DNA of 63,540 nt from Gammaproteobacteria bacterium (GTDB lineage Bacteria > Pseudomonadota > Gammaproteobacteria > Steroidobacterales > Steroidobacteraceae). Positions 1-63,540 of the stretch are shown here, piece after piece. The notes beneath the pieces are model-generated. The model did not search any database. It saw nothing but the letters and a program-made list of their open reading frames with translations, and was not told where the DNA came from. Both the position numbers and the translations under genes were made by a program. The DNA is taken from contig JAFAPI010000233.1 in the NCBI GenBank assembly GCA_019247195.1, positions 1 to 63,540 on the forward strand. Direction: 5' to 3'. Numbering within the stretch: the first letter of the stretch is position 1; each line of letters starts with the position of its first letter.

Positions 1-243
1 CCAGTGCTCGGGCAATTGCCCGCCGGTCGGGGCCACGCCGATGACGAGAGAGCCCGCGCCGCGCGCGGCCGCCTCGCCCGGGGAGAGCCGCGGCAGCCCC
101 AGGCTGATGCGTCCGTCGCGGTGCGACCACTCCCCCAGCACCGCCTCAGGACTCCAGTCGCGCAGCCCGAATGCGGTCTTGCAGTCGGTGGGGAGGCGTG
201 CGTCACCGAGGTAGAGGAGATACGGCTTGCGGAGCTGCTGCAT
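1..243 (-). CDS. dgcN: DgcN-like (DUF1611) N-acetyltransferase, 3' end cut by window
   Basis: The first 81 codons of a gene whose 3' end lies beyond the left edge. The N-terminus reads MQQLRKPYLLYLGDARLP, followed by KTAFGLRDW and GLPRLSPGEAAARGA, the typical opening of the DUF1611 family. DgcN acetylates D-glutamate in D-amino-acid use and is usually paired with the epimerase DgcA, which would lie outside the window. The ATG at 243 has a GGGGAG ribosome site inside the end of the upstream DUF5996 gene and sits 3 bases after its stop, so the two are probably one transcript. The family is clear; the exact substrate is inferred. Confidence 0.82.
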   Translation of the reverse strand, partial: MQQLRKPYLLYLGDARLPTDCKTAFGLRDWSPEAVLGEWSHRDGRISLGLPRLSPGEAAARGAGSLVIGVAPTGGQLPEHW

Positions 244-246
244 GCC

Positions 247-1185
247 TCACTCCCCGGGCAGGGGCCGCACGCGACCGGGCACGCCGAGCGGGCACTCCAG
301 TGCGCGCTCCCAGTCCGCGCCGTCGGCGGCGGCGCGATAGCTCGCACTCAGAAAATCCAGCAGCAGGCCGTCCGGGTCCGTGGCAGCGCGCACGCGCTCA
401 TAGGGCAGGACGAACTCGCGCAGGGCCGGCTCGTAACGTGCACCGGGTGGCAACGGGTGCGTGGAAAAGCCGGGCGGCTCGGGGTACGCGTAGGAATAGA
501 ACACCGCCTCGGGACAGGAGGCGTTGCCGGGCCAGAAGCCGGCGCTGCTAACCTCGTGCGAGTAGGCCTCGCGCGCGACCGCATCCGGCAGGCCGGGGAC
601 CCCGCCCGGGTGCGGCGGTGCGATGCGGCCGGAGAATCGGGTTACCGCCAGATCGAAGCTGCCCCAGAAGAAGTGCACCGGACTCACCTTGCCGAGGAAC
701 CCGGAGCGGAACAACTTGAGCACCCGGTCGGCCCGCAGCAGCACGCGGTGAAAGCGCTGCACGGCGGCCGGGTCGTAAGCGCGGTGCTGGCGGTCCTGCG
801 AAAAGGGGATGGCATCGGGCAGCTCGCACGGACGCTCGTTGAGGGTCAGCCGGATGTTGAACGAGCGCAGCAGCTCGAGCGTGCCGGCGTAGAAGTGCGC
901 GACGGACTGCGGCCCGAGCCGCAGCGAGGCGTCCACCCCCGCACTGCTGCGCGCCTGCAGCCGGTGGTCGAGAAAGTCGAACTCGAGCTCGATGACCTCC
1001 GGGTCAGCCGGGATCGGCGAGGTCGTCAGCCCGCGCGCCGATACGTAGAGGGGAACCTGCCAGCTGTGATTGACCCAGGGGGTCAGGGCGAGGCGCACCT
1101 TCCCGACCACCTGCGTCAGCAGCTGCAGCGTCTCGAGCGTCTCGCGCCAGTCGCTGTAGGGCAGTTCGGGCCAGGCCGCATTCAT
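247..1185 (-). CDS. DUF5996 family protein
   Basis: A 312-residue protein matching the DUF5996 family over its whole length. Conserved blocks include KVRLALTPWVNHSWQVPLY near residue 30, the SPVHFFWGSFDLAVTRFSGR block in the middle, and EAYSHEVSSAGFWPG after it. The function of the family is not known to me. The ATG at 1185 was chosen over an upstream in-frame codon at 1254 because the residues before MNAAWPEL look non-coding. It is followed by the dgcN-like gene after 3 bases. Confidence 0.82.
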   Translation of the reverse strand: MNAAWPELPYSDWRETLETLQLLTQVVGKVRLALTPWVNHSWQVPLYVSARGLTTSPIPADPEVIELEFDFLDHRLQARSSAGVDASLRLGPQSVAHFYAGTLELLRSFNIRLTLNERPCELPDAIPFSQDRQHRAYDPAAVQRFHRVLLRADRVLKLFRSGFLGKVSPVHFFWGSFDLAVTRFSGRIAPPHPGGVPGLPDAVAREAYSHEVSSAGFWPGNASCPEAVFYSYAYPEPPGFSTHPLPPGARYEPALREFVLPYERVRAATDPDGLLLDFLSASYRAAADGADWERALECPLGVPGRVRPLPGE

Positions 1186-1315
1186 CCGGGCACATCCTGT
1201 CGAGCGGAGCCCAAGTATAGGAGGTTCGCCCCACGGGACAGCGACGCGGGCCACGCCGGCTGCCCTGGCCGCACCTCCTGCGCTAGTCTCGGCGGACCTT
1301 CACGGCCTTCACGCC

Positions 1316-2764
1316 ATGCGATTTGGCTTCGAGCACAGCTACGCCGCGCTGCCGGCCCGCCTCCACACCCGCGTCGCTCCGACCTCGGTCGCGGCCCCGC
1401 AGCTGGTGGTGTACAACGCGCCGCTGGCGGAAGACCTGGGTCTGCGCCTGGCAGGCGCGGAGGCCGCGGCGATCTTCTCCGGCAACACCCCGCCCGAGGA
1501 CGCCGACCTGCTGGCGATGGCCTATGCCGGCCACCAGTTCGGGGTTTTCGTGCCGAGCCTCGGTGATGGCCGCGCGGTCCTGCTCGGGGAGCTGCGCGGC
1601 CGCGACGGGATCCTGCGCGATGTGCAGCTGAAGGGCTCGGGGCGCACGCCCTTCTCGCGCAACGGTGACGGGCGGGCGGCCCTCGGTCCGATGCTGCGCG
1701 AGTACCTGCTGAGTGAGGCCATGCATGCGCTGGGCATTCCCACCACGCGCTCGCTCGCGGTGGTGGCGACCGGCGAGCGGGTATATCGCGAGGAGCCCTT
1801 GCCGGGAGCCGTACTGACGCGGGTCGCGCAGAGTCACATCCGGGTGGGCACGTTCCAGTATTTCGCCGCCCGCGGCGATCAGGAGGCGGTGCGCGCCCTG
1901 CTCGACTATGTCATCGCCCGCCACTATCCGGACCTGCGGGAGGCGGCGGTCCCGGCGCTGGCCTTGCTGAGCGCCGTCACCCAGCGGCAGGCAGCCCTCA
2001 TCGCCGAGTGGCTGCGTGTCGGGTTCATCCACGGCGTGATGAACACGGACAATATGTCGGTCGCGGGCGAAACCATCGACTACGGACCGTGCGCATTCAT
2101 GGACCATTACGACCCGCGCACCGTATTCAGCTCCATCGACCACGGCGGACGTTACGCGTACGCCAACCAGGCGGTCATCGCGCAATGGAACCTGGCGCGT
2201 CTGGCGGAGACGCTGCTGCCCTTTATCGATGCCGATGAGGCCAGAGCGGTACAGCAGGCCCGCGAGGTACTCGACCCCTTCGTCGCCGACGTTGACGGCC
2301 ACTTCCTCACCGGCATGCGGCGCCGGCTGGGCTTTTCGACCGCTCGCCCTGAGGACGCGGCGCTGGTCAGGCAGCTGCTGGATGTCCTGCAGCGTGCCCA
2401 GGCGGACTGGACGCTGACACTGCGTGCCCTGGCCGACGTCGCCGCGAGTCCCGATGCTGCGCCCACTGGAGAGCTGCCGGGGGAGCTCGGACCGTGGCTG
2501 CAGGCCTGGCGGGCGCGACTGGCGGAGGACCCGCTGACGCCCGCGGAGCGGGCCCGGGGCATGCGCGCGCTCAGTCCCGCCTACATTCCGCGCAATCATC
2601 GCGTGCAGGCGGCGCTGGATGCCGCCGAGGCGGGCGACTACCAACCGTTCCACACGCTGCTCTCAGTCGTGCAACGCCCGTACGATGAGCAGCCGGATCG
2701 TAGGGCTTATCGCTGCCCGCCACGCCCGGAGGAGCGGGTGCTACAGACCTTCTGCGGCACCTGA
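1316..2764 (+). CDS. selO: Protein adenylyltransferase SelO (YdiU family)
   Basis: A pseudokinase-fold enzyme of 482 residues that transfers AMP from ATP to Ser, Thr or Tyr of target proteins, linked to redox stress. Visible family blocks are AYAGHQFGVFVPSLGDGRA, KGSGRTPFSRNGDGRAALGP and REYLLSEAMHALGIPTTRSL, with the metal/catalytic segment HGVMNTDNMSVAGETIDYGP. It ends in a Cys-Gly-Thr tail like other bacterial SelO proteins, without a selenocysteine. Its last 24 bases overlap tail-to-tail with the next gene on the other strand. Confidence 0.95.
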   Translation: MRFGFEHSYAALPARLHTRVAPTSVAAPQLVVYNAPLAEDLGLRLAGAEAAAIFSGNTPPEDADLLAMAYAGHQFGVFVPSLGDGRAVLLGELRGRDGILRDVQLKGSGRTPFSRNGDGRAALGPMLREYLLSEAMHALGIPTTRSLAVVATGERVYREEPLPGAVLTRVAQSHIRVGTFQYFAARGDQEAVRALLDYVIARHYPDLREAAVPALALLSAVTQRQAALIAEWLRVGFIHGVMNTDNMSVAGETIDYGPCAFMDHYDPRTVFSSIDHGGRYAYANQAVIAQWNLARLAETLLPFIDADEARAVQQAREVLDPFVADVDGHFLTGMRRRLGFSTARPEDAALVRQLLDVLQRAQADWTLTLRALADVAASPDAAPTGELPGELGPWLQAWRARLAEDPLTPAERARGMRALSPAYIPRNHRVQAALDAAEAGDYQPFHTLLSVVQRPYDEQPDRRAYRCPPRPEERVLQTFCGT

Positions 2765-3724
2765 GCCGGTCACCTTCGCCCGCCCGAGTGCCTCCTGGAT
2801 CATGGCGATGTGCTCAGGCCCTACCCCGCAGCAGCCGCCGACGGTGTCGGCTCCGTCCCGAAGCCACTGCCAGACCCAGCGCAGATACTGCGGCGGATCC
2901 AGATCCGCGCGCAGCGCACTCAGGCCGGCGTTCGCGGCCGCGGTCTGCCCCTGCGGGGCGAACGCATTGGCGTAGCCGCCCAGCCGCACGTCTGCGGTCG
3001 CCGTCGCGTCGAGCGTGCGCCGGGCGGCGGGCATCGCGCGCGCGATGACCTCCGGTTGGCAGCAGTTAAATAGCACGGCCTGCGCACCGCGTTGCGCGGC
3101 GTGCGCCACGGCCATCGTCACGGACTCGCCGGAGCGCAGCTGGGGTTCTGCGCTGCTCGTGGGTTCGTCCGCCAGCGTATAGGACACCCACCAGGGATGA
3201 CGGCTGTGGGACACGCGTTCCTGCATGAGCTCCATTTCGGCCCCCGAGCTCACGGTCTCGGAGAGCCAGAGATCGACGTATGGCTCCAGCGCCGCCACCA
3301 GGCGCGCGAGCACTGGGCGCGCCTCATCCACGTCGAACAGATCCGGCCGGTAGGAGCCACATACCGGGGGCAGCGAGCCAGCGACCCGCACCGGCCCGGG
3401 TGCTTCGTCGGCGGCCTCGCGCGCCAGACTGCCTGCGAGCGCAGCCAGGCGCGACCCATCGCGCGCGAAGCGATCCGGTCCGATATGAAACGGTACCAGG
3501 GCGTAGCTGTTGGTGGTGATGACCTGCGCACCGGCGCGGATGTAGCTGCGATGGACTTCGCTGACGAACGCCGGCCCTTCCATCAACGCCAGGGCAGACC
3601 ACTCGGGCTGGCGAAACGGTGCGCCGCGCCGCAACAACTCACGGCCCGTGCCACCGTCCAGCAGCAGAATGGGCCGGTTCTCAGGCGCGCGGTGCGCGGC
3701 GGAGCGATCACGGTGAGGGGGCAC
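2741..3724 (-). CDS. Homocysteine S-methyltransferase family protein
   Basis: A TIM-barrel methyltransferase of about 327 residues that moves a methyl group from a donor such as S-methylmethionine or a betaine to homocysteine. It opens with LLLDGGTGREL and carries the zinc-binding cysteines in LFNCCQPEVI and, near the end, TVGGCCGVGPEHI. It is closest in shape to MmuM/YbgG, but the donor cannot be read from sequence. No ATG lies before the first conserved block; GTG codons at 3724 and 3760 are both possible. It overlaps the 3' end of selO by 24 bases. Confidence 0.85.
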   Translation of the reverse strand: MPPHRDRSAAHRAPENRPILLLDGGTGRELLRRGAPFRQPEWSALALMEGPAFVSEVHRSYIRAGAQVITTNSYALVPFHIGPDRFARDGSRLAALAGSLAREAADEAPGPVRVAGSLPPVCGSYRPDLFDVDEARPVLARLVAALEPYVDLWLSETVSSGAEMELMQERVSHSRHPWWVSYTLADEPTSSAEPQLRSGESVTMAVAHAAQRGAQAVLFNCCQPEVIARAMPAARRTLDATATADVRLGGYANAFAPQGQTAAANAGLSALRADLDPPQYLRWVWQWLRDGADTVGGCCGVGPEHIAMIQEALGRAKVTGSGAAEGL

Positions 3725-3786
3725 GCCGCCAGTGTAGCGGCGCGGCAGCGCGGCCGACACGGCCGCGGGGCGTGTGGTGCAGCAGC

Positions 3787-4146
3787 TCAGTGCGAGCTGT
3801 GGAAGGCGCGTCCCACTTGGGAGAAGAGCGCCTGCGCGGTCTGTCCCTGCGCCTTGAGGGAGCGCGTCGCGCGCTCACCCTGACCGGGAATCGCCTTGGC
3901 GAAGGCACGGTGAGCCCGCGCGGTATCGCCGGCGAGGTCGTAGCACTCGGCCGCCGCCTGATAGTCCCGCTGCGCGTAGAGGGAGTCGGCGATTGCGACG
4001 GCATCGGGTGCGCTCAGCAGCTCACAGGCATGCGCCTCCTGGGCGGGCGACTCGACCGCCAGCACCAGACCCAGGAGCGCGGCCGCCACCGCGATGACGG
4101 GGCGGTAGCGCACACGATGCTCCCGCGCTGAGACCTGACTCCACAT
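3787..4146 (-). CDS. Small secreted protein of unknown function
   Basis: 119 residues from an ATG. Residues 15-36 form a signal peptide ending near PAQEAHA. The mature part has two Cys (CELL and ECYD) and a helical pattern with QRDYQAAAECYDLAGD, which resembles one TPR-like helical hairpin. I do not recognise a named family. It stands alone between the methyltransferase and the iron exporter. Confidence 0.6.
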   Translation of the reverse strand: MWSQVSAREHRVRYRPVIAVAAALLGLVLAVESPAQEAHACELLSAPDAVAIADSLYAQRDYQAAAECYDLAGDTARAHRAFAKAIPGQGERATRSLKAQGQTAQALFSQVGRAFHSSH

Positions 4147-4348
4147 CTTCCCGACCTCCGCCTCGCCTGCGGCCTACAGGGCTGTTAGCCGCTGCGAAAC
4201 CAGGTCCTACCTTAGATGCGGGGCAGTCGCGCGGACACTCCCGCCCGGGCCTGCCGCCCAGGCGCGCAAGAGCCAGAGGGCACTCTCCCGGCCGAGAGAG
4301 ACGGGTGGCGTCCACAGTCGCGCGAGCGCGCAGCCCGGCCCCCATTCG

Positions 4349-5470
4349 TCAGGACAGCGATACCCCGAGCACGGCGCCGATGCCGTAGGTCAGTGCCGCG
4401 GCGGCGCAGCCGAAGAGCACCTGGCGAAGGGCAGAGAAGAGCGGTCCGCGCCCGTTGAAGAGCGAAGTGGCGAGGCCCACGACACTCAGGGCCACCGCGC
4501 TCGCGGCCGTGCTCGCCAGTACCGCCGCCCGCCCCTGCAGCCATATAAAAGGAATCACCGGAAACACCGCGCCGGTCGCGAACAGCGCGAACGAGGTGAG
4601 TGCGGCAGCGAGGGGATTGCCACCGAGCTCCTGGGGGTCGATGCCGAGCTCCTCGCGGGCGAGCGTATCGAGCGCGGTCTTCTTGTCGCGCATCAGCTGC
4701 GCGGCGATGCGCTCGGCGTCGGGCTTCGGCAGGCCTTTCGCCTGGTAGATCAGGGCCAGCTCGTGCTGCTCGGCCTGCGGGGTCTGCTCGATCTCTTCGG
4801 CTTCGCGCGCCAGCTGGGTATGGGCGAGCTCGCGCGCATTGGTCACGGAGAGCCATTCCCCGAGCGCCATCGAGGAGGCGCCCGCCACCAGCCCCGCCAG
4901 ACCGGTGAGCAGTATCGACCTGCCGGCGGCACCCGCCCCCGCCACGGCCATCAACAGGCAGAAATTCGATACCAGCCCATCGTTGGCGCCCAGCACCGCG
5001 GCGCGCAGGTTGTTGCCGGATGTGCCCCGGTGCCAGGGTTCTGCCTGGGCGATGTCTGCGCCGGTGACCGCGCCAGCGCCGGGGGCGCGCGCCATCTCCT
5101 GCACCACGGCAGCGTGACCGCGCTCGTCCGCCGCCAGGGCGCGCGCATCCGACTGCGCGGCGTATTTGTTGCGATCGGCAAACTCCGCGGCGGCGATGGT
5201 CGGCATGACGAACTGCGGACCGAAGCGCCGCGCCAGCTGCCCCAGGAAGCGGGTCCGCAGGCTCGGCGCGTGAGTCTCGACCTCGATGCCCGCGCGCTGC
5301 AGCTTGCGGCGCCAGAAGTCCGCGTGCTTAAGCTCGGCCTGCGCGAGCTGACGGAACAGGTCCCTGCGGACGGGGTCGCGCTCTGCCTCAGCGAGCCGCT
5401 CGTAGAGCGCCGCCCCGTCGAGCTCGTCGCGAAGGTTGCGCCGCAGGCGCTGCAGTTCTTGAGGATTCAT
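4349..5470 (-). CDS. mbfA: MbfA-type iron exporter: ferritin-like domain fused to VIT1/CCC1 transporter
   Basis: 373 residues. The N-terminal 130 residues form a ferritin-like di-iron domain with E16, E46-x-x-H49, E96 and E116-x-x-H119. From about residue 150 a VIT1/CCC1 membrane domain begins with NNLRAAVLGANDGLVSNF, with further hydrophobic spans up to the C-terminus. In rhizobia such fusions (MbfA) export iron and protect against peroxide. No regulator or Irr-type site could be recognised nearby. The start is an ATG with a weak ribosome site. Confidence 0.88.
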   Translation of the reverse strand: MNPQELQRLRRNLRDELDGAALYERLAEAERDPVRRDLFRQLAQAELKHADFWRRKLQRAGIEVETHAPSLRTRFLGQLARRFGPQFVMPTIAAAEFADRNKYAAQSDARALAADERGHAAVVQEMARAPGAGAVTGADIAQAEPWHRGTSGNNLRAAVLGANDGLVSNFCLLMAVAGAGAAGRSILLTGLAGLVAGASSMALGEWLSVTNARELAHTQLAREAEEIEQTPQAEQHELALIYQAKGLPKPDAERIAAQLMRDKKTALDTLAREELGIDPQELGGNPLAAALTSFALFATGAVFPVIPFIWLQGRAAVLASTAASAVALSVVGLATSLFNGRGPLFSALRQVLFGCAAAALTYGIGAVLGVSLS

Positions 5471-5557
5471 GGTCTTTGTCGATCAGGGGGCGAGTGCCTC
5501 CGACTCACGCACCTATGCTAGCGCGCCCGCGCTACCCGAACTCGCTAAGCTTCCCCC

Positions 5558-6019
5558 ATGCCCGTGAGCGCCGGTCTCTTGCTGCATCGAGTTCGCGAGG
5601 CGCGCATCGAGGTCTTCCTCGTGCATCCGGGTGGACCGTTCTGGAAACACAAGGATGCGGGGTCGTGGGGCGTCCCGAAGGGACTGCTCAGCCCGGGCGA
5701 GGATCCGCTGGCGGGTGCCCGGCGCGAGTTTCTCGAGGAGACCGGTTTCGACCCCAGCGCCTTCGGCACCCCGCAGGATCTGGGCTCCTTTCCCCTGCGC
5801 AGCGGCAAGCAGCTGCGTGTCTTCGCCGTCGCCGGGGACTGTGATCCGGCGGCGCTGCGCAGCAACCTGTGCACGATCGAGTGGCCTCCCCGCTCGGGCC
5901 GGCCAGTGCAGATTCCGGAGGTCGATCGGGGCGCCTGGTTCGGGCCCGAGGAGGCGCGCGGCAAGATCCTCACGGCCCAGCGGCCCGTGCTGGAACGGTT
6001 CTATGCCGGTCGTTGCTGA
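5558..6019 (+). CDS. NUDIX hydrolase
   Basis: 153 residues with a complete NUDIX box: G42, E48, R56-E57 and E60-E61-x-G63 in the spacing GX5EX7REUXEEXGU. The segment WKHKDAGSWGVPKGLLSPGE is typical of small stand-alone NUDIX proteins that cleave nucleoside-diphosphate-linked substrates. The exact substrate cannot be read. It faces the SemiSWEET gene tail to tail with 4 bases between the stops. Confidence 0.9.
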   Translation: MPVSAGLLLHRVREARIEVFLVHPGGPFWKHKDAGSWGVPKGLLSPGEDPLAGARREFLEETGFDPSAFGTPQDLGSFPLRSGKQLRVFAVAGDCDPAALRSNLCTIEWPPRSGRPVQIPEVDRGAWFGPEEARGKILTAQRPVLERFYAGRC

Positions 6020-6023
6020 GGTC

Positions 6024-6275
6024 TCAGCCGTGCCTCACCTTGAGCAGGAGAATGGTCGCAGCCAGCAGAAAGGTCACGAGATTGGCCAGCACGATCGGCC
6101 ACGAGCGCGCCGCCAGTCCATACACGAACCAGAGCAACACACCCGCGGTGAAGCTGCAATACATCCAGAAGGAGATGCCGCGCGTATCGCGCGTCCGAAC
6201 CGTCTGCAGCGCCTGCGGAACGAAGGCGCCGGTGGTCAGCACCGCGGCCGCGTAACCGAGCCAATCCGGATGCAT
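6024..6275 (-). CDS. SemiSWEET family sugar transporter
   Basis: An 83-residue protein with three hydrophobic spans, the half-size unit of SWEET transporters that works as a dimer. The PQ-loop-like signature GAFVPQALQTVRTRDTRGIS follows the first span, with the second and third spans at about 38-56 and 62-79. The ATG at 6275 gives the usual short N-terminus; an upstream start at 6329 adds a charged stretch that does not look like a SemiSWEET. Confidence 0.85.
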   Translation of the reverse strand: MHPDWLGYAAAVLTTGAFVPQALQTVRTRDTRGISFWMYCSFTAGVLLWFVYGLAARSWPIVLANLVTFLLAATILLLKVRHG

Positions 6276-6435
6276 TCTTCTTCCTGCCTGGTCCCGCGCC
6301 AGCCTAACCGATAAGGTCTGCGCAGGCACTGGTGTGGCTCCCGCGCCGACGGCGGAAGTGGGTGCGGGCCAGCTGCCGCCGCCGCGCGGGCGGTGCTAGG
6401 TTGGCCGGCAATGGTTGGAGCTGCGAGGAGTCGAG

Positions 6436-6810
6436 ATGATCGCGCATACATCCCTGCCGGTGAGCAACGTCGCTCGCTCGAAAGAGTTCTACGCACGCGT
6501 GCTCGCCCCGCTTGGCTATCACAACAACATGCAGTTCGAGGATGCCGCGGGATTCAATGACGGCAAGAACACCGATTTCTGGATCGGCAAGAAGAGCCCG
6601 ATCGTGCCGCTGCACCTGGCGTTCGAGGCCAGCAGCGCCGAGCAGGTGCAGAATTTTCACCGCGCCGCGCTCGCCGCCGGGGCGCGGGACAACGGTGCGC
6701 CAGGCTATCGTGACTACTGGCCGGGCTACTACGCAGCCTTCGCCCTCGACCCGGACGGTCACAACATCGAGGCGGTATGGTATGACTACGCGCGCGCGCG
6801 CCGCGAGTGA
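6436..6810 (+). CDS. VOC family (glyoxalase-fold) protein
   Basis: 124 residues of the vicinal-oxygen-chelate fold. It opens with HTSLPVSNVARSKEFYARVL and ends with the second metal motif DPDGHNIEAVWYD. The ATG at 6436 has a GAGGAG ribosome site 6 bases upstream; an in-frame TTG at 6415 is less likely. Similar proteins are often annotated as glyoxalase or lactoylglutathione-lyase-like, but the substrate is unknown. Confidence 0.85.
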   Translation: MIAHTSLPVSNVARSKEFYARVLAPLGYHNNMQFEDAAGFNDGKNTDFWIGKKSPIVPLHLAFEASSAEQVQNFHRAALAAGARDNGAPGYRDYWPGYYAAFALDPDGHNIEAVWYDYARARRE

Positions 6811-6816
6811 GCGCGC

Positions 6817-7074
6817 TCAGAATTCGTAGTCGGACTCGCTCCCGTCGAGGGCCGCGAACTCGGCCCGCAGCCGCTCGCGGTTGGCGATGTAGGCGATCTG
6901 CGCCTCCTCGAGCTGACGCAGGGTGCGGTTCTTGGCCCCCCCCGTGCTCGGCAGGGAACGCTGGCGTGCGAGCAAAGCCTCGCACTGCTTGATCTCGCGT
7001 TCGGTGCGCTCGAGCTGGTCCAGGACCACCGAGCGCTGCGCCATCACCGCCTCACCCCGGAAAAAAGTCTCCAT
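6817..7074 (-). CDS. Small coiled-coil protein of unknown function
   Basis: 85 residues, hydrophilic and helical, with heptad-like runs in LDQLERTEREIKQCEALLARQ and LRQLEEAQIAYIANRERL. The ATG at 7074 has a GGAG site 8-9 bases upstream and is preferred over an in-frame GTG at 7086. No named family recognised. It is transcribed away from the lipase, so the 248 bases between them should hold two divergent promoters. Confidence 0.55.
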   Translation of the reverse strand: METFFRGEAVMAQRSVVLDQLERTEREIKQCEALLARQRSLPSTGGAKNRTLRQLEEAQIAYIANRERLRAEFAALDGSESDYEF

Positions 7075-7322
7075 AGCCCACTCCACAGACCGAACCCGCA
7101 GCCGAGCTATTTCTGCACGTTTTTTCTGTCGCTGACCAGCGTCAGTGTGGACTTCGCAGCGTAGGCTTTTTCTCGGGCATGCGTGGGAAGTGTCTGAGAC
7201 GTGAGCGTTGCCGTGGCTGTAGGCCTATTCCGACCCACGCTGCCGGGCGATATGAATCGGCCGGACGGGAGAGATTGCCGTACGGTACCCAAAGCCGTGG
7301 GCCCGGGTGAGGAAAAGCATCG

Positions 7323-8873
7323 ATGAGGCGCTGGACGGGGGCCGCTGCGGCCCTGACAGGGACGTTGGTCGCGCTCGGCCTGCTCGCCGGCTGTGGCGGG
7401 GGCGGCGGTCGCTCCGACTCCGGCCCCAGCTCCCCGCCCGCGCGCGGCACCCTGCTGCAGAACGTGCCGCAGCTGCTGTCGACCGTCACGACTTCGACGC
7501 TCCTGATCGAACTCAACAGTGCCGCCGCCAATCAGCAGATCCTTGCCCTGAGCGGACCGCCCACCTGCGACTTCCTCATGTACCACATCGAGTATGAGAC
7601 GGTTGGCGGGAGCGATGAGCCGACCACAGCATCCGCCGCACTGATGGTCCCGACCGGCGCCGGCGCGATCTGCACTGGCTCGCGGCCGATCCTCCTGTAC
7701 GCGCACGGCACGAGCACCGACCGGGGTTTCAACATGGCTGACATGCAGAACTCCGAGACGCTGCTGCTGGCGGCGCTGTTCGCCGCGCAGGGCTATATCG
7801 TCGTGGCTCCGAACTATGCCGGCTACGACACCTCGGATCTGCCATACCATCCCTACCTCATTGCCGACCAGCAGTCGAAGGACATGATCGATGCGCTGAC
7901 GGCGGCGCGCACCGCGTTGCCGCTCGCCTCCGCGACGCTCACCAGAGATGACGGCCGGCTCTACCTCACCGGCTATTCCGAGGGGGGCTACGTCGCGCTG
8001 GCGACCGAGCACGCCATGCAGGCGGCGGGTGCCACGGTCACCGCGGCGGCGCCGATGTCGGGCCCGTACGCGCTGGCAGCCTTTGCCGATGCGGTCTTCT
8101 ACGGCGAGGTCAACGGCGGCGGTCCGGTGTCGACCACGCTGCTGATCACGGCCTACCAGCACGCCTACCAGAACGTGTACGCGAGCGCCGGCGACGTGTT
8201 TGAGGCACCTTACGCCGCGGGCATCGAGACGCTGCTGCCTAGCACCGAGACCCGCAGCCAGCTCTACGCGGAGGGCAAGCTGCCGCAGTACGCGGTGTTC
8301 AGTCTGACCCCCCCGGCACCGCAGTACGCCAGCCTCACCCCGCCGCAGCAGCCCGCGGCGCTGGCGCCGGTATTCGCGCTCGGCTTCGGTGCCGGCAACC
8401 TCATAACCAACAGTTTCCGGCTGACGTATCTGCAGGATGCGCAGGCCCACCCAGACGGCGGTTTCCCCACCCTCACCGACGCCGCACCGCCGAGCAGCCC
8501 CCAGCTGCCCTTCCGCGCCGACCTGGCGCGCAACGACCTGCGAGTCTTCACGCCCACGGCGCCCACCCTGCTGTGCGGGGGCGACCTCGACCCGGTGGTG
8601 TTCTGGCTCAACACGCAGCTCATGCAGGCCTACTGGGCCCGGCAGTCCCCCGGTGGGGTGCCGGTCACCGTGCTCGACCTCGAGTCGAGCCCGAGTGGCA
8701 GCTACGCGCCGCTGCAGCAGGGTTTCGAGGCCGCCAAAGCCGCCGTGGCCGCCGATGCGATCGCGCACGGAGCCACCGATGGCGGCGCGCGCGCGGTGTT
8801 CGAGGCCTATCACGTGCAGCTGGTCGCGCCATTTTGTCTGGCCGCGGCGAAGTCGTTCATCCAGTCCCACTGA
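7323..8873 (+). CDS. Secreted alpha/beta-hydrolase lipoprotein (secretory lipase type)
   Basis: 516 residues with a lipoprotein signal whose lipobox LAGC places the lipidated Cys at residue 24, followed by a Gly-rich linker. The catalytic serine lies in GYSEGG (S219) and an oxyanion-type LLYAHGTST motif is near residue 125. The layout resembles fungal-type secretory lipases found in many gammaproteobacteria. It probably acts on extracellular esters while tethered to the envelope. TGAGGAAAAGC precedes the ATG. Confidence 0.82.
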   Translation: MRRWTGAAAALTGTLVALGLLAGCGGGGGRSDSGPSSPPARGTLLQNVPQLLSTVTTSTLLIELNSAAANQQILALSGPPTCDFLMYHIEYETVGGSDEPTTASAALMVPTGAGAICTGSRPILLYAHGTSTDRGFNMADMQNSETLLLAALFAAQGYIVVAPNYAGYDTSDLPYHPYLIADQQSKDMIDALTAARTALPLASATLTRDDGRLYLTGYSEGGYVALATEHAMQAAGATVTAAAPMSGPYALAAFADAVFYGEVNGGGPVSTTLLITAYQHAYQNVYASAGDVFEAPYAAGIETLLPSTETRSQLYAEGKLPQYAVFSLTPPAPQYASLTPPQQPAALAPVFALGFGAGNLITNSFRLTYLQDAQAHPDGGFPTLTDAAPPSSPQLPFRADLARNDLRVFTPTAPTLLCGGDLDPVVFWLNTQLMQAYWARQSPGGVPVTVLDLESSPSGSYAPLQQGFEAAKAAVAADAIAHGATDGGARAVFEAYHVQLVAPFCLAAAKSFIQSH

Positions 8874-8885
8874 GTCGCGGCCGCC

Positions 8886-9779
8886 TCAGGACATCGGCTC
8901 CGGGCGCGGGTGTCCCTCGGCCGGCAAGGGGATGAACTCCTGGTCGTCACCGGCCGGCAGGGCCATGCGCCCAGCGCGCCAGTCCGCCTTGGCCTGTTCG
9001 ATGCGCGCGGTGGACGAGGAGACGAAATTCCACTCGATGAAGCGCGGCCCCACCGGCTCGCCGCCCAGGACCATAACGACGCTCGGCAGCACCGCGCGCA
9101 GCGCCCCCGCGCCCGCCTCTTCCACCAGCATCTCGTGCGCGGGGATCTCGAGTCCCGCCGCGCTCGCGATTCGACCGGCCACCACGTACGCGGCGCGCTC
9201 AGGATACTCGCGCGGCCACGGCAGCTCGGCCCCGGCCTCGAGCACGGCGTGGCCGTAGAACAGCGGAGAGTGCGTGCGCACCGCGGCGCGCCGGCCGTAG
9301 GCGGCGCCGGCCAGCAGACGCAGCCACACGCCGCCGCCCTGCTCGAGCGGCAGCGCTTCGCCGGCGTGATGCGCGAAAGTCGGTGCCTCTTCCTCGTGCT
9401 CCTTCGGCAGCGCCACCCACGCCTGAATCGCATGCATGGGCCCGCCCTCGCGCCGGGCCTGCTCGAAACGCTCGGAGTGCGTGACGCCCCGGCCCGCTGT
9501 CATCCAGTTCACCTCGCCGGGGCGGATCACCTGCCGTACGCCGGTGGAGTCGCGGTGCACAATCTCGCCCGCGAAGAGATACGTCACCGTGGAGAGGCCA
9601 ATATGCGGATGCGGCCGCACGTCTGCCTCGCGTGCCAGCCCCCGCGGCAACTCCACCGGTCCGAGGTGATCGTAGAAGATAAAGGGCCCGACCATGCGGC
9701 GCGCGGCCTGCGGCAGGACGCGGCCGACCTCGAATGCGCCGAGGCTGTGGCGCCGCGCCTGCAGTAAGAGTGCAGTCAT
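8886..9779 (-). CDS. Pirin family protein
   Basis: 297 residues with the bicupin layout of pirins. Metal ligands are visible at H57 and H59 (RPHPHIGLSTVTYLF), H101 and E103 (GRGVTHSERF). Bacterial pirins include quercetinase-like dioxygenases and regulators of central metabolism. It lies immediately downstream of a LysR gene on the same strand, 29 bases apart, so the regulator and pirin may be one transcript. Confidence 0.92.
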   Translation of the reverse strand: MTALLLQARRHSLGAFEVGRVLPQAARRMVGPFIFYDHLGPVELPRGLAREADVRPHPHIGLSTVTYLFAGEIVHRDSTGVRQVIRPGEVNWMTAGRGVTHSERFEQARREGGPMHAIQAWVALPKEHEEEAPTFAHHAGEALPLEQGGGVWLRLLAGAAYGRRAAVRTHSPLFYGHAVLEAGAELPWPREYPERAAYVVAGRIASAAGLEIPAHEMLVEEAGAGALRAVLPSVVMVLGGEPVGPRFIEWNFVSSSTARIEQAKADWRAGRMALPAGDDQEFIPLPAEGHPRPEPMS

Positions 9780-9808
9780 GGTGCCGCGATTGTACTGGGC
9801 ATCCTGGG

Positions 9809-10828
9809 CTAACGCGCAGCGGCGCGGCGGCCGCGCTTCGGGCCGCGGCGCGCGGCTCGTCGCGCTGGCGGCACCCCTTCAGCCTGCGCCAGCAAGGTGC
9901 CCTGAGGGCGCGGGAAGCGCGCCGCCACCTCGCGCAGCCACTCGAGCAGCTGGCGCACCTTGGGCAACGCAAGATAGCCCTCGGGACACACGAAATAGTA
10001 AGCCCGCGGGCAGGCGAGCAGCTCCTCACTGGCGCGCACCAGACGCCCGTTCGCCAGCTCCTGCTCGACCAGCGACCAGCGGGTAAGCGCCAGCCCCTGG
10101 CCTTGCTCGGCGGCCGCGAGCACCGTGAGTGAATCATCGAATGCGGTACCACGCTCCTGCCAGTCCGCCGCCGACCCGGGGTAGCGCCACGCGCTCCACG
10201 ACTCGTCCGAGGAGCGCAGCAGCGGATAGCGACGCAGGTCCGCCGGGGTGCGGATCGGACCGTGCCGCGCCAGCAGCTCGCGGCTGCAGACCGGCAGGAA
10301 CCACTCATCGAGTAGCTTCTCGTTGTAGAGGCCGGGGGTGGGGGCGGGAGCCATGCGCAGCGCGGCGTGGTAGTCGCCCTGGGTGAAGTCCACCGGCGCC
10401 CGGGAAGTGTGGATGCTGAGCTCGATCTGCGGGTGGCGGTCGTGAAAGAGCGGCAGGCGCGGCAGCAGCCATTTCTGCAGGAACGACGCTAGCGTGCTGA
10501 TGTTGAGCGCACCGCCGCTGCGCTCCTGGCGCAGCGTGCGCAGGGCCTGCTGCAACTCGGCCAGGCCGCGGCGCACTCCCGGCAGCAGCAGCGCGCCCTC
10601 CCCGCTCAACATCACGCGGCGTCCGCTGCGGCGAAACAGTGGCACGCGCAGGTATTCCTCGAGCGCCCGCACCTGCATGCTGACCGCGGCGGGCGTGACG
10701 TGCAGGCTGTCGGCCGCCTGCGCGAAGCTCAACCGAGTCGCCACCGCCTCGAACACCCGCAGCGCATTCAGCGGCAGTCGCTCGAAGCTGCGTGAGAGTT
10801 CAGTTTTCCTGATGCGTCGTTCAGGCAT
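9809..10828 (-). CDS. LysR-family transcriptional regulator (GcvA-like)
   Basis: 339 residues. The winged helix-turn-helix is at about 18-80 with LPLNALRVFEAVATRLSF and HVTPAAVSMQVRALEEYL, followed by a substrate-binding domain. The N-terminus is of the GcvA type. The very basic C-terminus (RRAARRGPKRGRR) is unusual for the family. An ATG at 10828 is used; a GTG at 10861 is possible. Pirin is the likely target or partner by position. Confidence 0.88.
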   Translation of the reverse strand: MPERRIRKTELSRSFERLPLNALRVFEAVATRLSFAQAADSLHVTPAAVSMQVRALEEYLRVPLFRRSGRRVMLSGEGALLLPGVRRGLAELQQALRTLRQERSGGALNISTLASFLQKWLLPRLPLFHDRHPQIELSIHTSRAPVDFTQGDYHAALRMAPAPTPGLYNEKLLDEWFLPVCSRELLARHGPIRTPADLRRYPLLRSSDESWSAWRYPGSAADWQERGTAFDDSLTVLAAAEQGQGLALTRWSLVEQELANGRLVRASEELLACPRAYYFVCPEGYLALPKVRQLLEWLREVAARFPRPQGTLLAQAEGVPPARRAARRGPKRGRRAAAR

Positions 10829-10893
10829 CGCGTTTGCTGCACGAGGGCTGCGCCCCGACACTGCACGGCATCCGCAACGAGAGGAGTGAGCTC

Positions 10894-11031
10894 ATGAAGA
10901 GTGTGCGCCTGTTCGCAGTGCTGGGAGCGGTGCTGGTGACATCAGCCGAGCTGCTGGCCCTGGATTATTACACCGGAAAGCTCAGCGCACGCAGTGCGGA
11001 GCCGGTCGTGACACTGGTGGTGGCCGGATGA
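10894..11031 (+). CDS. Small exported or membrane peptide (45 aa)
   Basis: An ATG preceded by GAGGAG encodes 45 residues: a hydrophobic stretch VRLFAVLGAVLVTSAELLAL, then LDYYTGKLSAR and a second hydrophobic tail. It runs divergently from the LysR gene. No family recognised. The good ribosome site and signal-like N-terminus support it. Confidence 0.45.
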   Translation: MKSVRLFAVLGAVLVTSAELLALDYYTGKLSARSAEPVVTLVVAG

Positions 11032-11089
11032 GGCCGGCGGGGCACGGGGCGCCTGTTGGCGGGTGGTGTTAGGTCAGGCGGAGGTGTTC

Positions 11090-11170
11090 GTGTTCAGACG
11101 ACCGGCTCTGCCGGTGCTGCTCGGCCTGATGATGGCGGGATTGACAGTGTTGATCGCGCAGCTGCGCTGA
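11090..11170 (+). CDS. Possible 26-aa single-span membrane peptide
   Basis: A GTG start with a perfect GGAGG 5 bases upstream encodes 26 residues made of a short basic head (MFRRP) and one hydrophobic span ending IAQLR. It lies downstream of the 45-residue gene and upstream of a strong hairpin. No homolog recognised, so this rests on the ribosome site and composition only. Confidence 0.3.
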   Translation: MFRRPALPVLLGLMMAGLTVLIAQLR

Positions 11171-11194
11171 GGGTGTGCGCGGCCGCGCCCGGAT

Positions 11195-11226
11195 TCCCGC
11201 CCGGCGGCTGACACCGCCGGGCGGGA
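11195..11226. terminator. Strong hairpin between convergent genes
   Basis: A perfect 13-base-pair inverted repeat, TCCCGCCCGGCGG, with a 6-base loop CTGACA. It sits between the small plus-strand genes and the minus-strand 85-residue gene that ends at 11236, as expected of a two-way terminator. It lacks a T-run on either side, so termination may need Rho or be partial. Confidence 0.5.
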
Positions 11227-11235
11227 GCGTCGAGC

Positions 11236-11493
11236 TCAGTGCGTCGCGTCCTTGGCAGCTTCCTTGGCGACGTGCGCATGGTGGTGCGCCTTCGCCTTGT
11301 GGACGTGAGCCTTGGCCTTGTCGATGCTCCGGTCCGGCTCGGACTCGACGCCCGACTTCATGGTGTCGCCGACCTCCTTGGCCTTCTCCGAGGCGGCGTG
11401 TCCGGACTCCTGAGCCGAGGTACCCACCTGGGCCAGGGCCAAACCCGACATCATCACCATCGACAGTGTTGCGAGTGACTTAAGCACAAACAT
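11236..11493 (-). CDS. Small exported Ala/His/Lys-rich protein
   Basis: 85 residues with a cleavable signal peptide (MFVLKSLATLSMVMMSGLALA). The mature part is low in hydrophobic residues, with repeats of KAK and AHHHAH near KAHVHKAKAHHHAHVAKEAA. The His cluster could bind metal, but that is speculative. It is directly downstream of the DUF1328 gene, 12 bases away. Confidence 0.6.
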   Translation of the reverse strand: MFVLKSLATLSMVMMSGLALAQVGTSAQESGHAASEKAKEVGDTMKSGVESEPDRSIDKAKAHVHKAKAHHHAHVAKEAAKDATH

Positions 11494-11505
11494 CTCCTGT
11501 AGTGT

Positions 11506-11667
11506 CTAAACGCGCGTCCGACCGAGCAGCAACGTGACCACCGCACCGATCAGGAATACCACGAACAGTATCTTGGCGATGCCCGCCGCTCCGGCCGCGA
11601 TCCCGCCGAAGCCAAAGACGGCCGCGATGATCGCGATGACAAAAAATACCGCCGCGTAGTGCAGCAT
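11506..11667 (-). CDS. DUF1328 (YtjA) small membrane protein, copy 1
   Basis: 53 residues: [20 protein letters not shown], then [20 protein letters not shown] and a short basic end LLGRTRV. Two membrane spans. This is the widespread YtjA/DUF1328 family, often stress-induced. A near-identical paralog is at 32021-32182. An AGGAGAAAA site precedes the ATG. Confidence 0.9.
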
Positions 11668-11928
11668 GGTTTTCTCCTTCTCGAGTCCACGGATGCACCG
11701 GTGCCCTCAAGCGCGAGCCGGCGCTGGGCCGCGTTATCGGCCTCCGGCTTGAGCTTGTCGGTCGGGACGCGTTACAAACCCCTGTCAGACGGTGACTACC
11801 GTCTCCGCAGGGCCCAGGTGCATTCTGGCGGTGCGACTCTGACCGCGGCATGAACCGCGGGCCCGACTTTTGAGGAGCCGAGCCGTACCGGCTATCGTAG
11901 CGCCCCGCCCGGTGTCTCCCGGACCGCT
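11668..11928. other. Divergent intergenic region with one hairpin
   Basis: 261 bases between the divergent DUF1328 gene and the membrane protein at 11929. The only structure I see is a perfect 7-base inverted repeat AGACGGT-GACT-ACCGTCT at 11787-11804. It could be an operator or the stem of a leader. No gene recognised. Confidence 0.5.
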
Positions 11929-12465
11929 ATGACATCCTCCCCGCTCGCGGAATGGGAGAACTTCTATGTGATCGTCGGCTCGGCGGCCGGCGGCCTGACC
12001 GGACTCACCTTCGTGGTGATCTCCCTGACCTCCGAAGCGCACCGTGCACTTGCCGCCGGAGTGCGCTCCTTCGTCACACCGACCATCGTGCACTTCTCTG
12101 CGGTGCTCGCGCTCGCGGCGTTCCTGAGCGTTCCGCACCAGACCCCACGCACGGTGGCGGGCGGGCTTGCCGCCGGGGGAGTGTGCGGCCTCCTCTACGT
12201 CGGGCTCGTCGCCTATGGCATCCACCGCGTGCGCCCGCACTACGTGGCGGTGGCAGAGGACTGGCTGTGGAATGTGATCGTCCCCGCGCTCGCCTATGCC
12301 TGCCTGGCGCTCATGGGATACGTCGCGTGGGCCGATCTCGCGACGGGCCTCTACGGCGCCGCCCTCGCGGCGCTGGCGCTCCTCTTTGCCGGCATCCACA
12401 ACGCGTGGGACGTGGCGGTGTGGAACAGCATCCGCCGCAACAACCGCGCCCCCCGGGACTCATGA
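11929..12465 (+). CDS. Membrane protein of unknown function
   Basis: 178 residues with about five hydrophobic spans. It begins with the soluble stretch EWENFYVIVGSAAGGLTGLTF, which runs into the first span. The pattern is shared by uncharacterised inner-membrane proteins of proteobacteria. No catalytic motif seen. It ends 28 bases before the exonuclease gene. Confidence 0.65.
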   Translation: MTSSPLAEWENFYVIVGSAAGGLTGLTFVVISLTSEAHRALAAGVRSFVTPTIVHFSAVLALAAFLSVPHQTPRTVAGGLAAGGVCGLLYVGLVAYGIHRVRPHYVAVAEDWLWNVIVPALAYACLALMGYVAWADLATGLYGAALAALALLFAGIHNAWDVAVWNSIRRNNRAPRDS

Positions 12466-12493
12466 GTCGCTCGCGCCGACCGCGGGGCGTCCG

Positions 12494-13327
12494 GTGATCG
12501 TGCACTTGGTGGACGGCACGTATGAGCTGTTCCGGCACTTCTACGGGCTGCGCCGCTTCACTTCGGGTGACCGGCCTCTCGGGGCGGTGTCGGGAGTGCT
12601 GCACACGCTGTTGCAGATGCTCGAGCAGGGTGCCTCTCACCTGGGGGTGGCGACCGATCATGTCATCGAGTCGTTCCGCAACGGACTATGGCCTGGCTAC
12701 AAGACCTCCGATGGCATCGATCCGGCGCTGCGCGCGCAGTTCGAGCCGCTGGAGGCGGCCGCGCAGGCCCTGGGTATCACCGTGTGGCCGATGGTCGAGC
12801 TCGAAGCCGACGACGCCCTCGCCTCCGCGGCTTACCTGGCCGGCGGCGACCCCAAGGTCGAGAAAGTGTGCATCTGGACGCCGGACAAGGATCTGGCGCA
12901 GTGTGTCCGCGGCGAGCGCATCGTGCAGATGGACCGTCGCAGCGGCACCCTGCGCGATGCGGCCGGGGTGCGCGCCAAGTTCGGCGTGGAGCCGCAGCAC
13001 ATTCCGGATTATCTCGCACTGGTCGGAGACAGCGCGGATGGCTACCCCGGGTTGCCGGGGGTCGGACCCCGCACTGCGGCGCGGCTCATCAACCAGTACG
13101 GAAGGCTCGAGGAATTCCCCGCCGCAGTGCTCGGGGCGCAGCGCGAGCGCGCGCTGCTGTTCAAGCAGCTGGCGACACTGCGAGAGGATGCGCCGTTGTT
13201 CGCCGACCCCGAGTCGTTGCGCTGGGTCGGACCGAGGGGGGAATTCACCGCCTGGGCCGAGCGGCTGGGGGAAGCGCGGCTGCTCAGTCGCGCCCTGACC
13301 CTGGAGACCCGCGGCCGGCCTGCCTAG
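12494..13327 (+). CDS. Stand-alone 5'-3' exonuclease (FEN/PolA N-domain fold)
   Basis: 277 residues from a GTG. The order of parts matches the FEN fold: HLVDGTYELFRHFYGL near the N-terminus, the acidic segment ELEADDALASAAYLA, WTPDKDLAQCV, and the helix-3-turn-helix DNA-binding segment GDSADGYPGLPGVGPRTAARL. No polymerase domain is attached. Such small nucleases can remove 5' flaps or RNA primers. Residues encoded upstream of the GTG in the same frame look non-coding. The stop overlaps the stop of the aldo/keto reductase on the other strand. Confidence 0.85.
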   Translation: MIVHLVDGTYELFRHFYGLRRFTSGDRPLGAVSGVLHTLLQMLEQGASHLGVATDHVIESFRNGLWPGYKTSDGIDPALRAQFEPLEAAAQALGITVWPMVELEADDALASAAYLAGGDPKVEKVCIWTPDKDLAQCVRGERIVQMDRRSGTLRDAAGVRAKFGVEPQHIPDYLALVGDSADGYPGLPGVGPRTAARLINQYGRLEEFPAAVLGAQRERALLFKQLATLREDAPLFADPESLRWVGPRGEFTAWAERLGEARLLSRALTLETRGRPA

Positions 13328-14238
13328 GGCAGCGGCTCGCCGCGCGCGGCGGCGAGAATGTCGTACCACTCGGCGCGTGTCATCGACACCTCGAAAGCCT
13401 GCGCCGCTTCGCGGATGCGAGCCGGACTCTGCGTGCCGAGCAGTGGCACCGGCCGTGCGGGGTGCGCCATGACCCAGGCGCACGCTACGGCCGCGCGCAA
13501 GCGCTCGGTACGGCGGGCCACCGCATCGAGCGCCGCCAGTACCCGCCGCTCGCGTGCTGCAGCAGCAGACGCGGTGGTGCCGAGGCGGCCGCCCGCGAGC
13601 GGCGACCAGGCGAGCACGCCGAGACCGCGACGCAGCGCGAGGTCCAGCACGCCATCCGAGAGGGCCTCGATCGCCAGGGCAGAGAGCTCGGGCTGCAGGC
13701 TCGCGAGGGGGAACGCTAGGTGCGTCGTGAGCGTCTCGGTCTGACCGGCACTGTAGTTGGAGACCCCCGCGGCGCGGATCTTGCCGGCCCCGCGCAGGCG
13801 CTCGAGTGCGCGCGCGACCTCGGCGGGGTGGGCCAGCAGGTCAGGGCGATGAATCTGGAACAGGTCGATGCGCTCGACGCCGAGGCGCCGGAGCGAGTCT
13901 TCGCAGCAGCGCTGCAGGTACTCCGCACTCGAGTCGTAGGGCACCGGGGGACGCACCCCGGCCTTGGTCGCCAGTACCATGCGCTCGCGTAACGAAGGTA
14001 CCTCGCGGAGCACCGCCCCGAGGAGCTGCTCCGCGGCACCAAACCCATCAGCGTCGTGCCCGTAGACGTCCGCGGTATCGAAGAGGGTGCAGCCGATCTC
14101 GAGCGCAGTCTCAACGAGGAGGCGCGCGCGGGGCCTCTCGGTGCCTGCAAAGCGCCACATGCCCCATCCAATGGGGCCGACGACGAGGCCACTGTCCCCG
14201 AGCGGGACAGGCACGGCGGCGCTCAGGGCCAGACTCAT
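13324..14238 (-). CDS. Aldo/keto reductase
   Basis: 304 residues with the catalytic tetrad D54, Y59, K92 and H130 (FDTADVYG, LATKAG, IHRPD). NADPH is the usual cofactor. The overall layout resembles the YdhF-like branch. Substrate unknown. The stop overlaps that of the convergent exonuclease gene. Confidence 0.9.
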   Translation of the reverse strand: MSLALSAAVPVPLGDSGLVVGPIGWGMWRFAGTERPRARLLVETALEIGCTLFDTADVYGHDADGFGAAEQLLGAVLREVPSLRERMVLATKAGVRPPVPYDSSAEYLQRCCEDSLRRLGVERIDLFQIHRPDLLAHPAEVARALERLRGAGKIRAAGVSNYSAGQTETLTTHLAFPLASLQPELSALAIEALSDGVLDLALRRGLGVLAWSPLAGGRLGTTASAAAARERRVLAALDAVARRTERLRAAVACAWVMAHPARPVPLLGTQSPARIREAAQAFEVSMTRAEWYDILAAARGEPLP

Positions 14239-14283
14239 CCCGACAGTCTGACCGAGCGGCGGCGGGGCCGGAAGGGCTCGGCC

Positions 14284-14517
14284 TCAATCCGGGGGTGCCG
14301 TCTCCCCCTTGCCCCGGCTGCGACCCACGTCCTCTGCCGCCTCGAGATCCTCCGCCTCCTCCTCGCTGCGCGGCTCGGCCTCGCGGGCCGCGCGCTCGAC
14401 ATCGGCGGTCTTCACGTAGCGCTTGACGTCGCGGTCATAGCGACGCGCCGACTCGTAATCGCCCTCGCCCTGCACTGGATCGCGCTCGCTTCCCTGGCTC
14501 TCGATGTTCTTTTCCAT
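14284..14517 (-). CDS. Small acidic hydrophilic protein
   Basis: 77 residues, highly charged with no hydrophobic core (ESARRYDRDVKRYVKTADVE, then a Glu-rich tail). It looks intrinsically disordered, like small stress proteins. It lies 14 bases downstream of the DUF3618 gene and so belongs to the same minus-strand group. Confidence 0.6.
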   Translation of the reverse strand: MEKNIESQGSERDPVQGEGDYESARRYDRDVKRYVKTADVERAAREAEPRSEEEAEDLEAAEDVGRSRGKGETAPPD

Positions 14518-14531
14518 ACGTCCTCCGCAGC

Positions 14532-14987
14532 TCAGTGCTTGGGGGGTGGGTTGCCGGCCTCGTGGTACGTGCCCGCCTGACCCGGCACATGGTGCCCGTC
14601 ACGTTGCGCGATCTGCTCGCGAAACCCGGGAATGAAGTCCGCCAGGGTGTCCTTGATCTTGCTGGCCGCCACGCCGATGAGCGCGCTCTGGATGTTGTCC
14701 CAGGTCTGCCGCAGCTCGGCGCGGCGCGGACTGACGGTGCGAGGCGCACTCGAGCGCTCGGCGATCGCGCCACCCCGGTAGGCCCGCGGCCTACCCCCGC
14801 CCAACACCTGTGCGAGCACCACGCCGCCGCCGAAGGCGATGGCGAGCAGGGTACCGGTGTTGTTGCGGAACTGGTGGCGCCAGTCCGTCGCGGACTTCAC
14901 CTTGTTCTCGAGCTCCACGAAGTTCGAGCGCAAATCTTCGCGCCGAGTTTCGATCTGGCTTTCTATTTGGTCGGATGTTTGGCCCAT
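14532..14987 (-). CDS. DUF3618-type membrane-associated protein
   Basis: 151 residues. The N-terminal helix SDQIESQIETRREDLRSNF is the DUF3618 pattern, followed by a Gly-rich hydrophobic span near 45-62 and a long soluble tail ending in HVPGQAGTYHEAGN. The ATG at 14987 lies inside the 3' end of the holin-like gene (25-base overlap), so the genes are co-translated. Confidence 0.75.
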   Translation of the reverse strand: MGQTSDQIESQIETRREDLRSNFVELENKVKSATDWRHQFRNNTGTLLAIAFGGGVVLAQVLGGGRPRAYRGGAIAERSSAPRTVSPRRAELRQTWDNIQSALIGVAASKIKDTLADFIPGFREQIAQRDGHHVPGQAGTYHEAGNPPPKH

Positions 14988-15364
14988 TCTACGGTCTCCT
15001 TCAGAGTGGCCACGGTCCTGGGTGCCGGATTGCTGGCGCGCCGCAGCCGCGTCGTGGCGCCGCGCAGCAGCACGATCGCCGCGATGCCGAGCAGCACCGC
15101 CACGACCAGCGCGGCGGCCCAGGGCGGCATGACCAGACTGAGCGCATCGACCAGGCACAGCAGCAGGAAAAAGGCGCAGTTGGCGGCCACCACTACACCG
15201 ATCCCGAGCAGCACCGCGCCCGAGCGCACCTGGTGCCAGTCCTCGGTCACCTCCGTCTTCGCCAGGCGGATCTCCGAGCGGACGATGTCCTGGATGTTAT
15301 GGACGATGTCGGTCAGCACGTCCGAGATCGATCGCTCGGGCGCCAAGTCGTGTCGCGTAGCCAT
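14963..15364 (-). CDS. Phage-holin-III-like (YqjE/DUF1469) membrane protein
   Basis: 133 residues: a helical N-terminus (SDVLTDIVHNIQDIVRSEIR), two membrane spans at about 45-70 and 80-100, and a basic tail. This matches the putative holin superfamily III/YqjE family, which is chromosomal and not a sign of prophage. It sits between the YqjD-like and DUF3618 genes, the usual partners. Confidence 0.82.
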   Translation of the reverse strand: MATRHDLAPERSISDVLTDIVHNIQDIVRSEIRLAKTEVTEDWHQVRSGAVLLGIGVVVAANCAFFLLLCLVDALSLVMPPWAAALVVAVLLGIAAIVLLRGATTRLRRASNPAPRTVATLKETVEWAKHPTK

Positions 15365-15375
15365 GATGGTTCTCG

Positions 15376-15783
15376 TCAGTCGCGGGATACCGCCCGCCCG
15401 ACCAGGAAGCCGAGCGCCACCGCGCCGAGCAGTGCCGGCCCGGGATTGTTGCGCACGACCTCGAGCAGGTCCTGCATCATGTCCTGCAGGTCGTTGTCGC
15501 GCACGTACTGCGCGCCCGAAGCGAGAGCGTCGGCCGCACTGTGCGCGGCGCTCGACACACGCTCGCCGCCGGGTAAGGAGTCGGCTTTCTCATGCAGGGT
15601 ATTGGCCACCGTATCCATGCCGCCCGCCGCCGCGCGCCGCGCATCGTTGGCACGCTCAGCGGCGCGTCTGCCCAGGCCCTGCGCCTTGCCCTTGAGCTCG
15701 GACGCGGCCTTGGAGGTCTGATCGCCGAGACCTGTTGAATCGCCGAAGTTCTCCGCTCCGGGTGAATTGGGTTCGTACGACAT
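15376..15783 (-). CDS. YqjD/ElaB-like (DUF883-type) membrane-anchored protein
   Basis: 135 residues. A long amphipathic helical region with KAASELKGKAQGLGRRAAER is followed by one C-terminal span (NPGPALLGAVALGFLVGRAV). In E. coli, YqjD anchors ribosomes to the membrane in stationary phase through such a tail. First gene of the trio with the holin-like and DUF3618 genes. Confidence 0.75.
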   Translation of the reverse strand: MSYEPNSPGAENFGDSTGLGDQTSKAASELKGKAQGLGRRAAERANDARRAAAGGMDTVANTLHEKADSLPGGERVSSAAHSAADALASGAQYVRDNDLQDMMQDLLEVVRNNPGPALLGAVALGFLVGRAVSRD

Positions 15784-16042
15784 CTGCGCAACTCCAACTG
15801 GTTTGGGTGTACGCGACGTTTAGCATCGGCCTGACGCAAAAACAATGAGACGACGGCTGAGATTTTTCTGCGGACGCGCGTCCGCGCGCGCGACCCTGCG
15901 CGCTGCGCGCGGGTACGCGCTCAATAGGACTCTTCTGACGCACGAAAACTGCACTGGCGAAGGCGCGGCGGCGGAAACAACGGGCGCGCGCGCCGCTGCT
16001 CGGGCGGAGCACAATCGCGTCGGGATCAGGAGGGAGAGGCGC

Positions 16043-16882
16043 GTGTTTGCAAAGATCCGGCAGAGCCTGATGCGGACCTACAACGCATGGAACGATCACG
16101 AGGGCATGCGCCTGGCCGCCTCGCTTTCCTTCTACAGCATCCTCTCGCTCGCTCCGCTGGTCATCCTGGCGATCTCGCTGGTGGCACTGGTGGTGGGTCG
16201 CAGCGCCGCCCAGACCGCCGTGATTACCCAGGTGCAGGGGCTGATGGGCGCGGACGGGGCACAGGCCGTGCAGTCGGTGATCGCCCACGCGCAGTCCCCC
16301 AGCGGCGGCGCTCTCGCCTCCGCTATCGGCCTGGTGACCCTGCTGTTCGGCGCCTCGGGCGTGTTCGGCGAGCTGCAATCCGCGCTCAACAAGATCTGGG
16401 AAGCCAAACCGCCCACCGGCAGCGGCTGGTGGTACATGGTGCGGACCCGCCTGTTCTCCTTCGGCATGGTGCTGGGCATCGGCTTTCTGCTGCTCGTCTC
16501 GCTCCTGCTCAGCGCCGGCCTCGCGGCGCTGTCCGGCTACCTCGGCGACGTGCTGCCCTTGCCCAAGGTGTTGCTGTCGGTGCTCAACTTCGTCGTCTCT
16601 TTCCTCGGCATCTCGTTTCTTTTTGCCCTGATCTTCAAGTACGTACCCGATGCGCCGGTTCGCTGGCGCGACGTCTGGCTAGGGGCGGTGGTCACGGCCC
16701 TGCTATTCACCATCGGCAAGGCGCTGATCGGTCTGTACCTCGGGCGGGCGGCGGTCGGTTCGGCGTACGGTGCCGCCGGCTCGCTCATCGTGGTGATCGT
16801 GTGGGTGTACTACTCGGCCATGATTTTCTTCTTCGGCGCCGAGTTCACCCACGTCCGCGCCCGCGGGCAGGTGCCGCTGTAA
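16043..16882 (+). CDS. YihY/BrkB family membrane protein, copy 1
   Basis: 279 residues with about six membrane spans. Signatures are MRLAASLSFYSILSLAPLVI near the N-terminus, LNKIWEAKPP in the middle and VYYSAMIFFFGAEFTHVRA at the end. Function of the family is debated (formerly called ribonuclease BN by error). The GTG at 16043 has an AGGAGGGAGAGG site; frame upstream to 15845 is open but looks non-coding. A paralog is at 23079-23972. Confidence 0.88.
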   Translation: MFAKIRQSLMRTYNAWNDHEGMRLAASLSFYSILSLAPLVILAISLVALVVGRSAAQTAVITQVQGLMGADGAQAVQSVIAHAQSPSGGALASAIGLVTLLFGASGVFGELQSALNKIWEAKPPTGSGWWYMVRTRLFSFGMVLGIGFLLLVSLLLSAGLAALSGYLGDVLPLPKVLLSVLNFVVSFLGISFLFALIFKYVPDAPVRWRDVWLGAVVTALLFTIGKALIGLYLGRAAVGSAYGAAGSLIVVIVWVYYSAMIFFFGAEFTHVRARGQVPL

Positions 16883-17365
16883 ACGGGCCGGACGCCGCCG
16901 CGCGCTGCGCGGCGGTCGTAACGCTTCACAGTTGAACAGCGCACATCCGGCGGCGCGGTGGGCGGCGATCAGACTCTGCTCCAGAGCGCGCGCCTGTTCC
17001 AGGGCGGGAACCCAATGCGTCACCAGCATGAAGGGCAGCCGCGCCCCATCCTCGTGCAGCGCGCGGATCCAGGTATATAACGGCACGAGGTGCGGCCGGC
17101 GTACCCACCATGGCGTCGGCACGCAAAGCCACAGGCACGCCGCGCGTACGTGTTGCCCGTAGCGCCGCGCCGGGGCGCGCGACTGTCCGACATAGCGCAC
17201 CGCCCGCACGTCACGGGGGTCCGACAGCGTATAGAGCGCGATACCCTCCGGCGGGCGTTGCGAATCATCACACACCAGCACGCCGACCTCCCGGCGCAGC
17301 CGGCGCGTGATCTCGGCGGGCGTGACCACCGGCCGCGGCTCGCAGAGCGGATTGTCCCCATCCAC
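16703..17365 (-). CDS. Orphan GIY-YIG nuclease-like protein with antisense C-terminus
   Basis: 220 residues from a GTG. The GIY-YIG core is seen as IALYTLSDP, then VRYVGQSRAPARRYGQH and the acidic ALEQSLIAAHR (E130) with ALFNCEAL near 145. No partner domain is attached, and no methylase or transposon gene is near. After about residue 161 the frame runs 180 bases antisense into the end of the brkB gene, so the last 59 residues are doubtful as a folded domain. Confidence 0.6.
   Translation of the reverse strand: MDGDNPLCEPRPVVTPAEITRRLRREVGVLVCDDSQRPPEGIALYTLSDPRDVRAVRYVGQSRAPARRYGQHVRAACLWLCVPTPWWVRRPHLVPLYTWIRALHEDGARLPFMLVTHWVPALEQARALEQSLIAAHRAAGCALFNCEALRPPRSARRRPARLQRHLPAGADVGELGAEEENHGRVVHPHDHHDERAGGTVRRTDRRPPEVQTDQRLADGE
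16895..16915 (+). terminator. Hairpin after brkB
   Basis: A perfect 9-base-pair stem CCGCCGCGC with a 3-base loop, 13 bases after the brkB stop and inside the antisense-facing GIY-YIG gene. No strong T-run follows. A plausible terminator for brkB. Confidence 0.35.
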
Positions 17366-17473
17366 GTGCGGAAGGCTACCGATCGCGGCGATGGAGATAA
17401 ATCCAGTGCTGCCGCTCCGGCGGCACTGGATGCGGGCGGTGCGGTTAAGATCGGCTCAGATTAGGAGGAGGCG

Positions 17474-18019
17474 ATGATTCGCAAGGGCCGGACCTCAGGG
17501 GATACCGCGCCCCACCCTCGGGGTTCGGCGCGGGACCGCCCTGCGCCGCAGGACGACCGCGCGGCGGGGCAGCTCACCGCCTACCTGCACCGGCACATTC
17601 CGCTCGCAGGCGCGATGCAGGCGGCGGTGCAGCGCGTCACGGCTGCGGAGGTGGTGCTGCGGTTGCCGCTCGCCCCCAACCTCAACCATCGGGCCACCGC
17701 CTTCGGTGGCAGTCTCGCGGCGGCGGCCATCCTCGCGGCGTGGACGCTCCTGAACGCACGCCTAGAGCGCGCCGGCAGCGCGGCCCGACTCGTCATCCAG
17801 CGCCACCGCATCGACTACGAGCGACCCGTGACGGGTGAGTTCACCGCGCACGCCTTCCTCGAGCCAGCTGCCGACTGGGAGCGTTTCGTGCACACGCTCG
17901 CGCGGCGGCGGCGCGCGCGGATCTGCGTGGCGTGCGAGATCGTTCAGGCCGGAGCGGTCGCCGCGCGCTTCGCCGGCGAATTCGTGGCCCTGACGCACGC
18001 GCCGCAGGCGCCGGACTGA
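17474..18019 (+). CDS. YiiD C-terminal-domain-type thioesterase
   Basis: 181 residues with a hot-dog fold pattern: PLAPNLNHRATAFGGSLAAA, then RLVIQRHRIDYERPVTGEF. This is the domain found at the C-terminus of E. coli YiiD, here alone behind a variable basic N-terminus. Acyl-thioester hydrolysis is the likely activity. An AGGAGGAGGCG site precedes the ATG. Confidence 0.8.
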   Translation: MIRKGRTSGDTAPHPRGSARDRPAPQDDRAAGQLTAYLHRHIPLAGAMQAAVQRVTAAEVVLRLPLAPNLNHRATAFGGSLAAAAILAAWTLLNARLERAGSAARLVIQRHRIDYERPVTGEFTAHAFLEPAADWERFVHTLARRRRARICVACEIVQAGAVAARFAGEFVALTHAPQAPD

Positions 18020-18026
18020 GCTTGGC

Positions 18027-20495
18027 TCAGGCGCGCACGCGCCGCTGCGTCGGGTCGTAGAACGGGCGCAACGATACCCGGGCGGGATAGCGCCGGCCCG
18101 CGATATCCACTTCCCAGCTCCCGGTGCCCAGATAGTCCGCGTCCACCACCACCTTCGGCTCGATCATCGCGAGCCCGACCGCCCCACCGAGGGTGTGACC
18201 GTAGGAGGCGGCACGCACGTAGCCCACCGGCGTGCCCTCGCGCAGCACGATCTCAGCGTGATACATGAGCGGCGCCGGGTCGGTGACCAGTACCTGCACC
18301 AGGCGGCGCTGCAGTGCGCCGCGCGCGCGCTGCGCCAGGACCGCTTCCTTGCCGATGAACCCGCCGCGCTTGTGCAGGTCGAGCGCGAAGGCGAGGCCGG
18401 TCTCATCCGGGGTATCGGTATTGTCGATGTCGTGCCCGTAGTCACGGTAGGCCTTCTCCAGGCGCAGACTCCCGAGGGCCTTGAGCCCTGCGTGCACCAG
18501 CCCGAAGGCCATGCCGGCGGCGCACAGCCGCTCATGCACGTGCACGGCCTGCTCCGCCGGCACGTACAGCTCGTAGCCGAGCTCACCGAGGTAAGTGATG
18601 CGCAGGCACAGCGCGCGCGCAAAGCCGATGTCGATCTCGCGCGCGCTGCGGAACGGGAAGGCCGCGTCGCTGAGGTCCACGCTCGTCACCTGCTGCAGCA
18701 GTTCGCGCGAGCGAGGTCCCTGCACGTTGATCTGGGCGTAGGCCGAGGTGACGTCGGTCACGAAAGCATGGGCGGCCTCCGCGGTGTGCCGCCGCAGCCA
18801 GGTCGCCGCGTGGCAGACCATGCTGTCGGTGACCACCACGAGAAAGTCATCTTCAGCAAGCTTGCTGACCGTGAGGTCGGCCTCGAGCCGCCCGCCTTCG
18901 TTCAACCACTGCGTATAGGTCACGGTGCCGCACGCGCCATCGACCTCGTTGCCGGAGATGCGGTTCAGGGTCGCGCCGGCGTCCCGACCCTGCACGCGCA
19001 GCTTGCCCATGAAGGACATGTCCATGAGGATCACGTTCTCGCGCGCCGCGCGGTGCTCGCGCGCCCAGCGGCCGAAGTAGGCCGGCCGGCCCCAGGTGAG
19101 GGGACCGGGGTCCGGGGATTGGCCCGGCTCGCCATACCAATCCGGACTCTCCCAGCCGCTCACCTCCTTGAAGTAGGCACCCTGTGCCGCTAGGCGCTCG
19201 TGCAGTGGCGAGCGGCGTACGTTGCGCGCGGTGCGCAGCGACATCGATGGGTAGTGGCACTTGTAGACCAGCCCGAGTGACTCCACGGTGCGCTCACGCC
19301 GATAAGCGGGGTTAGCCTGATAGCCCTGCAGCCGGTCCACGTGAATGGCGGTCACGTCGACATCCGGCCTCCCGGTGTCGATCCAATGGGCCATGAGGCG
19401 CCCCACCCCGCCGCCGGTCAGCACGCCGATCGAGTTCAGTCCGGCGGCCACGAAGTAGCCGCCCAGCTGCGGTGCCTCCCCCAGCAGCGGTCGCAGGTCG
19501 GGCGTGAAGCTCTCCGGCCCGCAGAAGAGCTTCTTCATGCCGATCTCGGCGGTGATCGGCACCCGCGACAGCGCGCGCTCGAGAAAGGGCGTGAGGCGGT
19601 CCCAGTCCGGCGGCAGCTCGAGGAAAGAGGCATCGGCGGGTATCCCCTCGACCCGCCACGGTGCGCACACCGGCTCGAACAGCCCCACCATCAGGCCGCC
19701 CCCCTCCTCGCGGTAGTAGCCATAGGTCGCGGGGTCTTCGAGCACCGGCATGTGCGGCGGGAGGTTGCGGATCGGCTCGGTGAGCAGGTAGTAGTGCTCG
19801 GCGGCCTGATTGGCGAGGCTCACCCCCGCCAATGCGCCGAACTGCCGCGCCCACATGCCCGCGCAGTTCACCACGATCTCGGTCTTGATGTCCCCGTGCG
19901 CGGTGCGCACCCCGCTGACCCGGCCGCGCTGGCGCAACACGCCGGTCGCCGCGACGCCCTCGATGATACGCACGCCGCGTTGCCGCGCGCCCTTCGCGAG
20001 GGCCATGGTGACGTCCACCGGGTTCACGCGCCCGTCCTCCTTGACGTAGAAACCCGCCTCGAGGTCATCGACCCGCGCCAGCGGGAAGAGGCGCTGCACC
20101 TCCGCGGGGGAGATCTCGTGCACGTCCACGCCGCAGTAGCGGTTGAAGGCCGCGACCCGGCGGTACTCCTCGAGGCGGTCGCGGTCGGAGGCGACCTCGA
20201 TGAAGCCGATCGGCGCGAAGCCGGTCGATTGGCCGGTCTCCGCCTCGAGCCGCGCGTAGAGCGCGCGCGTGTACTTGCGCATCTCGGTCGAGGTCTCGGA
20301 GGTCGAGCCGAAGGTCACCATCAGCCCGGCGGCGTGCCAGGTGGTACCGGAGGTCAGCCGATCACGCTCGAGCAGCACCACCTCGCGCCAGCCGAGCAAG
20401 CCGAGGTGATAGGCGACCGAGGTGCCGATGATGCCGCCGCCGACGATCACGGCGCGCGCGTGGGAGGGCAGACTGACGGCGGAGTCGCTGGACAC
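18027..20495 (-). CDS. FAD-dependent dehydrogenase with GcvT domain (dimethylglycine/sarcosine dehydrogenase-like)
   Basis: 822 residues. The N-terminal half is a DAO-type flavoprotein with AVIVGGGIIGTSVAYHLG and SGTTWHAAGLM, where the His is the usual flavin-attachment site. The C-terminal half is a GcvT-like folate-binding domain (ADLTVSKLAEDDFLVV, GELGYELYVP). Such fusions demethylate dimethylglycine or sarcosine and pass the methyl unit to tetrahydrofolate. A GTG at 20495 has GAGGG 7 bases upstream and is preferred to an ATG at 20537, which has none. It follows the agmatinase-like gene. Confidence 0.85.
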   Translation of the reverse strand: MSSDSAVSLPSHARAVIVGGGIIGTSVAYHLGLLGWREVVLLERDRLTSGTTWHAAGLMVTFGSTSETSTEMRKYTRALYARLEAETGQSTGFAPIGFIEVASDRDRLEEYRRVAAFNRYCGVDVHEISPAEVQRLFPLARVDDLEAGFYVKEDGRVNPVDVTMALAKGARQRGVRIIEGVAATGVLRQRGRVSGVRTAHGDIKTEIVVNCAGMWARQFGALAGVSLANQAAEHYYLLTEPIRNLPPHMPVLEDPATYGYYREEGGGLMVGLFEPVCAPWRVEGIPADASFLELPPDWDRLTPFLERALSRVPITAEIGMKKLFCGPESFTPDLRPLLGEAPQLGGYFVAAGLNSIGVLTGGGVGRLMAHWIDTGRPDVDVTAIHVDRLQGYQANPAYRRERTVESLGLVYKCHYPSMSLRTARNVRRSPLHERLAAQGAYFKEVSGWESPDWYGEPGQSPDPGPLTWGRPAYFGRWAREHRAARENVILMDMSFMGKLRVQGRDAGATLNRISGNEVDGACGTVTYTQWLNEGGRLEADLTVSKLAEDDFLVVVTDSMVCHAATWLRRHTAEAAHAFVTDVTSAYAQINVQGPRSRELLQQVTSVDLSDAAFPFRSAREIDIGFARALCLRITYLGELGYELYVPAEQAVHVHERLCAAGMAFGLVHAGLKALGSLRLEKAYRDYGHDIDNTDTPDETGLAFALDLHKRGGFIGKEAVLAQRARGALQRRLVQVLVTDPAPLMYHAEIVLREGTPVGYVRAASYGHTLGGAVGLAMIEPKVVVDADYLGTGSWEVDIAGRRYPARVSLRPFYDPTQRRVRA

Positions 20496-20546
20496 GGCAG
20501 AACCCTCGCGGCGGGGCGGCCGCGAATCTTGCCACATCCGCGGGCG

Positions 20547-21566
20547 CTACTCGCGCCCGAGCGTCATCAGGGCAAATTCCTCGAACAGGATCTGCGCAGC
20601 GAGCTGCGCGGTGTTGGTCGTGGGATCGTACTGCGGCGCGACCTCCACCACGTCTGCGCCGACGATGTTCAGGCCGCTCAGGCCGCGCAGCAGCGCGAGT
20701 CCCTCACGCGCCTCGAGCCCCCCGGCCTCGGGGGTGCCGGTGCCGGGGGCATAGGCCGGATCGAAGCCGTCCACGTCGACGGAGACGTACACCGGATGCT
20801 CGCCCACCACCGCCCGCGCCCGGGCGATCACGGCGTCGAGACCGAGCCGCAGGAAGTCCTCCATATAGATGACCGTCATGCCGGCGGCATGCGAGAACTC
20901 CCAGAACATGTTCGCGGCGCCACGGATGCCGATCTGCACGGTGCGCTCCGGATCGAGCACTCCGTCGAGCACGGCCAGGCGGAACGGGCCGCCGTGGTGG
21001 AACTTCGAGCCGTCGTAGGCTCCCATCGTGTCGCAGTGCGCATCGATGTGCACCAGCGCGAGCGGCTGATCGCGACCGAGGGCCTTTAGGATCGGGTAGG
21101 TGATCGAGTGATCACCCCCCACCGACAGCGGCCGGATGCCGTGCGCCTTGAGGCCGAGGTAGAACTGCTCGATGTCGTGCAGGGACTGCTCCAGGCTGTA
21201 GCGGCTCGTGAAGGGCACGTCGCCGATGTCGGCGGCGCGCGCACGCGCCTTCGGCACCCCCCGCAGCGTCGGGTGGTACGGCCCGATACGCTCGATGGTG
21301 CGCACGGCGCGCGGCCCGAACCGGGCGCCGGCGCGGTTCGAGACCCCCAGATCCATCGGCACGCCCACCACCGCGATGTCGAGCTCCGTGGCGCCCGGCG
21401 CGTGCGGCAGGCCGAGGAATGTCGCGACTCCCGAGTACGGCAGGGCGCGGCGCCCATCGGGCGAGCGCACGTCGCTCGCGGCGCGGGTAAGCACCGGGTC
21501 ATCCCCATCGAAGGCGTCGCGCCCGGCGTAGCGCTCACGCAGCCGCTGCAGCTTTTGCCGATCCAT
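20547..21566 (-). CDS. Agmatinase/ureohydrolase family protein
   Basis: 339 residues with all manganese-binding motifs of the arginase/agmatinase family: SVGGDHS (H153), DAHCDT (175-180) and SVDVDGFDP (262-270), followed by APGTGTPE. It is more like guanidinobutyrase/guanidinopropionase-type enzymes in its long N-terminus, so the guanidino substrate is uncertain. ATG at 21566; an adjacent GTG at 21569 is possible. It lies upstream of the FAD/GcvT gene on the same strand. Confidence 0.88.
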   Translation of the reverse strand: MDRQKLQRLRERYAGRDAFDGDDPVLTRAASDVRSPDGRRALPYSGVATFLGLPHAPGATELDIAVVGVPMDLGVSNRAGARFGPRAVRTIERIGPYHPTLRGVPKARARAADIGDVPFTSRYSLEQSLHDIEQFYLGLKAHGIRPLSVGGDHSITYPILKALGRDQPLALVHIDAHCDTMGAYDGSKFHHGGPFRLAVLDGVLDPERTVQIGIRGAANMFWEFSHAAGMTVIYMEDFLRLGLDAVIARARAVVGEHPVYVSVDVDGFDPAYAPGTGTPEAGGLEAREGLALLRGLSGLNIVGADVVEVAPQYDPTTNTAQLAAQILFEEFALMTLGRE

Positions 21567-21746
21567 CACCCTCTCCCGCCAGAGCCCGCATCATAGAGCA
21601 AGCGCTGGCCGCGGACCGGCTCGACCTCACGTACACCGACGGCCCACCGGTTTCAGCTGCCGCGAAGCTGAGTCCTTCTCCGACATATTCGTCACCGGCC
21701 GGGGGTAGCATCCGCCTCACTTGGATGCGACCTACGAGATGACACC

Positions 21747-21866
21747 ATGTTCATGCCGGTCTGGATCCTCATCGCCACGGCCCTAGGAATCGTGGCCTTC
21801 TCGGCACTGAAGACACGCCGCCGCGTGCTTCCGCACTTCGCTCACCGGCGCCGTCCGGTGCGCTGA
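21747..21866 (+). CDS. Possible 39-aa membrane peptide
   Basis: 39 residues: one hydrophobic span MPVWILIATALGIVAFSAL followed by a strongly basic tail (KTRRRVLPHFAHRRRPVR). The inside-positive layout is that of a single-span membrane peptide, but no clear ribosome site or homolog supports it. Confidence 0.35.
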   Translation: MFMPVWILIATALGIVAFSALKTRRRVLPHFAHRRRPVR

Positions 21867-22231
21867 GGTCACGCGCGTGCCCGTCCGTCATCGTCCCTCC
21901 GGCCCGGCGCGGCCTCTCGCGCGCGGGCGCGTTCCCCGCCACCGCCTCACGGCGGCTCTCGTCCGGACCGCCGGGCGGCTGGATACCCTGCTCGCAGTGC
22001 AGGCGCGCCTGACTGGCCTCCCGTTCGCGAGACACGCCCGTGATCACGCACGCCGGCCCGTTGTGCCGGCGCGCCTGCCCGCGCCTGGCAGCCGGCTGCG
22101 CCCGGCAGCCGCCCTCGAGCACCGCTACCGCTGAGTGGCCCGTAGGTGTGCACCGACCGCCGCTCAGCGCGGCGGCTGCTCTGCGCGCGGGAGGCGCCCG
22201 GACACTCACCGTCCTATTTCGGAGGCCAACC
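21867..22231. other. 365-base region without a recognisable gene
   Basis: Extremely GC-rich. An open frame at 21877-22134 on the plus strand has an Arg/Pro/Ala composition typical of chance high-GC frames. GGAGG for the next gene lies at its right end. I see no RNA gene or clear hairpin. Confidence 0.5.
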
Positions 22232-22723
22232 ATGACATCGACAGCCCTTGATGCGAGCCGCGTGGAGTCCCTGCTGGAGGACTTCGACAATACGATGCTC
22301 GTGACGCACGCGGACGGGCGGCTGCACGCGCGACCGATGCGGGTGGTGGAACGCAGCGCCGGCGGCTCCCTCTACCTCGTGAGCGGCGCGGACAGCGGCA
22401 AGGTCGCCGAGATCGAGGCGAACGCCGCGGTGACGCTCACCTTCCAGGACGCGCGGCAATTTCTGGTGCTGAGCGGGCGCGCGCGGCCCACCCGCGATCG
22501 CGCGCTGATCGAGCGGCTGTGGAGCGATGCCTGGCGGGTCTGGTTTCCGCAGGGGAAAGAGGACCCGAACATCTGTCTCATCCAGGTCGAGCCTACCGAG
22601 GCCGAGTACTGGGACAACAGCGGCGCCCGCGGCCTGAAATACGCGTTCCAGGCGGCCCGCGCGTACGCCACGGGCCACACGCCCCGGCCCGACCCCGACC
22701 AGCACGGCAAGGTGCGCCTTTGA
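22232..22723 (+). CDS. Pyridoxamine 5'-phosphate oxidase-like (general stress protein 26 type) flavoprotein
   Basis: 163 residues of the split-barrel FMN-binding fold: MLVTHADGRLHARPM, then VAEIEANAAVTLTFQD and SGRARPTRDRALIERLWS, ending with VEPTEAEYWD. These features match the GSP26-like branch, not true PdxH. The role is probably flavin- or F420-type redox in stress. ATG with a GGAGG site 7 bases upstream. Confidence 0.85.
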   Translation: MTSTALDASRVESLLEDFDNTMLVTHADGRLHARPMRVVERSAGGSLYLVSGADSGKVAEIEANAAVTLTFQDARQFLVLSGRARPTRDRALIERLWSDAWRVWFPQGKEDPNICLIQVEPTEAEYWDNSGARGLKYAFQAARAYATGHTPRPDPDQHGKVRL

Positions 22724-22824
22724 GTCCCCCCCGGCGGCCAGGCCCCGCCTTTGGTAGTCTGAGCCGGCGCAGCTTCAGCGCGCGGGCGTGGTGCCGACAA
22801 GCGCGGCACCGCCGGAGATGACGC

Positions 22825-23091
22825 ATGGCGACGGGCTGGGCCGGCGAGGGTGCGGTGCAGGATCAGATCGATGCGACGGTCGAGGACGCGGTGCGCCGCG
22901 CCAAGAGCCGGTTGCCGCAGGGACCCTCCGCGGAGCATTGCGTGCGCTGCGGCAGCGCCATTCCCGAGGCGCGCCGTGCGGCGATACCGGGCGTGCAGCT
23001 GTGCCTCCCCTGCCAGGATGCCGAGGATAAGAAGTCGGCCACGTTCAGTGGCTACAACCGCCGCGGCAGCAAGGACAGTCAGCTGCGCTGA
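22825..23091 (+). CDS. DksA/TraR C4-type zinc-finger protein (YbiI-like)
   Basis: 88 residues with a four-Cys zinc finger: C39-x-x-C42 and C60-x-x-C63 in CVRCGSAIPEARR and LCLPCQ. It is the short, TraR-like form that may act at the RNA polymerase secondary channel. Its last 13 bases overlap tail to tail with the second brkB gene. Confidence 0.85.
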   Translation: MATGWAGEGAVQDQIDATVEDAVRRAKSRLPQGPSAEHCVRCGSAIPEARRAAIPGVQLCLPCQDAEDKKSATFSGYNRRGSKDSQLR

Positions 23092-23972
23092 GCGGCGCGA
23101 GCGACCTCCGCCTCGCGCTCCCGCTCGCGCAGGCGCAGTCCGCCGAAACACGCCGTGAACTCCGCGCCGAACAGGAAGATCTGCGCGGTGTAGTACAGCC
23201 ACAGCAGCAGCGCGGCGAAGGACGCCGCCGCGCCGAACGCCGAGGGCTCGCTCGAATGGGCCAGATACAGCCCGATCGCCCGCCGGCCGATGTCAAAGAG
23301 GGTTGCCGTGAGCACTCCGCCTGCTATCACCACTGGCCAGTCAAGGCGGCGGGCCGGCAGGAAGCGGAACACGAGCGCGAAGAAACCCGACACGAGCACG
23401 AGCGAGGTCAGGTACCCCAGGCCACTCAGCAGCGCGACGACCCCGGGGTAGCGCAGCGCGAGCGCGTCGCTGGCGCTCGACAGTACGGTCGAGAGCGTCA
23501 GCGAGACGAGCAGCAGGAAACCGAGCGCTACGATCACCCCGAGCGAGAGCAGCCGCGTACGGATCCAGCCGCGTACGCCGGTACGGTGCGGGCAGCGCGT
23601 ATTCCAGATGGTCTCTAGCGCATCCTCGAGCGCGGCCCATACGGTCGTCGCCCCGACGAGCAGGGTGCCGGCGCTGATGAGCGTGGAGAGCAGCCCATGG
23701 CCGTACTTGGCGCTCGCCGCCGCGTTCAGCAGTACGCGCGCGGTGGCAGGACCGAACAGCGCGCTCAGCTGCAAACCCACCTGCTGGTAGGCAGCCTTAC
23801 TGCCGATGATCTCGCCGGCGATCATCAGCAGGATGATGAGCAGCGGGGCCAGCGAGAACGCGCAGTAAAACGCCAGCGCGGCACCCAGGGTCGAGGCGCG
23901 GTCGGCGACCCAGTAGTTGACGGTGCAGTGAAGTAACCGCCACGCCCGTGCCAGACCTGATTCGCCGTCCAT
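23079..23972 (-). CDS. YihY/BrkB family membrane protein, copy 2
   Basis: 297 residues, same family as the gene at 16043-16882 but clearly diverged. Signatures include TLGAALAFYCAFSLAPLLII near the N-terminus, LETIWNTRCP in the middle and YYTAQIFLFGAEFTACFG near the end. About six membrane spans. The C-terminal tail is charged (REREREAEVARAAQ). Confidence 0.87.
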   Translation of the reverse strand: MDGESGLARAWRLLHCTVNYWVADRASTLGAALAFYCAFSLAPLLIILLMIAGEIIGSKAAYQQVGLQLSALFGPATARVLLNAAASAKYGHGLLSTLISAGTLLVGATTVWAALEDALETIWNTRCPHRTGVRGWIRTRLLSLGVIVALGFLLLVSLTLSTVLSSASDALALRYPGVVALLSGLGYLTSLVLVSGFFALVFRFLPARRLDWPVVIAGGVLTATLFDIGRRAIGLYLAHSSEPSAFGAAASFAALLLWLYYTAQIFLFGAEFTACFGGLRLREREREAEVARAAQRS

Positions 23973-24116
23973 GGCTCATTCTCGGGGCGCGGCGCCCCTT
24001 TTGTGGCGCGTCTGCCCGCGCGCGCACGTAGGTCCGTCGCGGGAGCGCAGGTCAACCGATTCCGACGGCGCTGGGGCGGCTTGCCGCGCACCGGCGCGCT
24101 TCCGTACCGTGCGCCC

Positions 24117-25445
24117 ATGGCGCTGCCGCAGTTCGATGCCATCGTGATAGGGGCGGGCGTGGCCGGGCTCGCCGCGGCGGGCGAGCTCGCGCGCGCGGGA
24201 CGCGCGACGCTCCTCCTCGAGGCCCGCGACCGTATCGGCGGGCGCGTCTGGACGCGATCCGAGCCCGCCCTGGGCGTTCCCGTCGAGCTGGGGGCAGAGT
24301 TCATCCACGGCCGGGCGCAGCTGACTCGGGACTGGCTGGCGCGCGCCGCAGTCGGCGTGACCGACGCGGCCGAGCGGCACCTCACTCTGCAGCACGGGGT
24401 ACTGCGCGAGGGCGAGCGTCTGTTCGCACAGGTGCAGCGGGTATTGCGGCACAGCCACGCGCTGGACCTGAGGGATGTGTCTTTCGACACCCTGCTCGAC
24501 CGCCACCTTCGCGCTGAGCTCACGCCGGAGGCGCGCCGCTTTGCCCGGATGATGGCGCAGGGTTTCGACGCCGCGGACACGCGCCGCGCGAGCGCGCGTG
24601 CATTGCGCGCGGAGTGGTCGGGCGACACCCTCGGGGATGCGCCGACCTCGCGCCCCGACGGCGGATACGGTTCGCTCCTGGAGGCGCTGCGGCGCGAGCT
24701 GCCGCCGGAACGGGTGCAGCTGCGGCTGCAGTGCGCGGTCAGCGCCGTGCGCTGGTCCGCGCAGGGTGTCGAGGTGCGGGCGCGGCATCTGGGCGCGGTG
24801 CTGCACGCGAGGGCCCGTCATGCCCTCCTCGCGCTGCCGGTGGAGTCGCTGCGCGGTGGCAGCGGTGCGCCCCGCTTCGCCCCGACCCTGCAGGCGAAGC
24901 GCGCGCCGCTGCGGGCGGTGCGCTCGGGCCCCGTGGTGAAGCTTCTGCTGCGCTTCGCCACGCCTTTCTGGGAAACCCTCCAGCAGGGTCGCTTCCGTGA
25001 CGCGGGTTTCTTTCACGCCACGGGGGCGCGCCTGCCGACCTTCTGGTCGCCGGCGCCCGCGCACGCACCGCTGCTCGTCGCCTGGGCGGGCGGGCCACGG
25101 GCCCGTCAGCTGCTGACCTTGTCTCCGCCCCGCCTGGCGCACGCCGCGCTCGCAAGCCTCGAGCGCATGTTCGGTCGCAGACCCCCTGGCGTCGAGGCCT
25201 GTTATTTTCACGACTGGCAGCGCGACCCCTGGTCCCGCGGCGCGTACAGCTACGTCACCGTGGGCGGGGAGGCCGCGCGCGGTCAGCTGGCCGAACCGCT
25301 CGCGCAGTCACTCTTCTTCGCGGGCGAGGCCACCGATGTCGATGGGGAGGCCGGCACCGTGACCGGCGCGCTGCAGAGCGGGGTGCGCGCGGCCCGCCAG
25401 CTCCTCGAGTCACCCCGCCTGCGGCCCCATGGCCGCCGCCCATGA
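24117..25445 (+). CDS. Flavin amine oxidase (monoamine oxidase family)
   Basis: 442 residues. The FAD-binding Rossmann motif DAIVIGAGVAGLAAAGELAR starts at residue 6, with RIGGRVWT behind it, and the C-terminal FAD site is FFAGEATDVDGEAGTV. It probably oxidises an amine to an imine or aldehyde. The ATG at 24117 gives the normal short N-terminus. The stop overlaps the start of the alcohol dehydrogenase gene (ATGA), so the two are translated together. Confidence 0.88.
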   Translation: MALPQFDAIVIGAGVAGLAAAGELARAGRATLLLEARDRIGGRVWTRSEPALGVPVELGAEFIHGRAQLTRDWLARAAVGVTDAAERHLTLQHGVLREGERLFAQVQRVLRHSHALDLRDVSFDTLLDRHLRAELTPEARRFARMMAQGFDAADTRRASARALRAEWSGDTLGDAPTSRPDGGYGSLLEALRRELPPERVQLRLQCAVSAVRWSAQGVEVRARHLGAVLHARARHALLALPVESLRGGSGAPRFAPTLQAKRAPLRAVRSGPVVKLLLRFATPFWETLQQGRFRDAGFFHATGARLPTFWSPAPAHAPLLVAWAGGPRARQLLTLSPPRLAHAALASLERMFGRRPPGVEACYFHDWQRDPWSRGAYSYVTVGGEAARGQLAEPLAQSLFFAGEATDVDGEAGTVTGALQSGVRAARQLLESPRLRPHGRRP

Positions 25446-26440
25446 AAGGGACCATGCTGGCGATGCGGATGCACGGGCCGGGCCAACCGCTGCGCCTCGA
25501 GCGCGTGGCGTGTCCGCGACCCGGTCCCGGAGAGGTGCTGCTGCAGGTGCTGGCCTGCGGCGTGTGCCGCACGGATCTGCACGTGCGCGATGGCGAGCTG
25601 CCCTGCCCCCGCCTCCCGCTCACGCTCGGACACGAGATCGTCGCGCGGGTGCTCGAGTGCGGTGCCGGCGTGACCGCACTGCAACCAGGCCAGCGCGCCG
25701 GCGTGCCGTGGCTCGCGCGCACCTGCGGGGTCTGCCGCTACTGCCGCTCCGGCGCCGAGAACCTGTGCGAGTCGGCCGAGTTTACCGGCTATACGCGGGA
25801 TGGCGGCTACGCGCAGTACGCGCTCGCGGACGCGCGCTACTGCCTGAGCCTGCCGGAGAGGTACTCGGACGTCGAGGCCGCGCCTTTGCTGTGCGCGGGA
25901 TTGATCGGCTACCGCGCCTACCGCGCCGCCGGAGAGGCCGAATGTCTCGGACTGTACGGCTTCGGCGCGGCCGCCCACCTGCTCGCCCAGCTGGCGCGCG
26001 CCGACGGCCGGCGGGTGTTCGCCTTCACGCGGGCGGGCGATGTCGCCGGTCAGGCCTTCGCGCGCTCACTCGGCGCGGAGTGGGCGGGAGCCGCCGACGA
26101 GTCCGCGCCAGAGCCACTCGATGCGGCCATCCTGTTCGCCCCTGCGGGCGAACTCGTGCCACGCGCCCTGGCCGCCACGCGCAAGGGTGGCCGGGTGGTG
26201 TGCGCCGGCATCCACATGAGCGACATCCCCGCCTTCCCCTACCGGCTGCTGTGGCAGGAGCGCTCCGTTTCCTCCGTCGCCAACCTGACGCGCAGCGATG
26301 GTGCGCGCTTCATGCAGTGCGCCGCGCGCACTCACCTGCACTGCGTGACGGAGCCCTTCGCGCTTGACGAGGCCAACACGGCCCTGGAGCGTCTGCGCCG
26401 CGGGCAGCTCCGCGGCGCGGCCGTCCTCAGCCTGGGTTGA
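25442..26440 (+). CDS. Zinc-dependent alcohol dehydrogenase (AdhA-like)
   Basis: 332 residues with catalytic zinc ligands C42, H64 and E65 and structural zinc ligands C95, C98, C101 and C109. The nucleotide-binding motif is GLYGFGAAAHLL. It is coupled by a 4-base overlap to the amine oxidase, which suggests that it reduces the aldehyde released by amine oxidation, or is simply co-regulated. The last 375 bases are antisense to the AlkB-like frame. Confidence 0.88.
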   Translation: MKGTMLAMRMHGPGQPLRLERVACPRPGPGEVLLQVLACGVCRTDLHVRDGELPCPRLPLTLGHEIVARVLECGAGVTALQPGQRAGVPWLARTCGVCRYCRSGAENLCESAEFTGYTRDGGYAQYALADARYCLSLPERYSDVEAAPLLCAGLIGYRAYRAAGEAECLGLYGFGAAAHLLAQLARADGRRVFAFTRAGDVAGQAFARSLGAEWAGAADESAPEPLDAAILFAPAGELVPRALAATRKGGRVVCAGIHMSDIPAFPYRLLWQERSVSSVANLTRSDGARFMQCAARTHLHCVTEPFALDEANTALERLRRGQLRGAAVLSLG

Positions 26441-26992
26441 GCGGCCGCGCGCCCCGCGGCGGCGGGCGCGGAACGTGACCGAGTAGCGCAGCTCGCGGGT
26501 CGGCGAGATGGCGTGCTGCCAGCCCCAGCGCGCCGCTCCCTGCATGAGGTAGATCGAGCGAGGGGCGAGCTCGATCGCAAAGACCGTGCGCTGGTGCTTC
26601 GGCGGCGGATAGGGCCGGAAGCGCATGCGCGCATGACCCGCCAGCGAGATGCCGATCACCTCGTCGAACTCCGGCACATCGCGGTGCCAGCCCAGAGGCG
26701 TACCGGGTGCGTACTCGGTGACGGTCGCGTGGTTGAGCTCGGTGGGCGCAACCTGCGCCCAGTGGCCGGCACGCTCCCGGTAGGGCAGCAGAAAATCCGG
26801 GATCGGTGGCGCCTCCCGCAGCTCGTGGTGCGTGAAATCATAACTACCGCCGAAGCTCACGATGCGCCGTCGCGCCTGCCACTCGCGGTACGGCGCGAAA
26901 CGGAACGGCAGGGCGGCGAATACCTCGAGCAGCGCGGCCTCCTCCGCCGGGTCCAGAAACGCCTCGCAGTAGCGATACCCTTCGGGATACAT
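26066..26992 (-). CDS. AlkB-like 2-oxoglutarate/Fe(II) dioxygenase with long antisense tail
   Basis: 308 residues. The oxygenase core is at 1-178: the iron ligands H103 and D105 in GWHRDVPEFD, H160 in WGWQHAISPT, and the 2-oxoglutarate-binding Arg residues in RELRYSVTFR. Family members repair alkylated bases. The normal domain ends near residue 178, but the frame stays open for about 124 more residues antisense to the alcohol dehydrogenase gene. A premature end or frameshift cannot be excluded. ATG at 26992. Confidence 0.78.
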   Translation of the reverse strand: MYPEGYRYCEAFLDPAEEAALLEVFAALPFRFAPYREWQARRRIVSFGGSYDFTHHELREAPPIPDFLLPYRERAGHWAQVAPTELNHATVTEYAPGTPLGWHRDVPEFDEVIGISLAGHARMRFRPYPPPKHQRTVFAIELAPRSIYLMQGAARWGWQHAISPTRELRYSVTFRARRRGARGRSTQAEDGRAAELPAAQTLQGRVGLVKREGLRHAVQVSARGALHEARTIAARQVGDGGNGALLPQQPVGEGGDVAHVDAGAHHPATLARGGQGAWHEFARRGEQDGRIEWLWRGLVGGSRPLRAE

Positions 26993-27126
26993 GCGTGCGA
27001 TGGTAAGCCCTGCGCGCGCCCGGCGCGGAGGTGCCGGGCCCCGCTCGTGTTGGAGCTGCACACGCGGCTGGTCTAGAGTTCACGGATCAGGCCGCGGCGG
27101 CCGGCCGCGGCCCCTCAGGAGCCACC

Positions 27127-28299
27127 ATGAGCACTCCCTCGAGCCTGCGTCGCGACCCCGGTTACGCCGGGCTGCGCAGCCGCGTACCCACCCTGCCCTC
27201 CACCTACTATTTCGACCCGGCGCATTACGCGCGCGAGCTCGAGCGCATCTGGTACCGCAACTGGGTGTACCTGTGCCGCGCCAGCGATCTGGCCGGGCGG
27301 CGCAGCTACCGGACCTTCAGCATCGGCGAGCAGACGGTCCTGCTGGTGCGGGATGAACAGGAGGGACTGCGCGCCTTCCATAACACCTGCCGCCACCGCG
27401 GCGCGGCCTTGTGCCGCGAGGACAGCGGCCGCTTCCCGGCGGCCGGCATCATCTGCCCCTACCATGCCTGGCGCTATAGCCTGCGGGGCGAGCTGCTGCA
27501 GACCTCCTCCAAGCAGCACGGCGAGGGATTCGCGCTGCGGGACTACCCGCTGTACGCCCTGCCCGTGCGCGAGTGGCAGGGGTTCGTGTTCGTCGCACTC
27601 AGTGCCGATCCGCCGCCCTTTGCCGCGAGCTTCGACCTGGGCCTGCACCGGCTCGATGCGTGGCAGCTCGGCGGGCTCGCCGTCGGACACCGGCTGCAGA
27701 AGACGATCCGCTGCAACTGGAAGGTCTTCTGGGAGAACTACAACGAGTGCCTGCACTGCCCTGGCGTGCACCCGCGCCTCGCCCAGCTGGTACCGATCTT
27801 CGGCCGCGCCCTGCTCGAGCGGCGCGACGACCCCGCCTGGCAGGATCATGCGCAGGATGAGGATCCGAAGTACGCCGGCGGTCTGCGCGCCGGCGCGGAG
27901 TCCTGGACCCTCGACGGCAAAGCGGTCGGGGTGCCCTTCCCGGGCCTTAGCGCCGAGGATCGCAAGCTCGCCCATATCTACCTGACCAGCCTGCCCTCGG
28001 TGTTCATCGTCGCGCACGTCGACTACGTGCGCGTCGTGCGCCTGCTGCCGCTGGGCCCCGAGCTCACCCACATGAGCATCGAGTTCCTCGTGCTGCCGCA
28101 GACGCTCGCGGACCCGCAGTGCGACCTGCGGCGCGCCATCGAGTTCACCGACATCGTGATGAGCGAGGACGCCGAGATCTGCGAGGTCAATCAGCGCGGT
28201 CTGCGCTCGCGGGCGCATGCGCAGGGCGTGCTGATGCCGGAAGAGTACGCCATCCAGCAGTTCCAGGACTGGGTGCGCAGCGAGCTGGCGCGCCCCTGA
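27127..28299 (+). CDS. Rieske non-heme iron oxygenase, alpha subunit (GbcA/betaine demethylase type)
   Basis: 390 residues. Rieske cluster ligands C88-x-H90 and C110-x-x-H113, and the mononuclear iron site in NYNECLHCPGVHP (H210, H215). The branch is that of glycine betaine, stachydrine or carnitine monooxygenases. The reductase partner is not in the window. 19 bases separate it from the PotF-like gene, so they are likely co-transcribed. Substrate inferred only from family resemblance. Confidence 0.85.
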   Translation: MSTPSSLRRDPGYAGLRSRVPTLPSTYYFDPAHYARELERIWYRNWVYLCRASDLAGRRSYRTFSIGEQTVLLVRDEQEGLRAFHNTCRHRGAALCREDSGRFPAAGIICPYHAWRYSLRGELLQTSSKQHGEGFALRDYPLYALPVREWQGFVFVALSADPPPFAASFDLGLHRLDAWQLGGLAVGHRLQKTIRCNWKVFWENYNECLHCPGVHPRLAQLVPIFGRALLERRDDPAWQDHAQDEDPKYAGGLRAGAESWTLDGKAVGVPFPGLSAEDRKLAHIYLTSLPSVFIVAHVDYVRVVRLLPLGPELTHMSIEFLVLPQTLADPQCDLRRAIEFTDIVMSEDAEICEVNQRGLRSRAHAQGVLMPEEYAIQQFQDWVRSELARP

Positions 28300-28318
28300 T
28301 GCGCGCGCCGCGACGCGC

Positions 28319-29431
28319 ATGAGCGCGCGTCGGCCCGCGCTGGCCCTGGCGTTGTGGCTGTTGTGCGCCTGCCACCCGCACGGTGGGGCGCCGGCGGCGG
28401 CGGCGGAAGAGCCCGTGCTGCGCATCTACAACTGGTCGGACTACGTCGGCTTCGACACGGTGGCGCGCTTTGAGCGCGCAACGGGGATCAAGGTGGTCTA
28501 TGACGTCTTCGACTCCAACGAGACCCTGGAGGCGAAGCTGCTGGTGGGCGATTCAGGCTACGACATCGTCAGCACCAGCATGGCGTTCTACGCGCGCCAG
28601 ATCCGGGCCGGGCTCTTCGAGCCGTTGAACCGCGCCGAGCTGCCGAACTGGCGCAACCTCGACCCCGAGGTGCTGCGAATGCAGGCACAGGCGGACCCCG
28701 GCAACCGCTACGCCGCCCCGTACCTGCATGCCATGAACGGCTTTGCCTACAACGAGCCGCTGGTGCGGGCGCGGCTGCCGAACGCGCCGCTCGACAGCCT
28801 CGACATGCTCTTCAAGCCGCAGGTCGTGTCCCACCTCGCCGACTGCGGCGTGAGCTTCCTCGACTCGCCAGAGGACGTGCTGCAGCTCGCGCTGCGCTAC
28901 CTAGGACGCGATCCGAACTCGCGCTCGGAGGCGGACCTGCAGACGGCCGAGGCGCTGGTGCTGCGCGTGCGGCCGTACCTGAGGGTGTTTGACTCCGCCG
29001 ACTACATCAACCAGCTCGCCACCGGGGAGCTGTGTGTGGCCATGGCGTGGTCGGCGGACGTCCCGACCGCGGTGGCGCGGGCGCGCCGTGCCGGGCTGAC
29101 GCTGCCGTTGCGCTTCAGCATTCCAAAGGAAGGGGCAGGCGTCACCTACAACGCACTGCTGATCCCGGCGGGCGCGCCGCACCCGCACGCCGCACACCGC
29201 TTCATCAATTTCATCCTCGACGCCCACGTCATCGCCGACATCACCAACGACATCTTCTATGGCAATGACAACCTGGCGGCGCGGCCTTACGTGCGACCCG
29301 AGATCCTCGCGGACCCCTCGATCTACCCGCCCGCCGACGTGCGGCGGCGGCTGTACCTGCCGACCGAGTTCGACGCCCGCTACCAGCGCGCGCGCACCCG
29401 CGTGTGGACGCACATCAAGAGCGGGCTCTGA
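28319..29431 (+). CDS. Polyamine-type ABC transporter substrate-binding lipoprotein (PotF/PotD-like)
   Basis: 370 residues. A lipoprotein-type signal (LLCAC, Cys near residue 18) precedes VLRIYNWSDYVGFDTVARFE, the classic start of PotD/PotF mature proteins. Further blocks include SGYDIVSTSMAFYARQ and LCVAMAWSADV. No permease or ATPase genes are beside it, so it may serve a transporter encoded elsewhere or act as a sensor. Directly downstream of the Rieske oxygenase. Confidence 0.88.
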   Translation: MSARRPALALALWLLCACHPHGGAPAAAAEEPVLRIYNWSDYVGFDTVARFERATGIKVVYDVFDSNETLEAKLLVGDSGYDIVSTSMAFYARQIRAGLFEPLNRAELPNWRNLDPEVLRMQAQADPGNRYAAPYLHAMNGFAYNEPLVRARLPNAPLDSLDMLFKPQVVSHLADCGVSFLDSPEDVLQLALRYLGRDPNSRSEADLQTAEALVLRVRPYLRVFDSADYINQLATGELCVAMAWSADVPTAVARARRAGLTLPLRFSIPKEGAGVTYNALLIPAGAPHPHAAHRFINFILDAHVIADITNDIFYGNDNLAARPYVRPEILADPSIYPPADVRRRLYLPTEFDARYQRARTRVWTHIKSGL

Positions 29432-29435
29432 GCGG

Positions 29436-31886
29436 TCACCGCTCCGGGTTGCGCTCGATGGCCGCAGCGGGCGGGCCGGACGCGGCGGGCACCACCAGCT
29501 CGCTCGTCACCGCCGGGTCGTCCCGCAGCCGCACGTACAGCGGCCCCTGCGCGGGACGTGGGACCGCCAGGGAATGACCGGTGAAGCCGTCCGGGACGCG
29601 CGTCGCGTCGGCGAACTTGCGGTCACTCGCCACGGCATCGAGCAGAAACAGGTTGCTGCCGGTCAGAGTGCACGACTCGGCGGCGGCGGCCGGACACTGC
29701 AGGGCTTTCAGGACTGGCAGCCGCACCAGCGTCACGAGCGGGTGCCAGTCCCCGGCTACGCCGTTGGCGAGCAGGCGGTAGCGCAGCGGACCGAACGCGG
29801 ACAACCCCAGCGCCTGCGCGACGTTCAGCGAGCCTACCGCGACGTGCGAGTTCTGCAGCGTCATGGAGCCCGAGCCGACGTCGAGCGTGGTGGAGACCGC
29901 ATCGTCGGCGGTGGCGACCTCGATGCGCGCATCGCGCGTGAAGGCCGGCGGTGACTGGGCGCGCAGCGAGAAGGTCAGCTGCGCATCCTGCGGCAGCTCT
30001 TGGTCACTGCCGAGCTGGATCTGCAGCTCCCCCTCTCCGGCGCGTCGCTCGGCGCTGCGGGCGATGAGCTGTGCCGCTGGGCGCGGCGCCTCGATGGCCG
30101 CCTTGACGGGGAAGCTGCGGCCATCACGCAGCCCCACCTGCGCGGTGGACTCGCCTTCCGGCCACGACGCCACCGACCGCGGGTTCCGCGCGCTCAGGGT
30201 GAGCTCATCGATCCCATCGTGGGTGGTGAGCGTGCCGGGCACGAACTCCTCGCCCTGCAGCAGCAGGTGATCGACCTGGTCGAGCCGCTTGCCGCGCAAC
30301 ACCCCCTCGCTGTCGTGCGCGTGCAGCGCGAAGCGCTCGAGGTGGCTGCCTTCGGCGAAGGTGCGCAGCGAGAGGCGTTGCGTGCCCGCCGCACCGTAGC
30401 GCTGGATGAGCAGGGTCGCCTCACCCGCCGGCACGTCCTGCAGCGGCAGGCGGGCCTCCACGCCGTCGGCCTTCGCGGTCCACTCGACGCGGTGTTCGGC
30501 GCCCCCGGCGTCCTGGAGGGCGAGGCTCTTCAGGCAGCTGTTGCTGCCCGAGTGCAGATGTACGGTGGCCTCCCGGCCGACGATGAGATTGGCCTCCTCG
30601 CCCGCGGCCAGGGTCCACCCGAGCGGCCGCGCGTCCTCGAGCCGGAAGCTCGGGCCCTCGAAGGCGCCGAATCCCCACCGCCCCTTGAGCGTCGCCTGTG
30701 CCCCGTTGGCCTCGAGCGCCGGGAGCGAGCCGGTATCGACCGCGACGCCGCCGTGCTCCGCATCCGCGTGCGCCGGCAGCGCGATGGCCGCGCCGTTGAC
30801 CGTGACGTAGAGCGCGAGGTCGTGTGCGTACTGGGTGGAGAAGACCAGCGGCGCACCATCCACCGGCAGCACCAGGTCGGGTTTGCGCGCGCAGTACGCC
30901 AGCAGCGGGTCCGCGGGCCGAAGCGGCGGCGGCAGGGCCGCCTCGATGGCCGGCAACCCGACCACGAGCACCGACTTCGGGTCGTGGAAGGAGGGGGCGG
31001 CGTTGAGCGTGAGATGCAGCGTGTCGTGGCGCGCCGAGGCGAGCGCAGGGATGTACTGGTACTGCGCGGTATGGAAGGAGTCGAAGATGCGCGCGATGTC
31101 GAAGATCGAGCCGATGTAGGGGCCGTAATAGCCGCTCTTAAGCTGCGTGGTACTGCTCGCCGTCATGGCGAGGTCGCTCGCCGGCCCCGAGGTGAGGGTC
31201 TGCGTCACCGAGGCGCTGTGCCCGTCGCTGAGGATCAGCGATTCACGGCCCTGCATGAGGCAGGCGGCCTGCAGCACCGCGAGCTTGTCGAGGCACTTCT
31301 CGTCCACCTTGATGGCGAGGCTGCGCGCGAGCAGCGGCGCGGCATTCTTCAGCGCCGCCGGGTCACTCTCCTCCAGGCGGCGGATTGCCGCGAGATAGGT
31401 ATCCAGGCGCGAGCGGTCGAGACTGGCCTGGTTGAGCTCCTGCGACGTACGGACGAAGGCCCCCGGGCGGCCGCGCACCGCATTCACCAGCGTCTTGAAG
31501 TCCCCGCCGGTCTCCGGCGCGAGGAAGAGCAGCATCTGTTGCGCCCCCTCAGGTACCGTCAGGCTCAAGCCTTCGCGCGCGCAGCGCCCCGCCCAGGTGT
31601 CGCAGCGGACGAACCAGTCGCCCGGTGGCGGGTTGGTCGAGCCGCGCAGGAAGGCGGCGACGAGGATGTAGTGCGCCTCCTGCTTGGGCGGCAGGTCGGC
31701 CTTCAGCCACAGGTGATCGCCACTGGCGAGATCCGGAACCTCGGCCGCGGGCAGCGTGAGGCCGCCGCGGGTAACGGTCATCTGGATCGTAGGGCCCGCC
31801 AGATCAAAGGGGGCTGGATCGGCGAAGCTACCGCTTGAGAGAATCCCTGCCAGGGCCGCGGCGCCGCCCGGTGCTATCCATCGCAT
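29436..31886 (-). CDS. Large secreted protein of unknown function (816 aa)
   Basis: A signal peptide (MRWIAPGGAAALAGILSSGS) is followed by about 790 residues rich in beta-type segments with a few Cys. Blocks include GPTIQMTVTRGGLTLP near the N-terminus and TYLAAIRRLEESDPAALKNA near residue 190. The C-terminal half has repeated Ig-like segments (SLRAQSPPAFTRDARIEV, GDWHPLVTLVRLPVLKALQC). No enzyme motif recognised. It is probably periplasmic or outer-membrane exported. ATG at 31886. Confidence 0.7.
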   Translation of the reverse strand: MRWIAPGGAAALAGILSSGSFADPAPFDLAGPTIQMTVTRGGLTLPAAEVPDLASGDHLWLKADLPPKQEAHYILVAAFLRGSTNPPPGDWFVRCDTWAGRCAREGLSLTVPEGAQQMLLFLAPETGGDFKTLVNAVRGRPGAFVRTSQELNQASLDRSRLDTYLAAIRRLEESDPAALKNAAPLLARSLAIKVDEKCLDKLAVLQAACLMQGRESLILSDGHSASVTQTLTSGPASDLAMTASSTTQLKSGYYGPYIGSIFDIARIFDSFHTAQYQYIPALASARHDTLHLTLNAAPSFHDPKSVLVVGLPAIEAALPPPLRPADPLLAYCARKPDLVLPVDGAPLVFSTQYAHDLALYVTVNGAAIALPAHADAEHGGVAVDTGSLPALEANGAQATLKGRWGFGAFEGPSFRLEDARPLGWTLAAGEEANLIVGREATVHLHSGSNSCLKSLALQDAGGAEHRVEWTAKADGVEARLPLQDVPAGEATLLIQRYGAAGTQRLSLRTFAEGSHLERFALHAHDSEGVLRGKRLDQVDHLLLQGEEFVPGTLTTHDGIDELTLSARNPRSVASWPEGESTAQVGLRDGRSFPVKAAIEAPRPAAQLIARSAERRAGEGELQIQLGSDQELPQDAQLTFSLRAQSPPAFTRDARIEVATADDAVSTTLDVGSGSMTLQNSHVAVGSLNVAQALGLSAFGPLRYRLLANGVAGDWHPLVTLVRLPVLKALQCPAAAAESCTLTGSNLFLLDAVASDRKFADATRVPDGFTGHSLAVPRPAQGPLYVRLRDDPAVTSELVVPAASGPPAAAIERNPER

Positions 31887-31951
31887 GGATTCGATTCTAG
31901 CGGATCCGGCCTCGGGGCCGAGGCCCCGCATCCGAACCCGCGTCGCAGAAA

Positions 31952-31997
31952 GCGACCGCCGTCGCGACTCCGCCGCGGCAGGGGCCGCGGCGGAGTC
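31952..31997 (-). terminator. Twin hairpin terminator after DUF1328 copy 2
   Basis: A perfect 14-base-pair inverted repeat GACTCCGCCGCGGC with a 4-base loop at 31966-31997, and a smaller GCGAC-CGCC-GTCGC stem at 31952-31965. It lies between the DUF1328 stop and the start of the 816-residue gene on the minus strand. No T-run, so the mode of termination is uncertain. Confidence 0.55.
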
Positions 31998-32020
31998 ATT
32001 TCACCGAAGAAAGTCCGCGC

Positions 32021-32182
32021 CTAGACGCGGGATCTGCCGGCAATCAGCGTGATGATCGCGCCGATCAGGAAGACGACGAACAGCACTTTAGCAATGCCGG
32101 CCGCACCCGCCGCGATTCCGCCGAAGCCGAGGACCCCAGCGATGATCGCGATGACGAAGAAGACAATCGCATAATGAAGCAT
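32021..32182 (-). CDS. DUF1328 (YtjA) small membrane protein, copy 2
   Basis: 53 residues: [40 protein letters not shown], then [13 protein letters not shown]. It differs from copy 1 at 11506 by only a few conservative changes, so the two are recent or strongly conserved paralogs. Confidence 0.9.
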
Positions 32183-32336
32183 GAGACCCTCGCTTAGCCT
32201 GGACTCACTTAGTCTGGACTCACTGTCGGATCACGACGATCCGCCATGGGGTTAGTGTTGGGAATTCGCGCCGCCGCCTGCATCGGGAGGGCGGCGCATG
32301 CCCTGTAGGATGGTGGCTACATCGGCGCCTTGGCCT

Positions 32337-33179
32337 TCAGGCCGAGCGCCGCGCCCGCCCGGCGCGGGCCGCGCTGCCCCCTGCAGCGCGCTTTCCCCGA
32401 CGCATGCTGTCAGCCAGAAGCTGACGCAAGTCGACAATGTTGGTTTCGGCGGGCGCCGTGTACTCCTCGAGCGGCTGAACCGGGCGTGCCTTGCCGGCGC
32501 TCGCCTTGCGGCGGATGAGGGCGTGGATGGCCGCGGTGAAGTGCTCGGCGTAGGCCGCCGGACGCCACGGATGCGTCATGGAGGCGACCAGCTGCGCGGC
32601 CATCTTGCGCTCTTCGGGTTTGACCTGGCCGCCGGCCGGTGTCTCCAACCCGAGCGCACGCGGCGTGCGCAGCTCGGCCTGCCAGCGTAGCGTGACGAGC
32701 AACAGCAGCGACTCGGAGCTCATGAGCGCGGCCAGGTGCTCCTTGCTGTGCATGACCAGCCGGGCGATCGCGATCACCTCGGCGTTGCGCATCGTGTCGC
32801 GCAGCAGGCCATACACCTTCTCAGCGCGGCCGGTGGGCTCGACGTAGTACGGTTTCTGGAAGGTATAAGGCGGCACTTCCGCGGCCGGAGCGAAGGACTC
32901 GATCTCGATCGTCTGGGTGCGCTTGGGATACGCGGCGCGGATCTCCTCATCGCTCACCACCACGTAGCGCCCCCCGGGCTGCTTCACCCCCTTGACGATG
33001 TCCTGCGGCTTGAGCTCGCGACCGGTGCGCTTGTTGTAGCGCTTGTAGCCGACCGGATCGAGCGAGCGCCGGTCGAGCCACTCGAAGCCGATGCCCGTTT
33101 CCTCGGTCGCCGGATAGAGTGCCACCGGCAGGTGCACCAGGCCGAAGGTGACGGCGCCTTTCCAGACTGCGCGGGCCAT
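32337..33179 (-). CDS. ku: Ku protein (non-homologous end joining)
   Basis: 280 residues, the usual length for bacterial Ku. It opens with MARAVWKGAVTFGLVHLPVA and holds FEWLDRRSLDPVGYKRYNK, YVVVSDEEIRAAYPKRTQTI and MRNAEVIAIARLVMHSKEHL, with a basic C-terminus (RRGKRAAGG, RAGRARRSA). Ku binds DNA ends and recruits LigD. No LigD is in the window. Confidence 0.95.
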   Translation of the reverse strand: MARAVWKGAVTFGLVHLPVALYPATEETGIGFEWLDRRSLDPVGYKRYNKRTGRELKPQDIVKGVKQPGGRYVVVSDEEIRAAYPKRTQTIEIESFAPAAEVPPYTFQKPYYVEPTGRAEKVYGLLRDTMRNAEVIAIARLVMHSKEHLAALMSSESLLLLVTLRWQAELRTPRALGLETPAGGQVKPEERKMAAQLVASMTHPWRPAAYAEHFTAAIHALIRRKASAGKARPVQPLEEYTAPAETNIVDLRQLLADSMRRGKRAAGGSAARAGRARRSA

Positions 33180-33191
33180 GCTCAGTCCCGC

Positions 33192-33380
33192 CTAGCGGCT
33201 CTTGTCGTCGTAGGCACGGCGCGCCTCCTCGACCGACTGCTCCGGTTGCGGCGATCGCCCGGCAGGCGGCTCTGGCTCAGGCGGTGCCCCGCCCTCGAGC
33301 GGGTCGCGGCGACCCTGCCGCGGACGGCCGCGGCTGCCGCGCGGATACTGATCCTCGCCATGGGGGTCATTGGTCGGCAT
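33192..33380 (-). CDS. Small hydrophilic protein (62 aa)
   Basis: 62 residues, rich in Pro, Arg and Glu, beginning MPTNDPHGEDQYPRGSRGRP. Probably disordered. The ATG at 33380 has GGAGAGG upstream and overlaps the end of the XoxJ-like gene by 14 bases, so it is the last gene of the dehydrogenase operon. No family recognised. Confidence 0.5.
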   Translation of the reverse strand: MPTNDPHGEDQYPRGSRGRPRQGRRDPLEGGAPPEPEPPAGRSPQPEQSVEEARRAYDDKSR

Positions 33381-34224
33381 GAGTCCTCTCCGGGGTGCTG
33401 GGTTGCGGGGGCAAGAAGGCCGCGAGGGCCACCGGCAGCTCGGCCGGCTCGGCCAGATCGGTGCGGGGGACGTGATAGGCACGCAGCAGACGGTCGATCG
33501 CGGCGCGCTGCTTGACAAGAGCCGCATCGACGCGCTGCAGCAGCTGCGGAGCATCGCGTCGCACCCCGACGCAGATGAGGTAGCGCATGCGCCATCCCTG
33601 TGCGAACGGCTCGACCGCCTGCAGGTGCAGCGGCACCGGCGCGTGGGCGGCGAAGTAACCCGCCAGCGGTCCCCACACCAGCGCCACATCCACCGCGGAC
33701 TGCGTCACCGCGCGCACGATCGCGGCGGGCGGGTTCGCCTGTTGATAATCGCCATAGAGCGTAAAGCCGCGCACGTTATCGACCAGGCCGCGCGCAGCGA
33801 GCGCGTGCGCGGGCGGGGTGTTCATGGCGTCATCCCCCACCAGCTGCACGCCGATGATGAGGTGACGCAGCCGCGCATCATCCAGCGACAGATCGTGCAG
33901 GCCGCGGTCGGCGCGGCTGACGAACATGTAGCTCGAGGCATAGTACGGCCGCGAGGTGGCCATGCTGCCAAGTCCGGCGACTACGCCCGGCCAGAGATCG
34001 CAGCGCGCCTCCGCGAGTGTATGTCGGGCGAAGCCGCGGCGCTGCGCCCACCAGAGGTAGCGCACCGGCGTATGCAGCTCCCGCGCAAGCAGGCGCACCA
34101 GCTTGTTCTCGAAGCCCTGCTGCGCGCGATTCGAGAACGGCAGGTTGTTAGGATCGGCGCACACGGTCAGGCCGTGGGCGATGCTCCAGGAGGCGCTCAG
34201 CACTAAGAGCAGGAGGAGTCTCAT
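33367..34224 (-). CDS. xoxJ: XoxJ/MoxJ-like quinoprotein-dehydrogenase-associated binding protein
   Basis: 285 residues with a signal peptide (MRLLLLLVLSASWSIAHG) and then LTVCADPNNLPFSNRAQQGF, the hallmark of the periplasmic binding-fold family that always travels with PQQ alcohol dehydrogenases. MoxJ/XoxJ are thought to help activate the dehydrogenase and are not transport proteins. The ATG overlaps the stop of the cytochrome gene (ATGA). Confidence 0.9.
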   Translation of the reverse strand: MRLLLLLVLSASWSIAHGLTVCADPNNLPFSNRAQQGFENKLVRLLARELHTPVRYLWWAQRRGFARHTLAEARCDLWPGVVAGLGSMATSRPYYASSYMFVSRADRGLHDLSLDDARLRHLIIGVQLVGDDAMNTPPAHALAARGLVDNVRGFTLYGDYQQANPPAAIVRAVTQSAVDVALVWGPLAGYFAAHAPVPLHLQAVEPFAQGWRMRYLICVGVRRDAPQLLQRVDAALVKQRAAIDRLLRAYHVPRTDLAEPAELPVALAAFLPPQPSTPERTHADQ

Positions 34225-34805
34225 TGCGGGCCGACGATCGTGGTGCCGTAGTCGTTGCTGGTGTCCGGTGAGGGCGACCAGCCCGGGTCCTGGTCCACGG
34301 CGCGCGGCACGGGTGCCGGGGTCTGCGAGGGCGTGGGACCGTTCTGCGCCGCGAGCGTGCGCGGCAATGACATCGAGCGCACGTAGGCGGCCAGCTCCCA
34401 CAGCTGCGGATCGGGAATCTTGTCCGCCCAGGAGGGCATGCCATTGGGCCGGCCCTCGACGAGGGTCTGGTGGATCTGCTCGAGGCGACTGCCATAGATC
34501 CAGGTGCCATCCATCAGGTCCGGTCCCATGCCGCCGCCGCCGTTGGAGTGGCAACCCGAGCAGTTGAACTGCTGGAACAGCCGCTTGCCGTCGACCACCG
34601 CCTGCGGGTTGTCGTAGTAGGCGAGCGCGCGCGGATCGCGCGGCAGAATCTCGCGATCCACGCCGGGCACGAGCGCGGAGGTACGCACCAGCGGGGCGCC
34701 GGCGACCGGCGGGCCGACGCCGGGCATCGGCGTCTGGGGCGGCTGGCAGGCTGCCAGCGGCAGGAGCAGCAGCAGCCCGGCCTCAATGCGGAAGCGCGAA
34801 CACAT
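34221..34805 (-). CDS. xoxG: Cytochrome c lipoprotein partner of the PQQ dehydrogenase (XoxG-like)
   Basis: 194 residues. The signal ends in a lipobox (LAAC, Cys20), so it is predicted to be lipid-anchored. The single heme site is C82-S-G-C85-H86, with a candidate Met ligand in GRPNGMPSWADK. By position it accepts electrons from the dehydrogenase and passes them on. Its start overlaps the end of the dehydrogenase gene by 23 bases. Confidence 0.88.
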   Translation of the reverse strand: MCSRFRIEAGLLLLLPLAACQPPQTPMPGVGPPVAGAPLVRTSALVPGVDREILPRDPRALAYYDNPQAVVDGKRLFQQFNCSGCHSNGGGGMGPDLMDGTWIYGSRLEQIHQTLVEGRPNGMPSWADKIPDPQLWELAAYVRSMSLPRTLAAQNGPTPSQTPAPVPRAVDQDPGWSPSPDTSNDYGTTIVGPQ

Positions 34806-36651
34806 ACAGCGTGCCTCCGGGGGTGGTGTACTTGGGGAGATCGGCCATCACGTTCACGAAGCCAAGTGCGGCGGATCCGTCGCGCGTATCGACCGGACCG
34901 GAGACCACCGCGCCCGACCAGCCGCCGACGCCCGAGAGCATGGCGATGTACTGGTGCCCGTCGACACCGCGATAGCTGACCGGCTGGCTAATGACGCCGC
35001 TGTCGACCTTGTAACGCCACAGCGCCTGCCCGGTCCGGGCGTCCACCGCCTTGAACCAGCCGTCCATCGTGCCGTAGAAGACCAGCCCGCCGGCGGTCGC
35101 CACCGTGCCGGACCAGATGGGGAAGTTCTCATCGACGACCCACGCCTTGCGCCGGTTGACCGGGTCCCAGGCGGTGAGCTCACCCCGGTGCCCGCCGGGG
35201 CCGGGCTTCATGTGCACGTTGGCGCCGACGTACGGGGTGCCCTCGATGTAGCTCACCTGCAGGTTCAGCCAGTCCATGCAGATGTTCTCGTGCGGAATGT
35301 AGAGCAGGCCGGTCTGCGGACTGAAGCTGCTCGGGTTCCAGTCCTTGGAGCCGGAGGCGGTGGGACAGATGTCCTTCACCTCCTGGTCCATCTTGGTCTC
35401 TTTGTCCGGGTTTACCTCCAGCCGCCCGGACTGCAGGTCCACCCCGCGCGAGGAGTTGACGGGCCCATAGGGATCGGCCGAGAGCACCTGGCCGGTCTTG
35501 CGGTCGATCACGTACACGTAGCCGTTGCGGTCGAGGTGGATCAGCACCTTGCGCATGCTGCCGCCGAAGGGCAGATCGAGCAGCAGCTGCTCGTTGATGC
35601 CGTCGTAGTCGTGCTGGTCGTGCGGACTGAACTGGTAAAACCAGCGCGCGGCGCCGGTGGCCGGGTCGCGCGCGAAGATGCCCGCGGTCCACTTGTTGTC
35701 CCCGGGCCGCTGCTGCGCGTTCCACGGCCCGGGGTTGCCCGTGCCGTGGTAGAGGGTGTCGAGCTCGGCATCGTAGGTGATCCAGCCCCATACGTTGCCG
35801 CCACCGATCTTCCACGCATCGGGTGGCCAGGAGCTGACGCCCAGGTCCTTGCCGCGGTCCATGGCGTAGAACGGGTGGAAGGCCGGCCCGATGAGGACGT
35901 CCGCATCCGGTCCGGTGTTCCAGGCGCGCCACAGCAGCTTGCCGCTCTGCTCATCGAGCGCCGCAATCCAGCCGCGCACGCCCAGCTCGCCGCCGGAGTT
36001 GCCGATATAGACGCGACCCTTGGCCACCAGCGGCGCCATGGTGAGGGTCTCGCCGACGTGAATGTTGCCAAGACGCGTGCGCCACAGGGGGCGTCCGCTC
36101 TTCACGTCCAGCGCGATGGTCTGCCCGTCCAGGGTATTGAAGATGTACTTGCCGTTGCTCACCGTGCCGCCGCGGTTCACCACGTCGCAGCAGGCGACCC
36201 CCTGACTCGCCGGCAGCGGGTTGGGGGCGAAGCGCCACTTGAGGGGCGCGCCGGGCTTGGTGAGATCGAGCGCGTACACGTAGTTCGGGTAGGCGGTGAC
36301 CACGTACAGGGTGTTGTCGGCAATGATCGGCGCGGCCTCCTGCCCCTTGTTCACCCCGAGCGAGAACGAGAAAAGCGGCACGAGGCCCTTGACGTTCTCG
36401 GGCGTGAGCTCGGTCTGGGTGCTGAAGCGGGTCGAGGCGTAGTTCTTGGAGGGCATCGTCCATTGCCCGTCATCGGCCGGCGCGTTGACCGCGCTCGGGG
36501 CGGTTCGACCGGCCTGCGGCGTCGGCGCGGCGAGCGCATGGCCGATCTGCTCGGGCGTGAAGACCTCGCCAGCCGGCACCCCGGGGGGGACGGTCTGGGC
36601 GTGCAGCGCCGGGCACAGGAGCAACAGCAGGGCAACGGTTGGGCGGATCAT
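34783..36651 (-). CDS. xoxF: PQQ-dependent alcohol dehydrogenase, lanthanide-type (XoxF-like)
   Basis: 622 residues with a signal peptide (about 1-19), then an eight-bladed propeller. The vicinal disulfide C154-C155 is in SQGVACCDVVNRG. The active-site segment PHDQHDYDGIN has D348 and D350. The second Asp (D-x-D) is the mark of lanthanide-binding enzymes, whereas calcium enzymes such as MxaF have Ala there. NICMDW near 450 and FPIWSGTVATAGGLVFYGT are further family blocks. The substrate is a primary alcohol, perhaps methanol or longer, but this cannot be read. Followed by XoxG- and XoxJ-like genes. Confidence 0.92.
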   Translation of the reverse strand: MIRPTVALLLLLCPALHAQTVPPGVPAGEVFTPEQIGHALAAPTPQAGRTAPSAVNAPADDGQWTMPSKNYASTRFSTQTELTPENVKGLVPLFSFSLGVNKGQEAAPIIADNTLYVVTAYPNYVYALDLTKPGAPLKWRFAPNPLPASQGVACCDVVNRGGTVSNGKYIFNTLDGQTIALDVKSGRPLWRTRLGNIHVGETLTMAPLVAKGRVYIGNSGGELGVRGWIAALDEQSGKLLWRAWNTGPDADVLIGPAFHPFYAMDRGKDLGVSSWPPDAWKIGGGNVWGWITYDAELDTLYHGTGNPGPWNAQQRPGDNKWTAGIFARDPATGAARWFYQFSPHDQHDYDGINEQLLLDLPFGGSMRKVLIHLDRNGYVYVIDRKTGQVLSADPYGPVNSSRGVDLQSGRLEVNPDKETKMDQEVKDICPTASGSKDWNPSSFSPQTGLLYIPHENICMDWLNLQVSYIEGTPYVGANVHMKPGPGGHRGELTAWDPVNRRKAWVVDENFPIWSGTVATAGGLVFYGTMDGWFKAVDARTGQALWRYKVDSGVISQPVSYRGVDGHQYIAMLSGVGGWSGAVVSGPVDTRDGSAALGFVNVMADLPKYTTPGGTLYVFALPH

Positions 36652-36670
36652 GAGCTCGCTCTTCCAGCAG

Positions 36671-37078
36671 TCATCCAGCGCAGCGCGGCAGCAGCAGCAA
36701 TGCCACGGCGTTCGCGAGCGTGACGAGGGCGAAGCCGCCCCCGAACGCCACGCCCCACAAGGAAAGGAAACACAGCCGCGCGCGCGGATCGTGCGCCCCG
36801 CCCGCCTGCGGCTCGGCCGCCGTCAGCTGATAGCGTTGCCACGCGACCCAGAAGGCCGCGAGCGCGATGAGCACACACACGACGAGCAGCAGCGCCAGGG
36901 CGCCGCCGGTCCAGGGCGTGCCCGGCAGCGGCGCGAGCAGGCGCTGAGTATGGGGAAAGCACGGCCGGCTGGCCCAGGCGTAACCGAGGTTCAGCTGAGC
37001 GAACCAGGCGGCCGGTCCGCCCCAGAGCGCGAAGGCGCCCGCGAGCCGGCCCTGCGGCGCCGCCACGGGCACGTTCAT
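36671..37078 (-). CDS. Small membrane protein of the oxidase operon
   Basis: 135 residues with three hydrophobic spans (LAGAFALWGGPAAWFAQLNL, LALLLVVCVLIALAAFWVAW, and FLSLWGVAFGGGFALVTLAN). It overlaps the subunit III gene by 4 bases (ATGA) and lies 19 bases before the dehydrogenase gene. It could be an extra subunit III-like or accessory protein of the oxidase. No family recognised with confidence. Confidence 0.65.
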   Translation of the reverse strand: MNVPVAAPQGRLAGAFALWGGPAAWFAQLNLGYAWASRPCFPHTQRLLAPLPGTPWTGGALALLLVVCVLIALAAFWVAWQRYQLTAAEPQAGGAHDPRARLCFLSLWGVAFGGGFALVTLANAVALLLLPRCAG

Positions 37079-37686
37079 CGGCCGAACCCCAGGTAGGGGG
37101 TGAGGTAATAGGTGGCGAAAACGAAGAGCCACACGACGTCCACGAAATGCCAGTACAACACTCCGGCGGACACCGACAGCCGGCGCCGCGGACTGAAGTA
37201 GTCGAGCGCGGTCCACAGCAGGATTACCCCGAGCACGGCCACGCCCACCAGCACGTGCGCCATATGGAATCCGGTAGTGGCGAAGTACAGGGAGGCGTAG
37301 CTCGAGTCTCCGAGCCGAAAGGGCTTGGCGTGCCATTCGTAGAACTGCACCGCGGCGAACACCGTGCCCATGATGAACGTCAGCGCAAAACCGAGCAGCG
37401 CCTGTCCGCGCGCGCGCTGCAGCACCCCGTGCTCAGCCCACCACGCGACGAGGCTCGAGGCAAGCAGCAGCAGCGTGTTGGGCAGGGCCAGGTGCAGCGG
37501 CGGGTGCGGCTCGAGCACCCAGCCAGGACCCGCCGCGGCACCGAGGTAGTAATAGGCAAAGAGCAGGTACGCGAACAGCGCACCCTCGCTCGCGATCAGC
37601 GTCGCCACTCCCCACCAGCCCAGGCCGCGGCGCCCAACCGGCCCCACAGGCAGGCTCTGCGGACGGGCCACAGCCACCTCAGCCAT
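37075..37686 (-). CDS. ctaE: Cytochrome c oxidase subunit III
   Basis: 203 residues with about five spans; ASEGALFAYLLFAYYYLGAA, FYEWHAKPF, and TGFHMAHVLVGVAVLG are family blocks, and VLYWHFVDVVWLFVFATYYL is near the C-terminus. It is a short form lacking two N-terminal helices. Its ATG lies 8 bases inside the end of the subunit I gene. Confidence 0.92.
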   Translation of the reverse strand: MAEVAVARPQSLPVGPVGRRGLGWWGVATLIASEGALFAYLLFAYYYLGAAAGPGWVLEPHPPLHLALPNTLLLLASSLVAWWAEHGVLQRARGQALLGFALTFIMGTVFAAVQFYEWHAKPFRLGDSSYASLYFATTGFHMAHVLVGVAVLGVILLWTALDYFSPRRRLSVSAGVLYWHFVDVVWLFVFATYYLTPYLGFGR

Positions 37687-39619
37687 GCGCCGGCTCCCGC
37701 TCGCCCATCTCCGCGCGCGGCCAGAGCCAAACGAGCAGCGCGACGGCGCACAGCAGCGCCCCGATCGCAAACAGCCAGCCGCTCAGGCGCAGCATTGCGA
37801 CAAAGACCAGCGTGAGTCCCACGGCGAGCACGAGCGGCGCGCTCGTGTCCTCGGGCATCTCCAGGATCATGTCCGGCCGCGCGTCCACCGGGGTCGTGCC
37901 CAGGGTCTCGCGGCGCTGCTCGAGCAGCAGCCCTTCCTTCAGCGAGGAGTGCGCACCGGGCTCACCGAGGCGCTCCTCCCAGAGGGGGTGACGCGAGGTC
38001 ACCGTCGGGATGACCGCGAAGTTGTAGGGCGGCGGTGGCGAGGAGACCGACCATTCCAGCGTCGGCGCATCCCACGGATTGGCGCCGGCCCTGGCCCCGC
38101 GGCGCAGACTCAGCACGACGTTGGCGATGAGGAGCAGCACGCCGAGTGCGAAGAGGAATGCTCCCACCGTGGTGATGAGGTTCAGTGTCGTCCAGCCCAT
38201 GTCGGGCGCGTAGGTGTAGACCCGGCGTGGCATGCCGAACAGTCCGGTGAGGTGCATGGGCAGGAAGCCGAGGTTGAAGCCGATGAACAGGGTCCAGAAA
38301 TTCCAGCGGCCGAGGCGCTCATCGAGGAGTCGCCCGGTGAACTTCGGGAACCAGAAGTACACCGCGCCGATGACCGGGAATACATTGATGCCGATCAGCA
38401 CGTAGTGCAGGTGGGCGACCACGAAGTAGGTGTCGGTGAGCTGCCAGTCGACCGGGACGCTCGCGGTCATGAAGCCGGACACTCCGCCGATGACGAACAG
38501 CAGGATCATCGAGGCGAAAAAGAGAAAGGCCGTGGTGATGACCGGGCGCCCGTACCAGATGGTCGCCAGCCAGGCAAACACCGTGAGGGCCGAGGGCACG
38601 GTGATGAGAATGGAAGCGCCGGAGAAAAACGACATGCCGAGCCCCGGCAGCCCGGTGGCGAACATGTGGTGCACCCACACGCCGAATCCCAGCACCATGG
38701 TCGCCACCGTGGCCGCCGCCACCAGCGCATACGCGACGAGGGGCCGCCGGCAGAACACCGGCAGCCCGTCCGAGACCATCCCCATCGCCGGCAGCACGAT
38801 GGCGTACACCCAGGGGTGGCCGAAGATCCAGAACAGGTGCTGCCACAGCAGGTGGTGACCACCGAAGGCCGGGTCGTAGAAATGGGTACCGAACTGGCGA
38901 TCGCACCACAGCAGGAAGAACGCCAGGCTGACCGAGGGCACGACGATGAGGTTGGCCACGTTCGCGGTGAGCGTGCCCCACACCAGGATCGGTACGCGGT
39001 TGAGGGACATGCCGGGGGCGCGGGTGCGGAAGGCCGTGACGATGAAGTTGGCGGCGCCCACCGTGGTGGAGATGCCTAGCAAGATCATGCCCAGCGAGTA
39101 GTAATCCTCGTTGGGACCCGGGTTGTAGTCGCGCAGCGCATACGGGGTGTAGTTGAACCAGCCGTCGTTCGGGCCGTGACCGGTGAGAAATCCCGCGTAA
39201 AGGAACAGCCCGCTGGCGAGATAGATCCAGTAGCTCAGCGCATTGAGGCGCGGGAAGGCCATATCGCGGCTGCCCAGCACGAGCGGCCACAGATAGTTGG
39301 AGAAGCCCGAGAGGATCGGCGAGGCGTAGAGGAAGATCAGCGTCACGCCGTGCATGGTGAACAGCTGATCGTATTGTTCCGGATTGAGCACCCGCAGTTC
39401 CGGCCCGGCGAGCTGCAGTCGCATCAGCAGCGCCTCGAGGCCTCCGATGAGCAGGAAGATGAAGGCGGTGATGATGTAGCGCAGGCCGATCTTCTTGTGA
39501 TCGACGGTGGTGATGAAGCCCTTCAGCCCCGGCGGTGATTCCCACAGAGTGGCGAGGCGCACGGCGTGGGCCCCGCTCACGTGGCCGACGAGAGGCGTGC
39601 GGGCGTCCGCGACCCTCAT
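37679..39619 (-). CDS. ctaD: Cytochrome c oxidase subunit I (unusual HPWVY site)
   Basis: 646 residues with the 12-helix heme-copper core. The heme ligand H90 is in FTMHGVTLIF, the CuB histidine region is FGHPWVYAIVLPAMG (H268, Y272), and VHHMFATGLPGLGMSFFSG follows. The usual Glu of HPEVY is Trp at 270. After residue 490 a C-terminal extension with two or more extra spans is present, like caa3-type enzymes. It overlaps the start of subunit III by 8 bases and the end of subunit II by 4. Confidence 0.95.
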   Translation of the reverse strand: MRVADARTPLVGHVSGAHAVRLATLWESPPGLKGFITTVDHKKIGLRYIITAFIFLLIGGLEALLMRLQLAGPELRVLNPEQYDQLFTMHGVTLIFLYASPILSGFSNYLWPLVLGSRDMAFPRLNALSYWIYLASGLFLYAGFLTGHGPNDGWFNYTPYALRDYNPGPNEDYYSLGMILLGISTTVGAANFIVTAFRTRAPGMSLNRVPILVWGTLTANVANLIVVPSVSLAFFLLWCDRQFGTHFYDPAFGGHHLLWQHLFWIFGHPWVYAIVLPAMGMVSDGLPVFCRRPLVAYALVAAATVATMVLGFGVWVHHMFATGLPGLGMSFFSGASILITVPSALTVFAWLATIWYGRPVITTAFLFFASMILLFVIGGVSGFMTASVPVDWQLTDTYFVVAHLHYVLIGINVFPVIGAVYFWFPKFTGRLLDERLGRWNFWTLFIGFNLGFLPMHLTGLFGMPRRVYTYAPDMGWTTLNLITTVGAFLFALGVLLLIANVVLSLRRGARAGANPWDAPTLEWSVSSPPPPYNFAVIPTVTSRHPLWEERLGEPGAHSSLKEGLLLEQRRETLGTTPVDARPDMILEMPEDTSAPLVLAVGLTLVFVAMLRLSGWLFAIGALLCAVALLVWLWPRAEMGEREPAHG

Positions 39620-40575
39620 TGCAGCTTCTCCAGGTAGGCCACCACGTCGTTCAGTTCCGCGACGCTCAATCCCTGGTTAGGCATCAGGCAACCGGGCTTG
39701 AGTCCCTGTGGATTCTCGATCCAGCCGCCGAGGGCACCGGCCCCGTTGGTCAGCACCGCCGCGCCGATCAGGTGGCGGCCGGCCAGATGCGACAGGTCCG
39801 GGGCACTGCGCGCTCCGGCGGTGGTACCGCGCACCGCATGGCAGCTGCCGCAGCGGAACTCGAGCAGCGCCCGGCCGTGCCGCTCCGCATCACTCACCGC
39901 CTGGGGCGCCGGCTGCAGCTGCCGGGCGCGCCAGCGTGCAAACTCGGCGGGCGGGTCGGCGATGATTTCCAGCCCCATGTGCGCGTGCTGCCAGCCACAG
40001 TACTCAGTGCACTGGCCGCGGTAGTGACCCGCCCGCCGCGCCTGTATCCAGCCGAGATTGGTCTGCCCGGGGATGGTGTCCGTCTTGCCCGTGAGCTTGG
40101 GCACCCAGAAGCTGTGGATCACGTCCGCCGCGTGGAGGCGCACGAGCACCGGCGCGCCGACCGGGATGTGGATCTCGTTGGCGGTGGTGAAGGTATTCGC
40201 TGCCTCATCGGCCGCATAGGTGACTTCCCACCACCACTGGTGCCCGGTGATGTCCAGCACCAGTGCGGGCCGGCCGGCGGGAGTCGAGGCGGCGCCGAGG
40301 GCGACCACGGTCCACACCAGCGCCACCAGCAGCGGCACCAGCGAAATGCCCACTCCAACCCGGATCCAGCTCAGGCCGCTCGCCCCGCGCTGCGGGGGCA
40401 CGGTGGTGAGATCCGTGACGCGCGCGGCCGCGCGCCGCACACCCTGCCACAGCAGCGCGCCGATCACGACGCACACCACCACCGAGACGATCAGCGTGTA
40501 CCACGTCAGGGGCAGGATGATGTCAGCCCGCGCGCCGCTGGCACTGAGATAGCCGAGCGGTGGCGGGGTACTCAT
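39616..40575 (-). CDS. ctaC: Cytochrome c oxidase subunit II with fused cytochrome c
   Basis: 319 residues. Two N-terminal spans, then the CuA domain with H154, C189, E191, C193, H197 and M200 (QCTEYCGWQHAHMG). A C-terminal cytochrome c domain has C242-G-S-C245-H246 and a Met in CLMPNQGL. The fused heme makes this a caa3-type enzyme that can accept electrons from a periplasmic carrier. Overlaps subunit I by 4 bases (ATGA). Confidence 0.95.
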   Translation of the reverse strand: MSTPPPLGYLSASGARADIILPLTWYTLIVSVVVCVVIGALLWQGVRRAAARVTDLTTVPPQRGASGLSWIRVGVGISLVPLLVALVWTVVALGAASTPAGRPALVLDITGHQWWWEVTYAADEAANTFTTANEIHIPVGAPVLVRLHAADVIHSFWVPKLTGKTDTIPGQTNLGWIQARRAGHYRGQCTEYCGWQHAHMGLEIIADPPAEFARWRARQLQPAPQAVSDAERHGRALLEFRCGSCHAVRGTTAGARSAPDLSHLAGRHLIGAAVLTNGAGALGGWIENPQGLKPGCLMPNQGLSVAELNDVVAYLEKLQ

Positions 40576-41318
40576 GTGGCCGGCGGCGCATCGAGCGTAC
40601 GACGCAGGCGATCCAGCGCGCGCAGCGCGACCCACAGGAACAGCGCGATTCCCGGCACCCACATGAGCACGCCGCCGAGCTGCTGATCCATGAGGGGCGC
40701 GAGTCCCCACGCCTGAGTACTCGTCAGGTGGGCAAAGAACAGCGGATGTTGCGCGCAGGTCAGTACCGCGCCGAGCAATCCCATCTGCATCGAGCTCGCC
40801 GTTCCTGCCGCCATCGCGTCGAGACTCAGCTCGGCACCGCCGTGCAGGAGTTCGCGCCACAGACCGAGCGCGCTGCCGAACACGGTCACGTGCATCGCCC
40901 AATAAGCCAGCGTGGAGCTGAACGTCGCATCGTACGGACGCGGCATGTGCCAGAACCACAGCGCCAGCAGAAAGGCGAGTGCGGCGCCCCACAGGCGCAG
41001 GCGGCCGCCGCGGTGCGGCGGCGCCGGCAGGCTGAGCGCGAGCAGCGGTGCGGCACATAGGACCAGCACCATGTGCTGGGCGATGCGTGCGGCAAAGAGC
41101 GCCACCGACAGCGCGCAGAGCGGCGAGAGCAGTGCCGCGGCGGTGACCAACCAGCCGGCGGCGGCAACCGGACGCAGCGCCCGCGCCGTGAGGCGCAGGT
41201 GCACGGCCCCGAGCGCGAGCAGCGCACCGATCAGCACCGGGTCCAGGTTGAAGCGGCTGATGAGCGTGCCGGGCACGGGCGGCAGCCCGCAGTACGGCAG
41301 CGCGGCACCCACCACCAC
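40572..41318 (-). CDS. ctaG: Cytochrome c oxidase assembly factor CtaG (caa3 type)
   Basis: About 248 residues with about seven membrane spans. Blocks include ARIAQHMVLVLCAAPLLALS, LALWFWHMPRPYDATF and MDQQLGGVLMWVPG. This membrane family is needed for copper/heme assembly of caa3 oxidases and differs from the soluble Cox11-type CtaG. The start is uncertain; a GTG at 41318 is chosen, 7 bases after the preceding stop. The stop overlaps the subunit II ATG by 4 bases. Confidence 0.88.
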   Translation of the reverse strand: MVVGAALPYCGLPPVPGTLISRFNLDPVLIGALLALGAVHLRLTARALRPVAAAGWLVTAAALLSPLCALSVALFAARIAQHMVLVLCAAPLLALSLPAPPHRGGRLRLWGAALAFLLALWFWHMPRPYDATFSSTLAYWAMHVTVFGSALGLWRELLHGGAELSLDAMAAGTASSMQMGLLGAVLTCAQHPLFFAHLTSTQAWGLAPLMDQQLGGVLMWVPGIALFLWVALRALDRLRRTLDAPPAT

Positions 41319-41325
41319 GTCAGCC

Positions 41326-41763
41326 TCAGCTCTTGCGGGGCGTACCGTCCGCCACGAAGGCCTCGAGCGCGGCCTCGACGACCTCCTGGTCCTGGTCGAC
41401 CGTGCCGCCGCTCGCCCCGACCGCGCCCACGACCGTGTCACCGCTTTTGATGGGCAGGCCGCCGGCGAAGATCACCACGCGCTCGTGGTTGGTCGTATGG
41501 ATGCCGAACAGGGGTTTATGCGCGGCCGCCATCTTGCCCAGCTCCTCGGTGGACATCTCGAACGCCCGGGCGGTCCACGCCTTGTCGATGGAGATGTCGA
41601 TGCTGCCGAGCCAGGCACCGTCCATGCGGGCATGGGCGACCAGGTTGCCGCCGGCGTCAACGACGGCGAGGTTGTAGGGAATGCCGAGTTCCTCGGCCTT
41701 GCGCTCGCCCGCCTCGATAATGCGTCGCGCGTCGCGCAGACCGACCGAAGTGATCTGTTGCAT
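41326..41763 (-). CDS. GlcG/HbpS family heme-binding-type protein
   Basis: 145 residues. The Pfam GlcG/HbpS pattern is clear: AERKAEELG-like opening helix, LAVVDAGGNLVAHARMDGAW, then GGLPIKSGDTVVGAVGASGG. The family includes heme-binding HbpS and unknown proteins of PQQ alcohol-dehydrogenase loci. As the first gene of the operon it may bind heme or a cofactor, but it has no signal peptide. ATG start. Confidence 0.88.
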   Translation of the reverse strand: MQQITSVGLRDARRIIEAGERKAEELGIPYNLAVVDAGGNLVAHARMDGAWLGSIDISIDKAWTARAFEMSTEELGKMAAAHKPLFGIHTTNHERVVIFAGGLPIKSGDTVVGAVGASGGTVDQDQEVVEAALEAFVADGTPRKS

Positions 41764-41778
41764 GCTCGTCTGCCCCCA

Positions 41779-41825
41779 TGTGTCTCGGATCAGACACAGG
41801 GTGCCATCGCCTGACCTACTCAGGC
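41779..41825. promoter_or_regulatory. Two inverted repeats upstream of the oxidase/dehydrogenase operon
   Basis: TGTGTCT-CGGATC-AGACACA at 41779-41798 (7-base arms) and GCCTGA-CCTAC-TCAGGC at 41809-41825 (6-base arms). They lie 16 and 46 bases upstream of the first ATG of the operon (41763). Arms of 6-7 bases with 5-6 base spacers fit dimeric repressor or activator sites. Alternatively, the second could be a terminator of the DUF3309 gene. No factor could be named. Confidence 0.4.
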
Positions 41826-41887
41826 TGTCAGAATTACGGCGGAGGACGGGTAGTCCGCCGGCCGCAGGGAGGCCGTGCAGCTCGCGC

Positions 41888-42040
41888 TCAGATCGCGCGC
41901 ATCAACCACAGCACCAACAAGACCAACAGCACCAGGCCGATGCCGCCGCTCGGGTAATAGCCCCAGCCGGTGCTGTAAGGCCATGCGGGGAGCGCGCCGA
42001 TCAGCAGCAGCACGAGGACGATGAGCAGGATGGTAATCAT
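41888..42040 (-). CDS. DUF3309 small membrane protein
   Basis: 50 residues: MITILLIVLVLLLIGALPAW, then PYSTGWGYYPSGGIGLVLLL and VLWLMRAI. Matches the DUF3309 family of two-span peptides, commonly upregulated in stress. AGGAGTGACACC precedes the ATG. Confidence 0.9.
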   Translation of the reverse strand: MITILLIVLVLLLIGALPAWPYSTGWGYYPSGGIGLVLLVLLVLWLMRAI

Positions 42041-42134
42041 GGTGTCACTCCTTCAGCCGGCGACCGGCGGCGCGACGAGGCGCTCAAGGCAAAGCTAGCC
42101 TGTCCACGGCCGAGCTTTCTGTAGGTTGGGCAGT

Positions 42135-42163
42135 TCAAGGCGCGTCAGACACGCCTGCCTTGA
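42135..42163. repeat. Inverted repeat, hairpin 1 upstream of DUF4142
   Basis: TCAAGGC-GCGT, loop CAGAC, then ACGC-CT-GCCTTGA: 11 base pairs interrupted by a two-base bulge. It may be the terminator of an RNA or a regulatory stem. Confidence 0.4.
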
Positions 42164-42180
42164 GGACGAGTGGTGTTGGT

Positions 42181-42201
42181 TGTTGGTTGGCGCAACCAAC
42201 A
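42181..42201. repeat. Perfect inverted repeat, hairpin 2 upstream of DUF4142
   Basis: TGTTGGTTG, loop GCG, CAACCAACA: nine perfect base pairs, preceded by another GTTGGT copy. It lies 127 bases upstream of the DUF4142 ATG. Role unknown. Confidence 0.5.
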
Positions 42202-42327
42202 TCCCGCATCGGCCTGCCGGCTGCCTTCGCAGTGTCAGGGGCTGCTGACGCGCCGTTTGCGCGAACGGGGCTGTTCGCAGCCGGCGCCGTTCTCTATAAA
42301 GGCCCCCAGCTTGCTGAGAGGACTGTC

Positions 42328-42825
42328 ATGAAATACTTCACTTTCTGCGCACTCATGTTGCTTCCGCTCCTCGCCGCCGCGGCGAGCAACGATGACCACA
42401 CGTTCATGCGGCGACTCGCATGGGCCGGCAACGGCGAGATCGAGGTCGGACAGCTGGCGCAGCAAAAGGGCGGCAGTCAGGCGGTCAAGGACTTCGGGGC
42501 GATGATGGTCAAGGATCACACCGCCGGCGCCGAGCAGCTGAAGTCGTTGGCTTCCTCCAAGAACGTGAGCCTGCCCAGCGGCGTCGGTCCTGCCAACAAG
42601 ACCGCGAAGGCCAAACTCGAATTGCTGTCCGGTGACAGCTTCGACAAGGCGTATATCGCCAACCAGGTAAAGGCGCACAAGGACGCCGTCACCCTGCTGC
42701 AGAAAGAGATCTCATCCGGGCAGGACGCCGACGCGAAGGCGCTGGCGCAGAAACTCCTGCCCACCATCCAGTCGCACCTGCAGAAGATCAGCTCGATCGC
42801 TGACAGTGCCGGTGTGAAGCACTAA
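42328..42825 (+). CDS. DUF4142 periplasmic protein
   Basis: 165 residues with a signal peptide (MKYFTFCALMLLPLLAAAAS) and an all-helical domain: MRRLAWAGNGEIEVGQLAQQ, GAMMVKDHTAGAEQLKSLAS, and HLQKISSIAD near the end. DUF4142 proteins have a ferritin-like four-helix pattern and are widespread stress proteins without known activity. Confidence 0.9.
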   Translation: MKYFTFCALMLLPLLAAAASNDDHTFMRRLAWAGNGEIEVGQLAQQKGGSQAVKDFGAMMVKDHTAGAEQLKSLASSKNVSLPSGVGPANKTAKAKLELLSGDSFDKAYIANQVKAHKDAVTLLQKEISSGQDADAKALAQKLLPTIQSHLQKISSIADSAGVKH

Positions 42826-42856
42826 AGACGCTCACCGAGGGCGAGGAGAAAAGCGT

Positions 42857-42937
42857 ATGGGTCGTGGCATTCTGTTGTGGCTGCTCGGGGTACCGATTCC
42901 CATCATCCTGCTGCTGGCGCTCTGTTCACACCACTGA
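42857..42937 (+). CDS. 26-aa membrane peptide (MGRGILLWLLGVPIP type)
   Basis: 26 residues: MGRGILLWLLGVPIPIILLL then ALCSHH, one membrane span. Peptides with this exact opening recur in many proteobacteria. GAGGAG lies 8 bases before the ATG. It follows the DUF4142 gene by 31 bases and may share its transcript. Confidence 0.75.
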   Translation: MGRGILLWLLGVPIPIILLLALCSHH

Positions 42938-42978
42938 GCGCAGGTACTGCGCGCTGCACGCTCCGGACCGCGGGCCCT

Positions 42979-43422
42979 TCAGGGGCCCGTGGTCCAGATC
43001 GCGACCAGCACCGCCAGTGCCACCAGTACCAGGACGCCGTCCACCACCAGTAACAACGCAGTCGGCAGCCGGGGCAGGTCCGGGGCCGGCGGCGCGAGCG
43101 CATTCAATTGGCGCCACACCGCCGCCACGAAACAGAAGGCGCTAAGCAGCACCAGCACGGAGGCGGTAAGCGAGCTCCACCACTCCGGCAGCATTCCCTT
43201 CAGCAGTGGGCGGGCGCCCGCGCCGCTGGCGAGGGCGGCCAGTCCGGTACGAACCCAGGCCGCGTAGGTGCGTTCGGCGGCGAGCACCGTGCGGTCGGCC
43301 GCCAGCACGGTATTGCGGTCGGCGCTTTCCTCGACGGCGCTCGCCGAGCGCTGCAGGTGCCGGGCGCTCTCCTTGACACTCTCAGCCTGCTTGGCGATAT
43401 GTTCCTCGGGCTCACGGGCCAT
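42979..43422 (-). CDS. DUF202 (YidH-type) membrane protein
   Basis: 147 residues: a charged helical N-terminus, then the DUF202 signature LAAERTYAAWVRTGLAALAS, followed by a span near 80-105 (VLVLLSAFCFVAAVW) and a final span near 120-140. Inner-membrane protein of unknown function. Confidence 0.88.
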   Translation of the reverse strand: MAREPEEHIAKQAESVKESARHLQRSASAVEESADRNTVLAADRTVLAAERTYAAWVRTGLAALASGAGARPLLKGMLPEWWSSLTASVLVLLSAFCFVAAVWRQLNALAPPAPDLPRLPTALLLVVDGVLVLVALAVLVAIWTTGP

Positions 43423-43525
43423 GGCGTACCTCTCATGCAGCGCAACCGGGTGATCTCAGCATGAGCGGTACCGCATTGTCACGACGGCGACCGCCTTCTG
43501 CGCGGCAACCCCGGGCCGGGCGCAA

Positions 43526-45724
43526 GTGACCCACGCAGCCTCGGTCGCGCTATTCCTGGAGCAGATCCTGGTCCTGCTGGTGATCGGCCGCGCCGCCGGT
43601 GAGCTGCTGCAGCGCTGCGGCCAGCCGCCGGTGATCGGACAGATCCTCGCCGGCGTGGTGCTGGGTCCGTCGGTCTTCGGCGCGCTGGCGCCGGGGGTGT
43701 ACGGCGAACTCTTCCCGCGACTGCCCGCCCAGGCCGCGATGCTCGATGCCGTCTCGCAACTCGGCATCCTGCTGCTGCTGCTGCTCACCGGCATGGAGAC
43801 CGACCTTTCGGTATTCCGCCGCGCGCGGCGCGCAGCGCTCAGCATCTCCGTCAGTGGCATCCTCCTGCCGCTGGGCTGCGGGGTGGCACTCGGCTACGCG
43901 CTGCCGGCCTCACTCCTGCCCGCGCCGGGAACCCGGCTCATCACCGCCCTCTTTCTCGGTACAGCGCTCGCCATCTCCTCGGTGAAGATCGTGGCGCTGG
44001 TGGTACGCGATCTGGGCTTTCTGCGCCGCACGGTGGGACAGGTCATCATCGGCGCGGCGATCCTCGACGATGCCATCGGCTGGATCATCATGTCGGTGAT
44101 CTTCGGGCTGGCGCTGCACGGCAGGGTGGACCTGCTGGCGCTGGCACGCAGCAGCGTGGGCACCCTGCTCTTCCTGCTGCTCGCGTTCACCGTGGGCCGC
44201 CGGCTGGTATTTCGCATCATCCGCTGGTCGAATGACACGCTGACCAGCGAGCTCGCCAGCGTCAGCACCATCCTCGCCATCATGGGGGTGGCGGCCCTGA
44301 TCACCGAGTCGATCGGCGTGCACTTCGTGCTCGGCGCCTTCATCGCCGGCGTGCTGATCGGGCAGTCACCCATCCTGACGCGGCAGCTGCGCGCACAGGT
44401 CCGCGGCCTAATCATCGCGCTGTTCATGCCGGTCTTCTTCGCCACCGCCGGTCTGGCCACCGACGTGCGCGCGCTGGGCCAACCGACCCTGCTGCTAAGT
44501 ACAGCCGGCCTCATTCTCGTGGCGAGCGTGGGCAAGTTCCTCGGTGCCTTCGTCGGCGGGCGCATCGGTGGGCTGGCGTACGCGGAATGCCTGGCGGTGG
44601 GCTGTGGCATGAACGCGCGCGGTTCCACCGAGATCATCGTGGCCTCGGTCGGGCTGTCCATCGGGGCCCTGAACCGGCCCCTTTTCTCGGCGATCGTGGC
44701 CATGGCCGTCGTCACGACCATGGTGATGCCGCCGACGCTGCGCTGGGCACTGCGCCGGCTGCCGCTCGGCGAGGAAGAGCGCGCGCGGCTCGAGCGGGAG
44801 GAGTTCGAGGCGGAGTCCTTCCTCAAGCGCGTCGAGCGGCTGCTGGTGGCCGCCGACGAGACCCCTTCGGGGCAGCTCGCGCTGCATTTCGCTGGCCTGC
44901 TCGCGGGCGTGCGGCGCATTACCACCACGGTACTGCACCTCGCCGAGGCGCCGCTCGGTGAGCCGGCCGCGGCGGTGCAGCCGGCGGCCCGGCTCGTGCA
45001 GCGCGCCGTACGCGCCGGCGATCGCGCCTCCACCGGTGAGAGCGAGGCGGTCGATATCGTTACGCGTGCCGAGCCGGTCGCCGCCTCCGCAGAACTCATC
45101 GCGGCCGAGGCACGCAAGGGCTACGGGTGGCTGCTGCTCGGTCGGGAGCCGGTGGTGCACGAAGGCAGGCTCGACGCGCAGATCCGCCGCAGCGCGCTCG
45201 AGTTTGGCGGCGCCTTCGGCATCGTGATCGCCCGCGGCGCACAGCGCGCCCGTGCCCGCGCGGCAGTGCGCCGGGTGCTCGTGCCGGTACGCGGCACACG
45301 CTTCTCGCGCGAAGGCGCCGAAGTCGCCGTGGCACTCGCACAGGCGCTCGGCGCGCGCGTCACGGCGCTGTACGTCGCCCCGGCGCCGCGCGGCCGCCTG
45401 CCGTGGCGACAGCGCTTCGGACGCGCGATCGCGCCCACGCATACGGCGAGCGCCGCGCTGCGTGAGATCGTCGAGATGGGGGAGCACTACGGCATCCGCG
45501 TGGAGCGCCGCATCCGCAACGAGCCGGCTCCCGAGGCCATCGTGCGCGAAGCGCAGGAGGGCTATGAGCTGCTGGTGATGGGCGTCAGTCCGCGGCCCGG
45601 TGCCGACCTCTTCTTCGGCGAGGTCACCGCCCACACCCTGTCGCAGGCGACCTGCTCACTGGTGCTCGTCTCCAGCGAGCCGGTGCGCGAGCCCCAGCCG
45701 GCGGAGGAGCTGGCGGGCGGCTGA
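43526..45724 (+). CDS. CPA2-type cation/proton antiporter with Usp-like C-terminal domain
   Basis: 732 residues. About 12 membrane spans occupy 1-410, with GQPPVIGQILAGVVLGPSVF near the N-terminus and the ion-site segment ILDDAIGWIIMSVIFGLAL near 190. After a linker, two universal-stress-like segments follow; the last has ALAQALGARVTALYVAPAP and YELLVMGVSPRPG with FFGEVTAHTLSQATCSLVLV. The Usp domain may sense nucleotides. GTG start. Confidence 0.88.
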   Translation: MTHAASVALFLEQILVLLVIGRAAGELLQRCGQPPVIGQILAGVVLGPSVFGALAPGVYGELFPRLPAQAAMLDAVSQLGILLLLLLTGMETDLSVFRRARRAALSISVSGILLPLGCGVALGYALPASLLPAPGTRLITALFLGTALAISSVKIVALVVRDLGFLRRTVGQVIIGAAILDDAIGWIIMSVIFGLALHGRVDLLALARSSVGTLLFLLLAFTVGRRLVFRIIRWSNDTLTSELASVSTILAIMGVAALITESIGVHFVLGAFIAGVLIGQSPILTRQLRAQVRGLIIALFMPVFFATAGLATDVRALGQPTLLLSTAGLILVASVGKFLGAFVGGRIGGLAYAECLAVGCGMNARGSTEIIVASVGLSIGALNRPLFSAIVAMAVVTTMVMPPTLRWALRRLPLGEEERARLEREEFEAESFLKRVERLLVAADETPSGQLALHFAGLLAGVRRITTTVLHLAEAPLGEPAAAVQPAARLVQRAVRAGDRASTGESEAVDIVTRAEPVAASAELIAAEARKGYGWLLLGREPVVHEGRLDAQIRRSALEFGGAFGIVIARGAQRARARAAVRRVLVPVRGTRFSREGAEVAVALAQALGARVTALYVAPAPRGRLPWRQRFGRAIAPTHTASAALREIVEMGEHYGIRVERRIRNEPAPEAIVREAQEGYELLVMGVSPRPGADLFFGEVTAHTLSQATCSLVLVSSEPVREPQPAEELAGG

Positions 45725-45788
45725 CACGCGCACCCGGGCTGCGGCCGCGTTAGTATCGACGCGGAGTTCACCACACCCGCGGCGGGCT

Positions 45789-47492
45789 ATGCAGCCCACG
45801 ACGATCGACTGGCTCATCATGGGCGTGTATTTCGCGTTCGTGCTGGGCGTTGGCTTCGTGCTGCGGCGGAACGTCCGGACCAGCAGCGACTACTTTCTGT
45901 CCGGGCGCGCGATCCCCGCCTGGGTGGCCGGGCTGGCATTCCTGTCCGCCAACCTCGGCGCCCAGGAAGTCATCGGCATGGCCGCCTCGGGTGCCAAGTA
46001 CGGCATGGCGACCAGTCACTTCTACTGGGTCGGCGCCATCCCCGCGATGGTGTTCCTCGGCGTCTTCATGATGCCTTTCTATTACGGCTCACGCGCGCGT
46101 TCGGTACCGGAGTACCTGAAGCTGCGGTTCGACGAGAAGACCCGGGCCCTGAACGCCATCAGTTTTGCGGTCATGACGGTGTTCTCCTCGGGCATCTCGA
46201 TGTATGCGATTGGACTGTTGCTCAATCTGCTGCTCGGCTGGGACTTCAGCACCAGCGTGTGGCTGTCAGCGGCGATCGTACTGCTCTACATCCTGCTCGG
46301 CGGCCTGACCTCGGCCATCTACAACGAGGTCCTGCAGTTCTTCCTCATCGTGTTCGGCTTTGCGCCGCTGGTGTTTCTTGGCCTGCACGACCTGGGAGGA
46401 TGGCGCGGACTGAGTGCGCGCCTCGCCGAGGTCGCGAGCCGGCGCGGTTTCGCTGCCGATGCCTGGTCGAGCATCTGGCGCGAGATGGGCCATGCCAGTG
46501 CCAACCCGCTCGGCGTCGAATGGTTCGGGGTGCTGATGGGGCTCGGCTTCGTGCTGTCCTTCGGCTACTGGTGCACGGATTTCCTGGTGATCCAGCGCGC
46601 CATGGCGGCGCACTCGATGTCCGCGGCGCGCCGCACCCCGCTCATCGCAGCCGTGCCGAAGATGCTCTTTCCATTCCTGGTGATCGTGCCGGGCATGATC
46701 GCCATCGCCGCCACCGTCGGCGGCGGCGCGAGCGGTTTCAGTCTGCCAGCCAAGGCCGACGGCTCACTCAACCACGATCTGTCGATTCCCATGATGCTGG
46801 CGCACTACTTCCCGCACGGCATGCTGGGGCTCGGGCTCACCGCGCTGCTGGCGAGCTTCATGTCGGGCATGGCAGGCAACGTCACGGCCTTTAACACGGT
46901 TTGGACCTATGACATCTATCAGGCGTACATACGCCGCGACGCCCCCGATCACCACTACCTCCGCATGGGTCGCGTCGCCACCGTGGCCGGCATCCTGCTC
47001 TCGGTAGCCGCCGCCTACGTGGCGAACCGCTTCAACAACATCATGGATCTGCTGCAGCTGCTGTTCGCATTCGTGAACGCGCCGCTCTTCGCCACCTTCC
47101 TCCTCGGTATGTTCTGGCGCCGCGCCACCGGCCACGGCGCCTTCGCCGGCCTGCTGGCCGGTACCTGCGCGGCCGCGCTGCACCACGGCCTGAGCCTGCC
47201 GCGCGGCAGTCCCCCGGGCGTCAAGGGCGGCTGGCTGCACGTGGCGCACACCTACCCGAGCGAGATGGCCCAGAACTTCTGGACCGCGATCTGGGCCTTC
47301 ATCGTCTGCTTCGCGGTGACGCTCCTGGTGAGCGCGCTGACGCGAGCGCGTCCCGAGCAGGAGCTGCGCGGGCTGGTGTATGCGCTCACCCCGCGTGAGA
47401 ATGAGGCGGGCACTGCCTGGTACCTGCGGCCGGCGTGGCTCGGCACCGCCGTGATCGCGGCGGTACTGCTCCTCAATTTTCTATTCTGGTGA
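45789..47492 (+). CDS. Sodium:solute symporter (SLC5/SSS family)
   Basis: 567 residues with about 14 membrane spans. SSDYFLSGRAIPAWVAGLAF and FLSANLGAQEVIGMAASGAK are family blocks, and SFMSGMAGNVTAFNTVWTYD is the conserved region of helix 9. The substrate, such as a sugar or monocarboxylate, cannot be read. It is followed by a small membrane gene 6 bases later, a common pairing. Confidence 0.9.
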   Translation: MQPTTIDWLIMGVYFAFVLGVGFVLRRNVRTSSDYFLSGRAIPAWVAGLAFLSANLGAQEVIGMAASGAKYGMATSHFYWVGAIPAMVFLGVFMMPFYYGSRARSVPEYLKLRFDEKTRALNAISFAVMTVFSSGISMYAIGLLLNLLLGWDFSTSVWLSAAIVLLYILLGGLTSAIYNEVLQFFLIVFGFAPLVFLGLHDLGGWRGLSARLAEVASRRGFAADAWSSIWREMGHASANPLGVEWFGVLMGLGFVLSFGYWCTDFLVIQRAMAAHSMSAARRTPLIAAVPKMLFPFLVIVPGMIAIAATVGGGASGFSLPAKADGSLNHDLSIPMMLAHYFPHGMLGLGLTALLASFMSGMAGNVTAFNTVWTYDIYQAYIRRDAPDHHYLRMGRVATVAGILLSVAAAYVANRFNNIMDLLQLLFAFVNAPLFATFLLGMFWRRATGHGAFAGLLAGTCAAALHHGLSLPRGSPPGVKGGWLHVAHTYPSEMAQNFWTAIWAFIVCFAVTLLVSALTRARPEQELRGLVYALTPRENEAGTAWYLRPAWLGTAVIAAVLLLNFLFW

Positions 47493-47498
47493 AACGTC

Positions 47499-47693
47499 AT
47501 GATCGACATCCGTGTCCCGCTCGGTACCCTGCTCGCCTGCCTCGGCCTGCTGCTGGCGGGCTATGGCGCGGCGAGCGACCCGGCCCTGTACCAGCGCTCG
47601 CTCGGCATTAACATCAACCTCATCTGGGGCCTCACCCTGCTCGTCTGCGGCGCGGTGCTGTTCTGGTTCGGCCGTCGCGCGCGCCCGCGCTGA
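47499..47693 (+). CDS. Small two-span membrane protein paired with the symporter
   Basis: 64 residues. Two spans (LGTLLACLGLLLAGYGAAS and NLIWGLTLLVCGAVLFWFG) separated by a short loop, ending in a basic tail. Lies 6 bases after the symporter stop, so translationally linked. Likely accessory subunit. Confidence 0.75.
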   Translation: MIDIRVPLGTLLACLGLLLAGYGAASDPALYQRSLGININLIWGLTLLVCGAVLFWFGRRARPR

Positions 47694-47702
47694 GCCAAGC
47701 CC

Positions 47703-48497
47703 GTGGCCAAGGACAAATCTGCGCGCGATATCCCCGCGATCAGCGGCAAGCACTACGAGCGCGAGCTGCGCAAGCTGCAGATCGAGCTGGTGAAAGTCCA
47801 CCGCCGGGTCATCAGCGAAGGCCTGAAAATCCTGATCATCCTCGAAGGACGCGACACCGCCGGCAAGGACGGCACCATCAAGCGCATCGTCGAGCACCTG
47901 AGTCCGCGCGAGGCGCGCGTGGTGGCCCCCGGCAAGCCGAGCGATCGGGAGCGCAGCGAGTGGTACTTCCAGCGCTTCGTGCCCGAGCTGCCCGCGGCGC
48001 AGGAGATCGTCCTCTTCAACCGCAGCTGGTACAACCGCGCGGGCGTGGAGCCGGTCATGAAGTTCTGCACCGCCGAGGAGCACGAGGCCTTCCTCGAGGC
48101 CGCGCCGCGTTTCGAGAAGCTCTTGGTGCGCGATGGCGTGCAGCTCATCAAGTACTACCTCGACATCACGCGCAAGGAGCAGGCGCGGCGGCTGCGTGAG
48201 CGCGAGCACGATCCGCTCAAGCAGTGGAAGATCAGCCCGGTGGACGAAGCCGCCCAGAAGCACTGGCGCGACTACAGCCGCGCCCGCGACAGCATGCTGC
48301 TGCGCACCCATCACGACGCGGCCCCCTGGATCGTGGTACGCGCCGACGACAAGCACCAGACCCGACTCAACGTGCTGCGTGACCTCCTGCAGCGCATCCC
48401 GGTGCGAGCCAAGCTCAAACGCCGCTTGCGCCCCGATCCGCGCGTGGTGCGCGAATTCACCGAGGAGTTGTTGAGCTCGGGTTGGGTCGCGCGCTAG
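47703..48497 (+). CDS. ppk2: Polyphosphate kinase 2 family protein
   Basis: 264 residues. The Walker-A-like GRDTAGKDG (49-57) and lid/Walker-B-like NRSWYNRAG (106-114) are present, plus SEWYFQRFVPELPAAQEIVL. PPK2 enzymes phosphorylate nucleotides with polyphosphate. The residue 106 Asn sits where Asp is common. GTG start. It ends at the photolyase stop with no gap. Confidence 0.92.
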   Translation: MAKDKSARDIPAISGKHYERELRKLQIELVKVHRRVISEGLKILIILEGRDTAGKDGTIKRIVEHLSPREARVVAPGKPSDRERSEWYFQRFVPELPAAQEIVLFNRSWYNRAGVEPVMKFCTAEEHEAFLEAAPRFEKLLVRDGVQLIKYYLDITRKEQARRLREREHDPLKQWKISPVDEAAQKHWRDYSRARDSMLLRTHHDAAPWIVVRADDKHQTRLNVLRDLLQRIPVRAKLKRRLRPDPRVVREFTEELLSSGWVAR

Positions 48498-49895
48498 TCA
48501 CAGCGCGAGTGGCGCCGGCGCTGAGGCGCCCCACTTGCGGACATAGACCTCGATGTCGGTCTTGCGCGCCAGCCCCGCGGCATTCATGTAGCGCACAGTG
48601 CCGAAGATCGGGCGCTCCGGCCAGGGCCGGTCATGCAACCCAAAGACCCAGCCGACGTTGGCAAAGGAGCTGGGGTCGCGGCCGTCGAGGAAGTAGCTGT
48701 TATTGAGGCGCAGCAGCGTGGCGTACCCTGCCGCCGGGTCGGCCGACCACTCGAGCACCTTCTTGCCCCAGTACATGCGCAGGTGATTGTGCATATAGCC
48801 GGTGGCGAGCATTTCGCGCATCGCCGCGTTCCAGTACCGATCGTGGGTGCGCGCCTGGGTGAGCTGATCATAGTCATAGACGTGCGGCCGCGGGTCGTCC
48901 CGGTGGGCGTGGAGCGAGCGGCGCGCCCACTCGGGCACCGACTGGTAGCAGTCGTAGTCGGGAGTGGTGTCGACGAAGTTCACCGCGAGCTCGCGCCGCA
49001 CCAGCAGTTCCTCCAGGTAGCTCTCGCGCGCCGCGGCCGGTGCGGCGGACTGGCGAATTGCCAGCGCGATCTCGAGCGGCGAGATCTGGCCGAAGTGCAG
49101 GTACGGTGACAGTCCGGACACCCGCGGGGCCCCCGGTCTGGCGCGGGCCACGTCGTAGTGCGCAAGGTCGGCGCGCAGGAAGGCCCGCAGCCGCGCGCGC
49201 GCGTGGCTGAGGCCGCCCGTCCACCCAGGGACCGCGCCGATGGTACGGTCGATGCGCAGCGCCGCGAGCGCGCCAGGCACATCCTCGAGCGCGAGGCTGC
49301 TCGGCACCCGCAGCTGCGCCGCACTGACCTCGGGCCGCACGCTGGGTAGCCGGCGCAGGTACTGCTCGCGCAGCGCCAGCAGCTTGGGGCGCAGGGTGCG
49401 CGCGGCAACCTCCCGCTGCCGCGAGGCCGCGGCCACGGGCACCAGCACGTCACCCTCCACCCGCACCACGCGTACCGCAGCGGCGGCCGCCACCTGCGCG
49501 CGCCACTGCTTCTGGATCCGCAGGTAGCCGTGGTCGCAGACGATGAGCGCGGCCTGTGGCGCGAGCTCCAGCACGACCGCATCCGGGGCGCCGTGCCGGA
49601 TCGTGAACGCGACCCCGCGTTCGCGCAGCTGTGCGGCCGTCTCCGCCAACCCCTGCAGCATGAAAGCGTAGTGGCGCAGGTTGGCCCCGGGGAAATCCGC
49701 CGTGACAGCGAAGACCACGAGCACCGGCAGCCCGAGGCGATTCGCCGAGGCGATCGCGAGCTCGAGCGCGGGATTGCCCGCTGCGCGCTGCGATTGCTGC
49801 ATCCAGTAGAGGACATAGGCGCCGCGACGTTCCGGCACACCGTTCAGTTCCTGGATGCGTTGCGCCTCGACGGGCGCGCTGCTCGTGGTTCGCAT
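48498..49895 (-). CDS. Class II CPD deoxyribodipyrimidine photolyase
   Basis: 465 residues. The antenna-binding half begins with RGAYVLYWMQQSQRAAGNPA and LRHYAFMLQGLAETA. The FAD-binding half holds ATGYMHNHLRMYWGKKVLEW and LDGRDPSSFANVGWVFGLHD, which is the class II signature. It repairs cyclobutane pyrimidine dimers with blue light. ATG at 49895 is preferred to a GTG at 49907. Confidence 0.93.
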   Translation of the reverse strand: MRTTSSAPVEAQRIQELNGVPERRGAYVLYWMQQSQRAAGNPALELAIASANRLGLPVLVVFAVTADFPGANLRHYAFMLQGLAETAAQLRERGVAFTIRHGAPDAVVLELAPQAALIVCDHGYLRIQKQWRAQVAAAAAVRVVRVEGDVLVPVAAASRQREVAARTLRPKLLALREQYLRRLPSVRPEVSAAQLRVPSSLALEDVPGALAALRIDRTIGAVPGWTGGLSHARARLRAFLRADLAHYDVARARPGAPRVSGLSPYLHFGQISPLEIALAIRQSAAPAAARESYLEELLVRRELAVNFVDTTPDYDCYQSVPEWARRSLHAHRDDPRPHVYDYDQLTQARTHDRYWNAAMREMLATGYMHNHLRMYWGKKVLEWSADPAAGYATLLRLNNSYFLDGRDPSSFANVGWVFGLHDRPWPERPIFGTVRYMNAAGLARKTDIEVYVRKWGASAPAPLAL

Positions 49896-49971
49896 GGAGC
49901 CCCGCACCGTACGGGGCGCGGACCCCCCCGGGCAAGGTACGCGGACCAGGGGCAGTTGCTAGACTGAAGGC

Positions 49972-51225
49972 ATGAGCTGGCTCGCCCCCCTGTTCGTCGC
50001 GGCGTTAGTCCTCGGGACGTTCCTTGAGCTGTGGCTCTCGCAGCGGCAGGTCCACGCGGTCGTCGGCGCACGCGACGCCGTGCCGGAGCCCTTCCGGGAC
50101 GCGGTCTCCCTCGCTGAGCATCGCAAGGCGGCGGACTACACCGTCGCCAAGGCCCGCCTGGCGCGACTGAGCACGCTGCTTGATGCGGCGCTGACCCTGC
50201 TCTTCACCCTCGGCGGGGGCATCGCGCTCATCGATGCGGCCTGGCGCGGGACTGCGCTGCGCGAGCCCTGGCTCGGGCTGGCGGTGATCGCGAGCGTACT
50301 GCTCGTGACGCAGGCGCTGAGCCTGCCGCTCGCGATCTGGCGCACCTTTCGTCTCGAGGCGCGCTTTGGTTTCAATCGCACCACTCCTTCGCTCTTCCTC
50401 ACCGACCTGCTGAAATCGGTGGGACTTGCAGTATTGCTCGGGGGCCCCGTGGTGCTGGCACTGCTGCTGCTCATGCAACGGGCCGGCCGCTCGTGGTGGC
50501 TGTGGGGTTGGGGACTGTGGCTCGCGGTGATGCTGTTCATGATCTGGGCCTGGCCGGCCTTCATCGCGCCGCTCTTCAATCGTTTCTCGCCGCTGCAGGA
50601 CCAGGCGTTACGCGAGCGGATCGAGGACCTGTTGCGGCGCTGCGGCTTCGCTGCCAAGGGTGTGTTCGTGGTGGACAACTCGCGGCGCTCGAGCCACGGC
50701 AACGCCTACTTCACCGGCATGGGCCGTCACAAGCGCATCGTCTTTTTTGACACGCTGCTCGAGCGGCTGGCCGCCCCGGAGGTGGAGGCCGTGCTGGCCC
50801 ACGAGCTCGGACACTTCCGGCTGAAGCACGTGCGGCAGCGGCTGCTGCTCTCGCTGGCGGCCAGTTTCCTCGGGCTGGCGCTGCTGGGCTGGCTGGCGGC
50901 GCGCCCGGAGTTCTACCGCGCACTCGGTGTGCCGGTTCCCTCCACCCACGCGGCGCTGCTGCTGTTCGCGCTGGTGGTCCCGGTGTTCACGTTCTTCATC
51001 ACCCCGCTGTCGGCGTTGTGGTCGCGGCGTCACGAGTTCCAGGCGGACGCCTTCGCCACGCGCTACGCGAGCGCCGCGGAGCTCGCCCAGGCGCTGGTGA
51101 AGCTGCACCGCGACAACGCCTCCACGCTGACGCCCGACCCCTGGTACGTGGCCTTCTATTACTCGCATCCGCCCCCGCTGCTGCGCATTGGCCGGCTGCG
51201 CCGCGCGCTGCCCGAAGTGGGCTGA
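49972..51225 (+). CDS. M48 family membrane zinc protease (Ste24-like)
   Basis: 417 residues with several membrane spans and the zinc site HELGH at 277-281, with the third Glu ligand likely in HEFQADAFA near 350. The layout is that of CAAX protease Ste24; bacterial members have broader roles. It meets the GT39 gene tail to tail. Confidence 0.9.
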   Translation: MSWLAPLFVAALVLGTFLELWLSQRQVHAVVGARDAVPEPFRDAVSLAEHRKAADYTVAKARLARLSTLLDAALTLLFTLGGGIALIDAAWRGTALREPWLGLAVIASVLLVTQALSLPLAIWRTFRLEARFGFNRTTPSLFLTDLLKSVGLAVLLGGPVVLALLLLMQRAGRSWWLWGWGLWLAVMLFMIWAWPAFIAPLFNRFSPLQDQALRERIEDLLRRCGFAAKGVFVVDNSRRSSHGNAYFTGMGRHKRIVFFDTLLERLAAPEVEAVLAHELGHFRLKHVRQRLLLSLAASFLGLALLGWLAARPEFYRALGVPVPSTHAALLLFALVVPVFTFFITPLSALWSRRHEFQADAFATRYASAAELAQALVKLHRDNASTLTPDPWYVAFYYSHPPPLLRIGRLRRALPEVG

Positions 51226-51230
51226 GGCCG

Positions 51231-52904
51231 TCAGGGCACGTAGTAGAGTTCGATGGAGGCGCCGATGCGCTCCACCGGCTGATAGGCCTCGAGCCAGGCG
51301 TAATCGGTCGGGTTGCGGGTGCGCGCCAGCGCCGATATCGCCACCCATCCATGCACGATCTGCCGCGGCCGGAGGCGCTCGAAAGGCGGCAGCGGCTCGC
51401 GGCCGAGATCGACTGTGCCGAGATAGGCGAGCCACAGGCGCGGAATGCGCAGTTGCGCGGCGCGTAGCTCGAGGCGTCTGAGGTCCTGCCCCCAGTCGAG
51501 GTCCGAGTCGACCAGTACCGTGCGCGGCTGCGTGACCGTCTCGTTGAAGTACGGCAGATAATCCGGATAGGCGCGCCACAGGACACTGAACTGCCAGGTA
51601 AGCAAGGCCGCCAGCAGCGCGGTCCCGCCCGCTCGCGCCGCTGCTCCGCGTGCGGCGGATCGGTTGCGCCAGGCCCGCTGCAGCAGGTACGCCGCGCCGA
51701 GCGCCAGCAGCGGATAGAGGACCAGCACGTGGCGGATGCCGATGTTGATGCGGCTGAAGAGGCTCGCAAAGCCGAGGATCACCAAGAAAAGCACCAACGG
51801 CGCGAGCCGTCCCGCCGCCCGTTCCTGCCAACCCACCCGCGCCAGCCAACCCAGGCCCGCCACCCCGCCCGCGAGCAGTGGCAGCGGCGTCTTCACCGCG
51901 AGGGCCACGAGGTAGAAGTACCACCAGCCGTGCTCGCCGACCTGGCCGAGCAGGAACGCGCGGTGGCCGGTGTCGTTGTGCGCCTTCACCGCCATGACGC
52001 CATTGACCAGGTCCTTGGCCTCGCGCGGCAGCCACAGATGCGACAGCCACACGCCGAGCGTGTGATCGAACCCCGACTGGGCGAGCAGATACCCCACGGC
52101 CCAGGTGAAACGTACGTTGACGCCCGAGACATCGGTGGTGCGTGGCGCATAGGCGAGCCACAGCACCAGGAGCGTGCCGAGCACGAGGAGTGCCAGTCCG
52201 AGCACCCAGGGGCGGGCGGCGGGACGCGGGGCCCCCGGGGGTCGCGCCCCGGTCAGGGCCCGCACCAGCGCGAGGGCGGGCAGCGCCAACCCGAGGAAGG
52301 GTACCGCGGAGAACTTGGTGCCGACGGCGAGGCCCGAGGCGAGCCCCGCGGCAGCCGCGTCGCCCGGCCGGCCTGACTCGAGCCAGCGCTGCAGCGCATA
52401 GAATGCCAGCAGGCCGGTGGCTGCCGCGGCGATATCCAGGCTGGCCAGGCCAGCGTGTCCGAGGATCGGGGGCGCGGAAATGAGCAGCGCCACCGGCAGC
52501 AGCGCCGCGCGCTCCGAACCGAGCACGTGTCGGCCCCACAGCCAGGTCGCCCAGAGCAGCAGCGCCAGGAAGGGCAACGTCCCGAGGCGCGCCAGGGTCA
52601 GGTACTCGGCCGGGTGCGCGTTGGCGTAGAGGATGTCCTTGCCTTCCTGGGTGCCGTCCGGCGGCGGAGTGCCGAACGAGCGGGCACCGGCCAGATACGG
52701 ACCCAGGGCTATGAGGAGCCGCGCGAGCGGTGGGTGCTCCGTGTCGTACTCGTAGCGGCCGCGGTCGAGCAGTTCGATGCCCGCGGCCAGGTGCTCTGGT
52801 TCGTCCCAGGTGGCGGAATAAACCGGCCAGCTCCCCGCCGCCAGCCGGCAGGCCAGCAGTATGAGCAGCAACAGGGCGACCCGGGCCGCACTCACGGGGC
52901 GCAC
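51231..52904 (-). CDS. GT39/ArnT-like membrane glycosyltransferase
   Basis: 557 residues with about ten or more membrane spans. The first loop has SATWDEPEHLAAGIELLDRG, where the acidic pair is the usual donor site in GT39/ArnT-like enzymes, and YDTEHPPLARLLIALG. Probably uses a polyprenyl-phosphate sugar in the periplasm. A GTG at 52904 is used; a GTG at 52895 is also possible. Confidence 0.82.
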   Translation of the reverse strand: MRPVSAARVALLLLILLACRLAAGSWPVYSATWDEPEHLAAGIELLDRGRYEYDTEHPPLARLLIALGPYLAGARSFGTPPPDGTQEGKDILYANAHPAEYLTLARLGTLPFLALLLWATWLWGRHVLGSERAALLPVALLISAPPILGHAGLASLDIAAAATGLLAFYALQRWLESGRPGDAAAAGLASGLAVGTKFSAVPFLGLALPALALVRALTGARPPGAPRPAARPWVLGLALLVLGTLLVLWLAYAPRTTDVSGVNVRFTWAVGYLLAQSGFDHTLGVWLSHLWLPREAKDLVNGVMAVKAHNDTGHRAFLLGQVGEHGWWYFYLVALAVKTPLPLLAGGVAGLGWLARVGWQERAAGRLAPLVLFLVILGFASLFSRINIGIRHVLVLYPLLALGAAYLLQRAWRNRSAARGAAARAGGTALLAALLTWQFSVLWRAYPDYLPYFNETVTQPRTVLVDSDLDWGQDLRRLELRAAQLRIPRLWLAYLGTVDLGREPLPPFERLRPRQIVHGWVAISALARTRNPTDYAWLEAYQPVERIGASIELYYVP

Positions 52905-52917
52905 GTCGTGCGATCCC

Positions 52918-54213
<1,296 letters not shown>

Positions 54214-54405
54214 CTAGCGCACCAGAAACAGGATGATCACGCCGACCAGCATGCTGCCCAGGCCAGCGATGCGCAACTCGCGGTCGCCGAGCTCGCTGAG
54301 TCGCAGCAACGCACGCTTCAGCCCCGCCGGGTTGAGAAAGGGTGCCATGCCCTCGAGCACGAGGAACAGCCCGAGCGCGGCCAACAGGTCGGTGAAGTTG
54401 AACAC
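54214..54405 (-). CDS. DUF2065 (YjeT-like) small membrane protein
   Basis: 63 residues, two spans (LLAALGLFLVLEGMAPFL and GLGSMLVGVIILFLV). Matches E. coli YjeT, which sits in the same place between hflC and purA. Starts with a GTG. Confidence 0.88.
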   Translation of the reverse strand: MFNFTDLLAALGLFLVLEGMAPFLNPAGLKRALLRLSELGDRELRIAGLGSMLVGVIILFLVR

Positions 54406-54415
54406 CAGGAACGGG

Positions 54416-55297
54416 TCAGCGGCGCGGCGCGGGCGTCTTCGCCGTATCGCGCAGATAGCGGAAGAACTCGCCGTCCGGCGTCAGCACCAGCAGATCGCCG
54501 TCCTTGCCGAGCGCCCGCTCGTAGGCCTGCAGGCTGCGGTAGAAGGCAAAGAACTCCGGATCCTTGGCATAGGCGCGCGCATAAGTCTGCGCCGCGAGTG
54601 CATCGCCCTCGCCCCGCAGTCCGAGCGCGTCGCGCTCGGCATTCGCGATGATGACGGTACGTTGCCGCTCGGCATCGGCGCGAATCGAGGCACTCTCCTT
54701 CTGCCCCTCGGCGCGGCGGCTATTGGCTATCTTGGCGAAACTCTGCTTCATGCTCTCGTAGACGCGTGCCGCGACTTCCTCGGGCAGGTCGATGCGCTGC
54801 ACGCGCACGTCGATCAGGTCGATGCCGAGGGCACCGGCGTCATCGCTGGCCTTGCCGAACATCTGGCTGGTGACCGCGGCGCGCTCGGCGGCGATGATCT
54901 TACCGAGCGGCTGCTGCGCGACGACCGTCTTGATGCCGCCATTGACGATGTAGCCCAGACGGTTGGCCGCCTGCTCTACCACCCCGCCGGTGGTCGTATA
55001 GAAGCGCGCCGGATCCTTGACCCGCCACTTCACGTAGAAGTCGACGATGAGGTTCGTGCCCTCGCTGGTGAGGAAGGTCTCACCGGTGTAGGACTGGGTG
55101 AGAATGCGCCGGTCAAACTTGGTGACCGTGTCCCAGGGCCACTTGTAGTGCAGGCCCGGCGCGAGCTGCGTGGCCACGATCGCCCCGAACCGCTTGCGGA
55201 TCGCGAACTGAGTCTCGTTGACGGTGAACATCGAGAAGCCGGCCGCGAGCAGCACCAGCAACACCGCGACCAGGAGGGGCAGCTGGCGCGGCGCCAT
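54416..55297 (-). CDS. hflC: HflC, membrane protease modulator
   Basis: 293 residues. An N-terminal anchor and an SPFH/band-7 domain with FTVNETQFAIRKRFGAIVAT and YFVKWRVKDPARFY-like blocks. Forms the HflKC complex that controls FtsH. ATG overlaps the hflK stop by one base (TGATG). Confidence 0.95.
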   Translation of the reverse strand: MAPRQLPLLVAVLLVLLAAGFSMFTVNETQFAIRKRFGAIVATQLAPGLHYKWPWDTVTKFDRRILTQSYTGETFLTSEGTNLIVDFYVKWRVKDPARFYTTTGGVVEQAANRLGYIVNGGIKTVVAQQPLGKIIAAERAAVTSQMFGKASDDAGALGIDLIDVRVQRIDLPEEVAARVYESMKQSFAKIANSRRAEGQKESASIRADAERQRTVIIANAERDALGLRGEGDALAAQTYARAYAKDPEFFAFYRSLQAYERALGKDGDLLVLTPDGEFFRYLRDTAKTPAPRR

Positions 55298-56409
55298 CAG
55301 CGCTCCCCCCGCCCGCGGGCCTCGACGGTAACCTGATCGGTCGGCTCCTTGGCGCTGCCGGCCGCGGCGTCGGCGGCCGCCTCGCTCTCGCGGGCATTGC
55401 TCTTCTCGAGCAACTTGTCGATCGGCAGGTAGATGAGGTTGTTGCCGGCCTTGGCATCGATCAGCACCTTGTGCGCGCGCGCCAGGACGCTCTCGAGCGT
55501 GTCCATGTAGAGGCGGCGACGCGTCACCTCCGGCGCCTGCGCGTACGCGCTCTGCAGCTGGGTGAAGCGCGCGGTCTGCCCCTGGGCGAGCGCCACCACC
55601 TGCGCCTTGTAGGCCTGCGCGTCCTGCTGCATGCGCGCGGCGGTGCCCTGCGCGACGGGAAGGATGCTGTTCTGGTAAGCCTGCGCCTCGAGGACGTAGC
55701 GCTCCTTGTCAGCCTGGGCCTTGTTGGCGTCGTTGCGCGAGGCGACTACAGGCTCGGGAACCCCCACATCGACCAGGTTCACGGTAGTGACCGTGATGCC
55801 CGCATCGTAGTAGTCGAGCGTGCGCTGGATGAGCTCCTGCGTGCGCCGGATGATCTCGGGCCGCGTCTTGCCGGCCTGCACGTCGTCCAGCGTACTGCGG
55901 CCCACGATCTCGCGGATCGCGCTCTCGCTCACCTGGCTCAACGTCTCCTCGGGCTCGCGCACCCGGAACAGGGCCTTGACCGGGTCCGAGAACTGGTACT
56001 GCACCGCAAAGTGCAGCTCGACCAGGTTGACGTCCGCGGTGAGCACCCGCGACTTGAAGTCGCTCGAGTTCACGCCGGTCACGTTCACCTTGGTGACCGT
56101 CTCTATGGGCCAGGGCGCGTGCCACCCCATCCCCGGGGGCTTCACTTCCACGAAGCGGCCGAAGCGCTGGATGACGCCGCGCTCGGCCTGCCCGACCTGG
56201 TAGATGCCGCTGCCGAGCCAACCGATCAGCACCGCCACCAGGAGGATGAAGAACAGCCAGCTGCCCTCCCCGCCGCTCCCGCCAGGACGGAACCAGCTCT
56301 CGAGCTTGCGCTGCCAACTCTTCAGGCGCGCATCGAGGTCATTCGCAGCGCCGCCTGGCCGCCGGCCCCACGGATTGTTCTGACCGCCGTTTGGTTGATT
56401 CCAGGCCAT
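55297..56409 (-). CDS. hflK: HflK, membrane protease modulator
   Basis: 370 residues. A Gly/Asn-rich N-terminus, a span near 50-65, then the SPFH domain (AERGVIQRFGRFVEVKPPGM) and a helical coiled coil. Partner of HflC in the FtsH-regulating complex. Confidence 0.95.
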   Translation of the reverse strand: MAWNQPNGGQNNPWGRRPGGAANDLDARLKSWQRKLESWFRPGGSGGEGSWLFFILLVAVLIGWLGSGIYQVGQAERGVIQRFGRFVEVKPPGMGWHAPWPIETVTKVNVTGVNSSDFKSRVLTADVNLVELHFAVQYQFSDPVKALFRVREPEETLSQVSESAIREIVGRSTLDDVQAGKTRPEIIRRTQELIQRTLDYYDAGITVTTVNLVDVGVPEPVVASRNDANKAQADKERYVLEAQAYQNSILPVAQGTAARMQQDAQAYKAQVVALAQGQTARFTQLQSAYAQAPEVTRRRLYMDTLESVLARAHKVLIDAKAGNNLIYLPIDKLLEKSNARESEAAADAAAGSAKEPTDQVTVEARGRGER

Positions 56410-56425
56410 AGGGTGCTGCGCCCGG

Positions 56426-57772
56426 CTACTTGGTGGCGCGCGAGGCGGCCGGGGATTTTAGGTAGAGCGTCCCTGGGGCACAAGGCGCCTCCGGACCCTG
56501 CACCTCGAGAATCTGCACGCCGGCGGTGCGGGCCAGTACCAGCAACTCGAGATCCGGCAGCTCCACGGCCAGCTCGAGCGAGCCATCGGGCGCGGCGTGC
56601 TCGCCGCGCACCGCGTGCGCGGCATAGAGCCGCGAGCGCAGCGCACCCGCGCTCGGCGGCACGCGCACGCGCGCGCGCCGTGCATGTCGCGCCAGGCGCT
56701 CGGCGACTGCCTGCTGCAGCAGGTCGAGTCCGCGCGCCTGCGCGGCGGAAATCCACACCGCGTGGGCACGCCCCTCGGGGTCGCGCTCGATGCGCGGCGC
56801 GCTGTCGAGCCGGTCGATCTTGTTGTAGAGGAGCAGCTGCGGGATGTGCTGGGCGCCGATCTGCGCCAGTACCGCGTCCACCTGCGCGATCTGCTCCGCA
56901 CGCCGCGGGTTGCTCGCATCCACCACGTGCAGTAGCAGCGTCGCGGCGCGGGCCTCGGTGAGAGTCGACTCGAAAGCCGCCACCAACTCGTGCGGCAGAT
57001 CGCGGATGAAGCCGACGGTATCGGCCGCGACGACCGTCGTGCCGCCTGGCAGCTGGAGACGGCGCACGGTCGGATCCAGCGTTGCGAACAGCTGGTCCGC
57101 TACGAAGGCGTCCGCCCCGGTAAGGGCACGGAACAGCGTGGACTTGCCGGCGTTGGTATAACCGACCAGTGCCAGCGAGGGCACCGGGATCTGCGCGCGG
57201 GTCTGCCGGCCGGTCTCACGCTGCTGGCGGATGCGGGCGAGGCGCCTGGTGAGCACGCGGACCCGTTGCCCGATGAGACGACGGTCGGTCTCGAGCTGCG
57301 TCTCGCCGGGGCCACGCAGGCCGATGCCGCCCTTCTGGCGCTCGAGGTGGGTCCAGCCGCGCACCAGTCGCGTGGCGATGTGCTTCAGCTGGGCGAGTTC
57401 CACCTCCAGCTTGCCCTCGAAGCTGCGCGCGCGCTGCGCGAAGATGTCGAGGATCAGGCCGTTGCGGTCCAGCACGCGCCGCTCGGTCAGCTGTTCGAGG
57501 TTTCGTTCCTGGCTGGGGGACAGGGCGTGATCGATCAGGATCACGTCGGCCTCGTGCTCGGCGGCGAGCCGCCTCAGCTCTTCCGCCTTGCCGCTGCCGA
57601 GAAAATAACGCGGGTCGGGACGCTCGCGGCGGCCGGTCAGCGTGGCGAGCGGCTGGGCGCCGGCCGAGAGCGCGAGCTGCCTGAACTCCTGCAGGTCTTC
57701 CGGGTCGACCTGGGCGCCCAGCCCCAGGCGCACCAGCACAGCACGCTCACCGGTCCGGGGGCGTTCGAACAC
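56426..57772 (-). CDS. hflX: HflX ribosome-splitting GTPase
   Basis: 448 residues. The N-terminal HflX domain precedes the GTPase G1 motif GYTNAGKSTL, G3 DTVGFIRDLP and G4 NKID. In other bacteria HflX splits stalled ribosomes under heat stress. Starts with GTG at 57772, 25 bases after hfq. Confidence 0.95.
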   Translation of the reverse strand: MFERPRTGERAVLVRLGLGAQVDPEDLQEFRQLALSAGAQPLATLTGRRERPDPRYFLGSGKAEELRRLAAEHEADVILIDHALSPSQERNLEQLTERRVLDRNGLILDIFAQRARSFEGKLEVELAQLKHIATRLVRGWTHLERQKGGIGLRGPGETQLETDRRLIGQRVRVLTRRLARIRQQRETGRQTRAQIPVPSLALVGYTNAGKSTLFRALTGADAFVADQLFATLDPTVRRLQLPGGTTVVAADTVGFIRDLPHELVAAFESTLTEARAATLLLHVVDASNPRRAEQIAQVDAVLAQIGAQHIPQLLLYNKIDRLDSAPRIERDPEGRAHAVWISAAQARGLDLLQQAVAERLARHARRARVRVPPSAGALRSRLYAAHAVRGEHAAPDGSLELAVELPDLELLVLARTAGVQILEVQGPEAPCAPGTLYLKSPAASRATK

Positions 57773-57797
57773 TCAAAGTTCCGCGCGACGGGAGCAT

Positions 57798-58052
57798 TTA
57801 TTCGGCGGGCGTCTCGGCGGCCGCTCCACCCTCCTCGCCGGTGAGCCGCACGTTGCGCGCCGGCACCACCGTCGAGATGGCGTGCTTGTAGACCATCTGG
57901 CTGACGCTGTTCTTGAGGAGAACGACGAACTGATCAAAGGAATCGATCTGCCCCTGCAGCTTGATGCAGTTGACGAGGTAGATGGAGACCGGCACCCGTT
58001 CCTTGCGCAAGGCATTCAGAAAAGGGTCCTGCAAGGATTGGCCTTTGGCCAT
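57798..58052 (-). CDS. hfq: RNA chaperone Hfq
   Basis: 84 residues. Sm1 is [20 protein letters not shown], and Sm2 is [16 protein letters not shown]. The C-terminal tail is short and acidic. AAGGAG lies about 8 bases before the ATG at 58052. Confidence 0.97.
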
Positions 58053-58170
58053 CGTGTTCTCCTTATTGTTTCGCTTCGTGTTGTTCGGAATGGGATCGCA
58101 CCCGAACCTGTCCGTGTTCCGCGATCCGACAAGCAACCTGCCCGTAAAAAAGGGGGCACACCGACCAGCC

Positions 58171-58196
58171 TCATATTATCACGCGGGTTCCGTCAA
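58171..58196 (-). promoter_or_regulatory. Possible hfq promoter
   Basis: The only AT-rich patch in the area, 120 bases upstream of the hfq start on the minus strand, with TTGACG and GATAAT, but their spacing (10 bases) is short of the 16-18 norm. An internal promoter before hfq is known from E. coli, so this is a weak candidate. Confidence 0.25.
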
Positions 58197-59149
58197 AGCC
58201 CAAGCGCGGCCGTGTCGGCACTTATGTCTCGAATCCACGACAGGGGGCCGCCGGCCGGATCGAGTCGAAGCGCGCGGCGCTCCGCGCGCATCCAGGTCAG
58301 CTGACGTTTCGCGAGCTGACGCGTGGCGGCGAGGGCGCGCGCGATGGCCTCATCGAGCGGCCAGCGCCCGTCCAGGTGCGCCCAGAGCTGGCGGTAGCCA
58401 ACAGCGCGCATCGAGGGGTGCCGGGCCGTGAGGTCGCCCCGGCCGCGCAGCTGCCGCACCTCCTCAAGAAAACCCGCGGCCATCATTCCGCCCAAGCGAG
58501 CCGCGAGCGACTGGTGCAGCGCGGAACGATCCGTGGGGACCAGCAGCCAGTAGCGCAGCGGCCAGCCGGCGAGCGGGCTGACCGTTCCGCGCTGCAGCTC
58601 CGACATGGGTTGCCCGGTGGTCCAACAGACCTCGAGCGCCCGCTGGATGCGCTGCGCGTCCTGGGGCGCGATTCGGCCCGCCGCCGCGGGGTCGAGGCGC
58701 GAGAGCTCGGCGTGCAGCGCCGGCCAGCCGAGCTGGCTGGCGCGCGCATCGATCGCGGCGCGCAGCGGTGCAGCCGCCGCCGGCAGGGGGGCGAGTCCAT
58801 CCAGGAGTGCCCGCAGGTAAAGCATGGTGCCGCCGACGAGCAGCGGGATGCGCCGGCGCGCGTGGATCTCGCCGATGCAGCGCAGGGCATCGCGCACGAA
58901 GCGGCCCGCGGAGTAGCTCTCGGTCGGCTCGCAGACGTCCACCAGATGATGGGGGTGCCGGGCCCGCATCGCGCGCGAGGGCTTGGCGGTGCCGATGTCC
59001 AGGCCGCGGTATACCAGTGCGGAATCCACCGAGACGATCTCGACGGGAGCGTGCTCGGCGAGTTGCACGGCCCACTGCGTCTTCCCGGCCCCGGTGGGAC
59101 CGGCCAGCACGAGGACAGGCAGGCGACCCGCGGGCGCGGCCACGCGCAT
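58193..59149 (-). CDS. miaA: tRNA dimethylallyltransferase MiaA
   Basis: 318 residues. Walker A GPTGAGKTQWAVQLA, DSALVYRGLDIGTAKP and LLVGGTMLYLRALLDGL are the hallmark blocks, and the C-terminal AVGYRQLWAHLDG is present. It adds the isopentenyl group to A37 of tRNAs. The ATG lies within the mutL stop (TGATG). Confidence 0.96.
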   Translation of the reverse strand: MRVAAPAGRLPVLVLAGPTGAGKTQWAVQLAEHAPVEIVSVDSALVYRGLDIGTAKPSRAMRARHPHHLVDVCEPTESYSAGRFVRDALRCIGEIHARRRIPLLVGGTMLYLRALLDGLAPLPAAAAPLRAAIDARASQLGWPALHAELSRLDPAAAGRIAPQDAQRIQRALEVCWTTGQPMSELQRGTVSPLAGWPLRYWLLVPTDRSALHQSLAARLGGMMAAGFLEEVRQLRGRGDLTARHPSMRAVGYRQLWAHLDGRWPLDEAIARALAATRQLAKRQLTWMRAERRALRLDPAGGPLSWIRDISADTAALGL

Positions 59150-60873
59150 CAGCGGCCCCGCAGGAACAGCTGGTCCAGCTGCTGCAGCGTCAGGCGCGTC
59201 CAGGTCGGTCGGCCATGATTGCACTGATTGGCCCGCTCGGTGGCCTCCATCTGCCGCAGCAGCTGGTCCATCTCCGCGAGCGTAAGGCGCCGGTGGACGT
59301 GGATGGCGCTGCGACACGCGAGGGTGCCGAGAAAGCGGTCGGCGGCGCTCTCCAGGTGGTGCAGGGGCGCGTCGAGCTCGAGATCCGCGACCATCGCCCG
59401 CACGATCGCGCTCGCCTCCCGCGCCGAGAGTATCGCCGGCACCTGCCGCAGCGCGAGTCGCTCGTGACCGAGCGGCTCGACCGCGAAACCGGCCCGCTGC
59501 CACTCCGCGCGTTGCTCGAGCAGCGCCTCAAGCTGATGCGCCTTGAGCTCGATCACCAGTGGCTCGAGCAGCTGCTGCGCGGCGATGCCGTGGGCGGCGC
59601 GCTCTGCCTTCAATCTCTCGTACAGCACGCGCTCATGGGCGGCGTGCATGTCGACCAGCACCAGCGCGTCAGCGCTCTGCGCCAGGATGTACGCGCCGTG
59701 CAGCTGGGCAATGGCGGTGCCGAGAGGCTGCAACACATCGGGCGCGAACGTCTCGGGCTCGCGCACTGCTCCCACGAGCCCTGCCAGATCCACCGCGGCG
59801 CTGCCCAGCGCAAGTCGGCCCGAGCTGCCGTCCCCCGCCACCCAGGCGGCGGCCGAAGCCGCACCGGGCGCCGCGGGCACCGGGCGGGTCGCCGCAAGCG
59901 TGCGCCCCAGGGTGTGCAGCACGAAGTCGTGCACGAGACGGCTGTCGCGGAACCGCACCTCCTGCTTAGCGGGATGCGCGTTCACGTCCACGCGCGCCGG
60001 ATCGAGCGTCAGATACAACACGTACACGGCGTGACGCCCATGGTAGAGCACGTCCCGGTACGCCAACCGCGCCGCGCTCAGCAGCAGCCGGTCGCGCACG
60101 CTGCGCCCGTTGACGAACCAGAACTGCTGATCAGGCTGGGCCCGCGAGTGCGTCGGCAGTCCGATCCAGCCGCTGAGGGTGAGGTCACCGGCGCTCGCCC
60201 GCACCGGCAGCAGTGTGGCCGGCACGTCGCGGCCGAGGACGGCGCGCAGCCGCGCCTCGCCCGGGGCGGTCAGCGCTGGCGCGTCGAGCAGGAGCCGCTG
60301 ACCGTGCTGCAGGCGCAGGTGCACGTCGTGGCGCGACAGCGCAAGGCGCTCGCTCAGACGCACGACGTGACCGAGCTCGGTGCCGTCGCTGCGCAGGAAC
60401 TTGCGACGCGCCGGCACGTTGAAGAAAAGCTCCCGAACCTCCACCGACGTGCCTGGAGGATGGGCAGCGGGGCGGGTGGCACTGACCGTTCCACCCGCGC
60501 AGCGCAGCTGCGTCGCGTGGTCCGCTCCGGCGGGGCGCGAGGTGAGCGTGAGCTGCGCCACCGAGGCGATGGCCGGGAGCGCCTCGCCGCGAAATCCCAG
60601 CGTCCGCACCGCCGCCAGGTCCTCGAGCCGTTCGATCTTGCTGGTCGCATGCCGTGCCAGGGCCAGGGGCAGCTCCGAGGCCTCGATACCCCGACCGTCG
60701 TCGCGTACGCGGATCAGGCCGCTCCCGCCGCGCTCCACCTCGATATCGATGCGGTGCGCGCCCGCGTCGAGGCTGTTCTCAACCAGTTCCTTGACGACCG
60801 AGGCGGGCCGTTCGATCACCTCGCCCGCGGCGATCTGGTCGACGAGCTCGCCGGTGAGGAGGCGTATCGGCAT
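59149..60873 (-). CDS. mutL: DNA mismatch repair protein MutL with endonuclease motif
   Basis: 574 residues. The GHKL ATPase has VKELVENSLDAGA, VRDDGRGI and LGFRGEALPAIASV. The C-terminal domain has D408-M-H-A-A-H-E414 with E419 in the pattern of DQHA(X)2E(X)4E, plus ACRSAIH and CNHGRPT. These are the metal-binding motifs of nicking MutL proteins, absent from E. coli MutL, so strand cutting without MutH is predicted. Confidence 0.96.
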   Translation of the reverse strand: MPIRLLTGELVDQIAAGEVIERPASVVKELVENSLDAGAHRIDIEVERGGSGLIRVRDDGRGIEASELPLALARHATSKIERLEDLAAVRTLGFRGEALPAIASVAQLTLTSRPAGADHATQLRCAGGTVSATRPAAHPPGTSVEVRELFFNVPARRKFLRSDGTELGHVVRLSERLALSRHDVHLRLQHGQRLLLDAPALTAPGEARLRAVLGRDVPATLLPVRASAGDLTLSGWIGLPTHSRAQPDQQFWFVNGRSVRDRLLLSAARLAYRDVLYHGRHAVYVLYLTLDPARVDVNAHPAKQEVRFRDSRLVHDFVLHTLGRTLAATRPVPAAPGAASAAAWVAGDGSSGRLALGSAAVDLAGLVGAVREPETFAPDVLQPLGTAIAQLHGAYILAQSADALVLVDMHAAHERVLYERLKAERAAHGIAAQQLLEPLVIELKAHQLEALLEQRAEWQRAGFAVEPLGHERLALRQVPAILSAREASAIVRAMVADLELDAPLHHLESAADRFLGTLACRSAIHVHRRLTLAEMDQLLRQMEATERANQCNHGRPTWTRLTLQQLDQLFLRGR

Positions 60874-60915
60874 GCCGCCGCAGTTTACAGGCGTCGGGCG
60901 CGCACGCTGTAGCGG

Positions 60916-62166
60916 TCAGGGGCTGGCGGCCGCGGTGGAGGCGGCGGCACTCGCGAGGCGGCGCTGCTGCTTGAAGCGCGTGCCGTCCGGTGGGTTTTGC
61001 GCGAAGAAGCTGCGCACCCCGCTCGCGATGGCCTCGGCCAGGCGCTCCTGTTGTGTGCTGTTGCGCAGCCGGCGTTCCTCGGCGGGGTTGGAGATGTAGG
61101 CGGTCTCGATCAGCATCGAAGGAATCGCCGGCGACTTCAGCACGACGAACCCGGCGCGCTGCACCTGCGCCTTGCGCACTGCGCCGACGCCCTGCAGCGC
61201 GGCGACGACCCGCTCGGCGGCGGTGGCGCTGACGCCGATGATCTCGCTCTGCGTGGCATCGAGCAGGATTGGACCGAGATCGCCCTGCTCGCTGAGCGGC
61301 ACCCCGCCCAGCAAGTCCGCCGCATTCTCGCGCTCGGCGATGATACGCGCCGCCTCGCTCGATGCCCCGTGCAACGACAGCACGTATACCGAGGCGCCCG
61401 AGATGCTGCGGTCGGCGATGGAGTCGGCGTGCACGGAGATGAACATGTCGGCATGGGCCTGGCGGGCGCGGCGCGTGCGCTCAGGCAGGGGCAGAAACTC
61501 ATCGCGGTCGCGCGTGAGCACCGCGCGCAGCCCAGGCTCCTGATTGAGGCGCGCCGCGAGCGCGCGGGCGATCGCCAGTGTCACGTCCTTCTCGCGCGTG
61601 CCGCCGTGGCCGATGGCGCCGGGGTCCTCCCCGCCATGGCCCGCGTCGATCGCGATCACGACGTCGCGCTCCCCCTCCGCTGCGCTGCGCACTGCGGCGG
61701 CCGGCAGGGTCACGGGGGCCGGCACCGCCGCGAGGGCCGCCGGCGGGGCGGGGGCGACCACCGGCGCCGTGCTCGCCGCGACCGCGGGCGTGGCTGCCCC
61801 CAGGCTCACCCGCAGGGCGTGCCCGCTCCAGCTGGTGCGCACCGGCGCAGCCTTCGTTTCCAACACGAGGCGCAGCGTACCTTGGGGCTGCAGTCCGAGG
61901 CGCACGGCCAGGACATTGCCCGAGGGAGCCGGCGCGTGCGCTCCCCGTTCCCGGTGTGTGTGGGGCAGATCGATGACGAGGCGGTGCGGGTGCTCGAGGG
62001 TGAAAACCTTCGGCGTGACGCGCTCGGAGAGCTCAAGGTTGAGCGCCACGGAATCGTCGCTGGCGGAGAGACCGATGCCACGCAGTTCGGCGGCAGAGGC
62101 GCCGAGTGGCAGGCAAAGGCCGACGATGGCGGCCATCATTCCCTGGCGAAACACCTTTACGATCAT
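60916..62166 (-). CDS. amiB: N-acetylmuramoyl-L-alanine amidase AmiB/AmiC-like
   Basis: 416 residues with a signal peptide, an AMIN domain (SDDSVALNLELSERVTPKVF), an Ala/Pro linker and the zinc amidase domain: AIDAGHGGEDPGA, ISVHADSIADR and ETAYISN. It cuts septal peptidoglycan. The position between mutL and tsaE matches amiB. No LysM repeat. Confidence 0.95.
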   Translation of the reverse strand: MIVKVFRQGMMAAIVGLCLPLGASAAELRGIGLSASDDSVALNLELSERVTPKVFTLEHPHRLVIDLPHTHRERGAHAPAPSGNVLAVRLGLQPQGTLRLVLETKAAPVRTSWSGHALRVSLGAATPAVAASTAPVVAPAPPAALAAVPAPVTLPAAAVRSAAEGERDVVIAIDAGHGGEDPGAIGHGGTREKDVTLAIARALAARLNQEPGLRAVLTRDRDEFLPLPERTRRARQAHADMFISVHADSIADRSISGASVYVLSLHGASSEAARIIAERENAADLLGGVPLSEQGDLGPILLDATQSEIIGVSATAAERVVAALQGVGAVRKAQVQRAGFVVLKSPAIPSMLIETAYISNPAEERRLRNSTQQERLAEAIASGVRSFFAQNPPDGTRFKQQRRLASAAASTAAASP

Positions 62167-62195
62167 CGTGTTCCGGTGCGTTCCTTGAACTTAAT

Positions 62196-62714
62196 CTACG
62201 TGGTGGGCGGCTCCTTTTCAAGCGACCTCACGACCGGATCGGCTGTCAGCCGGGCGAGCCACTGCGTGCCAGCCGGCGAGAAGGCCCGGGTTTCGATGGC
62301 ATGCGCATCCTCGCGTGCCGTCAGCTGCAACTCCAGGTCCGCAGGCGGGAGCGCCCCGTGGCCGCGCTCGGGCCATTCGATGAGCCACAGAAAACCCGGC
62401 CGTGCCTGCTCGCGCAGCCCCAGCGGCTCGAGTTCGGCGGCGGAGCGCAGCCGGTACAGGTCCGCATGCAGCACGGTGCGGTCCGGCCGCACGTACTCCT
62501 CCACCAGGGTATAGGTGGGGCTGCGCACCGCCCGCGTGATTCCGCAGGCGCGCAGGAAACCGCGTATCAGGGTGGTCTTGCCGGCACCGAGCTCGCCGGC
62601 GACATACACGATCGCGAGCTCCGCGGCGGGCGGGGCAGTACGCGCGAGCCGCGCACCGAAGGCCTCGGTGTCGGCCTCGCTGTGGGCCAGCGTGCGCAGC
62701 GCGCCGCCGCTCAC
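62196..62714 (-). CDS. tsaE: tRNA threonylcarbamoyladenosine synthesis ATPase TsaE
   Basis: 172 residues. Walker A GELGAGKTTLIRG, then SPTYTLVEEY and IEWPERG. TsaE with TsaB and TsaD makes t6A37 of tRNA. A GTG at 62714 overlaps the nnrD stop by 4 bases (GTGA). Confidence 0.95.
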   Translation of the reverse strand: MSGGALRTLAHSEADTEAFGARLARTAPPAAELAIVYVAGELGAGKTTLIRGFLRACGITRAVRSPTYTLVEEYVRPDRTVLHADLYRLRSAAELEPLGLREQARPGFLWLIEWPERGHGALPPADLELQLTAREDAHAIETRAFSPAGTQWLARLTADPVVRSLEKEPPTT

Positions 62715-63540
62715 AGGTTAATGCAGTGATGCAGCTCGCGTGTCAGGTCGCTCGCCAGCACCCCGCGCTCACCGCTGCGCGCGGCTGCGTCGCCGGCCAG
62801 CGCGTGCACAAGTACGCCAACGCGGGCCGCCGCCCAGGGATCGTGCGACTGCGCAAGCACGCCGGCGATCGCACCGGTGAGCACGTCCCCGGTGCCGGCC
62901 GTGGCCATTCCCGGGTTGCCCCGCTCGCACACCCCCGGGATGCGCCCGCTCGCCCCCACCAGGGTGCCGGCGCCCTTGAGCACGATGGTGCCGCCGAAAT
63001 TTTCGAGCAGCTGCTCGAGCGCGGCAAGACGGTCGCGCTGGATCTCCTGCGCGGGCCGGCCGAGCAGGCGGCCCGCCTCGCCGGGGTGGGGTGTCAGAAC
63101 CCAATCGCCGCGCGGCGCGCGGCGCGGCTGCTCGGCGAGCAGGTTGAGCGCATCGGCATCGACCACCAGCGGTTTACCGCTGTCGAGCACCGCCTCGAGC
63201 GCCTCGCGCGCCCAGCTGGAACGTCCCAGCCCCGGTCCGATCGCGATGACATCAGCGCGTCCCATCGCCTCCGCCAGCACCTCGCCCGTCTCCAACGCCA
63301 CGCAGATGAGCTCGGGACGACCGGCGGCGATCGCGGCGACATTCTCCGGCGCCACGGCGACCGTGGTGAGACCCGCTCCGACGCGCAGACACGCCTCCCC
63401 CGCCAGGCGCGCCGCGCCGGGCATCCCACGGCCACTGCCGACGATCAACACCCGGCCGAAATCACCCTTGTTCGCGGCCCGCGCGCGCCGCGGCAGTGCC
63501 TCGGCGATCTCGGACTCGACGATGCGCATCAGGCGCGGCG
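62711..63540 (-). CDS. nnrD: NAD(P)H-hydrate dehydratase domain, probably C-terminal part of NnrE-NnrD fusion
   Basis: The frame encodes at least 272 residues, with KGDFGRVLIVGSGRGMPGAA near the start, GPGLGRSSW and LTPHPGEAGRLLG, and NPGMATAGTGDVLTGAIAGV at the catalytic end. The in-frame ATG at 63527-63529 falls in the domain linker (VESEIAEALPRR) typical of bifunctional NnrE-NnrD proteins, and the frame is open to the window edge, so the N-terminal epimerase part probably lies outside. Confidence 0.9.
   Translation of the reverse strand, partial: PRLMRIVESEIAEALPRRARAANKGDFGRVLIVGSGRGMPGAARLAGEACLRVGAGLTTVAVAPENVAAIAAGRPELICVALETGEVLAEAMGRADVIAIGPGLGRSSWAREALEAVLDSGKPLVVDADALNLLAEQPRRAPRGDWVLTPHPGEAGRLLGRPAQEIQRDRLAALEQLLENFGGTIVLKGAGTLVGASGRIPGVCERGNPGMATAGTGDVLTGAIAGVLAQSHDPWAAARVGVLVHALAGDAAARSGERGVLASDLTRELHHCINL

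Follow-up and report, generated by a model that had tools for sequence, protein, structure and literature searches.

The window analysed here is a stretch of 63,540 nucleotides from the draft genome of a Gammaproteobacteria bacterium (Steroidobacteraceae), and it contains a run of 11 minus-strand genes whose families were assigned with Pfam and NCBIfam profiles. The run begins with an HbpS/GlcG-like gene (hbpS, 41326..41763; PF03928, 145.7 bits), followed after a gap of 7 bases by ctaG (40572..41318; PF09678, Caa3_CtaG, 86.5 bits), which encodes a caa3-type assembly factor and has a GTG start as read from the sequence. Overlaps of 4 bases join ctaG to cox2 (39616..40575; PF00116 and PF00034), which encodes a CuA domain fused to cytochrome c, and cox2 to cox1 (37679..39619; PF00115, 489.7 bits), which encodes the heme-copper oxidase subunit I with a C-terminal extension. 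The cox1 gene overlaps cox3 (37075..37686; PF00510, 114.3 bits) by 8 bases, and cox3 overlaps by 4 bases a gene for a three-span protein (36671..37078). After a gap of 19 bases comes xoxF (34783..36651; TIGR03075, 606.6 bits), encoding a PQQ dehydrogenase of an XoxF3-like clade; it overlaps by 23 bases the gene for a cytochrome c lipoprotein (34221..34805; PF13442, 52.4 bits), which in turn overlaps by 4 bases the gene for a XoxJ-like periplasmic binding protein (33367..34224; TIGR03871, MoxJ/XoxJ-like). The latter overlaps by 14 bases an ORF of 62 aa (33192..33380), and a ku gene (PF02735) begins 12 bases past this ORF.

Neighbouring genes of the run thus either overlap, by 4-23 bases, or are separated by 7-19 bases. 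The profile matches and junction coordinates confirmed the gene content and tight spacing given in the earlier note, and its ten genes all stand; the ku gene, which extends the run beyond the 62-aa ORF, was not in its list. The 62-aa ORF has no Pfam or NCBIfam match and gave weak matches in 6 of 80 named loci (the best named XoxF relatives), and ku had no match in any of the 80; both were therefore left out of the module, and the 62-aa ORF probably lies outside it. One relative (L240) has a ku match (28%) about 3 kb from the oxidase genes. The spacing suggests that the run is read as a single transcript. A sigma-70 scan found no sites, which is uninformative on promoters since shuffled sequences averaged just 0.5. 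No matches came from Rfam and tRNA scans of the whole window, nor from a search for tandem repeats in 33000-42000.

The XoxF protein belongs to the PQQ methanol/ethanol dehydrogenase family (cut-off 480.05 bits). Its best PDB match is 4mae (607.1 bits), the Methylacidiphilum enzyme, which we take to be of the XoxF2 clade. Alignment to solved XoxF and MxaF structures showed that the Glu, the Asn, both Asp and the Cys pair are retained, so that the metal and PQQ residues are the same as in 4mae. Residues 348-350 (Asp-Tyr-Asp, 35602..35610, minus strand) hold the catalytic Asp and, two residues further, the extra lanthanide-type Asp, where MxaF (4tqo) has Ala. In the XoxF tree, a 72-row clade with the window (98*) includes acidobacterial and gemmatimonad loci and excludes 4mae, 6oc5 and 4tqo. 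The window protein thus appears to group with enzymes of the kind called XoxF3; as the tree holds no sequence typed in print as XoxF3, it is referred to here as XoxF3-like. A nested position of the window-type XoxF among those with the other oxidase was found in the best tree, but was not accepted because the alternative had a p-AU of 0.0696. The cytochrome c lipoprotein, with a heme motif (CSGCH) and a lipobox (LAAC), probably plays the role of XoxG. The XoxJ-like protein scored 259.6 bits (cut-off 212.15) and matched the solved XoxJ (PDB 6onp) with 126.8 bits. The three-span protein has no Pfam or NCBIfam match; its cysteines C40 and C133 are invariant across 18 aligned rows.

The COX2 subunit has the CuA motif CTEYCGWQHAHM and the heme motif CGSCH, and the CuA domain with fused cytochrome c is as in the caa3 oxidases. 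COX1 matched TIGR02891 with 668.7 bits, slightly below the cut-off of 670.75. It is 646 aa long and has a hydrophobic stretch at 612-630, but no COX4 family match in Pfam; one relative (L188) has a PF12270 match, which is sub-threshold (19.8 vs 26.9 bits). For the A2 class of heme-copper oxidases, the exact place of the distinguishing Tyr in the D-channel is presumed here. Of the A1 residues listed in PMC3084760, Glu278 is replaced by Trp and Lys354 by Thr in the window, and the A2 feature of the same source (a Tyr replacing the D-channel Glu) is absent, the motif being IFGHPWVY with no Tyr-Ser ahead of His-Pro. The adjoining of cox genes and a PQQ dehydrogenase is as in COX operon type a-II, whose COX1 is described as fused to CtaF/COX4 (PMC4013037).

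The linkage of xoxF and cox1 was compared in the 80 named loci, selected for having the best XoxF matches. In 67 of them the fetched stretch includes a COX1 with 40% identity or more (54 downstream and 12 upstream in the same direction, one in the opposite direction); one of the others lacks COX1 despite ample flank, and in 12 the stretch is too short. Where at least 7 kb was present on both sides, cox1 was linked in 57 of 58 loci, with 1073-3691 bases between the two genes. Among 398 Pseudomonadota genomes, a XoxF at E<=1e-165 adjoins COX1 in seven of the eight genomes other than the host that carry one; in the eighth (G508) no COX1 reaches E<=1e-140, and the neighbourhood of its XoxF lay outside the comparison. 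Several classes and phyla share the linkage, which persists despite differing gene order: the cox block is upstream of xoxF in the window type, and downstream in L185, L241-L243 and the Mesorhizobium/Methylobacterium/Gemmatimonas type. Conservation of the linkage in related genomes, which the earlier note had proposed to check, was thus borne out. The arrangement is not new, since the closest relatives of this XoxF normally have a cox block next to the gene. The linkage rate cannot be extended to XoxF enzymes in general, since the loci were picked as best matches. For example, L038-L051, with 43-51% identical XoxF among 20 stretches around the best order-level matches, have no cox genes.

Alignment to a solved mycobacterial COX1 revealed two changes in the proton channels, both in ungapped parts. 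Residue 270 (38810..38812, minus strand) is Trp where the D-channel normally ends in Glu278, and residue 346 (38582..38584, minus strand) is Thr at the Lys354 position of the K-channel. The remaining D-channel residues of the window are intact (Tyr35, Asn113, Asp124, Asn131, Ser134 and Asn199). The Trp is common to 25 COX1 rows, and Glu62 of helix I (39434..39436, minus strand) occurs in every Trp-type COX1 examined (21/21, then 4/4 further rows). Lys354 is missing in all 66 scored COX1 of the window's family (named loci and window), 64 of which also lack Asp124 or Glu278; four other COX1 in the same named loci retain all three residues. In the other XoxF-linked clade, most members lost Asp124 and Lys354 instead, and a third clade includes 33 oxidases in which Lys354 is missing but positions 124 and 278 are both still acidic.

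The COX1 tree set had 105 rows; it excluded 18 loci of the Mesorhizobium type, six that were duplicates or had been superseded, and any COX1 of less than 420 aa; topologies were tested on thinned sets of 67 and 66 rows including the mycobacterial reference. In a table of 94 rows (four canonical rows, one duplicate and six of unclear linkage being excluded), the raw counts were 53 linked with a broken D-channel, four linked and intact, seven unlinked and broken, and 30 unlinked and intact. These raw counts give the appearance of a strong association of D-channel loss with XoxF linkage, but it could not be upheld, as the tree gives just five independent pairs on starred branches, and the channel state was the same in 4.9 of the 5 on average (200 pairings). 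The channel state hardly differs within these pairs, so the change tracks clades and not linkage as such. Two separate oxidase recruitments were likewise not accepted: a single group uniting the Trp clade with that of Asp124 loss was not rejected (p-AU 0.254), and an earlier test that had rejected such a group (p 0.000127) was set aside because its group omitted four nested members with an acid at 124. Nor is the oxidase unique to XoxF, as seven D-channel-broken oxidases (L186, L187, L190-L194) have no XoxF match in the fetched stretch. L240 also lacks one. Three Trp-type oxidases (L186, L187 and L240) thus have no XoxF within the 20 kb fetched, so that this type does not always accompany XoxF.

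The run can with good confidence be regarded as an operon that encodes a short respiratory chain, of the known kind with xoxF3 beside a type a-II caa3 oxidase but with a variant COX1. The periplasmic XoxF, with PQQ and probably a lanthanide, would oxidize a small alcohol, probably methanol; electrons would pass via the cytochrome c lipoprotein to COX2, through its cytochrome c and CuA domains, and on to COX1, which would reduce O2 at its heme/CuB site. As the D-channel ends in Trp and the K-channel lacks its Lys, proton delivery to the active site probably departs from the textbook route, and the altered oxidase may save less energy or save it in another way. The gene families bear out that the run holds a complete alcohol-to-oxygen gene set. 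The term ‘self-contained’ is too strong, as the genes for heme A synthase (CtaA) and PqqE are on other contigs of the host genome. No Fae was found in the host genome; classical H4MPT methylotrophy is therefore unsupported, and the substrate may be another alcohol. The linkage provides a ready-made chain whose partners can be co-expressed.

The description of the oxidase as ‘dedicated’ in the earlier note is not supported by the rest of the genome. It is the only heme-copper oxidase found there (no second PF00115 match), and genes for cytochrome bd and a bc1-type cytochrome b are also present; thus it may serve the whole respiratory chain, unless the usual oxidase is missing from the assembly. 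A general terminal oxidase, mainly fed by bc1 via cytochrome c and with xoxF merely in its operon, is nevertheless rather unlikely. The assembly is 92% complete in 257 contigs, and PF00115 matches occur in 38 of the 41 genomes of the genus sample including the host (range 0-10, fragments counted), many of which have two or more. Moreover, a second, canonical COX1 lies close by in four named loci, and the linkage to xoxF is retained in several gene orders. The fragmented draft might also suggest an assembly join of two operons; this is extremely improbable, and an artefact was rejected because related loci have the same order, including the isolate Sphingomonas sp. Root710 (L055) and a single-contig genome (G604, L184).

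In model oxidases, proton uptake or pumping is blocked by single changes at Glu278-, Lys354- or Asp124-type positions. Together with the two substitutions in the window and the loss of Asp124 and Lys354 in most of the other XoxF-linked clade, this might suggest a non-pumping oxidase, perhaps without cytoplasmic chemical protons, which acts as an electron sink for alcohol oxidation and not as a coupling site; Glu62 could serve another path. This explanation seems unlikely, as the intact rest of the D-channel would be odd for a dead channel and the third clade keeps both acids without Lys354. The B-family ba3 oxidases also lack the canonical channel residues and still pump, so the loss of these residues does not prove the loss of pumping. 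A broader speculation, which we consider doubtful, is that the oxidases serving XoxF-type dehydrogenases abandoned the textbook proton machinery, and either have little or no pumping activity or take up protons by a new route with Glu62 as a candidate. One clade would have swapped the gating Glu for Trp and the other mostly dropped the D-channel entry Asp, both being without the K-channel Lys. If this were true, many soil bacteria would gain much less energy from lanthanide alcohol oxidation than has been assumed. The missing residues make the energy yield of organisms with this module directly testable, and the variant COX1 are naturally occurring equivalents of the channel mutants long studied in cytochrome c oxidase.

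Among the papers listed by literature searches, none joined XoxF or methanol dehydrogenase to proton channels; one candidate (PMC6277846) was discarded, because ‘proton channel’ there denotes a MotA/TolQ/ExbB protein. The D-channel variants of family A heme-copper oxidases have been mapped, and seven independent K-channel losses were proposed under one of two scenarios weighed (PMC8239418, 2021); the relevant section concerns archaeal COX1 and the main text has no ‘PQQ’ or ‘methanol’; the COX1 variants described here could already be in its supplementary figures. The pairing of PQQ dehydrogenase or xoxF3 with cox genes is already known from PMC4013037 and PMC10875860. The former (2014) stated that COX operon type a-II, reported from alphaproteobacteria and several betaproteobacteria, ‘often contains’ PQQ dehydrogenases such as methanol dehydrogenase; its main text has no word starting with ‘channel’. 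The latter (2024) described xoxF3 clusters with CoxI, CoxII, CoxIII, CtaG, XoxG and XoxJ in 12 Acidobacteria genomes, with a small hypothetical between CoxIII and CtaG in most clusters, and cited an earlier mini-review in which a few xoxF3 operons were noted to include cox and ctaG; no word starting with ‘proton’ or ‘caa3’ occurs in its main text. The gene set of these clusters is the same as in the window, which differs in the cox block upstream of xoxF, the Trp at Glu278 and the HbpS-like gene. An HbpS-like gene is also located upstream of ctaG in L055, L056, L057, L058, L184 and L240.

The minus-strand genes at 33192-41763, identified by gene calls together with Pfam and NCBIfam profiles, match the earlier listing (hbpS-ctaG-cox2-cox1-cox3, a three-span protein gene, xoxF, a cytochrome c gene, xoxJ and a 62-aa ORF). 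They are as tightly joined as the earlier note described: neighbouring genes overlap by 4-23 bases or, at two junctions, lie 7 and 19 bases apart. The XoxF retains the metal ligands, the catalytic Asp, the lanthanide-type Asp and the Cys pair; XoxJ was assigned by a TIGR03871 match over its cut-off, the cytochrome c has a CSGCH motif and a lipobox, and COX2 contains the CuA motif and a cytochrome c fusion. Two cysteines of the three-span protein (36671-37078, minus strand) are invariant in 18/18 aligned rows, which might indicate copper binding or a disulfide. The ku gene (PF02735; 32337-33179, minus strand) lies only 12 bases beyond the 62-aa ORF, the last ORF before it, and therefore the transcript may extend into this DNA-repair gene.

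When a genome collection was scanned with an alignment of 9 XoxF rows, 561 relatives were found, and the best 80 were kept; the gammaproteobacterial named relatives closest by XoxF among them were the MAGs RYN_603, RYN_607, CP_BE_RX_13 and RYN_606. Linkage was scored by tblastn with the window proteins as queries, as a COX1 with 40% identity or more within the fetched stretch. Such a COX1 was found near xoxF in 67 of these 80 loci (downstream in the same direction in 54, upstream in the same direction in 12, and in the opposite direction in 1), and the xoxF-COX1 gap was 1073-3691 bases over all 67. Twelve of the 80 were cut short, including L054, which had no COX1 within 10 kb on the upstream side or 5.7 kb on the downstream side; L069 (Phenylobacterium deserti) was the sole locus of the 80 without COX1 despite ample flank. 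Since a short contig can reveal a linked gene but never its absence, the loci flanked on each side by 7 kb or more were recounted, and 57 of these 58 were linked. No cox genes were found in the stretches fetched around the remoter XoxF-like genes of the same order (L038-L051, 43-51% identity). One cox-linked XoxF-like enzyme (L035, 9233-10996) has Ser in place of the lanthanide-type Asp.

The pairing of alcohol dehydrogenase and oxidase proposed by the earlier note is real and conserved, and the linkage is already described. In the sections available, PQQ dehydrogenases such as methanol dehydrogenase are often included in type a-II COX operons (PMC4013037), xoxF3 occurs with CoxI-III, CtaG, XoxG and XoxJ in 12 Acidobacteria genomes (PMC10875860), and a figure legend lists cox and CtaG as xoxF-cluster genes (PMC11845868). 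The excerpt of a study of alphaproteobacterial oxidase operons mentions neither PQQ nor methanol (PMC6431628), and searches that combined proton channels with either XoxF or methanol dehydrogenase revealed no paper joining both among the matches listed. The gene order and the proton-channel state are new relative to the described linkage.

The window corresponds to contig C246 in a 257-contig draft of 3.18 Mb that is 92.24% complete and in which a single PF00115 match was found. CtaA, PqqE (score over cut-off), cytochrome bd and bc1-type cytochrome b are present; no Fae was found in this draft. A second XoxF-like gene is located on contig C82, and the 19 kb fetched around it contained no cox genes. 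With this genome included, COX1 was detected in 10/296 genomes of the same order (E<=1e-130) and 39/398 of the phylum (E<=1e-140), and XoxF in 9/398 of the phylum (E<=1e-165); COX1 was also found in 6/396 genomes (E<=1e-200) in the order of G604, the single-contig genome holding L184. The module is therefore patchy in its occurrence.

The D-channel residues listed in the section available of PMC3084760 are Asp124, Asn199, Asn113, Asn131, Tyr35, Ser134, Ser193 and Glu278, and those of the K-channel are Lys354, Thr351, Ser291 and Tyr280. In the alignment, the window COX1 retains Tyr35, Asn113, Asp124, Asn131, Ser134, Asn199, Tyr280 and Ser291; the changes are Ser193 to Thr, Thr351 to Ser, Glu278 to Trp and Lys354 to Thr. 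The columns were assigned to these residues through known motifs. The mycobacterial COX1 of solved structure has Asp124, Glu278 and Lys354, and is ungapped against the window at those sites. Among 70 scored COX1 (the window and the named loci, best 80 of 561; 5 partial rows left out), Lys354 is missing in 66/66 of the module family, with Gln, Ala or Thr instead. Of these 66, 13 retain Asp124 and have Trp at 278, 51 retain Glu278 and have position 124 occupied by Asn, Ser, Ala or Thr, and 2 have an acid at both positions; the remaining 4/70 retain Asp, Glu and Lys. We infer that these channel changes may affect pumping.

The upstream type, the window's own order, is (hbpS)-ctaG-cox2-cox1-cox3-three-span-(cyt c)-xoxF-cyt c-xoxJ. 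Its 12 named loci among the best 80 of 561 belong to 9 Alphaproteobacteria (sphingomonads and others), 2 gammaproteobacterial MAGs and 1 MAG titled Deltaproteobacteria; in 10/12 an additional cytochrome c separates the three-span gene from xoxF, whereas the window, L059 and L060 lack it. The downstream type was found in Mesorhizobium, Methylobacterium, Azospirillum, Massilia, Lysobacter, Gemmatimonadota and Pyrinomonadaceae. Oxidase type does not strictly follow gene order, since L188 and L189 have the oxidase block upstream of xoxF, yet of the Asp124-loss type and with ctaG in between. The gammaproteobacterial MAG contig L053 (3213-14522) contains two oxidase blocks: a Trp-type oxidase upstream of xoxF, and a downstream block on the opposite strand (45% COX1 identity) cut by the contig end. 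In L059, a canonical COX1 and COX3 pair (8-2460) immediately precedes the module and has the same orientation.

The COX1 tree includes 105 rows, 4 of them canonical and 101 in three clades: the Trp clade (21 rows, with support of 84 in the full set and 97 in the thinned one), a second clade of 47 rows mostly without Asp124 (41 XoxF-linked, 6 unlinked), and a third of 33 rows carrying acidic residues at positions 124 and 278. The third clade includes the XoxF-linked L034, and L231 with a 41% XoxF-like gene nearby; L034, L109, L116 and L196 are XoxF-linked, yet retain an acid at 124 and Glu278. Lys354 is absent from 101/101 non-canonical rows, and its loss is therefore probably older than the module, in a tree whose rows were chosen by likeness to the window COX1 and whose canonical outgroup is small.

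Trp-type COX1 total 24 after one exact duplicate was dropped, with Ala, Thr, Ser or Gln at position 354. Glu62 of helix I is present in 25/25 Trp-type rows (duplicate included); the 84 other rows include 5 with Glu and 4 with Asp in the same column. XoxF is in the same stretch for 18/24, 3/24 are at contig ends (L224, L226, L233), and 3/24 have no XoxF in the fetched stretch (L186, L187, L240). Beside these XoxF-free oxidases, the three-span protein is fused to triple cytochrome c domains in L186 (11435-13216) and L187 (6280-8277), and a thiamine-diphosphate enzyme gene is nearby in two cases, L187 (15115-17193) and L240 (4671-6509).
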